A stretch of 64,000 bases of DNA from assembly GCA_016928195.1 (NCBI GenBank), contig JAFGLF010000063.1, positions 1 through 64,000 on the forward strand, given 5' to 3'. A program made the translations under genes and the position numbers. This DNA comes from Elusimicrobiota bacterium (GTDB taxonomy: Bacteria > Elusimicrobiota > UBA8919). Numbering within the stretch: the stretch's first letter is position 1; the number at the start of each line of letters is the position of its first letter. Positions 1-64,000 of this stretch are shown here, one piece after another. The notes below the pieces were generated by a model. That model did no database searches, was not told the origin of the DNA, and saw only the letters and a list, made by a program, of their open reading frames with translations.

Positions 1-22
1 AATATTAAGAGGAGATTTACTT

Positions 23-1753
23 ATGCAAAAAACAGGAGCCAAAATTTTTATTGATTGTCTTTTAAAAGAAAATGTGGACATAATATTCGGAATTCCCGGC
101 GGTGTTATGCTTCCCATTTTCGATGAAATCTATGATGCAAGAGATAAAATCAGATTTGTCTTAGCCAGGCACGAACAGGGTGCAGGTCATATGGCTGACG
201 GATATGCCCGTTCGACAGGTAAAGTCGGTGTTTGTATAGCAACCAGCGGTCCCGGTGCCACAAATCTTATAACCGCACTTGCTACCGCATATATGGATTC
301 AATACCAATTGTTGCTTTTACAGGGCAGGTAGCAACATCACTTATAGGAAACGATGCTTTTCAGGAAGCGGATACAACAGGTATTTCAAGACCTGTAACA
401 AAACACAACTTTCTGGTTAAGGACGTTAAAGAACTCGCAGGAACAATCAGTGAAGCATTTTATATAGCAAAGACGGGCAGGCCCGGTCCGGTGCTCGTTG
501 ATATTCCGGTGGATATTCAAAAGGCATTTACGGAACCTATTTTGCCGGAAAAAATAGAAATACGTTCCTACAAACCGGTTTATATGGGGCATATCGGACA
601 GATAAAAAAAGCTGCCGAATTAATAAATGCATCTAAACAACCCCTTCTTTATGTGGGTGGCGGAATAATATCGTCAAATGCATCTTCGGAACTCTTAAAA
701 CTTGCAGAAAAAATTCATACACCTGTTACCACGACACTTCTCGCAATCGGGGGGTTCCCGCCTGATCATCCTTTGAATATTTACATGCCGGGTATGCACG
801 GGAGTTATGCCGCAAATCATGCTTTTCAGAACTGTGATTTGATTATAGCGATAGGTGCCAGATTTGATGACAGGGTTACGGGAAAACTTTCTGCATTTGC
901 ACCAAAAGCTAAGATAATACATATTGACATCGACCCGACATCTATCTCAAAAAACGTCCGGGTTGACATACCGGTTGTCGGCGATGCAAAAAAGATTATT
1001 ATTGAACTCTCGAAATATGTAAATAAAAAAACCAATAAAGAGTGGCTCAGAAAAATCTCGGACTGGCAAAGCAAACATTCGTTTTCATATAAAAAAGACG
1101 CTAAACTCCGCCCGCAATATATCATCGACAAAGTCTCCGAGATAACCAAAGGTGAAGCTATCATAGTCACAGAAGTCGGTCAAAACCAGATGTGGGCTGC
1201 ACAATTTTATAAACCTAAATATCCGAGACATTTTTTATCAAGCGGAGGATTAGGGACAATGGGATACGGATTCCCTGCAGCTATCGGCGCTAAAATAGCC
1301 AATCCCAAAAAAACCGTTATTGACATAGCGGGAGATGGCTCTATACAAATGAACATTCAGGAACTTGCAACAGCAGTACTAAATAAAATCAACGTAAAAA
1401 TATTTATTCTAAACAATGCATGTTTAGGGATGGTAAGACAGTGGCAGGAAATGTTCTATAAGAGAAGATATTCTGCTGTCTGTCTTACGAAATCCGACGG
1501 CTGTCTTTCTTCGCCGACTGCATCGGCTAAAAGACCTGAATATCTGGTCCCGGATTTTGTCAAACTTGCAGAATCATACGGTGCCGAAGGAATGAGGGTC
1601 AAGAAAAAAGAAGATGTAGAAAAGACAATTATAAAAGCATTGAAAATAGAAAAACCGGTCTTGCTGGACTTCTGGGTGGAAGAAGAGGAAAATGTTCTTC
1701 CTATGGTACCGACAGGCAAGGCACTGGATGAAATAATCACAAGCCTCGTATAG
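23..1753 (+). CDS. ilvB: Acetolactate synthase large subunit
   Basis: ThDP-enzyme motifs (IFGIPGGVMLPIFDEI, GDGSIQMNIQELATA), followed by ilvN; SD aggag upstream. Confidence 0.95.
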   Translation: MQKTGAKIFIDCLLKENVDIIFGIPGGVMLPIFDEIYDARDKIRFVLARHEQGAGHMADGYARSTGKVGVCIATSGPGATNLITALATAYMDSIPIVAFTGQVATSLIGNDAFQEADTTGISRPVTKHNFLVKDVKELAGTISEAFYIAKTGRPGPVLVDIPVDIQKAFTEPILPEKIEIRSYKPVYMGHIGQIKKAAELINASKQPLLYVGGGIISSNASSELLKLAEKIHTPVTTTLLAIGGFPPDHPLNIYMPGMHGSYAANHAFQNCDLIIAIGARFDDRVTGKLSAFAPKAKIIHIDIDPTSISKNVRVDIPVVGDAKKIIIELSKYVNKKTNKEWLRKISDWQSKHSFSYKKDAKLRPQYIIDKVSEITKGEAIIVTEVGQNQMWAAQFYKPKYPRHFLSSGGLGTMGYGFPAAIGAKIANPKKTVIDIAGDGSIQMNIQELATAVLNKINVKIFILNNACLGMVRQWQEMFYKRRYSAVCLTKSDGCLSSPTASAKRPEYLVPDFVKLAESYGAEGMRVKKKEDVEKTIIKALKIEKPVLLDFWVEEEENVLPMVPTGKALDEIITSLV

Positions 1754-1767
1754 AAGACCGCTGATAT

Positions 1768-1838
1768 GGAAATAGGTTGATAGGTAGATATATAAAAATA
1801 TTTACCTATGTCAACATATAAACCTATCAACGTATTAT
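1768..1838. repeat. Intergenic inverted word repeat (gataggttgataggtagat ... acctatgtcaacatataaacctatcaac)
   Basis: Left-arm words recur as reverse complement in the right arm. Confidence 0.6.
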
Positions 1839-1862
1839 TTTGCGAAGCAATTAGGAGGTATA

Positions 1863-2339
1863 ATGAGACACACTATATCCGTACTGGTAGAGAATAAATC
1901 AGGTGTTCTGGCAAGGATCGCCACACTTTTTGCCGCAAGAGGATACAATATCGATTCACTTGCGGTAGGCGAGACTGATGATCCCAGTATTTCCCGAATG
2001 ACAATTGTTGTCCGTGGGGATGAAAAAATTCTTGAACAGGTTGAAAAACAGCTTAATAAACTTATCGACGTTATAAAACTCAATGACTTTATAAATACCA
2101 AACATGTTGAAAGAGACCTTGTACTTATTAAAATCAAAGCGGATAAAAATACAAGAAATGAAATTCTGCAGATTGCTGATATATTCAGGGCAAAAATAAT
2201 CGATGTTTCGACAACCACCGCAATTATGGAAATGACCGGTGACGAGGAAAAAATACAGGCACTCATCAATATGCTGAAACCTTTTGGCATAAAAGAAATT
2301 GTAAGAACCGGCATTATTGCAATGGCACGAGGAGCATAG
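1863..2339 (+). CDS. ilvN: Acetolactate synthase small (regulatory) subunit, ACT domain
   Basis: RHTISVLVENKSGVLARIATLFAARGYNIDSLAVG; SD aggaggt. Confidence 0.95.
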   Translation: MRHTISVLVENKSGVLARIATLFAARGYNIDSLAVGETDDPSISRMTIVVRGDEKILEQVEKQLNKLIDVIKLNDFINTKHVERDLVLIKIKADKNTRNEILQIADIFRAKIIDVSTTTAIMEMTGDEEKIQALINMLKPFGIKEIVRTGIIAMARGA

Positions 2340-2987
2340 ATGGGGCAAAAATTCAGAATTAAGAATTCAGAATTAAGAATTCAGAAGTGGTTTTTACTCT
2401 TATCTCTTATCTCTTATCTCTTACTTTCTGTATTTATTGCTTGTGTTCCGAAAGCAAAATACTTAGCCGAAAACTATACACCGCCGGAAAAAATTGCTGT
2501 TTTACCTTTTACTAATCAGGCGATTGATCTTGACGGACCTGTTTTATTAAGATATCTATTTGACCAACGATTGTATAATTTGGGTTATGATACTATACTT
2601 TTTGAAGAAATAGACAGGAAACTTCATGAAATGGGCATTACGGACGCAGGACAACTGCCGACTACCACACCCAAAGAACTTGGAGAAAAGCTGGGTGTTG
2701 ACGGCCTCATTTACGGAGAAGTAATAACATTTAACTATGTAACCCTGGGATTTTATTATTCACGAACCGTAGAAGCAAACTTCAAGCTTATTGATACCAA
2801 AACGGAAAATCTTCTATGGGAAGACGAAAGGAAGATTTCCATGAAAGAACTTCAATTTAAGGATGTCGGTAAAGCATTTGCTTCACAGCTTATAGAAAAA
2901 ACACTTGACAAAGCATTGAAATCTCCGCTAAGACCGGAATCCGAAGCTGTTGTAAATATATCTCTCAGAACATTACCAAGGAGGTAA
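2340..2987 (+). CDS. Lipoprotein, DUF799/GNA1162-like
   Basis: Lipobox-like signal peptide; KIAVLPFTNQ, LGVDGLIYGEVITF. Confidence 0.7.
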   Translation: MGQKFRIKNSELRIQKWFLLLSLISYLLLSVFIACVPKAKYLAENYTPPEKIAVLPFTNQAIDLDGPVLLRYLFDQRLYNLGYDTILFEEIDRKLHEMGITDAGQLPTTTPKELGEKLGVDGLIYGEVITFNYVTLGFYYSRTVEANFKLIDTKTENLLWEDERKISMKELQFKDVGKAFASQLIEKTLDKALKSPLRPESEAVVNISLRTLPRR

Positions 2988-2989
2988 AA

Positions 2990-3970
2990 ATGAAACACGC
3001 AGAACAAACACAGAACATAACGCGGAACAGACGCGGAAATGGAAAGTGGAAAGTGGGACTTCTTACTCTCTTACTCTCTTACTCTCTTACTCTCTTTACA
3101 TCATGTGCTCCTTCTACAAGGGTAAAGAAAAAACAGGCAGTAACCATTGACAAACCGAAAGAAGTCATTGTTCCTCCTAAGAAAAAAATATCTGTTATTG
3201 ATTTTGAAAACAAAACCGCATACGGACAGAGACGGCTCGGCACAGCGGCATCCGATATCTTAATGACAGAACTCGGTAAATCCGGAAAGTTTATACTTAT
3301 AGAAAGAGCAAAACTTAATAAAGTTCTGGAAGAGCAGAAACTGCAAACAACAGGTCTTATTGATTCGCACACGGTTTCAAAAGCCGGAAAAATACTTGGT
3401 CTTGATGCTGTTGTGGTCGGCGCGGTCTCACAGTTCGGAATAAAAAAAGGCGGATCTAATTATCTATTGACACAGTCGAAAAGCCAGGTTGCGGAATGTA
3501 CTGTGGATATAAGAGTCATAGAAGTTGAAACCGGAAAAATTCTTTATATCGATTCTGGCAAAGGCGTTGCAAAATCATCCAAAGGTTCATTCCTCGGTAT
3601 GGGAACAAAAGGAGCTTATGACGAAACAATCGAAGGCGAATCTCTGCGTGCGGCAATTGCAAAATTCGTCGATAATATAGTTTTCCAGGTAAATGCCAGA
3701 CCGTGGTCGTGCAGGGTTGCCGAGGTTGATGCTGATAATATATATCTGGACGCAGGACAGGAATCCAATCTGAAACTCGGAACAAAACTTATAGTATACA
3801 GCCAGGGAAAAGAAATCAGGAGCCCTGACACCGGAATGGTCATAGGCAGAACGGAAAAGAAACTCGGAGAAATCGAGGTTATTGATTATTTCGGAACCAA
3901 TGGCTCTACGGCAAAACTTATAAATGGCAAAAGACCCCAGCGGGGCGATCTATGCCGCCTTATTAAGTAA
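2990..3970 (+). CDS. CsgG/HfaB-family curli-type lipoprotein
   Basis: KISVIDFENKT, ILIERAKLNKVLEEQKLQ, LDAVVVGAVSQF typical of the CsgG family. Confidence 0.8.
   Translation: MKHAEQTQNITRNRRGNGKWKVGLLTLLLSYSLTLFTSCAPSTRVKKKQAVTIDKPKEVIVPPKKKISVIDFENKTAYGQRRLGTAASDILMTELGKSGKFILIERAKLNKVLEEQKLQTTGLIDSHTVSKAGKILGLDAVVVGAVSQFGIKKGGSNYLLTQSKSQVAECTVDIRVIEVETGKILYIDSGKGVAKSSKGSFLGMGTKGAYDETIEGESLRAAIAKFVDNIVFQVNARPWSCRVAEVDADNIYLDAGQESNLKLGTKLIVYSQGKEIRSPDTGMVIGRTEKKLGEIEVIDYFGTNGSTAKLINGKRPQRGDLCRLIK
3062..3093 (+). repeat. Octamer tandem repeat (CTTACTCT)x4 in signal-peptide coding region
   Basis: Four perfect copies read directly. Confidence 0.95.
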
Positions 3971-4049
3971 AAATTGCCATCTTTGTTCTGTGTCCAGTTT
4001 TGTCCGCCAGCTTGCGGATAGTTTCGTGTCGGTTTCGTGGTTTTTATAA

Positions 4050-4253
4050 ATGAAGAACATCTACAATTTTTTGTCCGCTTCATCCTTTGGTTTTATTTTC
4101 GTTCTTTCAGTTGTTATAGGATTGGGTATAGGTGTTTTCCTGGATAAAATTTTCGGTACACATCCTGTATTAACCGTAATCTTTACTGCAATCGGTATGT
4201 CGAGCGGTATTTATACTGTTTTTAAGGAGATAAGAAAATTTCAAAAAAAGTAG
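4050..4253 (+). CDS. atpZ: AtpZ/AtpI-type small membrane protein of the F1F0 operon
   Basis: Two TM segments, GLGIGVFLDKIFGTHPVLTVIF; first in atp cluster. Confidence 0.75.
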   Translation: MKNIYNFLSASSFGFIFVLSVVIGLGIGVFLDKIFGTHPVLTVIFTAIGMSSGIYTVFKEIRKFQKK

Positions 4254-4566
4254 TTATACTCGCTTCAATAATCTTACTTGCGGTTCCGGCATGTATTTTT
4301 CCCGAAAAAAATGTCATTATCGGAATACTTGGCGGCGGCTTTTTAGGGCTTATTAATATTCTGGCAATTTTCTTTTTTACTAAAGAAAATTTTAAACTTC
4401 ATACTTATTTTATAAAAACAGTCATAAAATTTGCTGTTATTCTTTCCTTGTTTGTCGTATTGCTAAAACTCGATGCAAATCCCATTGCTATTATCGGCGG
4501 ATTTGCAATACCAATGATTGCTATGCTTACCGAGGTTATACGATGCAGATTGTCAAAGAAGCAGTA
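4241..4566 (+). CDS. atpI: ATP synthase subunit I-like membrane protein, probable ATT start, absent from ORF track
   Basis: Open frame from stop at 4226 to TAG 4564-4566; AAGGAG SD about 8 nt before ATT 4241; ISKKVVILASIILLAVPACIFPEKNVIIGILGGGFLGLINILAIFFFTKENF...; position between atpZ and atpB. Confidence 0.7.
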
Positions 4567-5268
4567 GAACTACATATACCTTATTTACCGACGGTAATTT
4601 TGATGTCCCTTCTTGTATGGGGCATACTCTTTATATTATCGATTATTGCAGTCAGAAAAATTTCCATTATTCCAAAAGGGATACAGAATTTCCTTGAAAT
4701 GACATTTGAATGGATTCTTAATTTTGCGGACAATGTAATCGGACCGGAAGCGGGGAAATATTACCCGCTTTTCCTCGGCATCTTTCTTTTTATATTTACT
4801 GCAAATATTCTGGGAGTTATACCCGGACTAAACTCGCCCACGGCAAACCCGAATATTCCGCTTTCCCTTGCACTCGCTGTATTTTTTTACTATCATATAC
4901 AGGGATTCATAAAGCATAAACTGGGCTATATCAAAAACTTTATCATCCCGGGGCTTCCCTTATGGATGATGCCTGTAAATATACTGATATTTTTTATAGA
5001 ATTTATAAGCCATCTTGTAAGGCCTTTCTCACTATCATTAAGGCTTTTCTGTAACATTTTTGCAAAGGAAACGCTTTTGGGATGTTTAGCGTTTCTCGCG
5101 GTAAGTATTTATGCTCTTCCGGGTATAGGGAAATTCATATCACTTATGCCGGTATTTTTAAGGCCTATGATAATCCTGCTTGCTATCCTTATAGGATTTG
5201 TCCAGGCATTAATATTCTTATTATTAAGCATTATTTATGTAGGAGGAGCCGTAAAGTCAGAACACTAA
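4543..5268 (+). CDS. atpB: F1F0 ATP synthase subunit a
   Basis: LVRPFSLSLRLFCNIFAKETLLG, conserved Arg. Confidence 0.95.
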   Translation: MQIVKEAVELHIPYLPTVILMSLLVWGILFILSIIAVRKISIIPKGIQNFLEMTFEWILNFADNVIGPEAGKYYPLFLGIFLFIFTANILGVIPGLNSPTANPNIPLSLALAVFFYYHIQGFIKHKLGYIKNFIIPGLPLWMMPVNILIFFIEFISHLVRPFSLSLRLFCNIFAKETLLGCLAFLAVSIYALPGIGKFISLMPVFLRPMIILLAILIGFVQALIFLLLSIIYVGGAVKSEH

Positions 5269-5270
5269 TA

Positions 5271-5308
5271 TCAATTTCGAATTTCGGATTTTGAATTTCG
5301 AATTTATC
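5271..5308. repeat. aatttcgaatttcgga-type word repeat
   Basis: Repeated tttcgaattt words; similar copy at 26096-26127. Confidence 0.55.
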
Positions 5309-5321
5309 TATGGAGGAAGAT

Positions 5322-5717
5322 ATGTTGAACGAAGTAAAATCCGCCTTGTGCGGACGCAGATTGGGGAAAATTGTTGGGTTATTGGGTTGCTGGACCGTAC
5401 TTTTTCCGGCAGTCATTCTTGCTGAGGAAAAAATTGCATCCACCGGAGTAGATGTAATTATGGGAGAATACTACATTTGGTCTATTGCACTGTCTGCTAT
5501 CGGTCTTGTCTTAATAGGCATTGCCGGAGCAATTGCTCAGATGTACATAATCCGCAAAGCACTGGACGGAATGGCACGTCAGCCTGAAGCAGGCGGGCAA
5601 TTACAGCTTTCAATGATTATCGGACTTGCATTTGTAGAGTCTCTGGTTCTTTATGTACTTTTTATCAGTATATTACTTTTGTTTGCAAATCCGTTTGTTA
5701 AGTATTTTGCCCAGTAA
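5322..5717 (+). CDS. atpE: F1F0 ATP synthase subunit c with N-terminal extension (ORF track start 5310 overlaps the SD)
   Basis: ALDGMARQPEAGGQ, GLAFVESLVLY, ANPFV; ggagga SD before ATG 5322. Confidence 0.9.
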   Translation: MLNEVKSALCGRRLGKIVGLLGCWTVLFPAVILAEEKIASTGVDVIMGEYYIWSIALSAIGLVLIGIAGAIAQMYIIRKALDGMARQPEAGGQLQLSMIIGLAFVESLVLYVLFISILLLFANPFVKYFAQ

Positions 5718-5808
5718 GAAACGCGAATACACGCAAATAGATAAATGTAACGCGAATATTCGCGAATATTCGCGTTAGATTAGCGATAATTAGCGTTAAT
5801 GAGCGAAG
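5718..5808. repeat. CGCGAAT-family quasi-palindromic element, copy 1
   Basis: acgcgaatacacgcaaat ... cgcgaatattcgcgaatattcgcgttagattagcgataattagcgtta. Confidence 0.9.
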
Positions 5809-5811
5809 CGA

Positions 5812-6309
5812 ATGATAGAAATTGATTTTAATATTATCCTTGTTCATGTTATAACCTTTTTAATAGGGGTTTTTGTGCTTTGGAAAATTGCATGGAAACC
5901 CCTTGTCGAAATTATGAAAAAAAGAAAAATTGCTATAGCGAAAAATCTTTCAGATTCCGAAATGTTAAAAGTTGAAACAGAAAAAATGCAGGCCGAATAC
6001 AGCCGGATGATTACAGAAATCGACAAAAAAGCCCAGGAGATGATATTACAGGCAGAGATTTCAGGTGAACAGAAAAAACAGCAGATAATATCTTCCGCAC
6101 GGGACGAGGCGAAAACATTTCTCGAAAAAGCTAAGCAGCAGATTATTCAGGAAAAGAAATCAGCTATTAACGACATCCGGAAAGAAATAGCTCCTATTGC
6201 AATTTCTCTTTCTGAGAAAATTTTAGAGACAACAATCGATAAAAACACCGGGAACCGGTTGGTGGAGAAGTTTTTAAAGGAACTCGATACTAAGAAAACA
6301 TCACATTAA
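5812..6309 (+). CDS. atpF: F1F0 ATP synthase subunit b
   Basis: N-terminal TM plus long coiled coil; operon position. Confidence 0.9.
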   Translation: MIEIDFNIILVHVITFLIGVFVLWKIAWKPLVEIMKKRKIAIAKNLSDSEMLKVETEKMQAEYSRMITEIDKKAQEMILQAEISGEQKKQQIISSARDEAKTFLEKAKQQIIQEKKSAINDIRKEIAPIAISLSEKILETTIDKNTGNRLVEKFLKELDTKKTSH

Positions 6310-6325
6310 ACCGGCAGTATGTATT

Positions 6326-6853
6326 ATGAAAAAAAATAATCCTAAAAAATTCGCAAAAATACTTTTTCAGCTTGCAACTGAAACCAAACAGGTCGAAAAA
6401 ATAAAGACTTCCTTAAAAAGCCTTAATCCGCTTTACTCAGAAGAAATAATGCTGTTTTTCTCAAATCCCTTTATAGACAGGGATAAAAAGAAAGACCTGA
6501 TAAAAGAGTTTTATCCGGAATTGCCCGTACTTCTTCTGAATTTTTTATACATCCTTATAGACGAAAGCATTCTGCAGCTCCTTCCAAGAATAGAAAAAAG
6601 GTTTAATGACCTGTATCTGCAGTCGAAAAATACCGTGATAGCAAAAATTATTTCCGTTGATATTCTGGAGAAACCCGTTCTTGAAAAAATTCGAAAAATA
6701 ATCGAACAATATACAAATAAACATGTATTGATTGAAACCAAACAGGATAAATCCATCATCGGAGGAATTGTAGCAAAAACGGATGATTTATTAATCGACG
6801 GAAGTATAAAAGGAAAACTTAATTCATTTAAGACACAAATGGAAACATTATGA
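6326..6853 (+). CDS. atpH: F1F0 ATP synthase delta subunit
   Basis: [12 protein letters not shown]...; C-terminal [22 protein letters not shown]. Confidence 0.9.
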
Positions 6854-8367
6854 ATCCCAGAGAAATTACAGAAGCCATAAAATCAAAAATTGCATCCTTA
6901 AAACCAGACGTATCCATCGAGGAAACCGGCAATATAATTTCGGTCGTTGACGGTATAGCCAAGATACATGGACTGCAGAATGCCTTTGTTTATGAATTGA
7001 TTGAATTCCCCAACCAAATATTAGGCATGGTATTAAATCTTGGACTCGAAGAGTATGAAGTAGGATGTATCTTATTCGGCAGTGAAACATCATTGAAACA
7101 GGGAGATCTGGTAAAAAGAACAAATCAAATTATGCAGGTTCCCGTAGGAGAAGAGCTCATAGGCAGAATAATAGACCCACTGGGCAGGGTACTTGACGGC
7201 GGTAAAGATTTAAAGACAACAAAAAAAAGACCGATAGAAGTCATTGCCCCGAGTATTGCGGAAAGACAGCCCGTTAAAGTACCACTACAGACGGGCATAA
7301 AAGCAATCGATTCGATGATACCGATAGGAAGGGGGCAAAGAGAACTGATTATCGGAGACAGACAGACAGGCAAAACCGCAATTGCACTGGATACAATAAT
7401 TAATCAAAAAAATGTAAAAAACAGACCGATTTGTATTTATGTCGCAATAGGTCAAAAACAATCAATCGTGGCAAATATTTACGAAACACTGAAAAAATAC
7501 GGAGCAGATAAATATACAATAATTATTTCGGCGGCATCTTTTGATCCCGCGGCCCTCTTGTACGTCGCCCCATACAGCGGCTGTGCCATAGCGGAAGATT
7601 TCATGTGGCAGGGCAGGGATGTTCTAATTGTTTATGACGATCTATCTAAACATGCACATGCATACAGACAGATAATGTTATTGTTAAGAAGACCTCCGGG
7701 AAGAGAGGCATATCCCGGAGACGTATTTTATCTGCATTCGCGTCTCCTCGAACGCGCATGTAAACTCTCGGATTCAAACGGCGGGGGCTCCATAACCGCG
7801 CTCCCTATAATTGAAACAAATGCAGGGGATATTTCGGCTTATATTCCCACAAATGTTATTTCAATAACCGACGGACAGATTTTTCTTGAAAACGGGCTTT
7901 TTCATTCGGGAATACGGCCTGCAATAAATGTCGGCTTATCGGTTTCGCGCGTAGGTGGTCATGCACAAACAAAAGCAATGAAACAGACTGCAGGCTGTCT
8001 GCGGCTTCAGATAGCCCAGTATAACGAGCTTTCCTCATTTGCACAGTTTTCGTCTGAACTGGATGAAAATACGAAATTCCAGATTAAAACCGGCGAACGC
8101 CTGGTCGAGATACTTAAACAGAATCAGTATGAACCTCTGCCGATTGAAAAGCAATTGATAATACTTTTTGCCGGCAGCTACGGTTATCTGCAGGATATTG
8201 AAGTCCCGGAAATTCAAAAGTTCGAAAAAGGACTTCTTGATTTTTTTGACAAAAAACATTCTGAAATATTGGAAGAACTAAAACAAAAAACCGAAATTTC
8301 GGAAGAGCTCAACGATAAAATTGCATCAGCAATAAAAGAATATAAAGGACAGCGAGTAAGTGAGTGA
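6850..8367 (+). CDS. atpA: F1F0 ATP synthase alpha subunit
   Basis: [30 protein letters not shown]. Confidence 0.97.
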
Positions 8368-8432
8368 GCGAGTAAGAGAGTAAGGTTTTTGACTTTTTTC
8401 CTGCTCACTGCTAACTACTTTCTGGTTACTGG
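8349..8432. repeat. GAGTAAG-word element spanning the atpA 3' end (left gagtaagtgagtgagcgagtaag, right tgctcactgctaactac)
   Basis: Left-arm words match the reverse complement of the uvrB insert at 21118-21150; gctcactgctaac recurs in folC near 17028. Confidence 0.7.
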
Positions 8433-8438
8433 TGTTAT

Positions 8439-9365
8439 ATGGCTACACTTAGAGAAATAAAGAAAAAAATTAAAGCAACTCAATCGATACAAAAGACAAC
8501 CAAAGCCATGCAGATGATTTCAGCTGCGCGGTTCCAAAAAGCGCAAGTTCAGGTGAACTCTGCAAAACCGTATATGGCGAATATCCGTAATATGATTTAC
8601 GGAATATATAAAAAATCAGACAAACAGGTTATAGAACATCCTTTTCTGAAAAACGTTTTACAAACCCCGGACGCGGCAAAAAAAGGCCTTCTGATTATAA
8701 CTTCCGAAAAAGGACTTTGCGGTTCTTATAACACAAATATAATGAAAAAATCAATGGAATATATCCATACCGAAAATATCAGCGCACTGGATATTGCCGT
8801 TATAGGGAAAAAAGGACGGGATTACCTGAAAAGAAACCGCATTCCTATAAACCATGAATACTTTTCCATCTACCGCCCAACAGGCAAGGATACCGCCAGT
8901 TCTATCATCGGAGGAATATCGGTACAATCGGCAATTATTTCCGATGAAATTATAAATCTTTTTTTAAACAAAAACCTTACGGAGTTCAGTATAATATACA
9001 CCGAATATCAATCGTTATTTTCCCAGCCGGTTACTATAAAACAAATACTTCCCATTAAAGAACCGGAAAAAGACATTTTAAAAGGTAACCCGGCAGATTT
9101 TGGGTTTGATTATATATATGAACCGGCTAAAAACATTATAATGGACAGATTATTAAACAGATATATAAAATCGGAATTCTTCAGAATTATTGCAGAAGCA
9201 TATCTGTCCGAAATTGTATCAAGAAGAAATGCTATGGAAAATGCCTCAAAAAATGCGTCAGATCTTATAGATGATATCTCGCTTCATTTAAACAAACTCC
9301 GCCAGCAACAAATAACCACAGGTTTAATTGAGGTAGTAAATTCAAGTGAGGCAAGAACCCAATAA
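8439..9365 (+). CDS. atpG: F1F0 ATP synthase gamma subunit
   Basis: REIKKKIKATQSIQKTTKAMQMISAARFQKAQ; C-terminal RQQQITTGLIEVV. Confidence 0.95.
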   Translation: MATLREIKKKIKATQSIQKTTKAMQMISAARFQKAQVQVNSAKPYMANIRNMIYGIYKKSDKQVIEHPFLKNVLQTPDAAKKGLLIITSEKGLCGSYNTNIMKKSMEYIHTENISALDIAVIGKKGRDYLKRNRIPINHEYFSIYRPTGKDTASSIIGGISVQSAIISDEIINLFLNKNLTEFSIIYTEYQSLFSQPVTIKQILPIKEPEKDILKGNPADFGFDYIYEPAKNIIMDRLLNRYIKSEFFRIIAEAYLSEIVSRRNAMENASKNASDLIDDISLHLNKLRQQQITTGLIEVVNSSEARTQ

Positions 9366-10790
<1,425 letters not shown>

Positions 10791-11213
10791 ATGAAAACAT
10801 TTTCTCTTGAAATCGTAACACCTGAAAAGGTTGCCTATAAAGGGGATGTCCGGCAGATATCCATTCCCGCATATGAAGGCGAAATGGGGGTTCTGCCCGG
10901 CCATATTGATTATCTTGCCATGCTTTCTCCGGGTGAGATCAGAATAAAACGTAATGATGATTTAGTGCTCTTTGCCATATCCGGCGGTTTTGCCGAAATT
11001 CATCCGAAAAATGTCGTAATTTTATGCGAGACGGCAGAATCAGCTGAGGATATAGATATTGAACGTGCCAATCTTGCAAAAATAAGAGCAGCCGAAAAAC
11101 TAAAAGTATCAGACAAAAGCATAGATACAAAACAACTCCAGTTTGCCATACAGCGTGCAGCAGCCCGCCTGAAAGTAGTAAGCGATCTTAAGAAAAGAAA
11201 AAAGAGAAAATAA
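10791..11213 (+). CDS. atpC: F1F0 ATP synthase epsilon subunit
   Basis: SLEIVTPEKVAYKGDVRQISIPAYEGEMGVLPGH. Confidence 0.95.
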   Translation: MKTFSLEIVTPEKVAYKGDVRQISIPAYEGEMGVLPGHIDYLAMLSPGEIRIKRNDDLVLFAISGGFAEIHPKNVVILCETAESAEDIDIERANLAKIRAAEKLKVSDKSIDTKQLQFAIQRAAARLKVVSDLKKRKKRK

Positions 11214-11261
11214 ACCCTGCCTCCCATTTATAGAAAAAAATTTAAAAAATATGAAAGGGGG

Positions 11262-11290
11262 TTGACAAAATCTTAATAGTTTTATATAAT
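11262..11290 (+). promoter_or_regulatory. Sigma70-type promoter TTGACA-N17-TATAAT
   Basis: Perfect hexamers at 11262-11267 and 11285-11290, just before the SAM riboswitch. Confidence 0.85.
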
Positions 11291-11300
11291 ATGTTATAAT

Positions 11301-11422
11301 CTTATCTAGAGTGGCTGAGGGATAGGCCCTGTGAAGCCACAGCAACCGCCCGCCTAAATATGAAATTTTTGGCGGGGTCGAGGTGCTAAAGCCTGAATTC
11401 CGGGAAACCGGGAAACGATAAG
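11301..11422 (+). promoter_or_regulatory. SAM-I (S-box) riboswitch aptamer
   Basis: CTTATCtAGAGtggctGAGGGAtaGGCCCtgtGAAGCCacaGCAACC ... AGGTGCtAAAgCCtgaattCCGGGAAACCGGGAAACGATAAG; P1 CTTATC/GATAAG. Confidence 0.93.
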
Positions 11423-11435
11423 AAGAAGAAATTTT

Positions 11436-11470
11436 AAAAACCTTCTTACTTATCGTTAGAAGGTTTTTTT
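11436..11470 (+). terminator. Riboswitch-controlled intrinsic terminator
   Basis: aaaaaccttct-N11-agaaggttttttt; loop CTTATCG can instead pair with CGATAAG of P1 (antiterminator). Confidence 0.9.
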
Positions 11471-11479
11471 ATTAATAAA

Positions 11480-11574
11480 GAACGCGAATACACGCAAATG
11501 AAAACACACAACGCGAATATTCGCGAATATTTGCGTTAGATTAGTGATAATTCGCGTTTAGCGAACGGAGTGAG
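11480..11574. repeat. CGCGAAT-family element, copy 2
   Basis: acgcgaatacacgcaaat...cgcgaatattcgcgaatatttgcgttagattagtgataattcgcgttt. Confidence 0.9.
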
Positions 11575-11576
11575 CT

Positions 11577-12779
11577 ATGAGAACAATAACAGAAATTAAC
11601 AAAAAAATTAAAAGTGGAAATGCCGTTATTTTAACGGCAGAAGAAATGATTGATCTGGTGGAAAAAGAGGGTGTAAAAAAAGCTGCTCAGAAAGTAGATG
11701 TCGTAACTACAGGTACCTTCGGACCGATGTGTTCATCAGGAATCTACATAAATATAGGCCATTCTAAACCAAGAATCAAACTGGGTGCAGGTGGATGTTA
11801 TTTAAACGATGTCCCTGCATATGCGGGATATGCTGCGGTTGATATCTCACTCGGTGCCAGTGCGGTACCCGACGATGATCCGCGCAATAAATATCATCCG
11901 GGTGATTTTAAGTACGGCGGAGGACATGTCATAGAAGATTTTGTGGCAGGCAAAAACCTAAAATTAATTGCCAAAGCATACGGTACAGACTGTTACCCGA
12001 GAAAAAAACTGGAGACATATATAAACATTAAAAATGTTAATGAAGCTGTCCTTTTTAACTTAAGGAACTGCTACCAAAACTACAACTGTGCAGTCAATCT
12101 CTCATCTAAAACTATTTATACCTACATGGGTGTTCTCAAGCCAAAACTCGGAAATGCTACATATTGTTCCGCAGGCCAGCTTTCACCGCTGTTAAAAGAC
12201 CCGCATTACAGAACAATAGGCATCGGTACAAAAATATTTCTAGGTGGAGGCGTCGGTTTCATATCATGGCAGGGAACACAGCATAATCCGACAGTTAAAA
12301 GAAAGAAAAACGGAACACCTTCAGCTCCTGCGGGTACTATTGCGGTAATCGGTGATTTAAAACAGATGAAACCTCAATGGCTGAGAGGGACAAGTATGCT
12401 TGGCTATGGTGTAACATTAACCGTAGGTATAGGCATCCCAATCCCTATCCTTGACGAGGAAATGGCAAGATTCACAGCAATAAAAGACGAAGAAATATTT
12501 ACACAAGTCATCGACTATGGTAAAAATTATCCTGAGGTCATTCCTGGTTCTCTTGGAGAAGTGAACTATGCCCAATTGAAATCCGGACATATTAAACTCA
12601 GTGATAAGGAGATTCCGACCTCATCACTTTCGAGTTATTCAAAAGCATTGGAAATTGCCAATACTTTAAAGGATTGGATAAAATCTAAAAATTTCTTACT
12701 TACAGAACCGGTTGAAAAACTTCCTGAAGAAAGCTCAGGTTTAACCTGTAAATTATTGAAAGAAAAACCGTTAGAATAA
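11577..12779 (+). CDS. DUF39 homocysteine biosynthesis protein (HcyBio)
   Basis: TTGTFGPMCSSGIYINIGHSKPRIKLGAGGCYLNDVPAYAG; behind a SAM-I riboswitch and paired with NIL-ferredoxin. Confidence 0.9.
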   Translation: MRTITEINKKIKSGNAVILTAEEMIDLVEKEGVKKAAQKVDVVTTGTFGPMCSSGIYINIGHSKPRIKLGAGGCYLNDVPAYAGYAAVDISLGASAVPDDDPRNKYHPGDFKYGGGHVIEDFVAGKNLKLIAKAYGTDCYPRKKLETYINIKNVNEAVLFNLRNCYQNYNCAVNLSSKTIYTYMGVLKPKLGNATYCSAGQLSPLLKDPHYRTIGIGTKIFLGGGVGFISWQGTQHNPTVKRKKNGTPSAPAGTIAVIGDLKQMKPQWLRGTSMLGYGVTLTVGIGIPIPILDEEMARFTAIKDEEIFTQVIDYGKNYPEVIPGSLGEVNYAQLKSGHIKLSDKEIPTSSLSSYSKALEIANTLKDWIKSKNFLLTEPVEKLPEESSGLTCKLLKEKPLE

Positions 12780-12780
12780 G

Positions 12781-12873
12781 AAACGCGAATACACGCAAAT
12801 GAAAACACTCAACGCGAATATTCGCGAACATTTGCGTTAGATTTGCGGTAATTAGCGTTAAGGAGCGTAGCGA
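12781..12873. repeat. CGCGAAT-family element, copy 3
   Basis: aacgcgaatacacgcaaat...cgcgaatattcgcgaacatttgcgttagatttgcggtaattagcgtta. Confidence 0.9.
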
Positions 12874-12875
12874 CT

Positions 12876-13283
12876 ATGCCTACAAAAAAAATCGTATTAA
12901 AGTTTCCGCCGAGACTTGTTGAACAGCCCATTATCTACAAACTTGTTAAGGATTTCGATCTAGAATTTAACATTCTAAAAGCAAACATCATGCCCGATGA
13001 AGAAGGGCTTCTTGTCCTGGAATTAACAGGCGACGAAAAAAAATATAACGAAGGTATAAAATACCTTAAAAGTTTCGGCATTTTAATTCAGCCTCTCAGC
13101 AAGGATGTTGTTCTTGATAAAGAGAAATGCACCCACTGCGGTGCCTGTGTTACTGTATGTCCTGTAGGTGCATTTACTGTTGATGAAAAGACCAGAAAAA
13201 TAGTGTTTGATAATACCAAATGCATCGCCTGCGAACTATGCATTAATGCCTGCCCGCTCCAAGCCATGGAACTTCATTTTTAA
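12876..13283 (+). CDS. NIL-domain 4Fe-4S ferredoxin, partner of DUF39
   Basis: CTHCGACVTVCPVGAF and CIACELCINACPLQAM with N-terminal NIL-like domain. Confidence 0.88.
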   Translation: MPTKKIVLKFPPRLVEQPIIYKLVKDFDLEFNILKANIMPDEEGLLVLELTGDEKKYNEGIKYLKSFGILIQPLSKDVVLDKEKCTHCGACVTVCPVGAFTVDEKTRKIVFDNTKCIACELCINACPLQAMELHF

Positions 13284-13366
13284 CCACTAAAGCATCCCTA
13301 TAGAAATTTATCTTAAATTTGTTAAGGGATTGCTATTTTTACTGATTTTTCGTATAATATTTGATT

Positions 13367-14557
13367 ATGTTACCTGATAAAAAAGGCTATTTCGGCAAAT
13401 TTGGCGGCAGGTTTGTCCCTGAGACAATCATGGCTGCACTTTTAGAGCTTGAAAATGCCTACAAAAAAGTCGATAAAACTTTCAAAAATGAACTTTCCGG
13501 CTATTTTAAAAACTATGTCGGCAGGCCCACACCGCTTTATTTTGCAAAAAGGCTTTCAGACAAACTCGGTTTAAAAATCTATCTTAAAAGAGAGGACCTA
13601 TGTCATACAGGTGCACATAAAATAAACAATGCACTGGGACAAGTATTGCTCGCAAAAAAGATGGGGAAAACCAGAATTATCGCTGAAACAGGTGCAGGAC
13701 AACATGGAGTAGCAACAGCAACAGTCTGTGCCCTTTTCAAAATGAAATGTGATGTTTATATGGGGGATGAAGACATAAAAAGACAGGCATTAAACGTATT
13801 TAGGATGAAACTTCTCGGAGCTAACGTTATTCCGGTACATTCAGGAAGCAAGACACTTAAAGATGCGATAAACGAAGCTTTTCGTGATTGGGTAACAAAT
13901 GTCAAACACACACATTATCTTTTGGGCTCATGTGTGGGTCCTCATCCATACCCTATGATTGTAAGAGATTTCCAGTCTGTAATAGGTAAAGAAGCAAAAA
14001 AACAGATTATTGAAATTGAAGGTAAACTTCCGGATTACCTGGTTGCCTGTGTAGGAGGGGGAAGCAATTCAATAGGTCTTTTTTATCCTTTTTATAAGGA
14101 CAAATCCGTAAAATTTATAGGAGTCGAAGCCGGCGGACTGGGTATTTCAAGCAACAAACACGCAGCAACACTGGTTAAGGGTGACCCCGGCATACTTCAT
14201 GGAACAAAAAGTTTTGTTCTACAGAACAATTCCGGCCAGATAAAAGAGACTCATTCCGTTTCTGCAGGACTTGACTATCCCGGTGTAGGCCCTGAACATG
14301 CATTTTATAAACAGATACACAGGGCGGATTATGTTGCAATAGATGATAAAAAAGCAATTGAGGGATTTAAACTTTTATCTGAAACCGAAGGGATCATTCC
14401 TGCATTGGAACCGGCTCATGCAATTGCATATTTAAAATATTATCCAAAAAAATTAAAAAACCGATCCGCCAGCCGGCGGATTATAATTGTATGTCTTTCC
14501 GGCAGAGGAGACAAGGACATAGACATAGTTAAAAACCAATTACAAATTAAATATTAA
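13367..14557 (+). CDS. trpB: Tryptophan synthase beta chain
   Basis: [38 protein letters not shown]. Confidence 0.97.
14464..14481. repeat. Palindrome ATCCGCCAGCCGGCGGAT inside trpB
   Basis: TCCGCC/GGCGGA palindrome family, also in birA, coaX, atpE and intergenic sites. Confidence 0.75.
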
Positions 14558-14558
14558 A

Positions 14559-15329
14559 ATGAATAATTTAGAACGATTATTAAAAAAGTTTAAAAAAGAA
14601 AATAAAAAAGTGCTTTCAGTTTTTTTAACCGCAGGGTTTCCTGATATAAAAACTACCGGAAATGCAATATTAAAAATAGCAAATTATGCAGATTTAATTG
14701 AGCTCGGAGTCCCATTTTCCGACCCTATAGCAGACGGTCCTACTATTCAGTATTCCTCCCAAAAAGCACTTAAAAAAAACATAGATATCAAAAAAATACT
14801 ATCAACAGTGAAGAATCTCAGAAAAAAAGTAAACATCCCTATTATAGTTATGGGATATTTGAATCCAATATATAACTTCGGATTGAATGAATTTTTTAAA
14901 CAGGCACGAAACTCCGGAGTTGACGGCGTAATAATTCCGGACTTAACATATGAAGAAAGTCATATAGTTAAAAACTTATCGAAAAAATACAGGATAGCAT
15001 ACATTCCTCTGGTCGCCCTGACTACCGATAAAAACAGGGCAAAAGAAATAGCCAGGACTTCAACCGGGTTTATCTATGTTACGGCGGTAACCGGAGTAAC
15101 TGGTGCCAGAAAAGAAATATCACGCGATTTAATCCCTTTTCTTAAAACTCTTAAAAACAAAACTTCAAAACCGCTTATGGTGGGCTTTGGAATATCAAAA
15201 CCTGAACATATTAAAAAAATAAAGAAATTTTGTGACGGCTTTATAGTCGGAAGTGCTGTAATTAATTTAATTCGCAAAAGAAAACCGGTAGAAACACTGA
15301 TAAAACAATTAAAAAATGCTCTTACATAA
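14559..15329 (+). CDS. trpA: Tryptophan synthase alpha chain
   Basis: LIELGVPFSDPIADGPTIQ, GVDGVIIPDLTYEE. Confidence 0.97.
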   Translation: MNNLERLLKKFKKENKKVLSVFLTAGFPDIKTTGNAILKIANYADLIELGVPFSDPIADGPTIQYSSQKALKKNIDIKKILSTVKNLRKKVNIPIIVMGYLNPIYNFGLNEFFKQARNSGVDGVIIPDLTYEESHIVKNLSKKYRIAYIPLVALTTDKNRAKEIARTSTGFIYVTAVTGVTGARKEISRDLIPFLKTLKNKTSKPLMVGFGISKPEHIKKIKKFCDGFIVGSAVINLIRKRKPVETLIKQLKNALT

Positions 15330-15377
15330 AATTAAGGGTTCTTAACTCTTAATTCTAAATTGAGTAAGGGGGATTTT

Positions 15378-16196
15378 ATGGCTGTAATAAAGAAACCTAA
15401 AGACAAGGTATCTGTACCTGACGGACTGTGGAAAAAATGCGACAGTTGCCAGAATATTGTCTATAAAAAAGAACTCCATGAAAATTTTTATGTCTGTCCA
15501 AAATGCAGTTACTATTCCAGGCTTTCCGCAATGGAAAGGATTTCACAACTTCTGGATAAACAGAGTTTTTCTGAAATGTTTTCGGATTTGGAAGCCGTTG
15601 ATTCACTGTCGTTCAACGATACTCAGAAATATTCGACAAGAATAAAACATTCAAAAACCAAAACAAATCTTAAAGAAGCCATTATTGCAGGTACCGGAAA
15701 AATCAATAACAAAGAAATTGTCTTATGTGTTATGGATTTTGCTTTTATGGGCGGCAGTATGGGCAGTGTTGTAGGAGAAAAAATAGCAAGGGCAGCCGAA
15801 TTCGCAGTCAGCAAAAAACTCCCGCTTATAATTATATCTTCTTCAGGGGGAGCACGAATGCAGGAGGGGATGCTGTCGTTGATGCAGATGGCAAAGACAG
15901 CGGCAGCTCTTGCAAAACTCTCCGAAAAAGGTCTTCTTTATATTTCAGTCCTTACCCATCCGGTAACAGGCGGGGTGTCGGCATCTTTTGCCATGCTGGG
16001 TGATGTGATTATCGCCGAACCCAAAGCCCTCATTGGATTTGCGGGACCAAGGGTAATCGAACAGACAATAAAACAAAAACTTCCTGAAGGATTTCAACTT
16101 TCTGAATTTTTACTTGACCACGGCCAGATAGATATGATAGTGGAAAGAAAAGACCTTAGGAATACACTTTCAAAAATTATCAATTTACTAAGGTAA
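15378..16196 (+). CDS. accD: Acetyl-CoA carboxylase carboxyltransferase beta subunit (ORF track start 15360)
   Basis: Zinc finger CDSCQN...CPKCSYY; SSSGGARMQEGMLSLMQMAKT. Confidence 0.96.
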   Translation: MAVIKKPKDKVSVPDGLWKKCDSCQNIVYKKELHENFYVCPKCSYYSRLSAMERISQLLDKQSFSEMFSDLEAVDSLSFNDTQKYSTRIKHSKTKTNLKEAIIAGTGKINNKEIVLCVMDFAFMGGSMGSVVGEKIARAAEFAVSKKLPLIIISSSGGARMQEGMLSLMQMAKTAAALAKLSEKGLLYISVLTHPVTGGVSASFAMLGDVIIAEPKALIGFAGPRVIEQTIKQKLPEGFQLSEFLLDHGQIDMIVERKDLRNTLSKIINLLR

Positions 16197-16210
16197 GCAT
16201 ACTTTCCCGT

Positions 16211-17464
16211 ATGAATCTTAATTATACACAAGCATTAAAGTATGTTGAAAATCTTGGTGAATTTGTTTACGATTTTAATTTAACCCGCATAAAAAGAATC
16301 TTAAAAAAACTGGATAATCCTCAGGATAAATTAAAGGTTATTCATGTTGCAGGCACTAACGGAAAAGGCTCTGTTTGTGCATATATTTCTGCAATCTTAC
16401 AGAAAGCAGGTTACAGAGTCGGACTTTATACATCACCGCATATATTGGATATCCGGGAACGTATTCAGATAAACAGGGAAAAAATTTCAAAAAGTGACTT
16501 TGCGAAATTTGTATTTAACTACTCCCTACTCCCTACTCCCTACTCCCTGACTTATTTTGAATTTATAACAGCAATGGCTTTCTGGCACTTTGAACGTAAT
16601 CAAGTAGATTTTGCAATTATGGAGGTCGGACTGGGGGGACGCCTGGATGCAACAAATGCTGTTGAAAACCCGCTTATCTCTGTTATTACAAACATTTCAC
16701 TTGAACATACTCAGTATCTTGGTAATACAATAAAAAAAATAACAAAAGAAAAATCCGGAATTATAAAAAATAACGGGGTAGTCGCAACTGCTGAATCCGG
16801 CGATGCACTAAAGGTAATAAAAGATATCTGCAGAACAAAAAAAGCAAAGCTCATTCATTCAGGACAAATGAAATACGGGGGTTATAAAACACCTCTTTTA
16901 GGTGAACATCAGAAACAGAATATGCATTTAGCGGTAACAGTGTGCAGATTTCTGAATATACAAAAAAAATATATTGTTGCGGGATTAAAAAATACTTATT
17001 GGCCGGGCAGATTTGAAATTACCCGGCTCACTGCTAACGGCTCGCTGCTAACTGTAGTTTTGGATGTTGCTCATAATCCGGCAGGTATGACAGCATTGTA
17101 TAATTCTATCAAAAATTATCTCGGCAGGAAAATAAACCCTGTTAGAAAGGGCGTCCCGCAAAACAGGATTTCTAACAGGGTAAACTTTGTTTTTGCGGTT
17201 TTCAAGGACAAAGATTATAAAAAAATGATAAAAATTATTTCACCTGCCGTAAAAAACGTATTTATATCAGCAGTCAAAAACAAACGTGCCCTGCATCCCG
17301 GAATTATAAAAAACGAGTTTCGAAACTATATTCCGGAACAAAATATATTTATTTGCACCAATATAAAAAGAGCAATAAAATCGGCAATAACGGCTTCTGA
17401 AGATTTCTGTATCACAGGATCAATATATACTATTGGAGAAGGAATAAAATGGCTAAAAATTTAG
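16211..17464 (+). CDS. folC: Folylpolyglutamate/dihydrofolate synthase
   Basis: VAGTNGKGSVCAYISAILQKAGYRVGLYTSPH, EVGLGGRLDATN, LDVAHNPAG. Confidence 0.95.
   Translation: MNLNYTQALKYVENLGEFVYDFNLTRIKRILKKLDNPQDKLKVIHVAGTNGKGSVCAYISAILQKAGYRVGLYTSPHILDIRERIQINREKISKSDFAKFVFNYSLLPTPYSLTYFEFITAMAFWHFERNQVDFAIMEVGLGGRLDATNAVENPLISVITNISLEHTQYLGNTIKKITKEKSGIIKNNGVVATAESGDALKVIKDICRTKKAKLIHSGQMKYGGYKTPLLGEHQKQNMHLAVTVCRFLNIQKKYIVAGLKNTYWPGRFEITRLTANGSLLTVVLDVAHNPAGMTALYNSIKNYLGRKINPVRKGVPQNRISNRVNFVFAVFKDKDYKKMIKIISPAVKNVFISAVKNKRALHPGIIKNEFRNYIPEQNIFICTNIKRAIKSAITASEDFCITGSIYTIGEGIKWLKI
16519..16546 (+). repeat. (CTACTCC)x4 heptamer repeat in frame in folC
   Basis: Four perfect copies. Confidence 0.95.
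17136..17181. repeat. Palindromic element in folC: 13-bp perfect arms accctgttagaaa / tttctaacagggt
   Basis: Arms read directly; encodes NPVRKGVPQNRISNRVN. Confidence 0.92.
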
Positions 17465-18354
17465 TGGGAATTGATATCGGCGGAACCAAGATACTTATAG
17501 TTCTTATTAGTGAAAACGGCAGGATAAAAAAAACCATCCATGTCCCAACAACCAGCGAACCGCCGCTTACCATATTAAACAGAATAGCGGAACAGTTAAA
17601 ACTATTCAAAAATTTTAAGTCCATAGGTATCGGAATAGCCGGTGATGTTGACGGCAAAAACGGCATTTTAAGACTTTCTCCGAATCTTCCTAAATGGAAA
17701 AACATCAATTTAAAAAAATTCTTTGAAAACAGATTAAAAACTCCTACCATAGTCGATAACGACGCTAACTGTGCAGCCTATGGTTCCTACGTACTTGACG
17801 GGAAAAGAAAATTTAAGAATTTCATTATGATAACCCTTGGGACAGGCATGGGGGGAGGAATTATTATTGACGGCAAACTTTACAGGGGTGCTTCCGGAAC
17901 CGCAGGTGAAATAGGGCACACTACTATAAATCCTAATGGGCCAAAATGTACCTGCGGAAACTACGGATGTCTTGAAACATATATCGGGTCAAAAGGAATA
18001 GTCCGCATGTGGCAGGCCTATAAAACCAGCTTTTATACAAAAAACATAACGCCCTTGATAATTGCCAATATGGCAAGAAAAAACAATAAAAAAGCACAAA
18101 TGGTTTTTGATGAGTTTTCGGAATATCTCGCCATGGGGGTCAGCGGAATAATAAATATTTTCAATCCCGATATGATTTCCTTTTCCGGCGGAGTCTCTAA
18201 TGACTGGGATATCATCAAAAAAGTATTTTTCAAAAAACTAAAATACCACTCATTCTCAACCCCGCTGAAACACGTAAAAATCATAAAATCGAAGTATTCT
18301 AATAATCTTGGAGCAATCGGTGCAGCACTTTTATCTTCTGGTAAAGAAAGGTGA
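17449..18354 (+). CDS. ROK-family sugar kinase/glucokinase
   Basis: GIDIGGTKI, DNDANCAAYG, LGTGMGGGIIIDGKLYRG, CTCGNYGCLETY. Confidence 0.92.
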   Translation: MAKNLVGIDIGGTKILIVLISENGRIKKTIHVPTTSEPPLTILNRIAEQLKLFKNFKSIGIGIAGDVDGKNGILRLSPNLPKWKNINLKKFFENRLKTPTIVDNDANCAAYGSYVLDGKRKFKNFIMITLGTGMGGGIIIDGKLYRGASGTAGEIGHTTINPNGPKCTCGNYGCLETYIGSKGIVRMWQAYKTSFYTKNITPLIIANMARKNNKKAQMVFDEFSEYLAMGVSGIINIFNPDMISFSGGVSNDWDIIKKVFFKKLKYHSFSTPLKHVKIIKSKYSNNLGAIGAALLSSGKER

Positions 18355-20300
18355 TACGGATATACGCTGATAAGATGATACGGAAAAAAATAAAATCTCC
18401 AATGCAGTTTTTACATATCACCATATCACCTTATTATCTTACCAGCTGTCTTTTACTTATTACCTTATTACCTTATCAACTTATTACCTGCCTCTATGCC
18501 GAACAGGAAATCAACATTACATCCGATAAAATGGTTTATGACAAGTCAGGCAACAAGGCGTTTTTCTCCGGCAATGTTAAACTGAATGCTGGAGATATTT
18601 TTGTAAAATGCAAATCGGCGAAATTAGATGTATTTAAAGGGGATGTTTATCTCAAAAGTGTTTATTTTACAACATGTGACCCGGAAAATCCGCATTACAG
18701 GTATTATTCAAAAAGAGTTCATCTGGTTCTGGATAAATATATAACAGCTTTTCCTGCCGTTTTTCTTTTGGATGATGTTCCGCTCGGCATTCATCCGTAT
18801 TATTATAAATCCTTAAAAGATAAAAAACTGAGAGTTGAATTCACTCACGGATATACCAGAGAAGACGACTACTATACAAACGGAACTATAGGATATCAGT
18901 TCTCCGAATATTTCCGTAATAAACTTTACATTGACTACTACTCATATAAGGGTTGGGGTAAAGGGACCGAAGCAACCTATGTGGTTCCGGGACAGCTGGA
19001 CGGCACTGTTTACGGATATATAATAAAAGAAAATGATACTCATGAGAAAAGATGGAATCTAAGAATGTATCATTGGCAGAATCTTACTCATGACTGGATT
19101 GCACAGGTAAATTCAAATGTTTCCAGTGATGAATCATTCAATGACAAATATACCGATGACTGGACAAAAATCGAAAGAGACATAAATTCATCCGTTGCAT
19201 TTACAAAAACCGCACAGCAATCAACAGCCCGTATCTACTTTTCCAGATATGATGTTTTTGATCCTTCTACAAATAAGTACATTTTAACAGATCTTACAGC
19301 TCCTTCCGTTTCATACGAAACCAGAAAAATAAGAATAAAAGAGATGCCTCTTTATTATGAATTCGGTATAAACGGAAAAAGGACATGGAATAGATATAAC
19401 GATTTCTATAAGATAGAAAGCGATTCAAACTTGGATATAACAAATCCCCTTCAGCTTACGAGAAAGGCAACACTTACGTCCTCAGTCGGGTTTGCCGAAT
19501 ACTGGGAAGACAGAAAAAGCAAAGAGGACAAAGAAGATGTCTTCAGAAGTGTTTATAAAACAGATTTAAACCTGCGAATACGCCCGACTTATTTTCTTTC
19601 TCACGAGTTTGGTCATCACTTTGAACAGGAACTCTACAAAAAAAAGGATGAATATCACGGCGTTCTTAGCAATAAGCTCAGAACAACACAATCGGTATAT
19701 CTGGATAATTTAACATTACGGTTCTGGACAGGACTGGATATACGCAGAAAACTTAATGAAAAAATTATTGTATATAGAGACCGCCTGGATGATATAACCT
19801 CTGAAGCTGAATACGATACTTACGGATTTCTGAACCTTTATTACAGGAATTCATATAATGTTGTTAACAGAAAACCTACTTCTGTCCGGTATGAAGCAAC
19901 TGTAAAATTTAAACATGATAGATATAGCCAAGATGAGTCAACAGAAATAGCATATTTAAAAAAAGGAGTTTCATACCATAATAGTATGCCGGATCATGTA
20001 ACATCGTTTGCGGAATTAGGTATCAGACCGACAAAAAACTGGCAGTTTGCCTTTAAAACACAGTTAAGTTTCAATTATAACGATTTTTCCGACTTCAATT
20101 ATTACGAACACCGTATAAATGTATACAGGGACCTGCACTGCTGGGAAGCACTATTTTCATACATTGACAGATATGACGACTATGAATTCTGGTTCAAAAT
20201 AAGAGTAAAACCGCCCTCTTTGGAGAAAAAAGAAAAACGTTTTGAAAAATATGAAAGGAAGTGGTATCCGTGGCGGGAAAAGGGAAGCCAATTCATCTAA
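18351..20300 (+). CDS. LptD/OstA-like outer membrane assembly protein
   Basis: INITSDKMVYDKSGNKAFFSGNVKLNAGDIFVKCKSAKLDV followed by a long beta-rich C-terminus. Confidence 0.7.
   Translation: MIRIYADKMIRKKIKSPMQFLHITISPYYLTSCLLLITLLPYQLITCLYAEQEINITSDKMVYDKSGNKAFFSGNVKLNAGDIFVKCKSAKLDVFKGDVYLKSVYFTTCDPENPHYRYYSKRVHLVLDKYITAFPAVFLLDDVPLGIHPYYYKSLKDKKLRVEFTHGYTREDDYYTNGTIGYQFSEYFRNKLYIDYYSYKGWGKGTEATYVVPGQLDGTVYGYIIKENDTHEKRWNLRMYHWQNLTHDWIAQVNSNVSSDESFNDKYTDDWTKIERDINSSVAFTKTAQQSTARIYFSRYDVFDPSTNKYILTDLTAPSVSYETRKIRIKEMPLYYEFGINGKRTWNRYNDFYKIESDSNLDITNPLQLTRKATLTSSVGFAEYWEDRKSKEDKEDVFRSVYKTDLNLRIRPTYFLSHEFGHHFEQELYKKKDEYHGVLSNKLRTTQSVYLDNLTLRFWTGLDIRRKLNEKIIVYRDRLDDITSEAEYDTYGFLNLYYRNSYNVVNRKPTSVRYEATVKFKHDRYSQDESTEIAYLKKGVSYHNSMPDHVTSFAELGIRPTKNWQFAFKTQLSFNYNDFSDFNYYEHRINVYRDLHCWEALFSYIDRYDDYEFWFKIRVKPPSLEKKEKRFEKYERKWYPWREKGSQFI
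18456..18487 (+). repeat. Octamer tandem repeat CTTATTAC/CTTATCAA x4 in the signal peptide
   Basis: cttattac cttattac cttatcaa cttattac. Confidence 0.92.
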
Positions 20301-20310
20301 AACCTTTTAG

Positions 20311-20389
20311 GCAGGTGAAGTGGGATGACCTCACCACCTCCCTGTGTGTCGTTAGACACACTTTCAGTATGTAAGGAGATGGTGGGGTG
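20311..20389. repeat. CCACCACCTGC/GCAGGTGGTGGGG-family element, copy 1; its end forms the uvrB GTG start
   Basis: gcaggtgaagtgggatgacctcaccacctccctgtgtgtcgttagacacac...ggagatggtggggtg. Confidence 0.75.
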
Positions 20390-22495
20390 AACTTTAAACT
20401 TGTTTCTAAATTCAAACCTGCAGGTGACCAGCCCGAAGCAATCAAACGACTTGTAGAAAGAACGCGAATAAACGCTAATCAAACGCAAATATTCGCGAAC
20501 GATTCGCGTTTTTCTTCTCACCAGGTTTTGTTGGGCGTTACCGGATCAGGAAAAACATTTACTATTGCAAATGTAATAGAAAAACTACAAAAGCCCACCC
20601 TCGTAATATCACACAATAAAACACTTGCCGCACAGCTTTATTCAGAATTCAAGTCATTCTTTCCGTATAATGCGGTTGAATATTTTATCTCATACTATGA
20701 CTATTACCAGCCAGAAGCATATATACCCCAGACAGACACATATATAGAAAAGGATGCCTCAATAAACGATCATATCGACAGGCTGAGGCTAAAAGCAACA
20801 TCATCAATACTGACAAGAAACGATGTAATAGTTGTTGCTTCTGTTTCTTCCATCTACAACCTTGGTTCTCCTTCCGATTTTAGTGAAATGTGTATTATTA
20901 TTGAAAAAGGAATAAAACGCAGCGGATACCGCGATCTTCTACTTAATGAACTTGTAAATATTCATTATGAAAGAAATGATATTGGTTTTGCAAGAGGTAA
21001 ATTTCGTGTCAGAGGCGATATAGTTGAAGTTTTTCCCGCAAACATGGAAACAGCAATACGAATCGAGTTTTTTGGTGATGAAATCGAAAAAATTACCGAA
21101 ATAAGCCCCGTAACCGGACACTCACTCGCCCACTCGCTCACTCGCTGTCTTATATATCCGGCGAAACATTTTGTAACACCGCGGTTGCGGCTGGAAAAAG
21201 CAGTCGAAAATATAAAAAAAGAATTAGAAGAACGTATAAAATTCTTCAAAGACAACGGGAAACTGCTGGAAGCTCAACGTATTGAACAACGTACAAATTA
21301 TGATATAGAAATGCTGCTTGAAATGGGATACTGCCATGGAATAGAAAATTATTCAAGACATCTTTCCGGAAGACCGCCGGGGTCAAGACCGCCATGTCTA
21401 ATAGATTACTTCACGAATGATTTCCTTACTATTATCGATGAATCCCACGTAACAATTCCCCAGATCTACGGCATGTATAAGGGCGACCGGGCAAGAAAGG
21501 AAACTCTTATTGATTTCGGATTCCGTCTTCCGTCCGCATTGGACAATCGTCCGCAAAAATTCGAAGAGTTTGAATCACTGGTAAATAACGTTATCTACTT
21601 ATCTGCAACACCCTCTAAATATGAGCTAAAAAAAGTAAAAGGAATAATAATCGAACAGATCGTCAGACCCACAGGACTTGTAGACCCCGAAGTCATAATT
21701 AAGCCCATAAAAAAACAAGTGGATGATCTGGTCCCGGAAGTAAAAAAGCGGATAAAACACAAAGAACGTATTCTGGTTACAACACTTACAAAAAGGATGG
21801 CAGAGGACCTTGCAGAATACCTTTTTGAAAAAAAATTACGTGTAAAATACATACATTCCGACATTGATGCCCTCGAACGGATTGAAATAATGAACGATTT
21901 GCGCAAAGGTAACTTTGACGTACTTGTAGGGGTTAACCTTCTTAGAGAGGGCCTTGATCTGCCTGAGGTTTCCCTGGTTGCCGTCCTGGATGCTGACAAA
22001 GAAGGTTTCCTGAGAAGCGAAACATCCATAATACAGGTTTGCGGGAGGGCATCCAGAAACATAAACGGTTCGGTTATTCTATACGCAGATAAAATAACAG
22101 GTTCTATGAAACGTGCTATAACCGAAATGAACCGCAGAAGAGAAAAACAGATACTATACAACAAAATTCATAAAATCACTCCTAAATCAATCGTAAAAGC
22201 TGTCTCGGAACTTGAAGAATTCCAATACAAAGCAAAACGTGATTCTCTTACTATCCTGAAGGAAGACGGGATTAAATATGTCTCAAAGAAAAATATCCAC
22301 GGAATAATAAAAAAACTTGAAAAAGAAATGAACGAAGCCGCGGATAATCTGAATTTTGAAGTTGCAGCCATTCTAAGAGACAAAATATTTGAATTAAAAG
22401 ATATGCGAGTTGTCCCACCATCTGCTTACACACCGAAAGGTGTGTCTAGAGACACACAAGCAGGCGGTGGGATTGATAAGAAACAAAAAATATGA
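20387..22495 (+). CDS. uvrB: Excinuclease ABC subunit B, GTG start
   Basis: [47 protein letters not shown]-terminal UVR motif. Confidence 0.97.
20459..20512. repeat. CGCGAAT-family element inserted in frame in uvrB, copy 4
   Basis: aacgcgaataaacgctaatcaaacgcaaatattcgcgaacgattcgcgttt encodes [17 protein letters not shown] between LVE and [13 protein letters not shown]. Confidence 0.93.
21118..21150. repeat. cactcactcgcccactcgctcactcgctgtc word repeat in uvrB
   Basis: Reverse complement matches GAGTGAGCGAGT words at the atpA 3' end. Confidence 0.8.
22414..22473. repeat. CCACCACCTGC-family element, copy 2, forming the UvrB C-terminus
   Basis: cccaccatctgcttacacaccgaaaggtgtgtctagagacacacaagcaggcggtggg, inverted ends. 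Confidence 0.85.
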
Positions 22496-22512
22496 TAAAA
22501 TGATATAAATAT

Positions 22513-23343
22513 ATGGATATTAACACTATTGTTAAACTTGCATTAAAAGAAGACATCGCAAAAGGCGATATAACTACAAATACCTTTATTCCGAAATCAA
22601 TCCGGCGAACTGCGAGATTTGTTGCAAAGGAAAGCGGTATTATTTGCGGGCTTGATATTGCTAAAATAGCTTTTAAACAACTTGACAAAAATATTATATA
22701 TATAAAAAAAACCGGAGATAGCCAGTGGGTAAAAAAAGGTCAGGTATTAGCCGTAATAAAAGGCAATGCACGGGCAATTTTAACCGCTGAGCGTACGGCC
22801 TTAAACTTCCTACAGCATCTTTCAGGAATCGCAACTCTAACAGGAAAATATGTGAAAGAAGTTAAAAGTGAGAGGTCAAAAGTTAGAATCTGTGATACAC
22901 GTAAGACTACACCATTATTAAGAAATCCGGAAAAATATGCTGTCAGATGCGGAGGCGGATGCAATCACCGTCTGAACCTTTCAGATATGGTTATGATAAA
23001 AGACAATCATATAAAATCAGTTAAAAATTTAAAGTTACAAGTTACAAGTTTAAAAAAACATAAACCTAAAATCAAAATCGAAATAGAGGCACGAAGTTTT
23101 AGTCAGGTAAAAAAATTCGTCGTACTTAAACCAGATATAATCATGCTTGATAATATGGAACTTAAAGAAATGCTAAACTCAATAAAATATATAAGAAAAA
23201 ATTCAAACTGTAAAATTGAAATTTCCGGAAATGTCAGCCTGAACAACCTCAGGAAGCTGGTAAATATTAAACCCGATATAATTTCAATAGGAAAGATAAC
23301 ACATTCCGCACCCGCCCTTGACATAAGCCTTGAACTTCTATAA
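22513..23343 (+). CDS. nadC: Nicotinate-nucleotide pyrophosphorylase (carboxylating)
   Basis: AERTALNFLQHLSGIATLTGKYV, DTRKTTPLLRNPEKYAVRCGGGCNHR. Confidence 0.96.
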   Translation: MDINTIVKLALKEDIAKGDITTNTFIPKSIRRTARFVAKESGIICGLDIAKIAFKQLDKNIIYIKKTGDSQWVKKGQVLAVIKGNARAILTAERTALNFLQHLSGIATLTGKYVKEVKSERSKVRICDTRKTTPLLRNPEKYAVRCGGGCNHRLNLSDMVMIKDNHIKSVKNLKLQVTSLKKHKPKIKIEIEARSFSQVKKFVVLKPDIIMLDNMELKEMLNSIKYIRKNSNCKIEISGNVSLNNLRKLVNIKPDIISIGKITHSAPALDISLELL

Positions 23344-23352
23344 ATACCGGTT

Positions 23353-24021
23353 ATGAAATTAGGTGAAAACATAATACGTTTCTCAAAAATCGATTCTACC
23401 CAGAATTTTGCCAAAAAAACCGCCGAAGAATCAGAACCCGGAACTATAATTACCTCAAAAATACAAACTAAAGGCAGAGGCCGGTTTGAACGGAAATGGT
23501 ATTCGCGAAAAGGCGGGCTTTTCTTCTCCATAATATTAAAACCGCAAATTGAACCGCAAAAAATCCCTATTTTAACCTATAAGATGGCTTTGGCTATACT
23601 GGATACAATAAAAGAAATCTTAACCTTAAAACAGCAAAAACAATTTTTAGTATTTCTTAAACGGCCGAATGATGTAATGATACTACAGAATCCGCCAGCT
23701 GGCGGAGAGAAAAGAGTCCGCCAGCTGGCGGAGAGAAAAGAACAGGAAGGGACAAGATATAAAAAAATAGCGGGGATTCTGACTGAAAGTTCTATACGTA
23801 AAAATAAAACCGACTGGGTTATCATCGGCGCAGGAATAAACATTAACAATATTATCCCCTTATCAATTAAAAATACAGCGGTCTCACTTAAAGAAATTGC
23901 CTTTAAAAAAAATATTTCCCTGGCTTTAGTTTTCAATAAAACCATAAAAAATTTCAAGAAATATTATAATTTATCCAATAATGAAGTACTGAAAAAGTAT
24001 AAGAAAAACTCTTTGAATTAA
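23353..24021 (+). CDS. birA: Biotin--[acetyl-CoA-carboxylase] ligase
   Basis: FSKIDSTQNFAKK, KGRGRFERKWYS, KRPNDVMI...KKIAGILTES. Confidence 0.93.
   Translation: MKLGENIIRFSKIDSTQNFAKKTAEESEPGTIITSKIQTKGRGRFERKWYSRKGGLFFSIILKPQIEPQKIPILTYKMALAILDTIKEILTLKQQKQFLVFLKRPNDVMILQNPPAGGEKRVRQLAERKEQEGTRYKKIAGILTESSIRKNKTDWVIIGAGININNIIPLSIKNTAVSLKEIAFKKNISLALVFNKTIKNFKKYYNLSNNEVLKKYKKNSLN
23691..23741. repeat. Two tandem copies of TCCGCCAGCTGGCGGAGAGAAAAGAG (26-bp period) inside birA
   Basis: Direct repeat of a palindromic unit. Confidence 0.95.
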
Positions 24022-24032
24022 GTATTTGTTGG

Positions 24033-24060
24033 ACTTGTCCCACCACCTGCTTATTCACCA
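24033..24060. repeat. Partial CCACCACCTGC-family copy downstream of birA
   Basis: gtcccaccacctgcttattcaccacgcgg. Confidence 0.55.
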
Positions 24061-24089
24061 CGCGGATTGGTAGTTTTTTTCAATAGTTA

Positions 24090-24198
24090 TGTTGGGTACC
24101 GATACCAGAGACTTCGTCACGGTACGGGGATTACCCTGCGCCGCCCGCTCCGACTCGTCGTAGACGAGGCGAGAGCTTTGCTCTGGCGCAGGGGGTTG
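24090..24198. repeat. Structured GC-rich element H1 (ccctgcgcc ... ggcgcaggg) ending in ggggTTGATT
   Basis: Inverted arms 24134-24142 and 24185-24193; inner ataccagagacttcgtcacggtacgggg resembles the reverse complement of 29292-29337. Confidence 0.65.
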
Positions 24199-24224
24199 AT
24201 TTTTTGAGAAAAGTTAGATATAAT
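24196..24224 (+). promoter_or_regulatory. Promoter TTGATT-N17-TATAAT
   Basis: -35 lies at the end of repeat H1. Confidence 0.7.
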
Positions 24225-24261
24225 AGTAACATTAATATTCTACTAATTAGAGGTTTCCCTT

Positions 24262-24831
24262 ATGACGGGATTATTGAATATAGTAAACAATTTAAATACC
24301 TTATGGCTTGTTATAATAATTGCCCTGGGATTATGTTTCATCACTGTATCCGTTGTACTTCTGCTTCTGGAAAGAGCCAAAAGAGAAACAGTAGAGGATT
24401 TTTCACAACAGGACAAAAAAATGATTATAGGGCTGGTGGAAGAAAGAATCGACGAACTTACAGCGAAAATGGATCTTTTCAGGGAAGATATAGAGAACTC
24501 AACACAAACCGTATTTAATAAAATTACCTCAAAAGTCGACGAATTAAAAACATCACATGATCAGACTAAATCACTAAGCACAGATAGTTTAACTCCGGCA
24601 ATTTCCGGCCTTACTGAACGTATCGATGCCATTTCCCAAAAACTTGAAGAAATAAAAAAATCATTAAGCCACAGCAAACCATCCGGTATTGTAGAAAGCC
24701 TATCTATTCTAATTTCCAATCTTGGTGACAATATAGAAGGTATTGCTAAAAAAATGGATGTACTTCAGGAAGAAATCAATAAAATAGAAGCAAAAACTAA
24801 TTTATTATACCCTGACAAAAAGGATGAATAA
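24262..24831 (+). CDS. Membrane-anchored coiled-coil protein of unknown function
   Basis: One TM segment then heptad-rich helices. Confidence 0.6.
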   Translation: MTGLLNIVNNLNTLWLVIIIALGLCFITVSVVLLLLERAKRETVEDFSQQDKKMIIGLVEERIDELTAKMDLFREDIENSTQTVFNKITSKVDELKTSHDQTKSLSTDSLTPAISGLTERIDAISQKLEEIKKSLSHSKPSGIVESLSILISNLGDNIEGIAKKMDVLQEEINKIEAKTNLLYPDKKDE

Positions 24832-25258
24832 AAAATTTATTCCATATATAGGATTTATAATCGGCATTATTTTACTTCTATCCGGCGGGGGACTTTTATA
24901 TTTGAAAGAAAAATATTTAAAATCTGCCAGAGGTACTGCTTATTTGGCAAAAAAGAAGGAAAAAGAGAAAAAGGTTAATGTTGTGGTTTCAAAAACAAGA
25001 AACATTGAATTCATGTATAGAAACTCCAAACCTAAAAAAGTATATCTTATAGGAGATTTCAACAAATGGCAAAAAACAGCTACTCCTATGACCAAAGACA
25101 AAAATCATAAATGGACAGTTATGCTCAAACTGCGTCCGGGAAAATACAAATACTGTTTCCTGGTTGACGGTAAATGGAAAAATGATCCTAATAACAGAGA
25201 AACTACGAGATATAAAAACAGAAAAGTATCAATTCTCATAGTAAAACCGTTAAAATGA
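24824..25258 (+). CDS. Membrane-anchored AMPK1-type glycogen-binding (CBM48-like) domain protein
   Basis: TM then VYLIGDFNKWQKTATPMTKDKNHKWTVMLKLRPGKYKYCFLVDGKWKNDP. Confidence 0.8.
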   Translation: MNKKFIPYIGFIIGIILLLSGGGLLYLKEKYLKSARGTAYLAKKKEKEKKVNVVVSKTRNIEFMYRNSKPKKVYLIGDFNKWQKTATPMTKDKNHKWTVMLKLRPGKYKYCFLVDGKWKNDPNNRETTRYKNRKVSILIVKPLK

Positions 25259-25335
25259 CCCCACCACCTGCCTATACACCGAAGGTGGATGGGGTTATAC
25301 ATCAGCCTAAATGGCCGAAGGCAGGTGGTGGGGTG
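25258..25335. repeat. CCACCACCTGC-family element, copy 3; its right end forms the coaX GTG start
   Basis: accccaccacctgcctatacaccgaaggtgg...ggccgaaggcaggtggtggggtg. Confidence 0.85.
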
Positions 25336-26088
25336 ACTCTACTCGCAATAGATATTGGAAACACAACTATTAATATCGGGCTCTTTTCCGCCACAAAGAC
25401 CGGCGGATCCGTCTCAGGCGGAGAAAACAAGATGATTTTAAGTAGAAGTTTTTTAACAAAAGATTATGGTAAAAATTACTCCACAATCGGCAGAATACCT
25501 CATAAAAATGCCATAATTTCGTCGGTTGTCCCTGATTTAACCGCCAAAGTTAAAAAAAATCTTAAAAACCCGTATATTGTCAGCTATAAAAATATACCTA
25601 TGAAAGTAAAACTAAAAAATCCTGCACAGGCAGGTGCCGACCGGCTTGTAAATGCCGTAGCAGTAAAAACACTTTTTGGTTATCCGGCTATTGTAATTGA
25701 CATGGGTACTGCTACAACAATAGATAAAATCTCAGCAAAAGGGGAATATGCAGGCGGGATGATTGCACCCGGGCTGGAAATGTCGGTAGCTTCACTTTAT
25801 GAAAAAACAGCGAAATTACCAAAAATAAAGCTATCCCAAAAATTACTAAAGAATTTTTCTATAGGCAAAAATACTAAAGAAGCAATTCTTGCCGGTGTAT
25901 TCACAAACCATATAGGATTTTTAAAAGAAGCAATTAGAAGGATCCAAAAATCCGATAAACGGCGTGCTAAAATCATACTGACGGGCGGTTATGCAGATTA
26001 TTTTTCCGGATATATCGAGCATTCAATAGTTGATAAAAATCTTACACTTAAAGGCCTTAAGATTATTTTTGACCACTTAAATAAGTAA
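25333..26088 (+). CDS. coaX: Type III pantothenate kinase (ORF track start 25255 reads through the repeat)
   Basis: TLLAIDIGNTTINIGLF, GADRLVNAVAV, IDMGTATTID, GGMIAPGLEMS. Confidence 0.92.
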   Translation: MTLLAIDIGNTTINIGLFSATKTGGSVSGGENKMILSRSFLTKDYGKNYSTIGRIPHKNAIISSVVPDLTAKVKKNLKNPYIVSYKNIPMKVKLKNPAQAGADRLVNAVAVKTLFGYPAIVIDMGTATTIDKISAKGEYAGGMIAPGLEMSVASLYEKTAKLPKIKLSQKLLKNFSIGKNTKEAILAGVFTNHIGFLKEAIRRIQKSDKRRAKIILTGGYADYFSGYIEHSIVDKNLTLKGLKIIFDHLNK

Positions 26089-26142
26089 ACATAAATTTTG
26101 GATTTCGAAATTCGAATTTCGGATTTAATGAAGGGAGGTATT

Positions 26143-26943
26143 ATGTTAAACAAAATGTCGAAGACCCGCAGTGGCGGAAAAAAAATTCTGGCAGTTATCT
26201 CTATCTGTCTTTTTACATCCTGTTATGTTTTCTGCAAAACACCTGATTTTGACGCATTGACCACATATCTTGAAAAAAATTATGTAAAGTCACTTGCAAA
26301 GGATATGGGTGCCGTTATCGCAGGAAATATGTTTCACTCCGGCATAAATCTCGGTTTTCCGGGTGTTGATGTCGGCATCGGAATGTCAGCTGTAACAAAA
26401 CCAAGTAAAGGAGACAAAATATTAAGGGATAGCCTGGGTTCAATCGGAAATTCCGATGATGTTATGTACGGTTTGCCGTTTATATATGCATCGATAGGGC
26501 TTCCGGCAAGGTTCGATATTATGGTCCGCGGATATCCTGAAACAGAAAATATCGAACTTTTTGGTGCAGGCTTAAAACACTGTATTGTAAGTAAGGAGCT
26601 TGGAGTTGTGGAGTTGGGGTTATCCACTATGTATTCATATAACTCGTTAAAATATACAAATTTCAAATCGGATGTTCATACGGTATCCGGTATATTTTCA
26701 GTAAAAGTCCCGGTTGTCGAACCATATGTAGGGGTAGCATTTGACAGTACCTCGCTTGAAACAGATCTTTCTTCAGCAGCATTAGCATTAATATCAAAAA
26801 CAAATATTGATGTATCGGAATCCCAGACAAGATTTGTCGGAGGCCTTAATATTTCTCCGTTTCCATTTACCTACATTAATGTAGCAGGTACATACTCTGT
26901 AACCTACGTAGGTGTAGACCTTGGCTTAGGCTTTAAATTTTAA
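26143..26943 (+). CDS. Predicted outer-membrane beta-barrel protein (ORF track start 26098)
   Basis: SD ggagg before ATG 26143; signal peptide; C-terminal GLGFKF. Confidence 0.55.
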   Translation: MLNKMSKTRSGGKKILAVISICLFTSCYVFCKTPDFDALTTYLEKNYVKSLAKDMGAVIAGNMFHSGINLGFPGVDVGIGMSAVTKPSKGDKILRDSLGSIGNSDDVMYGLPFIYASIGLPARFDIMVRGYPETENIELFGAGLKHCIVSKELGVVELGLSTMYSYNSLKYTNFKSDVHTVSGIFSVKVPVVEPYVGVAFDSTSLETDLSSAALALISKTNIDVSESQTRFVGGLNISPFPFTYINVAGTYSVTYVGVDLGLGFKF

Positions 26944-26969
26944 ACATAATATAAACGTGCGAACTTGCT

Positions 26970-27001
26970 CTACCATCCCGACAAGTCGGGGTGGTGGGGT
27001 T
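26970..27001. repeat. Partial CCACC/GGTGGTGGGG element, right end in the groES -35
   Basis: taccatcccgacaagtcggggtggtggggtt. Confidence 0.6.
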
Positions 27002-27027
27002 GACTTTAAAGTTTTTTTGAGTATAAT
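27000..27027 (+). promoter_or_regulatory. Promoter TTGACT-N16-TATAAT for groESL
   Basis: -35 directly at the repeat end GGTGGGG. Confidence 0.75.
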
Positions 27028-27071
27028 ATTTTTTTTGAATCTTTTTTTAAGTAACTGCATCTAAATAGAAC

Positions 27072-27180
27072 ACAACGCAAATGAACGCAAATATTGAGAC
27101 AACGCGAATAAGCGCGAAAAAAAATAATATAAATATTCGCGAAAATTAGCGTTTGATTAGCGACAATTCGCGTTAAGTGA
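27072..27180. repeat. CGCGAAT-family element, copy 5, in the groES 5' leader
   Basis: acaacgcaaatgaacgcaaat...aacgcgaataagcgcg...tattcgcgaaaattagcgtttgattagcgacaattcgcgtta. Confidence 0.88.
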
Positions 27181-27207
27181 AGCTAAAAAGGAGGAGGTGA
27201 AGTTTTT

Positions 27208-27495
27208 ATGAAGTTGGAACCGCTTGGTGACAGGGTACTTGTCAAACCGTCTGAGGAAAAAGAAGTAAAAAAAGGCGGCATTATTATACCTGATACCGCA
27301 AAGGAAAAACCAATGGAAGGCGAAATAATCGCAGTCGGGCCCGGCAAAGTTGACGACTCAGGTAAAAAAATTCCTATGGATGTTAAGGTGGGCGACAAAA
27401 TTCTTTACGGCAAATACTCAGGTACAGAAGTAAAATTTGACGGCAAGGAATACCTTATAATGCAGCAGGATGATATACTTTGCAAAATAAAATAG
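27208..27495 (+). CDS. groES: Co-chaperonin GroES
   Basis: [33 protein letters not shown]. Confidence 0.98.
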
Positions 27496-27499
27496 TTGA

Positions 27500-29176
<1,677 letters not shown>

Positions 29177-29180
29177 AAAA

Positions 29181-29232
29181 CAACGCGAATATTCGCGAAT
29201 GAAATACTCAAACGCGAATTAACACAAATATT
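29181..29232. repeat. CGCGAAT-family element, copy 6
   Basis: aacgcgaatattcgcgaatgaaatactcaaacgcgaatta. Confidence 0.8.
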
Positions 29233-29237
29233 AATTA

Positions 29238-29273
29238 AAAAAGGGGCCTCGATAAAATCGGGGTCCTTTTTTT
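29238..29273 (+). terminator. Intrinsic terminator after groEL
   Basis: aaaaggggcctcgat-aaaa-tcggggtcctttttttt. Confidence 0.8.
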
Positions 29274-29274
29274 T

Positions 29275-29338
29275 ACCCCGAACTTGTTCTGGTATAGGGC
29301 TCTGCCCTGTACCGTGCCGAAGGCTCTGATACAGGGGT
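29275..29338. repeat. Element H2, inverted relative to H1
   Basis: Reverse complement cccctgtatcagagccttcggcacggtacaggg resembles H1 ataccagagacttcgtcacggtacgggg. Confidence 0.6.
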
Positions 29339-29373
29339 TGCTTTTTCTCAAATAATATTATATACTATATAAA

Positions 29374-29434
29374 GACTGATTACAGCGATAAGAAAGAAAA
29401 TTACAGTGATTTTGACTTATCACTGTAATCTATT
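29374..29434. repeat. ctgattacagcgataa-family inverted word repeat
   Basis: ctgattacagcgataag...ttacagtgattttgacttatcactgtaatc; related copy at 55672-55774. Confidence 0.65.
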
Positions 29435-29460
29435 TTCAAAATCTCCGGAATCATACTCAA

Positions 29461-30084
29461 ATGAAAATACTGATTGTTGATAAAAGAAACCTGATACGCA
29501 ATGCTTTTGTTTCTTTATTGAAACAGATAAAAAATATAACCATAGTCGGTGAAACAGATAATATAGATGAATGCCTCAAATTATGCAAAAAAAACTTACC
29601 TGATATCGTACTTGCCGGGGAAATCGATGCTACATTAATTAAAGGTAATATTACACATCAAATAAAATCAAAATGTCCAAAAGTACATGTTTTGATAGTA
29701 ACCGAGGAACAGCGAAATGCCATGCTTGACGATTTTGCCTCAGGTGCAGACGGCTATATATCAAGCTCCTGGAGTTCTAAAGAGCTTGAAAATGCTTTAA
29801 ACCATTTCCACAGAGAAGGCATACTTATCCCGCGGAAAATGGCAATAAGACTGGTAAAAGAATTAAAGGAGAAACCGGGATTTCAGAGAGCGAGCCTTAC
29901 ACCTATGGAAGCAGAGATTTTAAGGCTGTTATGCCAGGGCAAACTGAACAAAGAGATTGCCGGCATACTTGGCAAAAATGAAAAAAGCATAAAAAACTAC
30001 CTGCATGTTATTTACATAAAACTCGGTGTTACCCGTCGGTCAGAAGCCATCGCAAAAGTTTTCTCAGGACTAAAGGTCCTATGA
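29461..30084 (+). CDS. NarL/LuxR-family response regulator with degenerate receiver
   Basis: Receiver fold plus HTH LTPMEAEILRLLCQGKLNKEIAGILGKNEKSIKNYLHVIYIKLGV. Confidence 0.88.
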   Translation: MKILIVDKRNLIRNAFVSLLKQIKNITIVGETDNIDECLKLCKKNLPDIVLAGEIDATLIKGNITHQIKSKCPKVHVLIVTEEQRNAMLDDFASGADGYISSSWSSKELENALNHFHREGILIPRKMAIRLVKELKEKPGFQRASLTPMEAEILRLLCQGKLNKEIAGILGKNEKSIKNYLHVIYIKLGVTRRSEAIAKVFSGLKVL

Positions 30085-30147
30085 CCTTTAGCCTACCAAA
30101 AGACCTATGCCTCTCACCTTCCCTTTGGACATGTGCCTAAAAATAGA

Positions 30148-30175
30148 TTGACAAAAATCAAAACCGTATTATACT
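30148..30175 (+). promoter_or_regulatory. Promoter TTGACA-N16-TATACT upstream of tandem riboswitches
   Basis: Hexamers at 30148-30153 and 30170-30175. Confidence 0.8.
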
Positions 30176-30185
30176 TATAGTAGGA

Positions 30186-30331
30186 AACGATAAAGGCAAA
30201 CCTAGAATGGCGGTTCAATAGTTCAATGGCTCTAATGTTCTCAAGAACTTAAGAACCCAAGAACATACGAACTGACTTTTCGGGGGCGCAAAACCACGAA
30301 CCCGATGTATCGGGTAGCCGAGTTGCCGAAT
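30186..30331 (+). promoter_or_regulatory. GEMM-I (c-di-GMP-I type) riboswitch aptamer 1
   Basis: AAAGGCAAACC ... GGGGGCGCAAAACCACGAACCCGATGTATCGGGTAGCCGAGTTGCCGAA. Confidence 0.88.
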
Positions 30332-30376
30332 TAATTGTCATAAAATGACAATTAACAGGTAATTCGGTTTTTTTAT
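30326..30376 (+). terminator. Intrinsic terminator after aptamer 1
   Basis: CCGAATTA...TAATTCGG + TTTTTTT, inner hairpin ttaattgtcataaaatgacaattaa. Confidence 0.85.
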
Positions 30377-30377
30377 G

Positions 30378-30478
30378 AAAAACGATTACACAGATTACGA
30401 AAGAACGATTACACAGATTAAAGTCAATGACTTAATCCGCGGAATCCGTGTTTTTCATCCGTGTAATCCGCGTTAGTT
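30378..30478. repeat. cacagattac / aatccgtg-family inverted element between the two riboswitches
   Basis: gattacacagattacgaaag...agtcaatgacttaatccgcggaatccgtg...catccgtgtaatccgcg; similar copy at 61355-61456. Confidence 0.88.
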
Positions 30479-30485
30479 AACAACG

Positions 30486-30702
30486 AAAAAGGCAAACCCG
30501 TCGGTCCACGTGACCCAATCCCGGTTCAAATCGGGAACCAAGGCGGGGGCGCAAAGAATCAGACTCTAAGGAGCACGAATAGAGACATACGAATAGAGGC
30601 AAACATCCCGAATGGACACGAATTAAAGACTTTATTCGTGAAAATTCGAGACAACATTCGTGATGTATTATTCGTGATTTCAAGATGGCTGAACTGCCGA
30701 AA
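30486..30702 (+). promoter_or_regulatory. GEMM-I riboswitch aptamer 2 with a roughly 110-nt repeat insertion
   Basis: AAAAAGGCAAACCCGTC...GGCGGGGGCGCAAAGAATC ... GATGGCTGAACTGCCGAAAG. Confidence 0.75.
30573..30680. repeat. ATTCGTG-family element inside aptamer 2
   Basis: cacgaatagagacatacgaatag...gacacgaattaaagactttattcgtgaaaattcgagacaacattcgtgatgtattattcgtg. Confidence 0.85.
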
Positions 30703-30738
30703 GTTTTTAAGACCGCAATAAGCGGGTGCCATGACTTT

Positions 30739-30790
30739 GCTGCCAATTCCAATAAAACTGAATCCAAATCAGCTTTAAGGCAGCTTTTTT
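30739..30790 (+). terminator. Possible intrinsic terminator after aptamer 2 (large loop)
   Basis: GCTGCC ... GGCAGC TTTTTT. Confidence 0.55.
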
Positions 30791-30837
30791 ACTTATTATA
30801 TACTTATGCCGGCATAAAAATCAATCCTAAAGAATAC

Positions 30838-33800
30838 ATTATAAAGTTTATTCTTTTGGGCTTTCTGATCTCTGGATTTTCTTCATATGCTATTTGTGTA
30901 AACTCTTCCGTTACTTCGCCGAATCAGGCATCCTACAATGACCAGTGGATACCTATAAACGGAACTGCTTCAGAGGATACCGCAAAGGTTGAGGTACAGA
31001 TTTACCAGCATGAATCATATACATACTGGGACGGCAAATGCTGGGTAGGGACATCCCACTGGCTCCCTTGCGAAGGGACAACCTCATGGGTTTACGACAT
31101 GTCTACCTATTTTTCCGAAAACCTTACATATACAATAAGGTCCCGCGCAACTGATAAATCCGGCAACGTAGAAACATCCTCAAATGATATACAGTTCGTT
31201 ATTGACAAAAAACCTCCTACCTCATATATCACATTCCCAGAAAACGGAAAATCGTATGACAATATTGAAAAAATTTACGGTAATGCGCAGGACTGGGGCT
31301 CGGGTGTTGCATTTGTAAGAATACGCTTAAAGGACCTCAGTGACGGAACCTATTGGGACGGAAATGAATGGAACACTAATGAGGTCTGGGTCAAGGCATA
31401 TGGAGCCGCCACCTTTTCACTTACAACTTCTGTATGGAAAGTAGGCCATCAGTACAATGTAACAGCACAGGCGGTTGACTTCGGAGGAATTGAACAGGGA
31501 GTGAATACCGGCTACAACTTCGGCATAAATTCGGCATTAAAACTTTCAGTCAAAACATTAAAACCAAAATACGGTTATGGCGAACCTATTGATATTGAGA
31601 TCTGTTTTGAAAATACGGCCAAATCCACTCATGTTGTAGAATTTCCGTCATCAAAAATTTACGACTTTACGATAGATTCAATATATAAATATTCGGATAA
31701 CAAAACATTCACTCCTTCAAAAACCTTTATTTCATTCAGCCCCGGAAAAACCACATATACCGAAACGGTAACTAAACTGCTCCCTGCAGTGGCACATTTA
31801 GTAACCGTTGAATCCGAATATATCGCCACGGAAAAACTTACAGCAAAAGCCGGCTTTGAAGTTGTCTGGGATGTAACCCCGCCTTGCGTCACGCATCAGT
31901 CCGGTAACGTTGAACTGTTCAGATATTTTTCAATACCGGTCACCGCAAAAATTACCGATAATTCTGAAATATCAAATGCAACCATATACAGCGGAAATTA
32001 CGCCTGGCAGATGACAAAAGTAACCGGGGACATCTGGAGCGGCAGCATACCTGCTGAATACAACACATCATCCTCGCTGTCATATTACATAGAAGCGGTT
32101 GACCTGTCAGGCAACAAGACAAAAACCGGGGTAATAACCATTACCTTAAAGGATATTCCCGTGCCGGAAATTGAAGAAATCAGCGTGACGCCTACAGAAG
32201 AAGATAATACCTATACTATAGGTATTACAAATTATCCTGATTTAAACGAGGTTTATTACAGGGTATATTATGACAAGGGGACAGGCACAATAGATTACTC
32301 ATCTCCGGTAGGCACAATTGACTCTGAACACACATCAGTAACAACTCCTAAACTTAATCCGGAATCCGAATATAAGTTTACGGTTGTTCCGGTAGTTCCA
32401 GCCATGGAAGAACCGGAAAATCCCGAAGAAGAAACAGAATCAGAGGAAACTTCCGGTATAACTAATATTCCTGCGCCGGTTATCTTTGTACAGACATACT
32501 CGGCAGGTTCATCTTCCAATACCATAGAAAGTACCGGCAATACAATAACAACTATAAAAATACCTACAGAAGTTATTGTCTCCGACCCTAAAATATCAGT
32601 TACACAGCCGGATATCAACATCACGGAAAAAATCATACCGTTAAAACCGGTAAATTCAATCTGTGTTTCCAAGCCCAAAACAATAAGTTCAGAAAAATAC
32701 ACACCTTCAACACCGACACCCCAAAAACTTCCTATAACTATAGAATATAACGACAAAAATAACGACGGTTACCTTGACGGCACAAGCATAAAAGAAACAA
32801 CCCTGGTAATTTTGAAATACAATGAAGCCGAAGAGAAATGGGAGGGGGGATTCGTAACAATTGTAAACACAGAGCAGAATTTCTGTGCTGCTTATGTAGA
32901 CAGAATCGGAACTTACGCGGTCTTTTCCGCGCTTCAAATATATCCCGCAGGTGTTGAAAACCTGAAAGGTACCTGTACCGAAAAATTCGAGGCAAAAATA
33001 GAATGGACTCCTTCGCCTTCAACCACATCGGAACAGTATAATATTTACTATCAAAATGAATTTTACCGCGAGAAAAACTATTCCGCAAGATACCGCATAT
33101 ACTGGGATGCAGGAACCGGCACTATAAACTATTCAAAGGCAATTGCGGATGTAAACCCCGGCGCCTCAGCATCATCATGGACATCCCATGTGCTTGATAC
33201 CGGACTTTATAAGTTTGCGGTAAGGGTAATTGATATTGAAGGTACCGAGGAAAAAAATACAAACTACGTAGTTGTAAGAGTCAATAAAAAAGGCGAGGCA
33301 AGCGCCAGCATAAGGATACCCAAGGACGGGAAACGGCTCAAAGGCAATGCAGTCACAGTTATCGCTGATGCAACGGCTAATTCCACAGCGGTACAATTCC
33401 AATACAAACAAATAAGTTCGGCTGATAATATGATTATGCCGTTTAACGGGAAAATCAAAGTAACCCTCCTGAAAGCCTCGGCATCATTAATTTCGGATAT
33501 TTTCATCTGTGCCCCTGATAAACAGCTGTTAATAAAGAACAATCTGCTGAATGTCGGTACACTTGTAGAAACAGAATATCCTGCAGGAACAGAGCTCAAT
33601 TTCTTTATACGTACTTATGCAAATTCATGGGGACTCGGCACATATGACCACTATTCTAACAGTAAATACTGTAAAATAAATATAGAGGACTCCGGAAGCT
33701 GGAAACTGTATTTTGAAGACCTGCCTGACCAGCAGGCCGATTGGGACTATAATGACGTAGTTTTACTGGTAGAAATAATATCTACCGGAGAAATAAAGGA

Positions 33801-34830
33801 AGTCGACAATCCCTGGATAAATATTTCTTCGCTTGACAAAAAACCGCCTTATGCCGTTTACTGGGACATCTCAAAACTCCAAAACGGAGAATATAAACTG
33901 CGTGCAGTTGCATATGACTGTATGAAACTTGCCGACCCTGACCCCCGGGAAATAACGGTATATGTGGATGATGTCAACTGGGACATATCGGAAGAAGGCA
34001 ACCCGGACTTAAATCCTGATATTAATCATGTCAAACAGCAAAAAATCACCGGAACAGGAGATGTAGAAATATTCACTGCAGACGGCACCGGAGCAGTCGT
34101 CCCCGAAGGAACCATACAGGAAGGAACAATCCTGAATATAAGCGAAATCGAATCCATGCAGATCCCGTGTATAAATTCATCAATTCAGTCCATAGGAGTT
34201 TTCAGAGAATACGAATTTTCCAATGGTAAAACCAAATTCGAGAAATCCGTCATAATACACCTGCCGTATCCCGACGAAAACGATGACGGCATAGTTGACG
34301 GTACTGATATAAGAGTAGAAGACCTGGAGATATATTATCTTGATGAAGATAAAAATGAATGGAAAAAGGCAGATAACCGTTCAGGACTTGGAGACGGAAC
34401 AAATCCCGGACAGGGCAGCGGCAGGGACAACTCCGCAAATAACGGCACTGATAATCCCAACAATAAAAACAAGAAAAGCAGTATATCTCTGTCTTCACAG
34501 CTGATCAAAACAATTACAGCAAATGTCAGTCATTTTACAAAATTCGGCATATTCGCCAAAACAGCAAAACTAAATCTTGACAATGTATTTATTTATCCCA
34601 ATCCGTTCAAACCGTCTACCGGACATACATACATAACCTTTGACGGCTTAACCAGTAACGTAAAAATCAAAATCTATACGATTGCAGGACGGCTTGTGGA
34701 CGAATTCGAAACAACTACCGACGGCAGTTACCACTGGATACCCGATATAGCATCAGGTGTATATATTTATTACATTGAGGACGAGGACGGCAAAGGCACC
34801 ACAAAAGGAAAAATAGGAATAATAAGGTAA
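30838..34830 (+). CDS. Giant exported multidomain protein with DUF4114-like and FlgD/T9SS-like C-terminal domains; exact start uncertain (ORF track start 30685 lies in the riboswitch)
   Basis: Signal peptide IIKFILLGFLISGFSSYA; Ig-like repeats; LPDQQADWDYNDVVLLVEI; YPNPFKPSTGHTYITF...GVYIYYIE. Confidence 0.8.
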   Translation: MIKFILLGFLISGFSSYAICVNSSVTSPNQASYNDQWIPINGTASEDTAKVEVQIYQHESYTYWDGKCWVGTSHWLPCEGTTSWVYDMSTYFSENLTYTIRSRATDKSGNVETSSNDIQFVIDKKPPTSYITFPENGKSYDNIEKIYGNAQDWGSGVAFVRIRLKDLSDGTYWDGNEWNTNEVWVKAYGAATFSLTTSVWKVGHQYNVTAQAVDFGGIEQGVNTGYNFGINSALKLSVKTLKPKYGYGEPIDIEICFENTAKSTHVVEFPSSKIYDFTIDSIYKYSDNKTFTPSKTFISFSPGKTTYTETVTKLLPAVAHLVTVESEYIATEKLTAKAGFEVVWDVTPPCVTHQSGNVELFRYFSIPVTAKITDNSEISNATIYSGNYAWQMTKVTGDIWSGSIPAEYNTSSSLSYYIEAVDLSGNKTKTGVITITLKDIPVPEIEEISVTPTEEDNTYTIGITNYPDLNEVYYRVYYDKGTGTIDYSSPVGTIDSEHTSVTTPKLNPESEYKFTVVPVVPAMEEPENPEEETESEETSGITNIPAPVIFVQTYSAGSSSNTIESTGNTITTIKIPTEVIVSDPKISVTQPDINITEKIIPLKPVNSICVSKPKTISSEKYTPSTPTPQKLPITIEYNDKNNDGYLDGTSIKETTLVILKYNEAEEKWEGGFVTIVNTEQNFCAAYVDRIGTYAVFSALQIYPAGVENLKGTCTEKFEAKIEWTPSPSTTSEQYNIYYQNEFYREKNYSARYRIYWDAGTGTINYSKAIADVNPGASASSWTSHVLDTGLYKFAVRVIDIEGTEEKNTNYVVVRVNKKGEASASIRIPKDGKRLKGNAVTVIADATANSTAVQFQYKQISSADNMIMPFNGKIKVTLLKASASLISDIFICAPDKQLLIKNNLLNVGTLVETEYPAGTELNFFIRTYANSWGLGTYDHYSNSKYCKINIEDSGSWKLYFEDLPDQQADWDYNDVVLLVEIISTGEIKEVDNPWINISSLDKKPPYAVYWDISKLQNGEYKLRAVAYDCMKLADPDPREITVYVDDVNWDISEEGNPDLNPDINHVKQQKITGTGDVEIFTADGTGAVVPEGTIQEGTILNISEIESMQIPCINSSIQSIGVFREYEFSNGKTKFEKSVIIHLPYPDENDDGIVDGTDIRVEDLEIYYLDEDKNEWKKADNRSGLGDGTNPGQGSGRDNSANNGTDNPNNKNKKSSISLSSQLIKTITANVSHFTKFGIFAKTAKLNLDNVFIYPNPFKPSTGHTYITFDGLTSNVKIKIYTIAGRLVDEFETTTDGSYHWIPDIASGVYIYYIEDEDGKGTTKGKIGIIR

Positions 34831-34835
34831 CGACA

Positions 34836-35798
34836 ATGACAAATTACAAATTACAAATGACAAATTACAGATACGTGACAGGAATTTTTAGGTGGTTTTT
34901 GACCCTATCTGTCATCTGTCATCTGTCATTCCTCATTTGTCTTTATGCTGCTGGAAGTACAAGTGCAGAATTCCTCCTTATCCCAAAAGGGGCAAAAGCT
35001 TCCGCAATGGCAGGAACATATACTTCCGGCGGGAATGATTCGACCGTTATATATTACAATCCTGCCGGTATAGCTTTAATTAAAGAAAAAGATATTTCAT
35101 TCTCACACAGCCAGTGGCTTGAATCCATAAATCTTGAGAATCTCTCCTATTCGGCTCCTCTGAATAAAGCTTTTTCTATCGGTGTCGGACTGGAGTATCT
35201 AGGGATCCGCGGGATTGCAGGCATGGCAAACCAACTCTCGCCTATAGATGATTTCAGCTCCCACGATCTTTCAATGGTTACCGGTATCTCATATCTACTC
35301 AACAAAAATATTTCCTTCGGTTTGAATACAAGGTATATTGAAGAAAAAATTGACGATGAAAAAGCAACCGCAATCTCTTTTGATTTCGGAAGTATCTATA
35401 GACAGAGAATAAACTCTCATAAGCATCTTTCGATAGGCATAGCGGTTCAGAACATAGCATTAACAAAACCAAAATTCATTGACCAAACAGAAGATATTCC
35501 TGCAAAAATTGTTTCGGGGATATCATATAAACCTTTGGGCGAAGCATTATTATTATCATCGGACCTGGTACTTATGAAGGGTTCTAAACCTTCAATAAAT
35601 ACGGGTTCGGAACTGTTTGTTTACGATACTTTATGTATGCGATTCGGCTATAAACTTGACACTGCATTCGAAAATCACTCCCGTATTACCTGCGGTGCCG
35701 GGATAATCTTTGAGAATATGTCTATTGACTATGCGTATCTCCCGTTTGAATCTCTTACTGATACCCATACACTCTCAATAGGCTTTAAGTTTAAATAA
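34836..35798 (+). CDS. PorV/PorQ-family outer membrane beta-barrel protein
   Basis: SAEFLLIPKGAKASAMAGTYTSGGNDSTVIYYNPAGIA; C-terminal GFKFK. Confidence 0.82.
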   Translation: MTNYKLQMTNYRYVTGIFRWFLTLSVICHLSFLICLYAAGSTSAEFLLIPKGAKASAMAGTYTSGGNDSTVIYYNPAGIALIKEKDISFSHSQWLESINLENLSYSAPLNKAFSIGVGLEYLGIRGIAGMANQLSPIDDFSSHDLSMVTGISYLLNKNISFGLNTRYIEEKIDDEKATAISFDFGSIYRQRINSHKHLSIGIAVQNIALTKPKFIDQTEDIPAKIVSGISYKPLGEALLLSSDLVLMKGSKPSINTGSELFVYDTLCMRFGYKLDTAFENHSRITCGAGIIFENMSIDYAYLPFESLTDTHTLSIGFKFK

Positions 35799-35809
35799 TG
35801 AGAAAATAC

Positions 35810-35838
35810 TTGACGAAATTTTTAAATACTGATATACT
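35810..35838 (+). promoter_or_regulatory. Promoter TTGACG-N17-TATACT
   Basis: Sequence match. Confidence 0.6.
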
Positions 35839-35876
35839 AATAATATTATAGCCGGTATTTAGTGATATAATTCACA

Positions 35877-35906
35877 TTGACAAAAAAGCATTTTTAACTA
35901 TATAAT
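35877..35906 (+). promoter_or_regulatory. Promoter TTGACA-N18-TATAAT
   Basis: Sequence match upstream of prepilin. Confidence 0.65.
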
Positions 35907-35933
35907 TATAGTAAGGAGTTTTATATTGGAATT

Positions 35934-38477
35934 ATGTCAAAAAACATAAAAACTAAATATTTATCCGGAATCACAGGAATCCGCGGACTTACCTTAGCAG
36001 AAGTCATGATTGCTGTTGCAATAGTCAGTATAGCTTTTCTTGCGCTTGTATCCGGATTTATTTACATGACAAAAGCTCTGGATGTTTCCAGAGCGAGCAG
36101 TATAGCCAATAATATTGCCCAGGGAAAAATTGAAAAAATAAAAAACCTGGATTATTACAGAATAATAACCACTACTTCGGTTCCGCCGAATTATTATACC
36201 GAAATTGATCCTCCTATTCCCTACGATAACGGATATTTCCCTCCTGAAGAGATAGAAATGAGAGGTTTATCCTTCAAAACTTTTACTTATATTCAGAGTG
36301 TAGTAGAAAAACCTGATGGGAGCATCGAAGAACTCCCTCCGGGTGACGATACAGGCATGAAATTAATTACTACAACAGTCGTCTGGGGCGAAGAAGGTAA
36401 TAAAAAAAAGATAAAATTAAAGAACATGGTATCCAATCCCGATATGGTATCGACCGATGCATTGATCAACGGAACTGTAACCGATGCGGCCACATCCCTA
36501 CCTATAACAGAAGCGGTTGTAAATGTTGCGGAAAATATGGGCTGGACAGATATAACTGACAGTAACGGTAATTACGGTCTCAGTGTGTTTAGAGGAAGTT
36601 ATTTTCTCACAGTATCTGCTATAGGTTATTATACATCGAATATATCAGTAAGTATTACTTCCGGTCAGACGCTGGACGGCATAGATGTTGCTTTATCTCC
36701 AATGGTATCTGGATCTATTATGGGCATGGTCTGGATAAACGACCACCCTGTTATCAGCCAGGTTGTTATGTCAACCCAGACAACACCAAACCCGCCGGTA
36801 GAAAGATACATAGAACTTTATAACCCGACTACATATTACTATAAAATAGCAAGCGGCGGTGTTACTATGGTGGATATAGTTTACCAACATATAGGCGAAG
36901 TGGATATCAGCAGTATAGCTCTGACTTATGTTGTGGCAAATTCAAGCATCCCGCCGGAATCTTATTATCTTATTGCCAGCACACCTAACCTTACCGTATG
37001 TAATGATATTACACCAGCAGACGCTTATGGCGATTTTACCGGTGTCTGTGGTGGCTATTTAAAAGCTACTTCATTGGGATTACGTAGGAGGTCGGATAAT
37101 AAAATGCTGGACATTGTAGGTTGGAATGGTACAGATGGTGCACCACCCTGGTTTGAAGATACTCCTGTAAGCGATATAAACCTTGGATTAGACACCGATG
37201 AGCAGTTCGTCAGAAGAACAAGTCCGGCCCCTATTTTTGCAGATGGTCTCGGCAGGGCATATGATACAGATGATAACAGTGTGGATTTTATAAGAGAATA
37301 TCCGATAATTTACGGACCTAAAAACACATCAGAAGAAGAAACACTTGTTTCAGGGACACCCTGTTACGGAGCCATTGTTTCCGCAAATGACGGATATTCG
37401 ACTCCAGACACTGCTTCAGAAGTTACTGATTATCCTACTTTTTCTGTTTTTGCAGGGTTTGAATTAATATCATCAACAGGGACATGGTCTGTTATATTTG
37501 CTTCAGGGCCTTGTTTCTTCCAGGTTTCCGGTGTGGTAGTTACTCCGGGTGCTACAACATATATCCAAAATGCCGATACAGACCCTGAGTGGCCCGAACC
37601 AAATTATTATTCTGTATTTTTAAGTTCGCAAACCGATGATGGATTTGTCAGCGGCAGGATTACGGATGGCAACGGAAACCCTATTCCTTCTATGACCGTA
37701 TCTGACGGACTTACGGATTATACAGTAAACGGCGACGGGAACTATTTTATACAGACTAGTACCGGACTTCGTACTATTACAGCTAATCCTGATAATGATA
37801 ATAAATCATATATATCACTTTCATCAAATGTCTTTATATATTCGGGACAGATTACTTCAGATATAAACTTTGTTTTACCTTATGGCGGTCAGATAAAAGG
37901 TTTTATTACGATGGACGGCGCAAATGCCTTACCCGGTATAGCCGTAGTTGCAATAGACGAAGCAACCGAAGCCTCCCATGGCCAAGATGTATCCAATAAT
38001 GACGGTATATTTACTTTAATAAACCTAAGTACCGGTGCTTACAGAATTGAGTCTATTATAGATTCAGGTGAAACCTCCGAACCTGAATTTTTAACAGGCG
38101 ACCTTGATATAGGAGAAGTTCTTCATGTTGGTACCTTTACAATTACAGGTGCCTATGGAACAGTAACCGGCAGTTTAACATATGACGATGACCCCATAGG
38201 AACAGGTGTTCTTATCATGGTAACCAGCGAGGTATTGAGTGATGATCCTCCTGCATTAAGCTCAGCTACACTTACTGAAGATGCAAGATACTGCACATCG
38301 GGTCTTGCAGACGGCACATATTCATTGCAGGTCCGCGGAAGTACTACTACAACATACAATGTTTATGGCTGGTATCCGACAATGACAGATGGTATTTCAT
38401 ACTATTCAAGGCAGGAATACTTAGGTATTACGGTAACAGCCGGTCAGGAAACTCCGGATATAAATTTAGCCTGGTAA
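35934..38477 (+). CDS. Giant type IV prepilin-like protein with lamin-tail-like and carboxypeptidase-regulatory-like domains
   Basis: GLTLAEVMIAVAIVSIAFLALVSGF class III leader; ERYIELYNPTTYYYKIA...; repeated GxVTDxxxxxPIxxAxV modules. Confidence 0.78.
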   Translation: MSKNIKTKYLSGITGIRGLTLAEVMIAVAIVSIAFLALVSGFIYMTKALDVSRASSIANNIAQGKIEKIKNLDYYRIITTTSVPPNYYTEIDPPIPYDNGYFPPEEIEMRGLSFKTFTYIQSVVEKPDGSIEELPPGDDTGMKLITTTVVWGEEGNKKKIKLKNMVSNPDMVSTDALINGTVTDAATSLPITEAVVNVAENMGWTDITDSNGNYGLSVFRGSYFLTVSAIGYYTSNISVSITSGQTLDGIDVALSPMVSGSIMGMVWINDHPVISQVVMSTQTTPNPPVERYIELYNPTTYYYKIASGGVTMVDIVYQHIGEVDISSIALTYVVANSSIPPESYYLIASTPNLTVCNDITPADAYGDFTGVCGGYLKATSLGLRRRSDNKMLDIVGWNGTDGAPPWFEDTPVSDINLGLDTDEQFVRRTSPAPIFADGLGRAYDTDDNSVDFIREYPIIYGPKNTSEEETLVSGTPCYGAIVSANDGYSTPDTASEVTDYPTFSVFAGFELISSTGTWSVIFASGPCFFQVSGVVVTPGATTYIQNADTDPEWPEPNYYSVFLSSQTDDGFVSGRITDGNGNPIPSMTVSDGLTDYTVNGDGNYFIQTSTGLRTITANPDNDNKSYISLSSNVFIYSGQITSDINFVLPYGGQIKGFITMDGANALPGIAVVAIDEATEASHGQDVSNNDGIFTLINLSTGAYRIESIIDSGETSEPEFLTGDLDIGEVLHVGTFTITGAYGTVTGSLTYDDDPIGTGVLIMVTSEVLSDDPPALSSATLTEDARYCTSGLADGTYSLQVRGSTTTTYNVYGWYPTMTDGISYYSRQEYLGITVTAGQETPDINLAW

Positions 38478-38562
38478 TTGCGAATAACACGAATACAACA
38501 CCCGAATTCCACGAATAAAATTCAAAATTCATTCGTGCTATTCGTTACCATTCGTGCAATTA
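38464..38562. repeat. ATTCGTG-family element before GspJ-like gene
   Basis: gaataacacgaatacaacacccgaattccacgaat...cattcgtgctattcgttaccattcgtgc. Confidence 0.85.
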
Positions 38563-38571
38563 GGAAATAAT

Positions 38572-39066
38572 ATGAGAAAAAACTTTAAAGGTTTTACATT
38601 AACCGAACTTCTTATGGTAGTAGCAATAATAGGAATAATCGTCGGGTTAGGCCCGCACCTTCTTTTATCGATTAACAGGGTATTTTTTCTCAACAGGGCC
38701 AATATAGAAGTCCAGAGGGACACACGTAACACAATGTCGCTTATAAACCGTACTCTGCGTCAGGCATCGGCAAATTCAATTGTAATCGACCAGATAGCCG
38801 GACAACCGCCGTATTCACGCATTACATTTCAAAAAATTCAGGGCAACACTCTACGTTTTTATCAGGATAATAATAAACTGGTTATGTCGAACAACGGAAT
38901 AGATCGGACCCTCGCTACGAACCTTCGATATCTTGCTTTTGCTTTTGCACAATCGGATAACCTTAGTATTGTATCAGTTTCCATAACAATGGAAAGAGGA
39001 ACTTACGAAGGATTAACCAAAGCGTTAAATATGGAAATAGAAAAAGTAAGGGTAATGAACGATTAA
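38572..39066 (+). CDS. GspJ/PulJ-like pseudopilin (ORF track start 38554)
   Basis: KGFTLTELLMVVAIIGIIVG; RDTRNTMSLINRTLRQA. Confidence 0.75.
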   Translation: MRKNFKGFTLTELLMVVAIIGIIVGLGPHLLLSINRVFFLNRANIEVQRDTRNTMSLINRTLRQASANSIVIDQIAGQPPYSRITFQKIQGNTLRFYQDNNKLVMSNNGIDRTLATNLRYLAFAFAQSDNLSIVSVSITMERGTYEGLTKALNMEIEKVRVMND

Positions 39067-39082
39067 AGGGCGGGAGGAAAAA

Positions 39083-40465
39083 ATGAATAAAAAACAGTCG
39101 GGTCAGATGTTAGGGATAGCATTAATAGTGCTATCATTAATAATGGTACTTATAATACCTCTTGTCCAGCTTATACGCCAGGAATCAATATGGACAGTCG
39201 CTGAAAGACAAAAAACCATTGCTTTTCACCTGGCTGAAGCAGGCATTGACAGGGGTATATGGAAACTCAAGCAGTCAACATCAACATTTGCAACAGCCGA
39301 AAGAGGTGATATGATTGCAAATTACAACTTCGATAAAACATTCAATGATTTAGAAGGGGGATATTACAGAATAAAGTTTTCATCAGGCCCTGATGAAAAA
39401 GAGGTTACAATAGATGCTGAAGGAAAAGATACACGGAACAAAGAAACCCGTGCCATTAAGTGTGTTGTAAAAAACACAGCTATTCCCGGCGCCATAATTT
39501 CAGGCGGGAATATAGACATGTCGGGTATATTTGAAGTCCACTGGGGGCCTATTATGTCGCTCGGCAATATAGCCCTTTCAGGCGGAGCTGCAACCGATTA
39601 TTACCCGAGGAAATTTTCAAAACAGGTAGTAACCGGTACAGTCGGTCAGGCAAGAGATGAAAACGGACTTGATCCGCCGAATACAGACGGTATTGAGTGG
39701 TGGTCGGATTATGATGTCCCGGACCTTCCGGTTCCGGACTTTGCCGCTATGCGTTCCTCTGCAGAAGCTACCGGCACATTAAATTATTATCGTAACTTAA
39801 ACGGCACTGAATATGATGTTTACATAAACGGTGAAGGTACACCGACAGCGAAGCCATATTTATACGGTACAAATAGAGTTACTCACAACGGCGACAAACC
39901 CATTTCCGTAGGGGGCACAGGAATCGATATTAGCAAAATGAACTATACATGGTATTGGGATGAGGATGTGGACATTGTCGGCCCGTCCAGTTATGGGGAT
40001 ATCGATGCTAACGGACTTTACGGAACAATAGTAGTTCGCGGTAATTTGTCACAAAATACCGGTGATTATTATTGTTTTATAGCCAAGGTTCCTGCTGATG
40101 CATGGAAGGAATACCAAAAAATTGATACTGCCCAACTGAATCAGTATCCGGCAGATAACGGACTACATGAAAACAGGCCAACTTTCGGCTTTGGTACCGA
40201 AGGATATTTAGGTTGTCCTGCCGGACAAACACCAGTAGGTTTTCGCGGTTTTATTTATGTCGGTGAGGATTTTACAATTAATGCTCACGGTACAGCGGAA
40301 TATTATGGTGCAATTTGGGTTAATGGTGAGATAGAAACATTTACAGGTGATAGAGCATCTTTGTTCTTTTGTGATGATTTGGTGATTCCTGCATTGAATG
40401 TTGTTCTCGTACGCCAATCATGGAAAGAAGTTAGTCCCACTGATATTACATGGGTAACACCTTAA
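39083..40465 (+). CDS. PilX-like type IV pilus assembly protein
   Basis: GQMLGIALIVLSLIMVLIIPLVQL...AFHLAEAGIDRGIWKLKQ. Confidence 0.7.
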   Translation: MNKKQSGQMLGIALIVLSLIMVLIIPLVQLIRQESIWTVAERQKTIAFHLAEAGIDRGIWKLKQSTSTFATAERGDMIANYNFDKTFNDLEGGYYRIKFSSGPDEKEVTIDAEGKDTRNKETRAIKCVVKNTAIPGAIISGGNIDMSGIFEVHWGPIMSLGNIALSGGAATDYYPRKFSKQVVTGTVGQARDENGLDPPNTDGIEWWSDYDVPDLPVPDFAAMRSSAEATGTLNYYRNLNGTEYDVYINGEGTPTAKPYLYGTNRVTHNGDKPISVGGTGIDISKMNYTWYWDEDVDIVGPSSYGDIDANGLYGTIVVRGNLSQNTGDYYCFIAKVPADAWKEYQKIDTAQLNQYPADNGLHENRPTFGFGTEGYLGCPAGQTPVGFRGFIYVGEDFTINAHGTAEYYGAIWVNGEIETFTGDRASLFFCDDLVIPALNVVLVRQSWKEVSPTDITWVTP

Positions 40466-40493
40466 CGATTTACAGTAAAATTGAAGTATGCAG

Positions 40494-40522
40494 AAGGGTG
40501 ACTCTTAAAGTCACCCTTTTGT
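40494..40522 (+). terminator. Intrinsic terminator
   Basis: aagggtgact-cttaa-agtcaccctttt. Confidence 0.88.
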
Positions 40523-40530
40523 CTTATTAC

Positions 40531-40590
40531 AATACGAATTAACTCGAATAAGGGCAAATCCGCCGTGGCGGACGAATAAACACGAATAAA
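40531..40590. repeat. ATTCGTG-family element containing a TCCGCC/GGCGGA palindrome
   Basis: acgaattaactcgaataagggcaaatccgccgtggcggacgaataaacacgaat. Confidence 0.75.
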
Positions 40591-40608
40591 AAGGAGTTTA
40601 ATATCAAC

Positions 40609-41682
40609 GTGTTTAAAAATATCCTTCGGTTCCTACAAGTTAAAAAATGCAGAAAAGCAGAAAAAGTTCCTGATAGTATACTGTTTCTCCTTTTATGGAT
40701 AACAAACAACTGCAATCTTAAATGTAAAATGTGCGACCAGTGGAAAACCTGCACACCCCATCCTTCCGGGGAATTACCGACTGAGGAATGGTACTCCGTT
40801 ATCGATTCCGCGGAAAAAATGCATACGATGGTTATATCTTTAACCGGCGGCGAAATATTTTTACGTCCGGATGTCTTCCGGATCCTTGAATATATACGAA
40901 AAAAAGGAATCGCCTGCCATATATGTACAAATGGCACTACTCTAAACGAATCTGTAATATCCAAACTGGCAGATTCAAAGCCAAATTCAATTTCTATATC
41001 GCTGGACAGTTACCGTGCAGATATACACAATGAACTGCGGGGGACAAACTGTTTTGATACCGTCATAAACGGCATCCGGTTACTGAAAAAAATTATCCCT
41101 GACATAAAAACCGGCATAAACTATCTTATCTGCAGGAAGAACTTTCGCGATATGGACAGAATGATTACTTTTGCGGAAAAACTCGGCGTCGACCAGATAA
41201 AGTTTGCTCCTATTCATACTAACCTTCAGCACCGCAATAAACCGTTACAAACTTTTGAAGATTTGCTGTTCACAAAAGAAGATATTCCCGCACTTGAAAT
41301 AGAAATAAAAAAACTTATTCATGCTTCTTCGCACTCAAAACTTCAGACCATATCAGCGACTTTTGCGAAAGGGATACCTGCCATGTATGACGGTCAAAGA
41401 AAAAAATTTCCATGTTATGCCGGCTACATATCCTGCTCCATAAATCCCTTGGGCATGGTTTCGCCCTGTATAGACATGACCGGAACAGAAAGTGTCAGGG
41501 AGAAACTCCTTGAAGATATCTGGCATTCTGCCTCCTTTCAGCAGTTACGGAATAAAGTAAATACATGCAGTCAAAACTGCTGGGATACTACAAATACCGA
41601 ACTGAATATACGCTGTTCAACACAGGGGCTGATAAGCGAGTTCGGTCAGATACTCAAAGACATCCGATTCTATCTTAAATAA
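40609..41682 (+). CDS. Radical SAM/SPASM-like protein
   Basis: NNCNLKCKMCDQW; SLTGGEIFLRPD; C-terminal Cys cluster. Confidence 0.88.
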   Translation: MFKNILRFLQVKKCRKAEKVPDSILFLLLWITNNCNLKCKMCDQWKTCTPHPSGELPTEEWYSVIDSAEKMHTMVISLTGGEIFLRPDVFRILEYIRKKGIACHICTNGTTLNESVISKLADSKPNSISISLDSYRADIHNELRGTNCFDTVINGIRLLKKIIPDIKTGINYLICRKNFRDMDRMITFAEKLGVDQIKFAPIHTNLQHRNKPLQTFEDLLFTKEDIPALEIEIKKLIHASSHSKLQTISATFAKGIPAMYDGQRKKFPCYAGYISCSINPLGMVSPCIDMTGTESVREKLLEDIWHSASFQQLRNKVNTCSQNCWDTTNTELNIRCSTQGLISEFGQILKDIRFYLK

Positions 41683-41754
41683 ATACATCGTATTTCAAAA
41701 CCAATCATCCATAATTTTCCAGTATTAAACTAATTTTTATTGAAAAACCCTAAT

Positions 41755-41808
41755 GATGTATATTCGTGTAATTCGGGTGTTTATTAGTGTAATTCGTATA
41801 CATACGTA
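41755..41808. repeat. ATTCGTG-family right-arm fragment
   Basis: atgtatattcgtgtaattcgggtgtttattagtgtaattcgtatac. Confidence 0.6.
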
Positions 41809-41850
41809 GTAAAAAACCTTGCACTTTTCACTGTATTTTAATAAAATATA

Positions 41851-43047
41851 ATGATAGGTAAATTTATGATAGTACGGCGTAAAGCACATATTCATAAAGG
41901 TGAATTCTGGAAAATAATACGTATGCTGTTATTCGGATTAAAAAATCCCGCCGGGTATATAAAAGAATGGGAGGACACATTTGCACGCTATATAGGTGTT
42001 AAACATGCAGTTGCAGTAGATTCCGGCAGGGCAGGGATGGAACTTATCCTTAAATCCCTGAATCTTAATCAGGGAGACGAGATAATAATTCCTGCATATA
42101 CACTCAGGGCATTGGTTCATATCATTCAGAAACTCGGGTTAACTGCGGTTCCGGCAGACATAGACGTAGACACATTCAATATTGACCCGGATTCTATAAT
42201 TAAAAAAATTACCGGACGCACAAAAGTAATTATTGCCACTCATATGTTCGGTTCACCGTGTAAAATAGATAAAATATTAAAAATAGCAAAGGAAAAATCC
42301 ATATTGGTTATCGAGGATTGTGCACACTCGGCAGGTACCGAATTTCATGGACAAAAAACCGGTTCATTCGGATATGCATCATTTTTCAGCTTTGAAACAA
42401 TCAAACCTATTAATACTTACGGAGGAGGAATGATTGTAACAAACCATGAAAATCTCGCTGAAAAAATACGTCAAACTATTTCGAATTATAAACCTAAAAA
42501 AACAGAACTTTTGAAAAAAATTATTGCTACATATACAGAAAAACTGTTTTTACCGACACCCCTGTCGTTCCCTGCATTATATTTACTGACTTTGCCGGAA
42601 TTCAAAACAAAAATAGTAAACATATACAGATCCATTCAAAAACCGCCCTCAATGTCAGGCCGTTATACGGGTATGCAGGCCCTTTTCGGACTGGAAAAAA
42701 TAAAAATTCTTGATGAGAGGAACATAGAAAAAAGAAAAAAAGCGGACTTGTTGAAATCCCTGCTTAATGAAAATATAAAACCACAGGTTACAGAACAAAC
42801 AAACTATTATTTCTTTGTTGCGCTGTTAAAAGGAAATCCCCAGCGAATCAGACAAAAATTACTGTTTAAAGGAATAGATGCAGGTATAGAGGACGAAATT
42901 GCGGATAATTGCGCAATGGTACTTAATAATAATGATTGTAAAAATGCAAACCGCGTATTTAACAATGCAATTCAGATACCGTTATATGAAGACATTCCGG
43001 ACAAAAAAATCAGATACATAGCGAAAACTCTAAACAGTGTCTGTTGA
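41851..43047 (+). CDS. DegT/DnrJ/EryC1-family PLP aminotransferase
   Basis: DEIIIPAYTLRALV, VIEDCAHSAGTEFHGQKTGSFGYASFFSFETIKPINTYGGGMIVTN. Confidence 0.9.
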   Translation: MIGKFMIVRRKAHIHKGEFWKIIRMLLFGLKNPAGYIKEWEDTFARYIGVKHAVAVDSGRAGMELILKSLNLNQGDEIIIPAYTLRALVHIIQKLGLTAVPADIDVDTFNIDPDSIIKKITGRTKVIIATHMFGSPCKIDKILKIAKEKSILVIEDCAHSAGTEFHGQKTGSFGYASFFSFETIKPINTYGGGMIVTNHENLAEKIRQTISNYKPKKTELLKKIIATYTEKLFLPTPLSFPALYLLTLPEFKTKIVNIYRSIQKPPSMSGRYTGMQALFGLEKIKILDERNIEKRKKADLLKSLLNENIKPQVTEQTNYYFFVALLKGNPQRIRQKLLFKGIDAGIEDEIADNCAMVLNNNDCKNANRVFNNAIQIPLYEDIPDKKIRYIAKTLNSVC

Positions 43048-43052
43048 ATGAT

Positions 43053-43101
43053 GTTAATCCATGTAATCAGTTTTTAAAAATCCGCGTAATCTGCGGTCAC
43101 T
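43053..43101. repeat. AATCCGTG/AATCTGCG right-arm fragment
   Basis: atccatgtaatcagtttttaaaaatccgcgtaatctgcggtcac. Confidence 0.55.
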
Positions 43102-43102
43102 T

Positions 43103-44512
43103 ATGAAAATTCTATTAATTGATCCGCCGTTCGGATTTGAGGAAATAGGCGGCAGCAGTAAAGATTTTAAAGAAGTAATGAATATCATCCCTTCCCTGGG
43201 ACTGGCATATCTTGCCTCTGTACTTGAGAAAGAGGGGCATACGGTAAAAATTATTGATTGTACTCTGGGGTTAACTTACACAGATATCGAAAAGGAAGCT
43301 AAAAAGTTTACTCCTGATATCACAGGAATTTCTGCTACAACACCTACCTATAATAATGCCAAAAAATCTGCTTCTGCCGTAAAAAAAGCTGTACCTAAAT
43401 CCGTACTGATAATAGGCGGTGCACATCCTACTGCATTGCCGGAAGAAGTAATAAAGGAAGGTACTTTTGACTTTGCTGTTCTAGGCGAAGGGGAGGAAAC
43501 CTTATCCGAACTTGTTAAAAAACTCTATAATAAAGAGAACATAAAATCAGGAAACATTAGAGGAATCGCATTTCAAAAAGACGAAAAGGTTATTATAACA
43601 CAACCCAGACCGAGAATAGACAATCCTGATTCCCTGCCTTTTCCTGCAAGGCATCTGTTACCGCCTTTAAAAGCATACAGCCCTACTCCTGCTTCATACA
43701 GAAAACTTCCTCTTGCAGTAATAATGACATCAAGAGGATGCCCCGCAAGATGCACCTTCTGCGATAAATCGGTATTTGGAGAAAATTTTAGAACACGCAG
43801 TGCAGACAATGTACTTGCAGAGGCGGAAGAGGTCATAAGGGACTACGGTGCCAAAGAAATCAGGTTTTTTGACGATTGTTTTACATTGAATCCGGCACGG
43901 GTAGAGGAAATATGCAGAGGTATGAAAAAATTAAAAATCCCGTGGACATGCCTGACAAAAACCACTTCGGTAACCCCTCAGATTCTAAGGATAATGTACG
44001 AATCCGGATGCTGGCAGGTGCTTTTCGGACTGGAATCAGGCGACGATACTATTTTAAAATATCTGGGCAAGGGGAATACCGTTGAACAGAACAGGAAAGC
44101 CGTTCAATGGGCAAAGAATGCAGGTATGAGCGTACGTGCGGATTTTCTTGTCGGCAGTCCGCTTGAAACAATAGATACCCTTAACAAAACATTAAAGTTT
44201 GCAAAAGAACTCCCGCTGGATTATGCACACTTCAACAAGTTTGTTCCTTTTCCCGGAACGGAAATTTATAAAAACCTTGTATCCAAAGGGAATAAACCGG
44301 ACTTCAACGGCAGCAGTTCCACTCTTAATCACGATGCACTTGTATATATTCCGGAAGGAATCAACAAATCCGAATACCGGCGGTTTCTTGACAAAGCATA
44401 CAAGGAATTTTATTTAAGACCCGGCTATATTTTAAGACGCCTTATGTCGATCAGGACCCCGCAGGAACTGGCGGGGCAGATTAAAGGTTTTGTATCTATT
44501 ATAAGATTATGA
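43103..44512 (+). CDS. B12-binding-domain radical SAM protein
   Basis: MKILLIDPPFGFEE, GGAHPTALPEEV, SRGCPARCTFCDKS. Confidence 0.92.
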   Translation: MKILLIDPPFGFEEIGGSSKDFKEVMNIIPSLGLAYLASVLEKEGHTVKIIDCTLGLTYTDIEKEAKKFTPDITGISATTPTYNNAKKSASAVKKAVPKSVLIIGGAHPTALPEEVIKEGTFDFAVLGEGEETLSELVKKLYNKENIKSGNIRGIAFQKDEKVIITQPRPRIDNPDSLPFPARHLLPPLKAYSPTPASYRKLPLAVIMTSRGCPARCTFCDKSVFGENFRTRSADNVLAEAEEVIRDYGAKEIRFFDDCFTLNPARVEEICRGMKKLKIPWTCLTKTTSVTPQILRIMYESGCWQVLFGLESGDDTILKYLGKGNTVEQNRKAVQWAKNAGMSVRADFLVGSPLETIDTLNKTLKFAKELPLDYAHFNKFVPFPGTEIYKNLVSKGNKPDFNGSSSTLNHDALVYIPEGINKSEYRRFLDKAYKEFYLRPGYILRRLMSIRTPQELAGQIKGFVSIIRL

Positions 44513-45969
44513 AAGTAATGTTTGTTTGTAGAGGTGCGGAACATATAGGAGTGGAATACCTGTCTGCTTGTCTTAAAAAAGCAGGACATATCACTGAATT
44601 ACTATTTGACCCGGGATTTGATGATACATTTTATTTCAAAATTTCAATTTTAAAATATTTTAATAATTGGTCGCGTCTTATTAAGCGTGTCAAGGATTTT
44701 TCACCGGATGTCTTGGCAATATCTTCTGTATCGAATACCTATCCGTATATATGCAAGTTTATCAGGGAGATCAAAAAACATCATAATTGCTATACGGTAA
44801 TAGGAGGTATCCACTCTACAGCCATACCCGAATATGTTATAAGAGAAGGATTGTTTGATGCCGTATGCATTGGTGAAGGTGAAAGGGCATTTGTCAAATT
44901 GCTGAATTATTTAGAAGAAGGCGAGGTTCCTACTTCATTGCAAAATTTCTATTTTATGAAAGAAAAAGAAATTATTAAAAATCCTTTGCATCCTCTGGTC
45001 GAAAATCTTGATGACTTACCTTTTCCTGACAAAGAACTGTTTTATAAGTGCGGGGTATTTTCATCGACGCTTATGGTTGCGTCCGGGCGGGGATGTCCTT
45101 TTAGCTGTGGTTTCTGTGTGAACGATAAACTGAAAGTTATATATAAAAACCTTGGGCACCATATTCGCAGATATTCACCGGAGAGAATGATAGAAGAAAT
45201 AAAATATTTTACTTTACGCTATCCGATAAAAAGAATAAATTTTCAAGACGATATTTTTACGATGGATGTTAAATGGCTGTCCCGATTCAACAATTTATAT
45301 ACCCGATCCATCAATCTGCCGTTTCAGTGTAACACACATCCTCTTTTTGTTAACGACGACATCGGAAGACTATTAAGAACAAGCAACTGTATTAGTGTTT
45401 GTATGGGCATCCAAACCGCGGTACAGGATAAGCGTAAAGAATTACTAGGACGCTTTGAAACAAACTGGGATATTAAATCGGCCGTTGATATATTAAAAAA
45501 GAACAGGTTATCAGTTTGCCTTGAATATATATTTGGGCTTCCTGATGAAACGGTCGAAGATATCAAAGAAAACATCACCTTTAATTATAAATTAAAACCA
45601 AACAATACAAGTACTTTTATATTTTATCCGTTCCCGGGCACACAGTTATTAGATAACCTTCAGAGAACAAATAAGATTAATGAAAAAAATTTAAACAACG
45701 TGTATATGGGCAAAGGTTCATACCACTATACTTCTTTTATAGAATTATCGGAAAAATTAGTTTCAGAAACAACCGCTTCTCTTTTCCCGATATTATCAAA
45801 AGTACCGCCTGGATTAGGTTTTAACATAATAAATTTTTTTTCCTGTCGTTGTTTACAGTGGCTGGTAAAACTACTGCAGGTACTATTTTTACCTGTTAAT
45901 AATCCTTTTCAGTTCGAAGAACGGGCTAAAAATTATTTAAAGATGTTGTATCCTTTTAAACGGAATTAA
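44509..45969 (+). CDS. B12-binding-domain radical SAM protein
   Basis: GGIHSTAIPEYVIREG, GRGCPFSCGFCVND. Confidence 0.92.
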   Translation: MKVMFVCRGAEHIGVEYLSACLKKAGHITELLFDPGFDDTFYFKISILKYFNNWSRLIKRVKDFSPDVLAISSVSNTYPYICKFIREIKKHHNCYTVIGGIHSTAIPEYVIREGLFDAVCIGEGERAFVKLLNYLEEGEVPTSLQNFYFMKEKEIIKNPLHPLVENLDDLPFPDKELFYKCGVFSSTLMVASGRGCPFSCGFCVNDKLKVIYKNLGHHIRRYSPERMIEEIKYFTLRYPIKRINFQDDIFTMDVKWLSRFNNLYTRSINLPFQCNTHPLFVNDDIGRLLRTSNCISVCMGIQTAVQDKRKELLGRFETNWDIKSAVDILKKNRLSVCLEYIFGLPDETVEDIKENITFNYKLKPNNTSTFIFYPFPGTQLLDNLQRTNKINEKNLNNVYMGKGSYHYTSFIELSEKLVSETTASLFPILSKVPPGLGFNIINFFSCRCLQWLVKLLQVLFLPVNNPFQFEERAKNYLKMLYPFKRN

Positions 45970-46007
45970 TCTACAGGTAATCTTGTTCGGACTAAAAACA
46001 AATAATC

Positions 46008-48329
46008 GTGGAAAAATATACGGTTGAAAAAATGAAAAAGAATACGGTTCATATTATTATTTTGTGTATTATTGGCATCTGGTTTTTTCTACCCATACTG
46101 CGTAACATTACCTATTGGGGTATACACGATTGGGACGAACATATTTTAAGACACGCTGTCGAACGGGACAGCATTGTAAAATACGGTCAACTGCCGTTAT
46201 GGAATCCCTATCAGGGGGGCGGCTTTCCTTCCCTAGGAAATTTCAAGTCAATCTGTGCGTCCCCGCTATTTTTATTTACGATTCTATTTGGTCCAATAGT
46301 TGGTCTGAAACTAATTGCTATAGTTTGTGCGATCATTGGTCTTATAGGAACCTTCAGGTTAGCACGGGAATGGGGTATTACTACAACAGGAGCATATCTG
46401 GCTTCCTTTGTTTTTATGCTTAGCAGTTATCTTCCATTAAGAATAGCAGAGGGTAATCCCGAAGACCTTGCCCAATGCTGGCTACCATGGACTTTAATAT
46501 TTGCAAGCCGCGTTATGGAAGATAATAAAAATATTTTGAAAAACTGTGTTCTGACTTCTATATTTTTCTGTATCAGCTGTTTGCAGAGTGGTAGCAATCA
46601 GATAATGTTTAATATCTTTCTTTTTCTTATTTTATTCTTTCTGATATATTCTGTTCTGTTGAAAAAATGGAAGGGCATTCTGTATCTTGGTTTGATATTC
46701 GCATTGGTTTCGGTTTTATGTTCCTTCAGGTTTTTACCTGTACTTGAGACAAGCAAATATATATGGCATAAAACAAAACCGGATGAAAACCAACCTAAAA
46801 AAGCGGCAGTTATGTTTTACGCATTTCTTGGTCGCGATCAGGCATTGGATTCTCTCACCAGATACAGAAAAATTAACGACCGCAATGTGTATAACTGGGA
46901 AGAATTCGGCTGTTATGTCGGCTGGTCAGCTATTCTGCTGGCTATAACAGGATTATTCAAACTGAACAAAAGAAAAATTTTGCTATGTATCCTAATTGTG
47001 TTTTTCTCCTGCTTATACCTCGGCTGTAGCTGCCCTGTAAATTTATGGTATTATCTTCACCTTCTTCCGGTTTTTTGCAAGCTATATATACCCTCAAGAT
47101 GTGCATATATAATTGCATTTATCATAGCAGTTTTAGCAGGTTACGGTTTCAGTATAATCGAAAATAACGTTAAACATCTGAAAATCGGAAAAAAATTACA
47201 ATTTATTATTATTGTTATCGCTCTTGTTTTTATCCTGTTCGATTTTACCGTTGTTACCAGACCTATACTTAAAAATATATATGTAATTCCTCCTCAGAAT
47301 TTTGAAAAAGGCAACTTTATACAGGATGCCAGAGCACGGATTGGGGCAAGGACGGCAAAATCAACTTACAGCAATTTATATCCGAAATATCTGTCAAACC
47401 GCGGTGAAATTGATGCAAAAGGACATGTGTCCATGACCAGAAACGCCTTGCCTGTATCCTCACCGCTTTACAAGGGAGAATGGTACTTAAAAGACAGCAA
47501 AGATACAGATTACTGTAAGCTGCGGAAATTCACCAATAATGCTTTTTGGATTGACATAAAAACTAAAAAACCTGACACACTTGTGATAAACCAGAATTAC
47601 TTTTGCGGCTGGAAAGTGAAAGGAATACCTGATTCCAAAGTGGAATTTTATAATGGAAGAATCACCGTCCAGGTACCTCCGGGCGAACACAAATTAAAAA
47701 TATACTATTTGCCGAGAACCGTGATATTGGGTTTCTTAATAACATCAGCAACCGTAATTCTATGTATTTTATTTTTTATCAGACAAATAAAATGGTTTGT
47801 TCATGGAATAGCGGTATTATCCGTTATATCATGCATTTACGCTGTCTCAGGTATTCAGGTAACACCTCAGATAAAATATGTCAGAGAGGCAATGAATTAT
47901 AAATTCAAAAAAAACCTGGATACTGAATTGGAGAAATTAAATATTGCGGTAAATTATTATCCTGATAGTACATATATAAGAAACAGACTGTCGGAAATTT
48001 TATATATAAAAAGGGAACTGGATAAAAGTATTAAGGAACTCCAGTATATGTCTCTTCTTAGGCCGTATGACAGTTTTGTTTATAGTTCTTTTGGCAATAT
48101 TTACAGACAAAAAAGGCAAAACAAAAAAGCATTTAATTCATATAAAAAATCCCTTTCTTTAAATCTATACAATGACCATGCACATTTCGGACTGGGTTTA
48201 ATGTACGTCAACAGCGGTATGTATAAAGAAGCAGAAAATGAATTCAAAATAGCATTAAAAATCAACCCGTTTTTCACTCTTGCTAAAAAAGGATTGGAAG
48301 AAATATGGAAAATACCGGAAAAAAAATAA
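46008..48329 (+). CDS. Large polytopic membrane protein with C-terminal TPRs
   Basis: WGIHDWDEHILRHAVERDSIVKYGQLPLWNPYQGGGFPS; C-terminal TPR. Confidence 0.75.
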   Translation: MEKYTVEKMKKNTVHIIILCIIGIWFFLPILRNITYWGIHDWDEHILRHAVERDSIVKYGQLPLWNPYQGGGFPSLGNFKSICASPLFLFTILFGPIVGLKLIAIVCAIIGLIGTFRLAREWGITTTGAYLASFVFMLSSYLPLRIAEGNPEDLAQCWLPWTLIFASRVMEDNKNILKNCVLTSIFFCISCLQSGSNQIMFNIFLFLILFFLIYSVLLKKWKGILYLGLIFALVSVLCSFRFLPVLETSKYIWHKTKPDENQPKKAAVMFYAFLGRDQALDSLTRYRKINDRNVYNWEEFGCYVGWSAILLAITGLFKLNKRKILLCILIVFFSCLYLGCSCPVNLWYYLHLLPVFCKLYIPSRCAYIIAFIIAVLAGYGFSIIENNVKHLKIGKKLQFIIIVIALVFILFDFTVVTRPILKNIYVIPPQNFEKGNFIQDARARIGARTAKSTYSNLYPKYLSNRGEIDAKGHVSMTRNALPVSSPLYKGEWYLKDSKDTDYCKLRKFTNNAFWIDIKTKKPDTLVINQNYFCGWKVKGIPDSKVEFYNGRITVQVPPGEHKLKIYYLPRTVILGFLITSATVILCILFFIRQIKWFVHGIAVLSVISCIYAVSGIQVTPQIKYVREAMNYKFKKNLDTELEKLNIAVNYYPDSTYIRNRLSEILYIKRELDKSIKELQYMSLLRPYDSFVYSSFGNIYRQKRQNKKAFNSYKKSLSLNLYNDHAHFGLGLMYVNSGMYKEAENEFKIALKINPFFTLAKKGLEEIWKIPEKK

Positions 48330-49924
48330 TATTCATACTTGTGCTGGTTCTTATCTTCAGGATATGCTTTGTTTTTATCAATTCAAATTTTATGCATACA
48401 GACGAAGCTATTCATGGTCTAATGGCAAAACACATTATTACACGGGGAACCCTTCCCGTTTTTTCATATGAAGAGGAAATAACCGGGGTGCTGTATCTGT
48501 ATCCCGCTGCTTTAAGTTTTATGATATTCGGTGTATCAAACATGGCATTCAAAATTATTCCGGTTATGATATCGGTTATTTTTGTCTATCTTATATATAT
48601 TCTCGGGAGTATTACGGTAAACAGAAAAACCGGTATTATAGCAATGCTGTTTGCAGGGTTCTGTCCTCCGTTTTTAAACATGTGGAGCGTAAATGCATGC
48701 AGTGAATACATTACCATAATAACCATGGGCACCCTTATACTTATTTTAGGCATCGATATCATTTGCGACCGACATCTCAAGCCAAACACAGCATATCTTT
48801 TACTCGGTTTAATCAGCGGTATCGGATTCTGGATAAATCCGTTAATTATATCCTACATTCTGACGGTTTTTCTACTGGTTTTTATTACCGACAAAAAAAT
48901 CTTTTTTAAACCAGTTTTTGCTCTTTTTATTACCGGATTTCTGATAGGCAACGCGCCGATGATTATATTTAACGCTTCATCTGCGGTAAGAGCCGCAGGA
49001 GGTCTGGATGACTCACAAAACTGGTTGTCGTATATAACTATTTTCGGAGAAACAAATGTTTCTATATTGTCAAAGATAGCCACACTACCGTCAAAACTCC
49101 GGGAAATCGCCGCTGTTTCCATTCCTATTATGATAGGCGGATTTGTATGGGAACTTGAATCAAGTATTATCAGGAAAATAATCGCCGTGATCTTAATGGC
49201 TGTATTCTGGATATCTGTTATATATACGTTATATAAAAGAATCATTGATACGGTATTAAACCGAAAAGAAATAAAAAAAATCGACTTTTTAATAATACAA
49301 TTCATTTTGACAATCATGATATTTTCTGTATCGAAGTTCGGATTTTTAACCAAAGAACCCCGTTATCTCCTGCCCATATTTACAGCGATACCGATTTTCC
49401 AGGCAATTTTCTTATGTGAAATAAAATTCAAAACCAAAAAATTCTTCGTGGCATCTGTTTCTGGTATACTTTTACTGAATATTTATGGCAACATATCCTT
49501 TTCACGTACAGTTGATCCGGACCACTCAATGTGTCCATACGACAAAAAACTTATCAAATATTTAGTAGAAAATAATATAAAGACGCCGGCCAGCGACTAC
49601 TGGGTAGCATACCAGATTACTTTTGCAACAAACGAAAAGGTTATTGGAATACCGTTCGGTCTTCAAAAGTTTGCTATGTATAAAAATCATATAAAACGTT
49701 TCAATAATATACATTATTTGATTTTTCCTAAAGTAACTTTACATGACCGGATTTTTAAATATTTCAGTTACGGACTGGACAGACCGTTAAGGAATGATGA
49801 GGAGTTTACGGAATATTTGAAGTCACATGGAGTATCAAATTTCAAAACTTACAAATTTGACTATTATACATTGTTTTATACTACAGATACTTCAATATCG
49901 GAAAAGTTAATTAACTCCGAATAG
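48305..49924 (+). CDS. GT39/ArnT-like membrane glycosyltransferase
   Basis: FMHTDEAIHGLMAKHIITRGTLPVFSYEE; multiple TMs. Confidence 0.75.
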   Translation: MENTGKKIIFILVLVLIFRICFVFINSNFMHTDEAIHGLMAKHIITRGTLPVFSYEEEITGVLYLYPAALSFMIFGVSNMAFKIIPVMISVIFVYLIYILGSITVNRKTGIIAMLFAGFCPPFLNMWSVNACSEYITIITMGTLILILGIDIICDRHLKPNTAYLLLGLISGIGFWINPLIISYILTVFLLVFITDKKIFFKPVFALFITGFLIGNAPMIIFNASSAVRAAGGLDDSQNWLSYITIFGETNVSILSKIATLPSKLREIAAVSIPIMIGGFVWELESSIIRKIIAVILMAVFWISVIYTLYKRIIDTVLNRKEIKKIDFLIIQFILTIMIFSVSKFGFLTKEPRYLLPIFTAIPIFQAIFLCEIKFKTKKFFVASVSGILLLNIYGNISFSRTVDPDHSMCPYDKKLIKYLVENNIKTPASDYWVAYQITFATNEKVIGIPFGLQKFAMYKNHIKRFNNIHYLIFPKVTLHDRIFKYFSYGLDRPLRNDEEFTEYLKSHGVSNFKTYKFDYYTLFYTTDTSISEKLINSE

Positions 49925-49953
49925 AATACTGATTTTTCACAAAATAAAAAATA

Positions 49954-52413
49954 ATGAAAAAAACAATCAAATTAAATTTAATCGGTATTGGAATACTCCT
50001 ATTTTTGACATTGGTAATGTTCGGCGATATTCTGTTTACTTTCAAATCTAATACTGTGTTGTCGGCAAAAAATGGGGATATTTTCCCGTTTTTCCTTTAC
50101 TTGCGTGACTTCGGTTTTTCACAATTAAGGCAGGGTAATTTAGCATTATGGAATCCTTATATCTTCTCCGGGACACCATACTTCGCCGAGTTTGAGCCTG
50201 CATTATTATATCCGTTGAATTGGCTTTACCTGATACTGCCTCCGGCACGGGCAATCAATATAGGAATAATAATTCATTTTCTCTTAGCAGGCATCTTTAT
50301 CTACCTGTGGACGGGTTACCGTAAACTGAGTGTGCCTTCCAGAATACTCTCCTCGGCTCTATTTATGCTGTGCAGTGCGCATTTCATGCATATATTTGCA
50401 GGACATCTTTCCAACCTCTGTACAATGATATGGGCGCCGTTACTGTTTCTATCCATAGATGCTCTTTTTGAAGACGATAAAAGCAGTCCGTTTTGGATAA
50501 TGCTGGGTATATTTGCCGTTTCTATGCAGATTCTTGCAGGTCATCCGCAGTATGTATTTTATACAGGTATTGCCGCAGGGATTTATACTTTGTCGCGGGT
50601 GATAGACAATTACCGGAGAATACAAGAAGATAAGAAAAATAGTATTATTCAACATTTGCAGGTACCTGTTGGTTTGATAATTATATATCTCGGAGCTATT
50701 CTTATCTCTGCTGTCCAATTATTCCCGGGTCTGGATGTCCTATCCCAGACCACACGCGGCCAGAATACAACAGCTAATTACGGATTCTGTGCAAGTTTTT
50801 CATTCCCGCCGGAAAATTTTTTAACCTTATTATCGCCGAAAATTTTTGGCGATATGTTGAATATACCTTACTGGGGGCGATATAATATATGGGAGATGAC
50901 TTTATTCATAAGCATAACCGGTTTGTTACTGGCAATTTGCGGAGCGGTATGGGGGGACAAAAACAAAGGGTATTTATGCTTATTTATGGCGCTTATTTGT
51001 TTAGTATTAGCTCTTGGGAAACACACGCCCTTATTCAAGTTTTTATATCATTTTGTTCCTGGGTTCAATGTGTTCCGTGGAAACAGCAAGTTCATTTTTC
51101 TTGTAGCGATGTTTCTAACGGTACTGGCTGGAGTGGGTCTTGACTGGCTGTTAAATTTGAAAAACTCTTCATCGGTAAAAACATTACGAAAGATATCTAT
51201 CACTCTGATATTTATATCAATTCTTTTGTTTATCTCAGGAATAACGGTTAAATCATTATCTTCATCAATCACCTCGTCTTCATCAACATGGATAAAAATA
51301 ATGAAAAGTATTTCCGAAACAAAAGAAACATATCTTTTTCCGGAAGCATATAACGACCCAAAAACCCTGGAAGTCCTTGTAAAACCTGCCGGAAATCTCT
51401 CAAGTAAAAGTTTGATGATATCAGCCGGAATTACCGCTATATTATCCGTCTTGTTTCTATTTATTCCGTCGGTACCGCGCATTGTTTATATGATAGGTGT
51501 AATCGGTATTATAGAGGTATTCCTTTTTACCAGGAACTACAGGTCAACCTTTGATATTAAAGATACAAAACCTTCCGTAGAATTAACAAAATTCTTTACC
51601 AGCCATCCCGGCAATTATCGCATCTTTAGATGGCCAATGGCAGATACAGGTCATCAGGACATGTCCTACGGCATACAAAATATCTGGGGACTTCATATAC
51701 CATCTGAACGGTATGCAAGATTTATGGCTTTTACTCGGAGCAGAGACCTGGGTATAACCACCAGAGATATTGAATCTAATCCTCTTCTTGCTATGCTAAG
51801 ATGTAAGTATTTAATTCTAACCAGAGAATTCAAAATACCTGCCTTGAAACCTGTCCTAGAAAAACCGGATTTAATAATATATGAATTACCCAATCAGTTA
51901 CCGCGGGCAATGTTAATAGAAGACTGGCATCTATGTAACGGGATTCCACAAATTTTTAAAGAGATTAACAATAAAAACTTTGACCCTTCCAAAAAAGTAA
52001 TTTTAGAAGAGCCCCCTGTACCAACACCAAAACCACCAAGGAAAAAATCTTCTCACTCCTATATTCAAAAGCGGGGCTCACCCGGACAGGTAGAAATAAC
52101 AGATACCTCAACCGACAGTTTGACTGTAAAAGCAAAACTGGTCAGACCTGCAATTCTGGTAATGACTGACCCGTACTATTCCGGCTGGAATGTGTTTGAC
52201 GAAACCGGCAAAGCGATACAAAAATATAAAATTATCCCGGCAAATTACATCTTAAGGGCCATACCGCTGGATGCAGGAGAACATTTACTGCGTATCGAAT
52301 ATCTGCCTGCATCCTTTCAAATAGGCAAACGGATATCTGTTATTTCAATTACCGTTTATCTGGCAATACTTATATTCTTGAGATATAGAAAATTAAAAAA
52401 TAAAAAATTATGA
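49954..52413 (+). CDS. YfhO-family membrane protein
   Basis: NGDIFPFFLYLRDFGFSQLRQGNLALWNPYIFSGTPYFAEFEPALLYPLNWL. Confidence 0.8.
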   Translation: MKKTIKLNLIGIGILLFLTLVMFGDILFTFKSNTVLSAKNGDIFPFFLYLRDFGFSQLRQGNLALWNPYIFSGTPYFAEFEPALLYPLNWLYLILPPARAINIGIIIHFLLAGIFIYLWTGYRKLSVPSRILSSALFMLCSAHFMHIFAGHLSNLCTMIWAPLLFLSIDALFEDDKSSPFWIMLGIFAVSMQILAGHPQYVFYTGIAAGIYTLSRVIDNYRRIQEDKKNSIIQHLQVPVGLIIIYLGAILISAVQLFPGLDVLSQTTRGQNTTANYGFCASFSFPPENFLTLLSPKIFGDMLNIPYWGRYNIWEMTLFISITGLLLAICGAVWGDKNKGYLCLFMALICLVLALGKHTPLFKFLYHFVPGFNVFRGNSKFIFLVAMFLTVLAGVGLDWLLNLKNSSSVKTLRKISITLIFISILLFISGITVKSLSSSITSSSSTWIKIMKSISETKETYLFPEAYNDPKTLEVLVKPAGNLSSKSLMISAGITAILSVLFLFIPSVPRIVYMIGVIGIIEVFLFTRNYRSTFDIKDTKPSVELTKFFTSHPGNYRIFRWPMADTGHQDMSYGIQNIWGLHIPSERYARFMAFTRSRDLGITTRDIESNPLLAMLRCKYLILTREFKIPALKPVLEKPDLIIYELPNQLPRAMLIEDWHLCNGIPQIFKEINNKNFDPSKKVILEEPPVPTPKPPRKKSSHSYIQKRGSPGQVEITDTSTDSLTVKAKLVRPAILVMTDPYYSGWNVFDETGKAIQKYKIIPANYILRAIPLDAGEHLLRIEYLPASFQIGKRISVISITVYLAILIFLRYRKLKNKKL

Positions 52414-54029
52414 AAGGCATTAAGGAAAAAACACTAAAGTGGTTGTTGCAATATAAATATTTCATTTCTCTGTGGCTCCTGGGCGGAATTTTTCTTTTTG
52501 TTAGTTTGGATGACCGTTATCTCTGGACCGACGAAGCAAGTACCGCCATCTTTGCGCGCAGTATTATCAGAGAAGGTATTCCAAAAGTCTGGGATGGCAA
52601 AAATCTCTTAATCCATTGGGACGGTCCCATTTTTAACGAAGAATTTATAGGAACGGAACAACCCTGGTTTTCATATTATTTAACCGCACTTTCTTTCTTA
52701 GTTTTAGATGAGAGTACTTTCTCTGCAAGACTGCCATTTGCAATTATCGGATTTATTACTCTTATACTTATTCAGTTTTGGATAAAGAAAGAAAATATAC
52801 ATAAAAACCTGCCTATTATCGTTACTATTCTTGCGGTAATGTCTCCTTCTTTTCTTTTATATTCACGACAATGCCGTTATTATTCATTGTGCATGTTGTT
52901 TCCCGTATTAATGTTAGTTACATACAGAAATTTAGCGTCAAAAAGCGTTAAGTCAATATTATCTTTTGTTGTGGTAAGTATTCTTTTCTTTCATACTAAC
53001 TATCTTGTTTTTTTCTGTTTTAGCGGTGCGTTGATTATCTGTTTTTTTCTGCTTGAATTTGATGTACAAAAATTAAAATCATTAATAATTGCATTTATAT
53101 TAGTTGGTTTCTTTACTATTCCATGGTTATTATTTAGCAAATCATGGGTTTTTTTGGGGGAACACGACTCCATGGGCTTTTTTAAAAATTTTCTTAAACT
53201 TATCATTTCTTTTTTCCGGCAATATGATAAGTTTGGCTGGTTTCCAGTTCTTCTGATTTTATGGATTCCTCTGGGAATTTATATAAAACATCGGTTCTCT
53301 GACATTAAAAAAATCGTTTTTTACGCATTATTTTGTATTTTATATACAATATTAATAACCTTTTTTATTGCCATCTCTGTAGATATTCCGCCTTTTGCAG
53401 AAATGCGGCATGCTGTAACCTTGCTTCCCATAATGCTGCTTCTGGTAGGATGGATAATCAGTGAAATATTTTCATATAAGTCCTGGTTGGGAAATACAAT
53501 ATTATTTATTGTGATTTTTACTAATCTTTTTTCCGTAAATTATTTTTATTCAACCCGCCAGCGGATAAAAAGTGCAATTTTTGATTATTTATACGAACTT
53601 GCTCATCCTGTGAAGGATCCATATAAAGAAATCGCTACCTTCCTGAATTATAACGCTAAACGGGAAGATTTAGCCATGGTGTGGCCATTTCATTCTGTAA
53701 TACCATTAATGTTTTATACTAACCTGCGGTTTTGTGCTATAATAAATACCGAAAGGCCTCTATCTTATACCAAAAATATTAACCAACTTCCTGATTATCT
53801 GTATTCCGAAAATGTAATTCCCGAATGGATAATCGCTATAGATGGCGAACCGGACTCTGCATTAAAGATTCATATCTTGAAGCAACTAAACGAATTAAAA
53901 ATAAAATATGATGTTTTACGACTAAATCTGACTTACTTGGGAGACACGGCTCGCCCCGAACTGCCGGAGCATCAATTTCGTACTTTTATAGGCAGAAAAA
54001 AAATAAAAATATATGAGCGGATTAAATAA
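52410..54029 (+). CDS. GT39/PMT_2-like membrane glycosyltransferase
   Basis: DRYLWTDEASTAIFARSIIREGIPKVWDG; multiple TMs. Confidence 0.78.
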   Translation: MKGIKEKTLKWLLQYKYFISLWLLGGIFLFVSLDDRYLWTDEASTAIFARSIIREGIPKVWDGKNLLIHWDGPIFNEEFIGTEQPWFSYYLTALSFLVLDESTFSARLPFAIIGFITLILIQFWIKKENIHKNLPIIVTILAVMSPSFLLYSRQCRYYSLCMLFPVLMLVTYRNLASKSVKSILSFVVVSILFFHTNYLVFFCFSGALIICFFLLEFDVQKLKSLIIAFILVGFFTIPWLLFSKSWVFLGEHDSMGFFKNFLKLIISFFRQYDKFGWFPVLLILWIPLGIYIKHRFSDIKKIVFYALFCILYTILITFFIAISVDIPPFAEMRHAVTLLPIMLLLVGWIISEIFSYKSWLGNTILFIVIFTNLFSVNYFYSTRQRIKSAIFDYLYELAHPVKDPYKEIATFLNYNAKREDLAMVWPFHSVIPLMFYTNLRFCAIINTERPLSYTKNINQLPDYLYSENVIPEWIIAIDGEPDSALKIHILKQLNELKIKYDVLRLNLTYLGDTARPELPEHQFRTFIGRKKIKIYERIK

Positions 54030-54050
54030 TAATAAAACCTGAATTCAAAA

Positions 54051-55601
54051 ATGAAAAAAAGTGATTGGTTATTATTACTGTTAATGGTTATCTTAACCTT
54101 TACTGTTTATTTCCCGGCTATACGAGGAGGATTTGTCTGGGATGATTATAAATCCTTTGTCAATAATCCGCTCGTAGTAAGACCGGACGGCTTAAAACAA
54201 ATCTGGTTTTCTACAAAAAATATGGATTACTGGCCATTGACCTATACAACATTTTGGTTAGAAAGACGTGTCTGGGGATTAAATCCGGCTGGTTATCACT
54301 TAATTAATGTAACACTTCATACCATCAATGCAATATTGATCTGGTTATTACTTACCCGGTTAGGAGTACGGTGGGCATGGTTGGCTGCTGCGATTTTCGC
54401 CCTGCATCCCGTAAATGTAGAATCGGTCGCATGGATAACAGAAAGAAAGAATGTGTTATCGGGCATGTTTTATTTTTTAACAATATTTACTTATCTTAAA
54501 TTCGATTATGATAAGAACCGGCGATGGTATATTATATCAATAATTCTGTTTATTCTTGCATTACTCAGTAAAACCTCTACGGTAATGCTTCCTGTTGTTT
54601 TACTTCTTTGTCACTGGTGGCTGTATAACTCTATCAGAAAAAAAGACATATACGAAATTATTCCTTTTTTCGGCTTATCGGTTCTTATGTCATACGTAAC
54701 CCTCTGGTTTGCACAAAACCGTTCTATACGCGGTGTCGAAATCTGGACAGCCGGCTTACCTGAAAGAATTATCCTTGCCGGGAAAAATTTCTGGTTTTAT
54801 TTAGGTAAAATTTTCTTTCCTTATAAACTTACATTCGTCTATCCCCGTTGGACAACCGAACCCGATATGATTATTTCATACATCCCTGTTACAGCGGTCC
54901 TGATTACAGGCATATTATTGTGGCGGAAGAGACAAAAATGGGCAAAGCCGTTATTTATGGGATTCGGTTATTTCGGTGTGACTTTACTGCCTGTCCTGGG
55001 ATTTTTTAATGTTTATTTCATGCGATATTCATTCGCAGCAGACCACTGGCAGTATCTGGCAAACATAGGCATTATAGCATTGGCAATAAGCGGTATTGCT
55101 TTATTTAGTGAAAAAATAAAATCGTTAAGTTATATAGCAGGAATACCTATAATTATAACTCTTGGAATACTGACCTGGAAACAGGAACTGATATATAAAA
55201 ATGAGGAAACACTCTGGTTGGATACAATAAACAAAAATCCCGGAACATTTATGGCACACAATAATCTCGGAGTTATATATTCCAAACGCAACGAACATGA
55301 AAAAGCATTTAAGGAATATCAGAAAGCTATTGAATTAAATCATAACGACGCCGAAACACATATTAATCTCGGAAATTTTTATTTTGATTATCAAAAAAAC
55401 TATCCAAAAGCACTCCTGGAATACAAAAAAGCAATTGCTCTAAAACCTAATGACGCAGGGATGCACTATAACCTCGGCCTTTTATATTACTCCGCAAAAC
55501 AGTATAAAAAAGCATTGCGTGAATTCAAAATAGTTTTAAACCTGAATCCCGATTATAAACTGGCACAGGACAAAATAAATGAAATTATTGACAAGTTCTG
55601 A
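54051..55601 (+). CDS. TMTC-like membrane protein with C-terminal TPRs
   Basis: GGFVWDDYKSFVNNP, ALHPVNVESVAWITERKNVLS; TPRs. Confidence 0.82.
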   Translation: MKKSDWLLLLLMVILTFTVYFPAIRGGFVWDDYKSFVNNPLVVRPDGLKQIWFSTKNMDYWPLTYTTFWLERRVWGLNPAGYHLINVTLHTINAILIWLLLTRLGVRWAWLAAAIFALHPVNVESVAWITERKNVLSGMFYFLTIFTYLKFDYDKNRRWYIISIILFILALLSKTSTVMLPVVLLLCHWWLYNSIRKKDIYEIIPFFGLSVLMSYVTLWFAQNRSIRGVEIWTAGLPERIILAGKNFWFYLGKIFFPYKLTFVYPRWTTEPDMIISYIPVTAVLITGILLWRKRQKWAKPLFMGFGYFGVTLLPVLGFFNVYFMRYSFAADHWQYLANIGIIALAISGIALFSEKIKSLSYIAGIPIIITLGILTWKQELIYKNEETLWLDTINKNPGTFMAHNNLGVIYSKRNEHEKAFKEYQKAIELNHNDAETHINLGNFYFDYQKNYPKALLEYKKAIALKPNDAGMHYNLGLLYYSAKQYKKALREFKIVLNLNPDYKLAQDKINEIIDKF

Positions 55602-55671
55602 TGTATCTGCGTAATCTGCGATACTGTTAAAATCTTGACTTCCTGTTTTTAAAAAGTAAAATATCCTAAAC

Positions 55672-55774
55672 TACTGATTACGGTGATTATAACGGCGGAT
55701 TGCAGTGATAAACGAAAAATACCGGAGATAAAAAAACTTATCGCTGCTATCGGTAGTTTATCGCTGTCATCATT
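55672..55774. repeat. ctgattacagcgataa-family element in the dnaE leader
   Basis: ctgattacggtgattataacggcggattgcagtgataaacg...cttatcgctgctatcggtagtttatcgctgtcatcat. Confidence 0.7.
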
Positions 55775-55783
55775 CTTCTAAAT

Positions 55784-58700
55784 ATGCAAAGATTAAAACA
55801 AGCCCAGTTTGTACATCTCCATAACCATACTGAATATTCGCTTTTGGACGGTGCATGCCGTATACTGGATGACAGCGGTAATCCTAATATCCTGTTAAAA
55901 ACTATGGAGAAATACGGTTTCTCATCGCTTGCCATAACCGACCACGGCAACATGTACGGTGCCGTAGAATTTTATAACGGATGCCTGAAAGCCGGTATAA
56001 AACCTATCATCGGCATGGAATCGTATGTAGCTTCGAAATCCCGCCTCAACAGAGTTCAGGGTGAACCCAACTACCATCTGACACTCCTTGCTAAAAACGA
56101 AACCGGTTATAAGAATCTTACAAAACTGACATCGCTAAGTTTTCTGGAAGGATTTTACTACAGGCCGCGCATAGATAAAGAACTCCTGCGGAAACATTCC
56201 GAGGGACTCATTGCACTCTCTGGCTGTCTGCACGGCGAAATCGCATCACTTCTGGATATAGATAATACTGCCGAAGCTAAAAAGGCCGCCGATTTTTACA
56301 AACAGCTTTTTAAAAATGATTTCTATATCGAAATTATGCGTAACGGTATGCCCCAGCAGGAAGAAGTCAACAAAAAACTGATATCACTTGCAAAAGAGCT
56401 CGATATTCCCGTAGTTGCGACAAACGACTGCCACTATCTTAAAAAAGAGGATGCAGAGGCGCACGAAATATTAATGTGTATCGGTACGGCTTCCACACTT
56501 GACGACCCGAAACACATGAGATTCGAGACAGACCAATTTTATTACAAATCTCCTCAGGAGATGATCCGGAATTTCGAAGACATTCCCGAAGCAATAAAAA
56601 ACACACTCGTTATCGCCGAAAAATGCAACCTCCAGCTGGAGTTCGGCAAACTTTACCTTCCTGAATATAAAATCGAAAAAGGGTATTCGCTTGATTCGTA
56701 TTTAAGAAAACTTTGTGAAAAAGGTATAATTGTCCGTTATGAAAAACCAACCGAACAAATCAACAAACGCCTTAACCATGAATTAAAAATCATATCGGAT
56801 ATGGGATACTCCGGATACTTTCTTATTGTATGGGATTTCATACACTACGCAAAAAAGAATAATATCCCTGTCGGACCGGGCAGGGGAAGCGGTGCCGGTT
56901 CTATTGTTTCATACCTGCTGGGAATTACGGAAGTTGACCCTCTCGAACACGGGCTTCTGTTCGAAAGATTTCTGAATCCTTCAAGAATAACAATGCCTGA
57001 CCTTGATATAGATTTTTCGGATGAAGGCAGGGACCAGGTAATAGATTACGTCAAACACAAATACGGCAGCGACAAAGTCGTTCAGATAATAACATTCGGT
57101 TCTATGCTTGCAAAAGGCGTTATAAGAGATACCGGGCGCGTACTTTCCGTTCCCTTAAACGTAGTCAATAAAATCGCAGGTATGGTACCAAAAACTCTCG
57201 GTATAACACTGTCGCAGTCGCTTTCGCTGGTCCCGGAACTCAAATCCGTTTATAACTCCGACCCTCAGGTAAAAAAGATGATTGATGTCGCCCTGAAACT
57301 TGAGGGATTAAAACGGCATTCGGGGGTTCATGCTGCGGGAATAGTAATAGCCAAAGATGACGTAACCAATTATGTCCCGCTGGCAAAACGCGACGAAGTG
57401 GTAACCACGCAGTATGAAGGCAGGCTTCTCGAAAAAATGGGTCTTCTAAAAATAGACTTCCTGGGACTGCGCACCCTTACCGTTATAAAAAATACCGTGG
57501 AATTAATAAAAAACAGGCATAATATTAAAATCGATATCGAAAAAATTCCTTTTGACGATAAAAAAACATTCCAGCTTCTATCGGATGCAAAAGTGGGGGG
57601 AGTGTTCCAGGTGGAAAAAGCCGGCATGCGGGATTTACTGAAAAAACTTAAACCAAAACATATTTCCGATATTACCGCTTTAATCTCGCTTTACAGACCG
57701 GGACCTATGGGAAGCGGAATGCTTGACGATTTTGTCTCAAGATACCATAAGAAAACAAAAGTCAGATATGACCATCCTCTTATGGAAAATATATTAAAGG
57801 AGACCTACGGTATTACCGTTTACCAGGAACAGGTAATGGAAATAGCCACAACACTTGTAGGCCTCAGTCTTTCCGAAGCGGATATATTCCGCTCGGCAAT
57901 GTCCAAAAAGAATATCGATTTAATCGAGCAATACAAAACAATTTTTATAGAAGGTGCCAAAAAAAGAGGCCTCAGCAAACCGGTTGCAGAAAAGATTTTC
58001 AACAATACGAAAAGTTTCGGCGAATACGGCTTTAACAAATCTCATGCTACGGCATACGGATTTCTTACATACAGGACCGCATACCTTAAAGCAAACTATC
58101 CCCTGGAATTCTTTACTTCTCTTTTATCCTCGGAAATAGGACATACAAAAATAAGCAAGGAAGAAGACAACAAAATCGTTCAGTATCTCAGGGATGCCGA
58201 GGATTTCGGAATCAAAATATTCCCGCCGGATATAAACAAGTCATTCCCGGAATTTACAGTAGAAAATGAGGGTATAAGGTTCGGGCTGGTTGCTATAAAA
58301 AATGTCGGAGCCGGAGCCGTAGATTCCATAGTAGCTGAAAGGAATAAAAACGGCCCCTTTACGACAATAAGCGATTTCTCAGCCAGAATTAATTTCCACA
58401 GCGTTAATAAAAAAGTACTTGAATCCCTGTGTAAAGCCGGCGCATTGGACTCTCTTCTTCCCAAAAAAACAAACATGCCGGAACGCGACACATTTTGCGA
58501 AAATATAGAACATATTATTGCCAAGAACTCCAATATCCAGAAAGAAAAGGAAAGAGGACAGTCCCTGCTTTTCGATCTTATATCGCAGAGTGAAAAAACC
58601 AAGGAAGGAATCCCGGAATTCAGGACCATTCCCAAGGAGAAACAATGGCATGAACACCAGTTCCTGGCATTTGAAAAAGAGGTCCTCGGATTTTACCTAT

Positions 58701-59290
58701 CGGGACATCCCCTGGCAAAATATTCCGACGAAATGAAAATTTATTCCAAAACCAGTATTTCCGATATAAAGAAAAACCATGCCGAAACAGTCAGGGTCGC
58801 TGGAATAGTTGCAAACCTTAGACGTCTCATATCAAAGAAAAAAGAACAGTATGCCCGTTTCAAACTGGAGGACTTAGACGATGAAATCGATGTCCTCGTT
58901 TTTCCGAAATTATTCAACGAATGCGGACATGATACGTTGAAAATGGATGAAATGACCGTTGTAAGCGGGAGGTTAAATTCCGATGCGGAGCCCCCGGAAA
59001 TAATTGCGGAAGAACTGGTTTCATTCAAAGAAGCCAGAAAAAAACTTGTCCGCCAGCTTACCATAACAATAAACAGTGTGGCTCTTGAAAAATCGACTCT
59101 TGAAGAACTTAAAGAATTTCTTAAACATCACCGCGGCGCAGCAAAGGTATCTTTCAACCTAATCGGCCATTTAGGCAAAAACCCGTCGGAACGCGTAAAA
59201 ATTATGACAGATCTTGAAGTGGAACCGAATGATACGGTTATATCCGGTATAGAAAAAATCTTAGGTAAAAACGCAGTGGAATTCAGTTAA
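55784..59290 (+). CDS. dnaE: DNA polymerase III alpha subunit
   Basis: FVHLHNHTEYSLLDGACRI, PVGPGRGSGAGSIVSYLLGITEVDPLEHGLLFERFLNPSR, PDLDIDF. Confidence 0.98.
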   Translation: MQRLKQAQFVHLHNHTEYSLLDGACRILDDSGNPNILLKTMEKYGFSSLAITDHGNMYGAVEFYNGCLKAGIKPIIGMESYVASKSRLNRVQGEPNYHLTLLAKNETGYKNLTKLTSLSFLEGFYYRPRIDKELLRKHSEGLIALSGCLHGEIASLLDIDNTAEAKKAADFYKQLFKNDFYIEIMRNGMPQQEEVNKKLISLAKELDIPVVATNDCHYLKKEDAEAHEILMCIGTASTLDDPKHMRFETDQFYYKSPQEMIRNFEDIPEAIKNTLVIAEKCNLQLEFGKLYLPEYKIEKGYSLDSYLRKLCEKGIIVRYEKPTEQINKRLNHELKIISDMGYSGYFLIVWDFIHYAKKNNIPVGPGRGSGAGSIVSYLLGITEVDPLEHGLLFERFLNPSRITMPDLDIDFSDEGRDQVIDYVKHKYGSDKVVQIITFGSMLAKGVIRDTGRVLSVPLNVVNKIAGMVPKTLGITLSQSLSLVPELKSVYNSDPQVKKMIDVALKLEGLKRHSGVHAAGIVIAKDDVTNYVPLAKRDEVVTTQYEGRLLEKMGLLKIDFLGLRTLTVIKNTVELIKNRHNIKIDIEKIPFDDKKTFQLLSDAKVGGVFQVEKAGMRDLLKKLKPKHISDITALISLYRPGPMGSGMLDDFVSRYHKKTKVRYDHPLMENILKETYGITVYQEQVMEIATTLVGLSLSEADIFRSAMSKKNIDLIEQYKTIFIEGAKKRGLSKPVAEKIFNNTKSFGEYGFNKSHATAYGFLTYRTAYLKANYPLEFFTSLLSSEIGHTKISKEEDNKIVQYLRDAEDFGIKIFPPDINKSFPEFTVENEGIRFGLVAIKNVGAGAVDSIVAERNKNGPFTTISDFSARINFHSVNKKVLESLCKAGALDSLLPKKTNMPERDTFCENIEHIIAKNSNIQKEKERGQSLLFDLISQSEKTKEGIPEFRTIPKEKQWHEHQFLAFEKEVLGFYLSGHPLAKYSDEMKIYSKTSISDIKKNHAETVRVAGIVANLRRLISKKKEQYARFKLEDLDDEIDVLVFPKLFNECGHDTLKMDEMTVVSGRLNSDAEPPEIIAEELVSFKEARKKLVRQLTITINSVALEKSTLEELKEFLKHHRGAAKVSFNLIGHLGKNPSERVKIMTDLEVEPNDTVISGIEKILGKNAVEFS

Positions 59291-59291
59291 A

Positions 59292-59450
59292 TAAGACTTT
59301 GACAGGATTCGCAGGATTTAGAGACGGCCTATTGTAAACTTGCTAAACAAGTTTACAATATATTTAAAACAATAGCTCTAACTCAAAACCCTGTCAATCT
59401 TGATTGGCAGGGTGAGGATAAGACTTTAATCCAGTTAATCCTGTCAGAAA
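59292..59450. repeat. GACAGGATT / AATCCTGTC-family element with two nested hairpins
   Basis: gactttgacaggattcgcaggattt ... ttaatccagttaatcctgtc; nested attgtaaacttg/caagtttacaat and accctgtcaa/ttggcagggt. Confidence 0.8.
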
Positions 59451-59454
59451 GCAG

Positions 59455-59482
59455 TTGACATTTTCTGTAAAAAAAGTATAAT
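59455..59482 (+). promoter_or_regulatory. Promoter TTGACA-N16-TATAAT
   Basis: Directly after the repeat at 59292-59450. Confidence 0.75.
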
Positions 59483-59501
59483 AATCAGATATAAACCTAT
59501 A

Positions 59502-60524
59502 TTGTTGGAAAACGGAGGAATTATGTGTAAAAAACTTTCCATTCTTCTTATTTTTGCTGCTTTTTCTTCTCAGGCTTTACTTGCACAGATAGGCGTTAAG
59601 ATACAACAAAAATCTGATTTCTATCAAATGCTGAAATCAACCGAAGCTTCCCAACGGCGAAGTGCTGTTGACAATATAGGAAGGAAAAAAAACTCCAAGG
59701 ATGCTCCTGTATTAATAGAAATGCTCAATGATCCGGACCCGGGTGTAAAAATTGCAGCCTGTGACGCACTCGGCCTTATGCGCGAACAGAGTGCAACCGA
59801 CAAGATTATCTCGCTACTTGACGACAAGGAACCCCAGGTAAGGCAAAGTGCATGTGTCGCACTCGGATATATAGGCAATCCAAAAGCAAAACCGGAACTT
59901 GTAAAAAGAGTAACCAAGGACTCCAGTGATTCCGTAAGAACACAGGCAATTCTGATTCTCGGAAACATGCGTGCCGAGGAATCAGTAGATACACTTATTG
60001 ATGTACTGGAAGACAAAAATCTGGATGTACGTCTTCTGTCTGTTCAGGCACTCGGTAAAATTGAAGACCAAAAAGCATCGCCTGCTGTAAAAAAATGCCT
60101 TATGAACGCCATTTCGGAAATGAAGGGAGAAACCGACAATTTCAGACTTGGTCAGTACAGACGTTTAATCTCAGAATCTGCAAAAACCTTAGGGAACCTT
60201 AAAGATACTTCCGCAGAAGGCGAACTAAAAGAACTTCTGGACAATGATGACAGCTCAATCAAACTTTCTGCAGCCAGTGCACTCGGACAGCTCGGCAATA
60301 AATCAGGACTGTCAATTGCCGAAAAATTAACAAAAGACGACAATATTATGATAAGAACCCAGGCGGTTCAGGCATTGGGTAATATTGGCGATTCATCTTC
60401 CATACCTATCCTTGAAAAAATATTTGAAAACGATACAAACAGAAATATCAAAGAAGCTGCCCGTAACTCGCTTTACCGTTGCGGATGGAAACCTCCAAAA
60501 AAAACAAAGAAAACCGCCAAATAA
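59502..60524 (+). CDS. Exported HEAT-repeat protein
   Basis: Signal peptide MCKKLSILLIFAAFSSQALLAQ; repeats DPDPGVKIAACDALGLM, EPQVRQSACVALGYIG. Confidence 0.85.
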   Translation: MLENGGIMCKKLSILLIFAAFSSQALLAQIGVKIQQKSDFYQMLKSTEASQRRSAVDNIGRKKNSKDAPVLIEMLNDPDPGVKIAACDALGLMREQSATDKIISLLDDKEPQVRQSACVALGYIGNPKAKPELVKRVTKDSSDSVRTQAILILGNMRAEESVDTLIDVLEDKNLDVRLLSVQALGKIEDQKASPAVKKCLMNAISEMKGETDNFRLGQYRRLISESAKTLGNLKDTSAEGELKELLDNDDSSIKLSAASALGQLGNKSGLSIAEKLTKDDNIMIRTQAVQALGNIGDSSSIPILEKIFENDTNRNIKEAARNSLYRCGWKPPKKTKKTAK

Positions 60525-60544
60525 AAAATAAAGAGGATTAAAAA

Positions 60545-61354
60545 ATGAAAAAAATTAAAATACTGTTATATGCTGATACGCTGATACGTAAGTATGTAAA
60601 AAGACTTATTCTTATCATTTGTTTCTCACTTATCAACTTATCAACTTATCAACTTATCAACTGCCTTTATTCCGAAAATACTTCAGAATCCGATTCGTTT
60701 TCCGTTTTCTCAAAAACACCGAAACCGGTCGAAATAATAGATATACCTACAGCCGAAGTTGTCGAATATACAAGTTTCAAACTGAGTTTCCGTATGCATG
60801 GTTCAGGCGGAATCATTCCGAAAATGGTCTTCGGCGTTTTCAAACCTATCAATATAGGTATGTCATGGGACATAAACAATCTTATAGGTACCGGACACAA
60901 TGAAATAGATACCCAGCCGCCGGCAATATTTTTCAAGGCAAGAATTTTTTCCGGAGGAATGATTATACCGGCAATTGCTATCGGCTACGACGGCCAGGGC
61001 TACGGAACATATAACGACGACACCGATAAATACCAGTACCGGGAAAAAGGAATCTATCTGACATTGACCAGAGAATTTTTCATACCCGGACTGGAAACAT
61101 CATTCGGATGCAATATTTATGATTTTGACGATGACGGGCTATTCGGATTTATCGGATTCTGCTATGGTATTGAAAACAAAATTCTTTTTCTCGGGGAATA
61201 CGATAATATAAGTTCAGCACCCGAAAACCGTGCCAATCTGGGTGCAAAAATATTCATAACCGACAAAGTAGATGTAGGGGTTGCCGGAAGAAACCTTTTC
61301 AGAGGCCCCGAATCAGAAAGAATAGCAATAATCAAATATAACGGCAAATTCTAA
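60545..61354 (+). CDS. Predicted exported outer-membrane protein, YjbH-like
   Basis: Signal peptide; SSFKLSFRMHGSGGIIPKMVFGVFKPINIGMSWDINNLIG-type region. Confidence 0.5.
   Translation: MKKIKILLYADTLIRKYVKRLILIICFSLINLSTYQLINCLYSENTSESDSFSVFSKTPKPVEIIDIPTAEVVEYTSFKLSFRMHGSGGIIPKMVFGVFKPINIGMSWDINNLIGTGHNEIDTQPPAIFFKARIFSGGMIIPAIAIGYDGQGYGTYNDDTDKYQYREKGIYLTLTREFFIPGLETSFGCNIYDFDDDGLFGFIGFCYGIENKILFLGEYDNISSAPENRANLGAKIFITDKVDVGVAGRNLFRGPESERIAIIKYNGKF
60629..60660 (+). repeat. (CTTATCAA)x4 octamer repeat in the signal peptide
   Basis: Four perfect copies. Confidence 0.96.
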
Positions 61355-61456
61355 AAAGCGCGGATTACACAGATAAAGAACACGGATTACGCAGATTATA
61401 GTCAACGACTTAATCCGTGAAATCCGCATCTTTTAATCCGTGAAATCTGTTTTTTT
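61355..61456. repeat. cagattac / aatccgtg-family element abutting the accA start
   Basis: gcggattacacagataaagaacacggattacgcagattatagtcaacgacttaatccgtgaaatccgcatcttttaatccgtgaaatctg. Confidence 0.9.
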
Positions 61457-62443
61457 ATGGCGAACGGACAAACTATTCTTGATTTCGAAAGACCTGTTTC
61501 AGAACTTGAAACAAAGATCTCAGAACTAAAAAAAATGTCTACAGACCATGGACACGATTTTACTTCTGAAATCAAAACACTCGAAAAAAAATGCGAAAAA
61601 CTGAAATGTGAAATCTTTTCCAACCTGACATCCTGGCAAAGAGTTCAAATTGCACGTCATCCCAACAGGCCGCATACACTCGAATTTGTAAATTTAATAA
61701 TGACGGATTTTACCGAGATACACGGCGACAGGACCTTTGCAGACGATAAAGCTATAGTCTGCGGAATTGCCAAGATTAATAATACGCCGGTTCTCGTTGT
61801 CGGGCATCAGAAAGGAACCAATGTAACCGAAAACATGATACGAAACTTCGGCATGCCTAATCCCGAAGGATACAGAAAAGCACTCAGAATATTCAAACTT
61901 GCCGAGAAATTCAATAAGCCGATTGTTACTTTCATTGATACACCGGGCGCATATCCCGGAATAGGTGCCGAAGAACGGGGGCAATCGGAAGCAATCGCAA
62001 GAAATCTGCTTGAAATGTCACAGATAAAGGTTCCGATCGTCGTCTGTGTAATCGGAGAGGGCGGTTCGGGCGGAGCGCTGGCAATTTCGGTTGGCGACCG
62101 TATTTTAATGCTTGAAAACTCCATCTACTCCGTTATTTCACCCGAAGGCTGTTCTGCAATATTATTCAAAAACGACAGATCAAAAGCACCGCAAGTGGCA
62201 GAATCACTAAAACTTACCGCTCCTGACCTTAAGAAACTCAGAATTGTGGATGAAATTATTAAAGAACCTAGAGAAGGTGCGCATAAAAACGCAGAAGAAA
62301 CCGCAAAATCGCTGGCTTCAGCAATAAAGAAACATTTATGTGAACTGAAAAAAATGCCGGTTGACAAACTTCTGCAGGAAAGATACAAAAAGTACAGATG
62401 TATCGGCGACTTCATGGAACCAAAAAAAAAGAAACACGGTTGA
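61457..62443 (+). CDS. accA: Acetyl-CoA carboxylase carboxyltransferase alpha subunit
   Basis: FEIHGDRTFADDKAI-like region, TPGAYPGIGAEERGQSEAIA, GEGGSGGALAI. Confidence 0.97.
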   Translation: MANGQTILDFERPVSELETKISELKKMSTDHGHDFTSEIKTLEKKCEKLKCEIFSNLTSWQRVQIARHPNRPHTLEFVNLIMTDFTEIHGDRTFADDKAIVCGIAKINNTPVLVVGHQKGTNVTENMIRNFGMPNPEGYRKALRIFKLAEKFNKPIVTFIDTPGAYPGIGAEERGQSEAIARNLLEMSQIKVPIVVCVIGEGGSGGALAISVGDRILMLENSIYSVISPEGCSAILFKNDRSKAPQVAESLKLTAPDLKKLRIVDEIIKEPREGAHKNAEETAKSLASAIKKHLCELKKMPVDKLLQERYKKYRCIGDFMEPKKKKHG

Positions 62444-62522
62444 AACATAGTAGAAACACAATAGAAACATAGTAGAAATACAGTTGAAATATAGTTGTTA
62501 CAATGAGTTTCAATGTATTTCC
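62436..62522. repeat. gtagaaacata / tttcaatgtatttc word-repeat element
   Basis: gttgaaacatagtagaaacacaatagaaacatagtagaaatacagttgaaat...gagtttcaatgtatttc. Confidence 0.8.
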
Positions 62523-62585
62523 CTGCCCGAATGACCGTGTCAGGCGGGTATAAATTTCTATGAATTTCATTTAAATGGGGGATTG

Positions 62586-63905
62586 ATGATGGACAAGTAC
62601 AAAGATGTTGATGTGTTGGTCTGGGATGCGGTTTTCGGAGATGATGCAACAAAAAAGCAGTGCAGATATCTCATAATGAAAAAAGCACAGGAAAAGGGAT
62701 TAGGACCTGCTTCAATCTATGAAATTTACAAAGCAAGGGGAAAGGGCGAAATTTCAGGATTTACGGTTCCGGCAATAAATATAAGAGGTATGGCGTATGA
62801 TACCGCAAGAGCAGTATTCCGTGCGGCAAAAAAGACAAAATCAGCTGCAATAATCTTTGAAATCGCAAGAAGCGAAATGGGTTATACGGAACAGAAACCT
62901 TCGGAATTTGCTTCTGCAATACTGGCTGCAGCACTAAAAGAGGATTATAAACATCCTGTTTTTATTCAGGGCGACCATTTCCAGGTAAAAGCAAAAGGTT
63001 ACAAAACAGACCCGGAAAAAGAACTCGGCGGAATTAAAAAACTTATTTCCGAATCGATAGAAGCAGGTTTTTATCATATTGACCTTGATACATCCACACT
63101 GGTCGATCTGTCAAAACCTACGGTAAAAGAACAGCAAAGGTCTAATTTTGATGTTGCAGTAAAACTTACGAATTATATCCGTTCGCTTGAACCAAAAGGA
63201 ATTATCATAGCACTCGGCGGAGAAATCGGGGAAATCGGCGGTAAAAATTCAAACGAAGAAGAACTGCGTGCATACATCGGCGGTTATAACGAAACGTTAG
63301 GTTCCGGAAAAGCCGGAATTTCAAAAATTGCTATCCAGACAGGGACCGAACACGGCGGAGTACTGGACGCGAACGGCAATCCTATAAAAGATGTAAAACT
63401 CGACTTCAACACACTTCAAAAACTTTCTTCTATAGCCCAAAAGGACTACGGGCTTGCAGGCTGTGTACAGCACGGCGCTTCCACATTACCTTCGGATATG
63501 TTTGACAAATTTCCCAAGACAGGGACAGCGGAAGTCCACCTTGCAACCGAATTCCAGAATATGGTATTCGACCATTCAAAGTTCCCGGCTGAATTGAAAA
63601 ACAAAATACACGAATGGCTCAAAACAAACTGTGCAGGAGAAAAAAAGGAAGGGGAAACAGATTCCAAATTCCTTTATAAAACAAGGAAAAAAGCATGGGG
63701 ACCTTTCAAAAAGGATACATGGTCGCTTGACAAAGGAATCAAGAAAGATATTATGGCAGCCCTTGAAGACAAATTCGTGTTCCTTTTCAAAAAACTGAAT
63801 GTTGTCGATACGGAAGATGTGGTCAAAAAATATACAAAAGTAGTCAATGTCGAAATAAAAAAGCCGGAAGTTGCCGGCGGCGAAAAATTTGACGGCGCCG
63901 ACTAA
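62586..63905 (+). CDS. Class II fructose-bisphosphate aldolase, long form (ORF track start 62583)
   Basis: PAINIRGMAYDTARAVFRAA, QGDHFQ, YHIDLDTSTLVD, GGEIGEIGGKN. Confidence 0.8.
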   Translation: MMDKYKDVDVLVWDAVFGDDATKKQCRYLIMKKAQEKGLGPASIYEIYKARGKGEISGFTVPAINIRGMAYDTARAVFRAAKKTKSAAIIFEIARSEMGYTEQKPSEFASAILAAALKEDYKHPVFIQGDHFQVKAKGYKTDPEKELGGIKKLISESIEAGFYHIDLDTSTLVDLSKPTVKEQQRSNFDVAVKLTNYIRSLEPKGIIIALGGEIGEIGGKNSNEEELRAYIGGYNETLGSGKAGISKIAIQTGTEHGGVLDANGNPIKDVKLDFNTLQKLSSIAQKDYGLAGCVQHGASTLPSDMFDKFPKTGTAEVHLATEFQNMVFDHSKFPAELKNKIHEWLKTNCAGEKKEGETDSKFLYKTRKKAWGPFKKDTWSLDKGIKKDIMAALEDKFVFLFKKLNVVDTEDVVKKYTKVVNVEIKKPEVAGGEKFDGAD

Positions 63906-63909
63906 TTGA

Positions 63910-63997
63910 AGAAACGCGAATTTTCGCAAATCTAACGCTGATGGTCGCGAATAACTGTTTTCTATTTTATAGACTTATTCGCGTGTATTTGCGTTGC
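63910..63997. repeat. CGCGAAT-family element, copy 7
   Basis: aacgcgaattttcgcaaatctaacgctgatggtcgcgaataa...ttattcgcgtgtatttgcgtt. Confidence 0.8.
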
Positions 63998-64000
63998 ATT

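Follow-up and report, generated by a model that had tools for sequence, protein, structure and literature searches.

Tandem short-word repeats in the signal-peptide-coding DNA of an Elusimicrobiota genome and their turnover among orthologs

Two adjacent lipoprotein genes near the start of the window (the whole 64,000-nucleotide stretch of contig C1 analysed here) begin with tandem repeats of short words, purine-rich where the n-region of a signal peptide (SP) is expected and pyrimidine-rich where the h-region is expected. This raises the question of how repeat DNA came to encode export signals, and whether, as the initial annotation proposed, such elements act as ready-made ones. SPs tolerate great sequence change, and to our knowledge the origin of new SPs has seldom been seen.

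The window belongs to G000, a draft metagenome-assembled genome of 2.37 Mb (35% GC, 87 contigs) with a contamination estimate of 6%. We sampled 1.10 Mb of it (≈46%; 852 called genes). Further stretches, ≈0.4 Mb per genome, came from G001 and G005, which represent two sister genera among the eight genomes of the family (G000–G007). One assembly per species was used throughout. The G005 stretches were chosen partly on contigs with matches to CTTACTCA, which biases the absolute density in that genome. Genes were called with a home-made caller and SPs with a home-made rule instead of SignalP; the predicted SPs satisfied the Sec pattern of a positive n-region, a hydrophobic h-region, and a cleavage site or lipobox. 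Arrays were scanned as tandem units of 6–12 bases with a strict score, and those in the window were located with TRF. The two lipoprotein genes contain the following features.

2340..2987, + strand: GNA1162-like lipoprotein gene with word-encoded SP (PF05643, 4.7e-11); Shine-Dalgarno GAGGAG 5' of the ATG
2350..2386, + strand: purine word array AATTCAGAATTAAG, n-region FRIKNSELRIQK of gene 2340 (TRF); word family common to the G001 ortholog
2397..2423, + strand: pyrimidine word array (CTCTTAT)3.9, h-region of gene 2340 (TRF)
2990..3970, + strand: CsgG-family lipoprotein gene with word-encoded SP (PF03783, 6.2e-30); AAGGAGGT 5' of the ATG
3035..3056, + strand: purine words (GGAAAGT)3.3, n-region of CsgG gene 2990 (TRF)
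3061..3096, + strand: perfect (TCTTACTC)4.5, 100%, h-region of CsgG gene 2990 (TRF)

The lipobox Cys codon lies at about 2442 in the GNA1162-like gene and at 3104 in the CsgG gene. The 24-mer starting at 2351 was expected 0 times in shuffled sequences, and the h-region of gene 2340, in a corrected reading, is WFLLLSLISYLLLSVFIAC. The nearest named relatives of the window CsgG protein were Elusimicrobia MAGs; one of them, UBA9627, was 79% identical, only from residue 24 onwards.

Tandem words of 7–8 bases were found within the N-terminal SP in all five window genes that had been flagged (5/5), where the initial annotation had placed them and more strongly than it had stated. The gene originally placed at 18351 probably starts at the ATG at 18375 and not at the GTG at 18351. 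The features of the remaining three genes were:

18375..20300, + strand: large exported-type protein gene, LptD/OstA-like by eye only, with no Pfam match
18414-18434 and 18456-18489, + strand: CATATCAC and CTTATTAC words, h-region of gene 18375 (TRF)
34836..35798, + strand: PorV/UPF0164-like outer-membrane protein gene with word-encoded SP (Pfam match)
34835..34869, + strand: AATTACA x5 (AATTACA/AATGACA words), n-region of gene 34836 (TRF)
34907..34929, + strand: (ATCTGTC)3.3, h-region of gene 34836 (TRF)
60545..61354, + strand: exported-type protein gene with word-encoded SP, no Pfam family
about 60557..60617, + strand: copy of the GATACG palindromic element in the SP of gene 60545 (E 1.5e-8, 80%)
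60568-60588, + strand: ATACGCTG words, SP of gene 60545 (TRF)
60628..60662, + strand: (ACTTATCA)4.4, h-region of gene 60545 (TRF)

The mature parts of the five genes matched GNA1162, CsgG and PorV/UPF0164, with two lacking a Pfam family. The SP of gene 18375 combines a GATACG-type n-region with CTTATTAC words, and it is only in this SP segment that the protein resembles unrelated proteins.

We considered the possibility that the starts had been annotated too far upstream, which would make the words untranslated leader DNA. A possible start after the words was present in 10 of 29 G005 genes. However, a Shine-Dalgarno sequence preceded the start 5' of the words in 9/20 genes of G000, 4/5 of G001 and 12/29 of G005, a rate as in other genes, while the alternative start 3' of the words had one in 0, 0 and 1 cases, respectively. 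Furthermore, the lipobox Cys follows directly after the words in the lipoproteins, leaving these proteins with no other available h-region. Such an artefact is hardly credible, and the downstream starts that the initial annotation had named as a threat to its own proposal did not materialize.

Arrays were strongly concentrated in SP-coding DNA. G000 had 14.2 strict arrays per 10 kb of SP-coding DNA, compared with 1.1 in transmembrane segments, 0.43 in other N-termini, 0.30 in gene bodies and 1.41 in intergenic DNA. The corresponding densities for SP, body and intergenic DNA were 9.7, 0.23 and 4.9 in G001, and 35, 1.15 and 5.4 in G005, where the stretches were partly word-selected. The predicted enrichment over other coding DNA was thus borne out in three genera, at 47-fold (G000), 42-fold (G001) and 31-fold (G005) relative to gene bodies (p below 1e-7 in each). 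Relative to intergenic DNA the excess was 10-fold in G000, 6.6-fold in G005 and 2-fold in G001, the last not being significant (p = 0.09). As a control, the SP arrays were compared with 40 synonymous-codon shuffles. Strict arrays occurred in 20 of the 193 SP genes of G000, against 0.15 (maximum 1) after shuffling; the numbers were 5 against 0.03 in G001 and 29 against 0.15 in G005. Because synonymous recoding nearly abolished the arrays, low-complexity, Leu-rich protein sequence was ruled out as their cause. Almost all array periods were 7 and 8, with a few of 10, and multiples of 3 almost never occurred.

The pyrimidine strand is the one read in h-region arrays, giving peptides such as LLTHLLTYSLTHCLYA, LLSLISYLL, SVICHLSSVIC and LLTAHCSLLT, and the purine strand is the usual one in n-region arrays. 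A purine n-array stood beside an h-array in 4/21 word-encoded SPs of G000, 1/5 of G001 and 3/26 of G005 (8/52), so that the two-arm layout described initially, purine for the n-region and pyrimidine for the h-region, holds for about a sixth of them; most consist of a pyrimidine, hydrophobic array alone. Pyrimidine words had been said to lack stop codons, and 89% of SP words were indeed stop-free on the pyrimidine strand, compared to 51% of intergenic words. The purine strand was stop-free for only 26% and usually contained stops, which does not support, as worded, the initial statement that purine words give Lys/Arg/Asn/Glu. A period of 7, 8 or 10 is not a multiple of 3, and a given strand therefore yields an identical repeating peptide whichever frame is read; any pyrimidine word free of stops consequently makes an h-region in every frame. 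Hairpin energies of word-encoded SPs were slightly below those of shuffles (mean z about −0.5), while intergenic arrays reached −1.2 to −1.9. In view of the weak folding signal in the SPs, we do not claim that all of the SP arrays arose from strong hairpins.

The mature domains of word-SP genes included BatD, LptD_N/LptC, DUF3108, PorV and PorP_SprF, and further ones were TraF_2, BamB-like PQQ, polysaccharide deacetylase, CHU_C and Por_Secre_tail. Judged from sequence, these exported-type domains are evidence for export that is independent of the SP call. The cleavage regions of G000 and G005 word-SP genes often end in CLYA, CLYS or CLHG with varied codons, which suggests that a lineage-specific signal peptidase preference may be kept at the protein level.

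The words were not conserved among orthologs. Across six further family genomes, the mature CsgG and GNA1162 proteins were about 62–81% identical and the lipobox was kept, but the SP DNA mostly was not. The CsgG/GNA1162 SP words by genome were:

G000: GAATTAAGAATTCAG/CTCTTAT
G003: GGGAAGT/TTACTGC
G004: AGTTAAA/TTTTTAA
G001: CATCTTG or CAGAATT
G005: CTACTTG
G007: CTACCTTT

The CsgG SPs of G006 and G007 were without words. Orthologs with different words retained the charged-then-hydrophobic order and the lipobox. In an operon of four exported-type proteins, compared between L032 and L202, the SP DNA differed at 4/4 genes. A more distant Elusimicrobia MAG, L079, had words in both its CsgG and GNA1162 genes (GTCTACT; TATCATCT), and most other Elusimicrobia had ordinary SPs on both. 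The n-arm word family of GNA1162 was common to G000 and G001 while that of the h-arm was not, and in CsgG of G004 and G005 the two arms were likewise replaced separately. We therefore dropped the notion that both arms always come from a single inserted element. Since the mature proteins are alike while the SP words differ, SP renewal can be traced gene by gene.

Some words were dispersed. Identical words recurred at unrelated loci in several genera, and 42 of 85 arrays in G000 used words present at no fewer than two loci (at least 2), the other 43 being singletons in the sample. Words of the type CTTACTCA had 22 matches in G000 and 30 in G005 and occurred in 6/341 genomes of the phylum, while a reversed control pattern gave 0. 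With the arrays masked, 61/193 SP regions of G000 still matched elsewhere, with 65 of the matches in intergenic DNA and 52 in other SPs. One dispersed family is the GATACG element, a palindrome of ≈85 bases in which GATACG/TGATATGC arms flank TGTAAATATGTAAAAACCTTTATCC (type copy L022:2976-3062). Genome-wide, G000 contained 47 matches to it, and for several copies these ran in both orientations. Of its 13 copies in the sampled part, 10 were intergenic and 3 SP-coding (L057:6105, L020:8312 and window 60559-60617, in gene 60545). Its dispersed inverted-repeat copies and their presence in frame inside coding genes are features of MITE-, RPE- and RU-type elements. The SP at L057 contains a roughly 100-base GATACG element that the ortholog L197 in another genus lacks, with (ACTTACTC)4 in both. 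This present/absent site is the clearest sign of an apparent insertion; no target-site duplication was identified at it.

These observations bear on two other explanations. The first involves no mobility: SP DNA would be weakly constrained, words would be born in place by replication slippage, and Leu/Ser/Thr/Tyr-rich repeats would be tolerated as h-regions. The 43/85 singleton words in G000, the shortness of the arrays (3–5 units) and the independent change of n- and h-parts all fit such an origin, and birth in place may contribute because about half of the G000 arrays have single-locus words. However, as a full account it is unlikely, given the same words at unrelated loci in several genera, the non-repeat sequence common to SP regions and intergenic elements, the GATACG copies with their filled and empty site, and the arrays in enzyme loops described below.

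The second is the strong form of the initial proposal, in which selected mobile export cassettes create new secreted proteins. On the reverse strand, intergenic GATACG copies hold an open frame, IRLYGNTVIWIKVFTYLHISISAYQHI, that is charged and then hydrophobic, and unrelated proteins are alike in the SP segment only. Yet an SP-shaped frame was present in only 27–50% of intergenic word elements, against 19–30% of shuffles (50% vs 30% in G000, 48% vs 25% in G005 and 27% vs 19% in G001, where there was hardly any excess), and the word-free member of the ortholog pairs seen generally had an ordinary SP already. No element was found to have made a non-exported protein exported; among the orthologs that we compared, the words take the place of a predicted SP that was already there rather than create export. 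We regard the strong form as very improbable. What survives of the ready-made export signals is that dispersed elements serve as SP-coding DNA; they overwrite existing SPs and are not proven cassettes.

Words also occur in frame in cytosolic enzymes. Two such segments lie in the window:

16519..16548, + strand: (CTACTCC)4.3 in frame in a cytosolic Mur-ligase/FolC-type enzyme, NYSLLPTPYSL (TRF)
20461..20520, + strand: decamer-word segment in frame in a UvrB loop (TRF); the G005 ortholog has AGAACATC in the same loop

Further in-frame word elements were found in MurG, PheT, PGM and homoserine kinase, and the SP of an LptA/LptC-type gene contained a word array. Words differed between genera in corresponding loops of the orthologs of UvrB, DeoB, threonine synthase and prephenate dehydrogenase, some of these names having been assigned by eye. 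Because enzyme loops hold words too, word replacement is a general process of which SPs are the densest coding target. Intergenic palindromic decamer-word elements (CGCGAATATT, ATTAGCGAAAATTAGCG) were seen in the window at 5721-5807, 11512-11535, 12813-12861 and 27074-27174; the UvrB segment at 20461 belongs to the same family.

The enzymes also bear on the idea that the arrays are contingency switches, in which slippage of 7- or 8-base units would alter the reading frame and so switch surface proteins ON or OFF. In Neisseria opa, a CTCTT pyrimidine tandem repeat with a unit that is not a multiple of 3 encodes the leader peptide (PMC3960869), and the arrays described here resemble it in having such units near the 5' end, in surface-protein leaders. 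However, opa is one gene family with a known phase switch, whereas here many unrelated genes have short arrays with different words. Housekeeping genes, among them MurG, PheT, UvrB and PGM, contain like arrays, as does the LptA/LptC-type SP, and there the OFF state should be costly. The arrays are often imperfect as well as short, and orthologs differ in word identity, not just in copy number. Contingency switching is thus a poor candidate, with very little chance of being correct.

The explanation that we consider probable is that dispersed tandem-word repeats invade or convert tolerant DNA and overwrite SPs, with words exchanged while selection keeps the SP pattern. The genome would hold many short dispersed repeat families made of tandem 7-, 8- or 10-base words, often forming imperfect hairpins. 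These would enter intergenic DNA, enzyme surface loops and, most densely, SP-coding DNA, where words would be acceptable because an SP needs only a physico-chemical pattern. Stop-free pyrimidine words would serve as the h-region and purine words sometimes as the n-region, and the predicted word-encoded peptides would then work as SPs. Arrays may later be swapped for other words, the n- and h-parts independently, while selection preserves charge, hydrophobicity, and cleavage site or lipobox; slippage in place may add further arrays. The excess in SPs over intergenic DNA may come from selective retention, from repeated conversion, or from the two together. As to how the repeats would spread, no mobilising enzyme was established for the words; Y1 (RAYT/IS200-type) transposase homologs were found in 8/8 family genomes, with 1 in G000 (C78:27917) and 4–7 in each of G001–G007. 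More speculatively, pyrimidine words that lack stop codons and have a period indivisible by 3, together with purine-first palindromes of them, might form frame- and strand-independent export-signal cassettes, which could give a charged-then-hydrophobic peptide when inserted near a gene start in either orientation and so constitute a lineage-wide shared pool renewing SPs. We hold this to be doubtful.

REPs are extragenic hairpins of 20–40 bp without tandem words, marked by a GTAG/CGTC tag and found near a Y1 transposase gene. The repeats described here resemble REP/BIME and RAYT systems in their short dispersed palindromes, in the Y1 homologs throughout the family and in a BIME-like element in G005 SPs, but differ in having tandem words, and the single Y1 homolog of G000 has no established link to these. 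The BIME-like element, GTAGCGG...CCGCTAC (GTAGCGGCGGGATTGCTATCCCGC...GTCGCATAGCAATGCGACCGCTAC), is intergenic and also present in several SPs, where it reads RIAMRPLLL. Its sites in G005, from masked-array matching, were:

L190:5706-5869
L198, L187, L205, L200, L202

Closer precedents are the RU-2 (YPAL) and RU-1 MITEs of Yersinia and other enterobacteria, which are fused in frame and include the signal peptide of YPO1552 (Delihas 2007, PMC2759123, PMC2229807). Each of those is one defined element at few loci, whereas here tens of SPs contain many tandem-word families, with words differing among orthologs of several genera. Rickettsia palindromic elements are dispersed palindromes found between genes and in frame inside conserved proteins (PMC2229807, PMC10969869), and palindromic dispersed repeats are read in frame here too. 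However, those are defined families of 100–150 bp inside conserved proteins, in contrast to tandem 7–10-mers that are densest in SPs. Heptameric or STRR repeats of Nostoc and Xanthomonas and the TAACTGA repeats of Beggiatoaceae are dispersed arrays of 7-base words, typically with few units; the available portions of these reports (PMC4692102, PMC4679880) place them mainly between genes, under-represented in coding DNA, and describe no SP preference. The intergenic excess and coding deficit of the Nostoc type were not seen here as such: gene bodies were depleted, but density was highest in SP-coding DNA. In the literature searched, the coverage of which was incomplete, we found no report of genome-scale, word-changing SPs and none joining SPs and repeats in Elusimicrobia. 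Single-gene precedents are known (Yersinia RU-2, Neisseria opa), while the scale and turnover appear new. Repeat DNA here feeds directly into protein function on a genome scale, which provides a natural test of the minimum sequence information needed by an export signal. It also calls for caution, as repeat masking or start re-annotation could remove real SPs in such genomes.

Several other features were observed. PorV/PorP homologs and CHU_C or Por_Secre_tail sorting domains were present at L027, L051, L103, L107 and window gene 34836, which suggests a putative type IX-like secretion system in this genome. In G005 (L205), a type IV pilin-like gene beginning MKTKNLKTTSDFRLPTYGFTLIELM had a word array in its short leader. 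An Rfam scan of the window gave a single match, a SAM riboswitch (RF00162, 76.7 bits) at 11299-11424, 5' of the gene at 11577. Finally, a 22/11-base tandem array lies at 62430-62495 of the window, at the 3' end of the gene ending at 62443.
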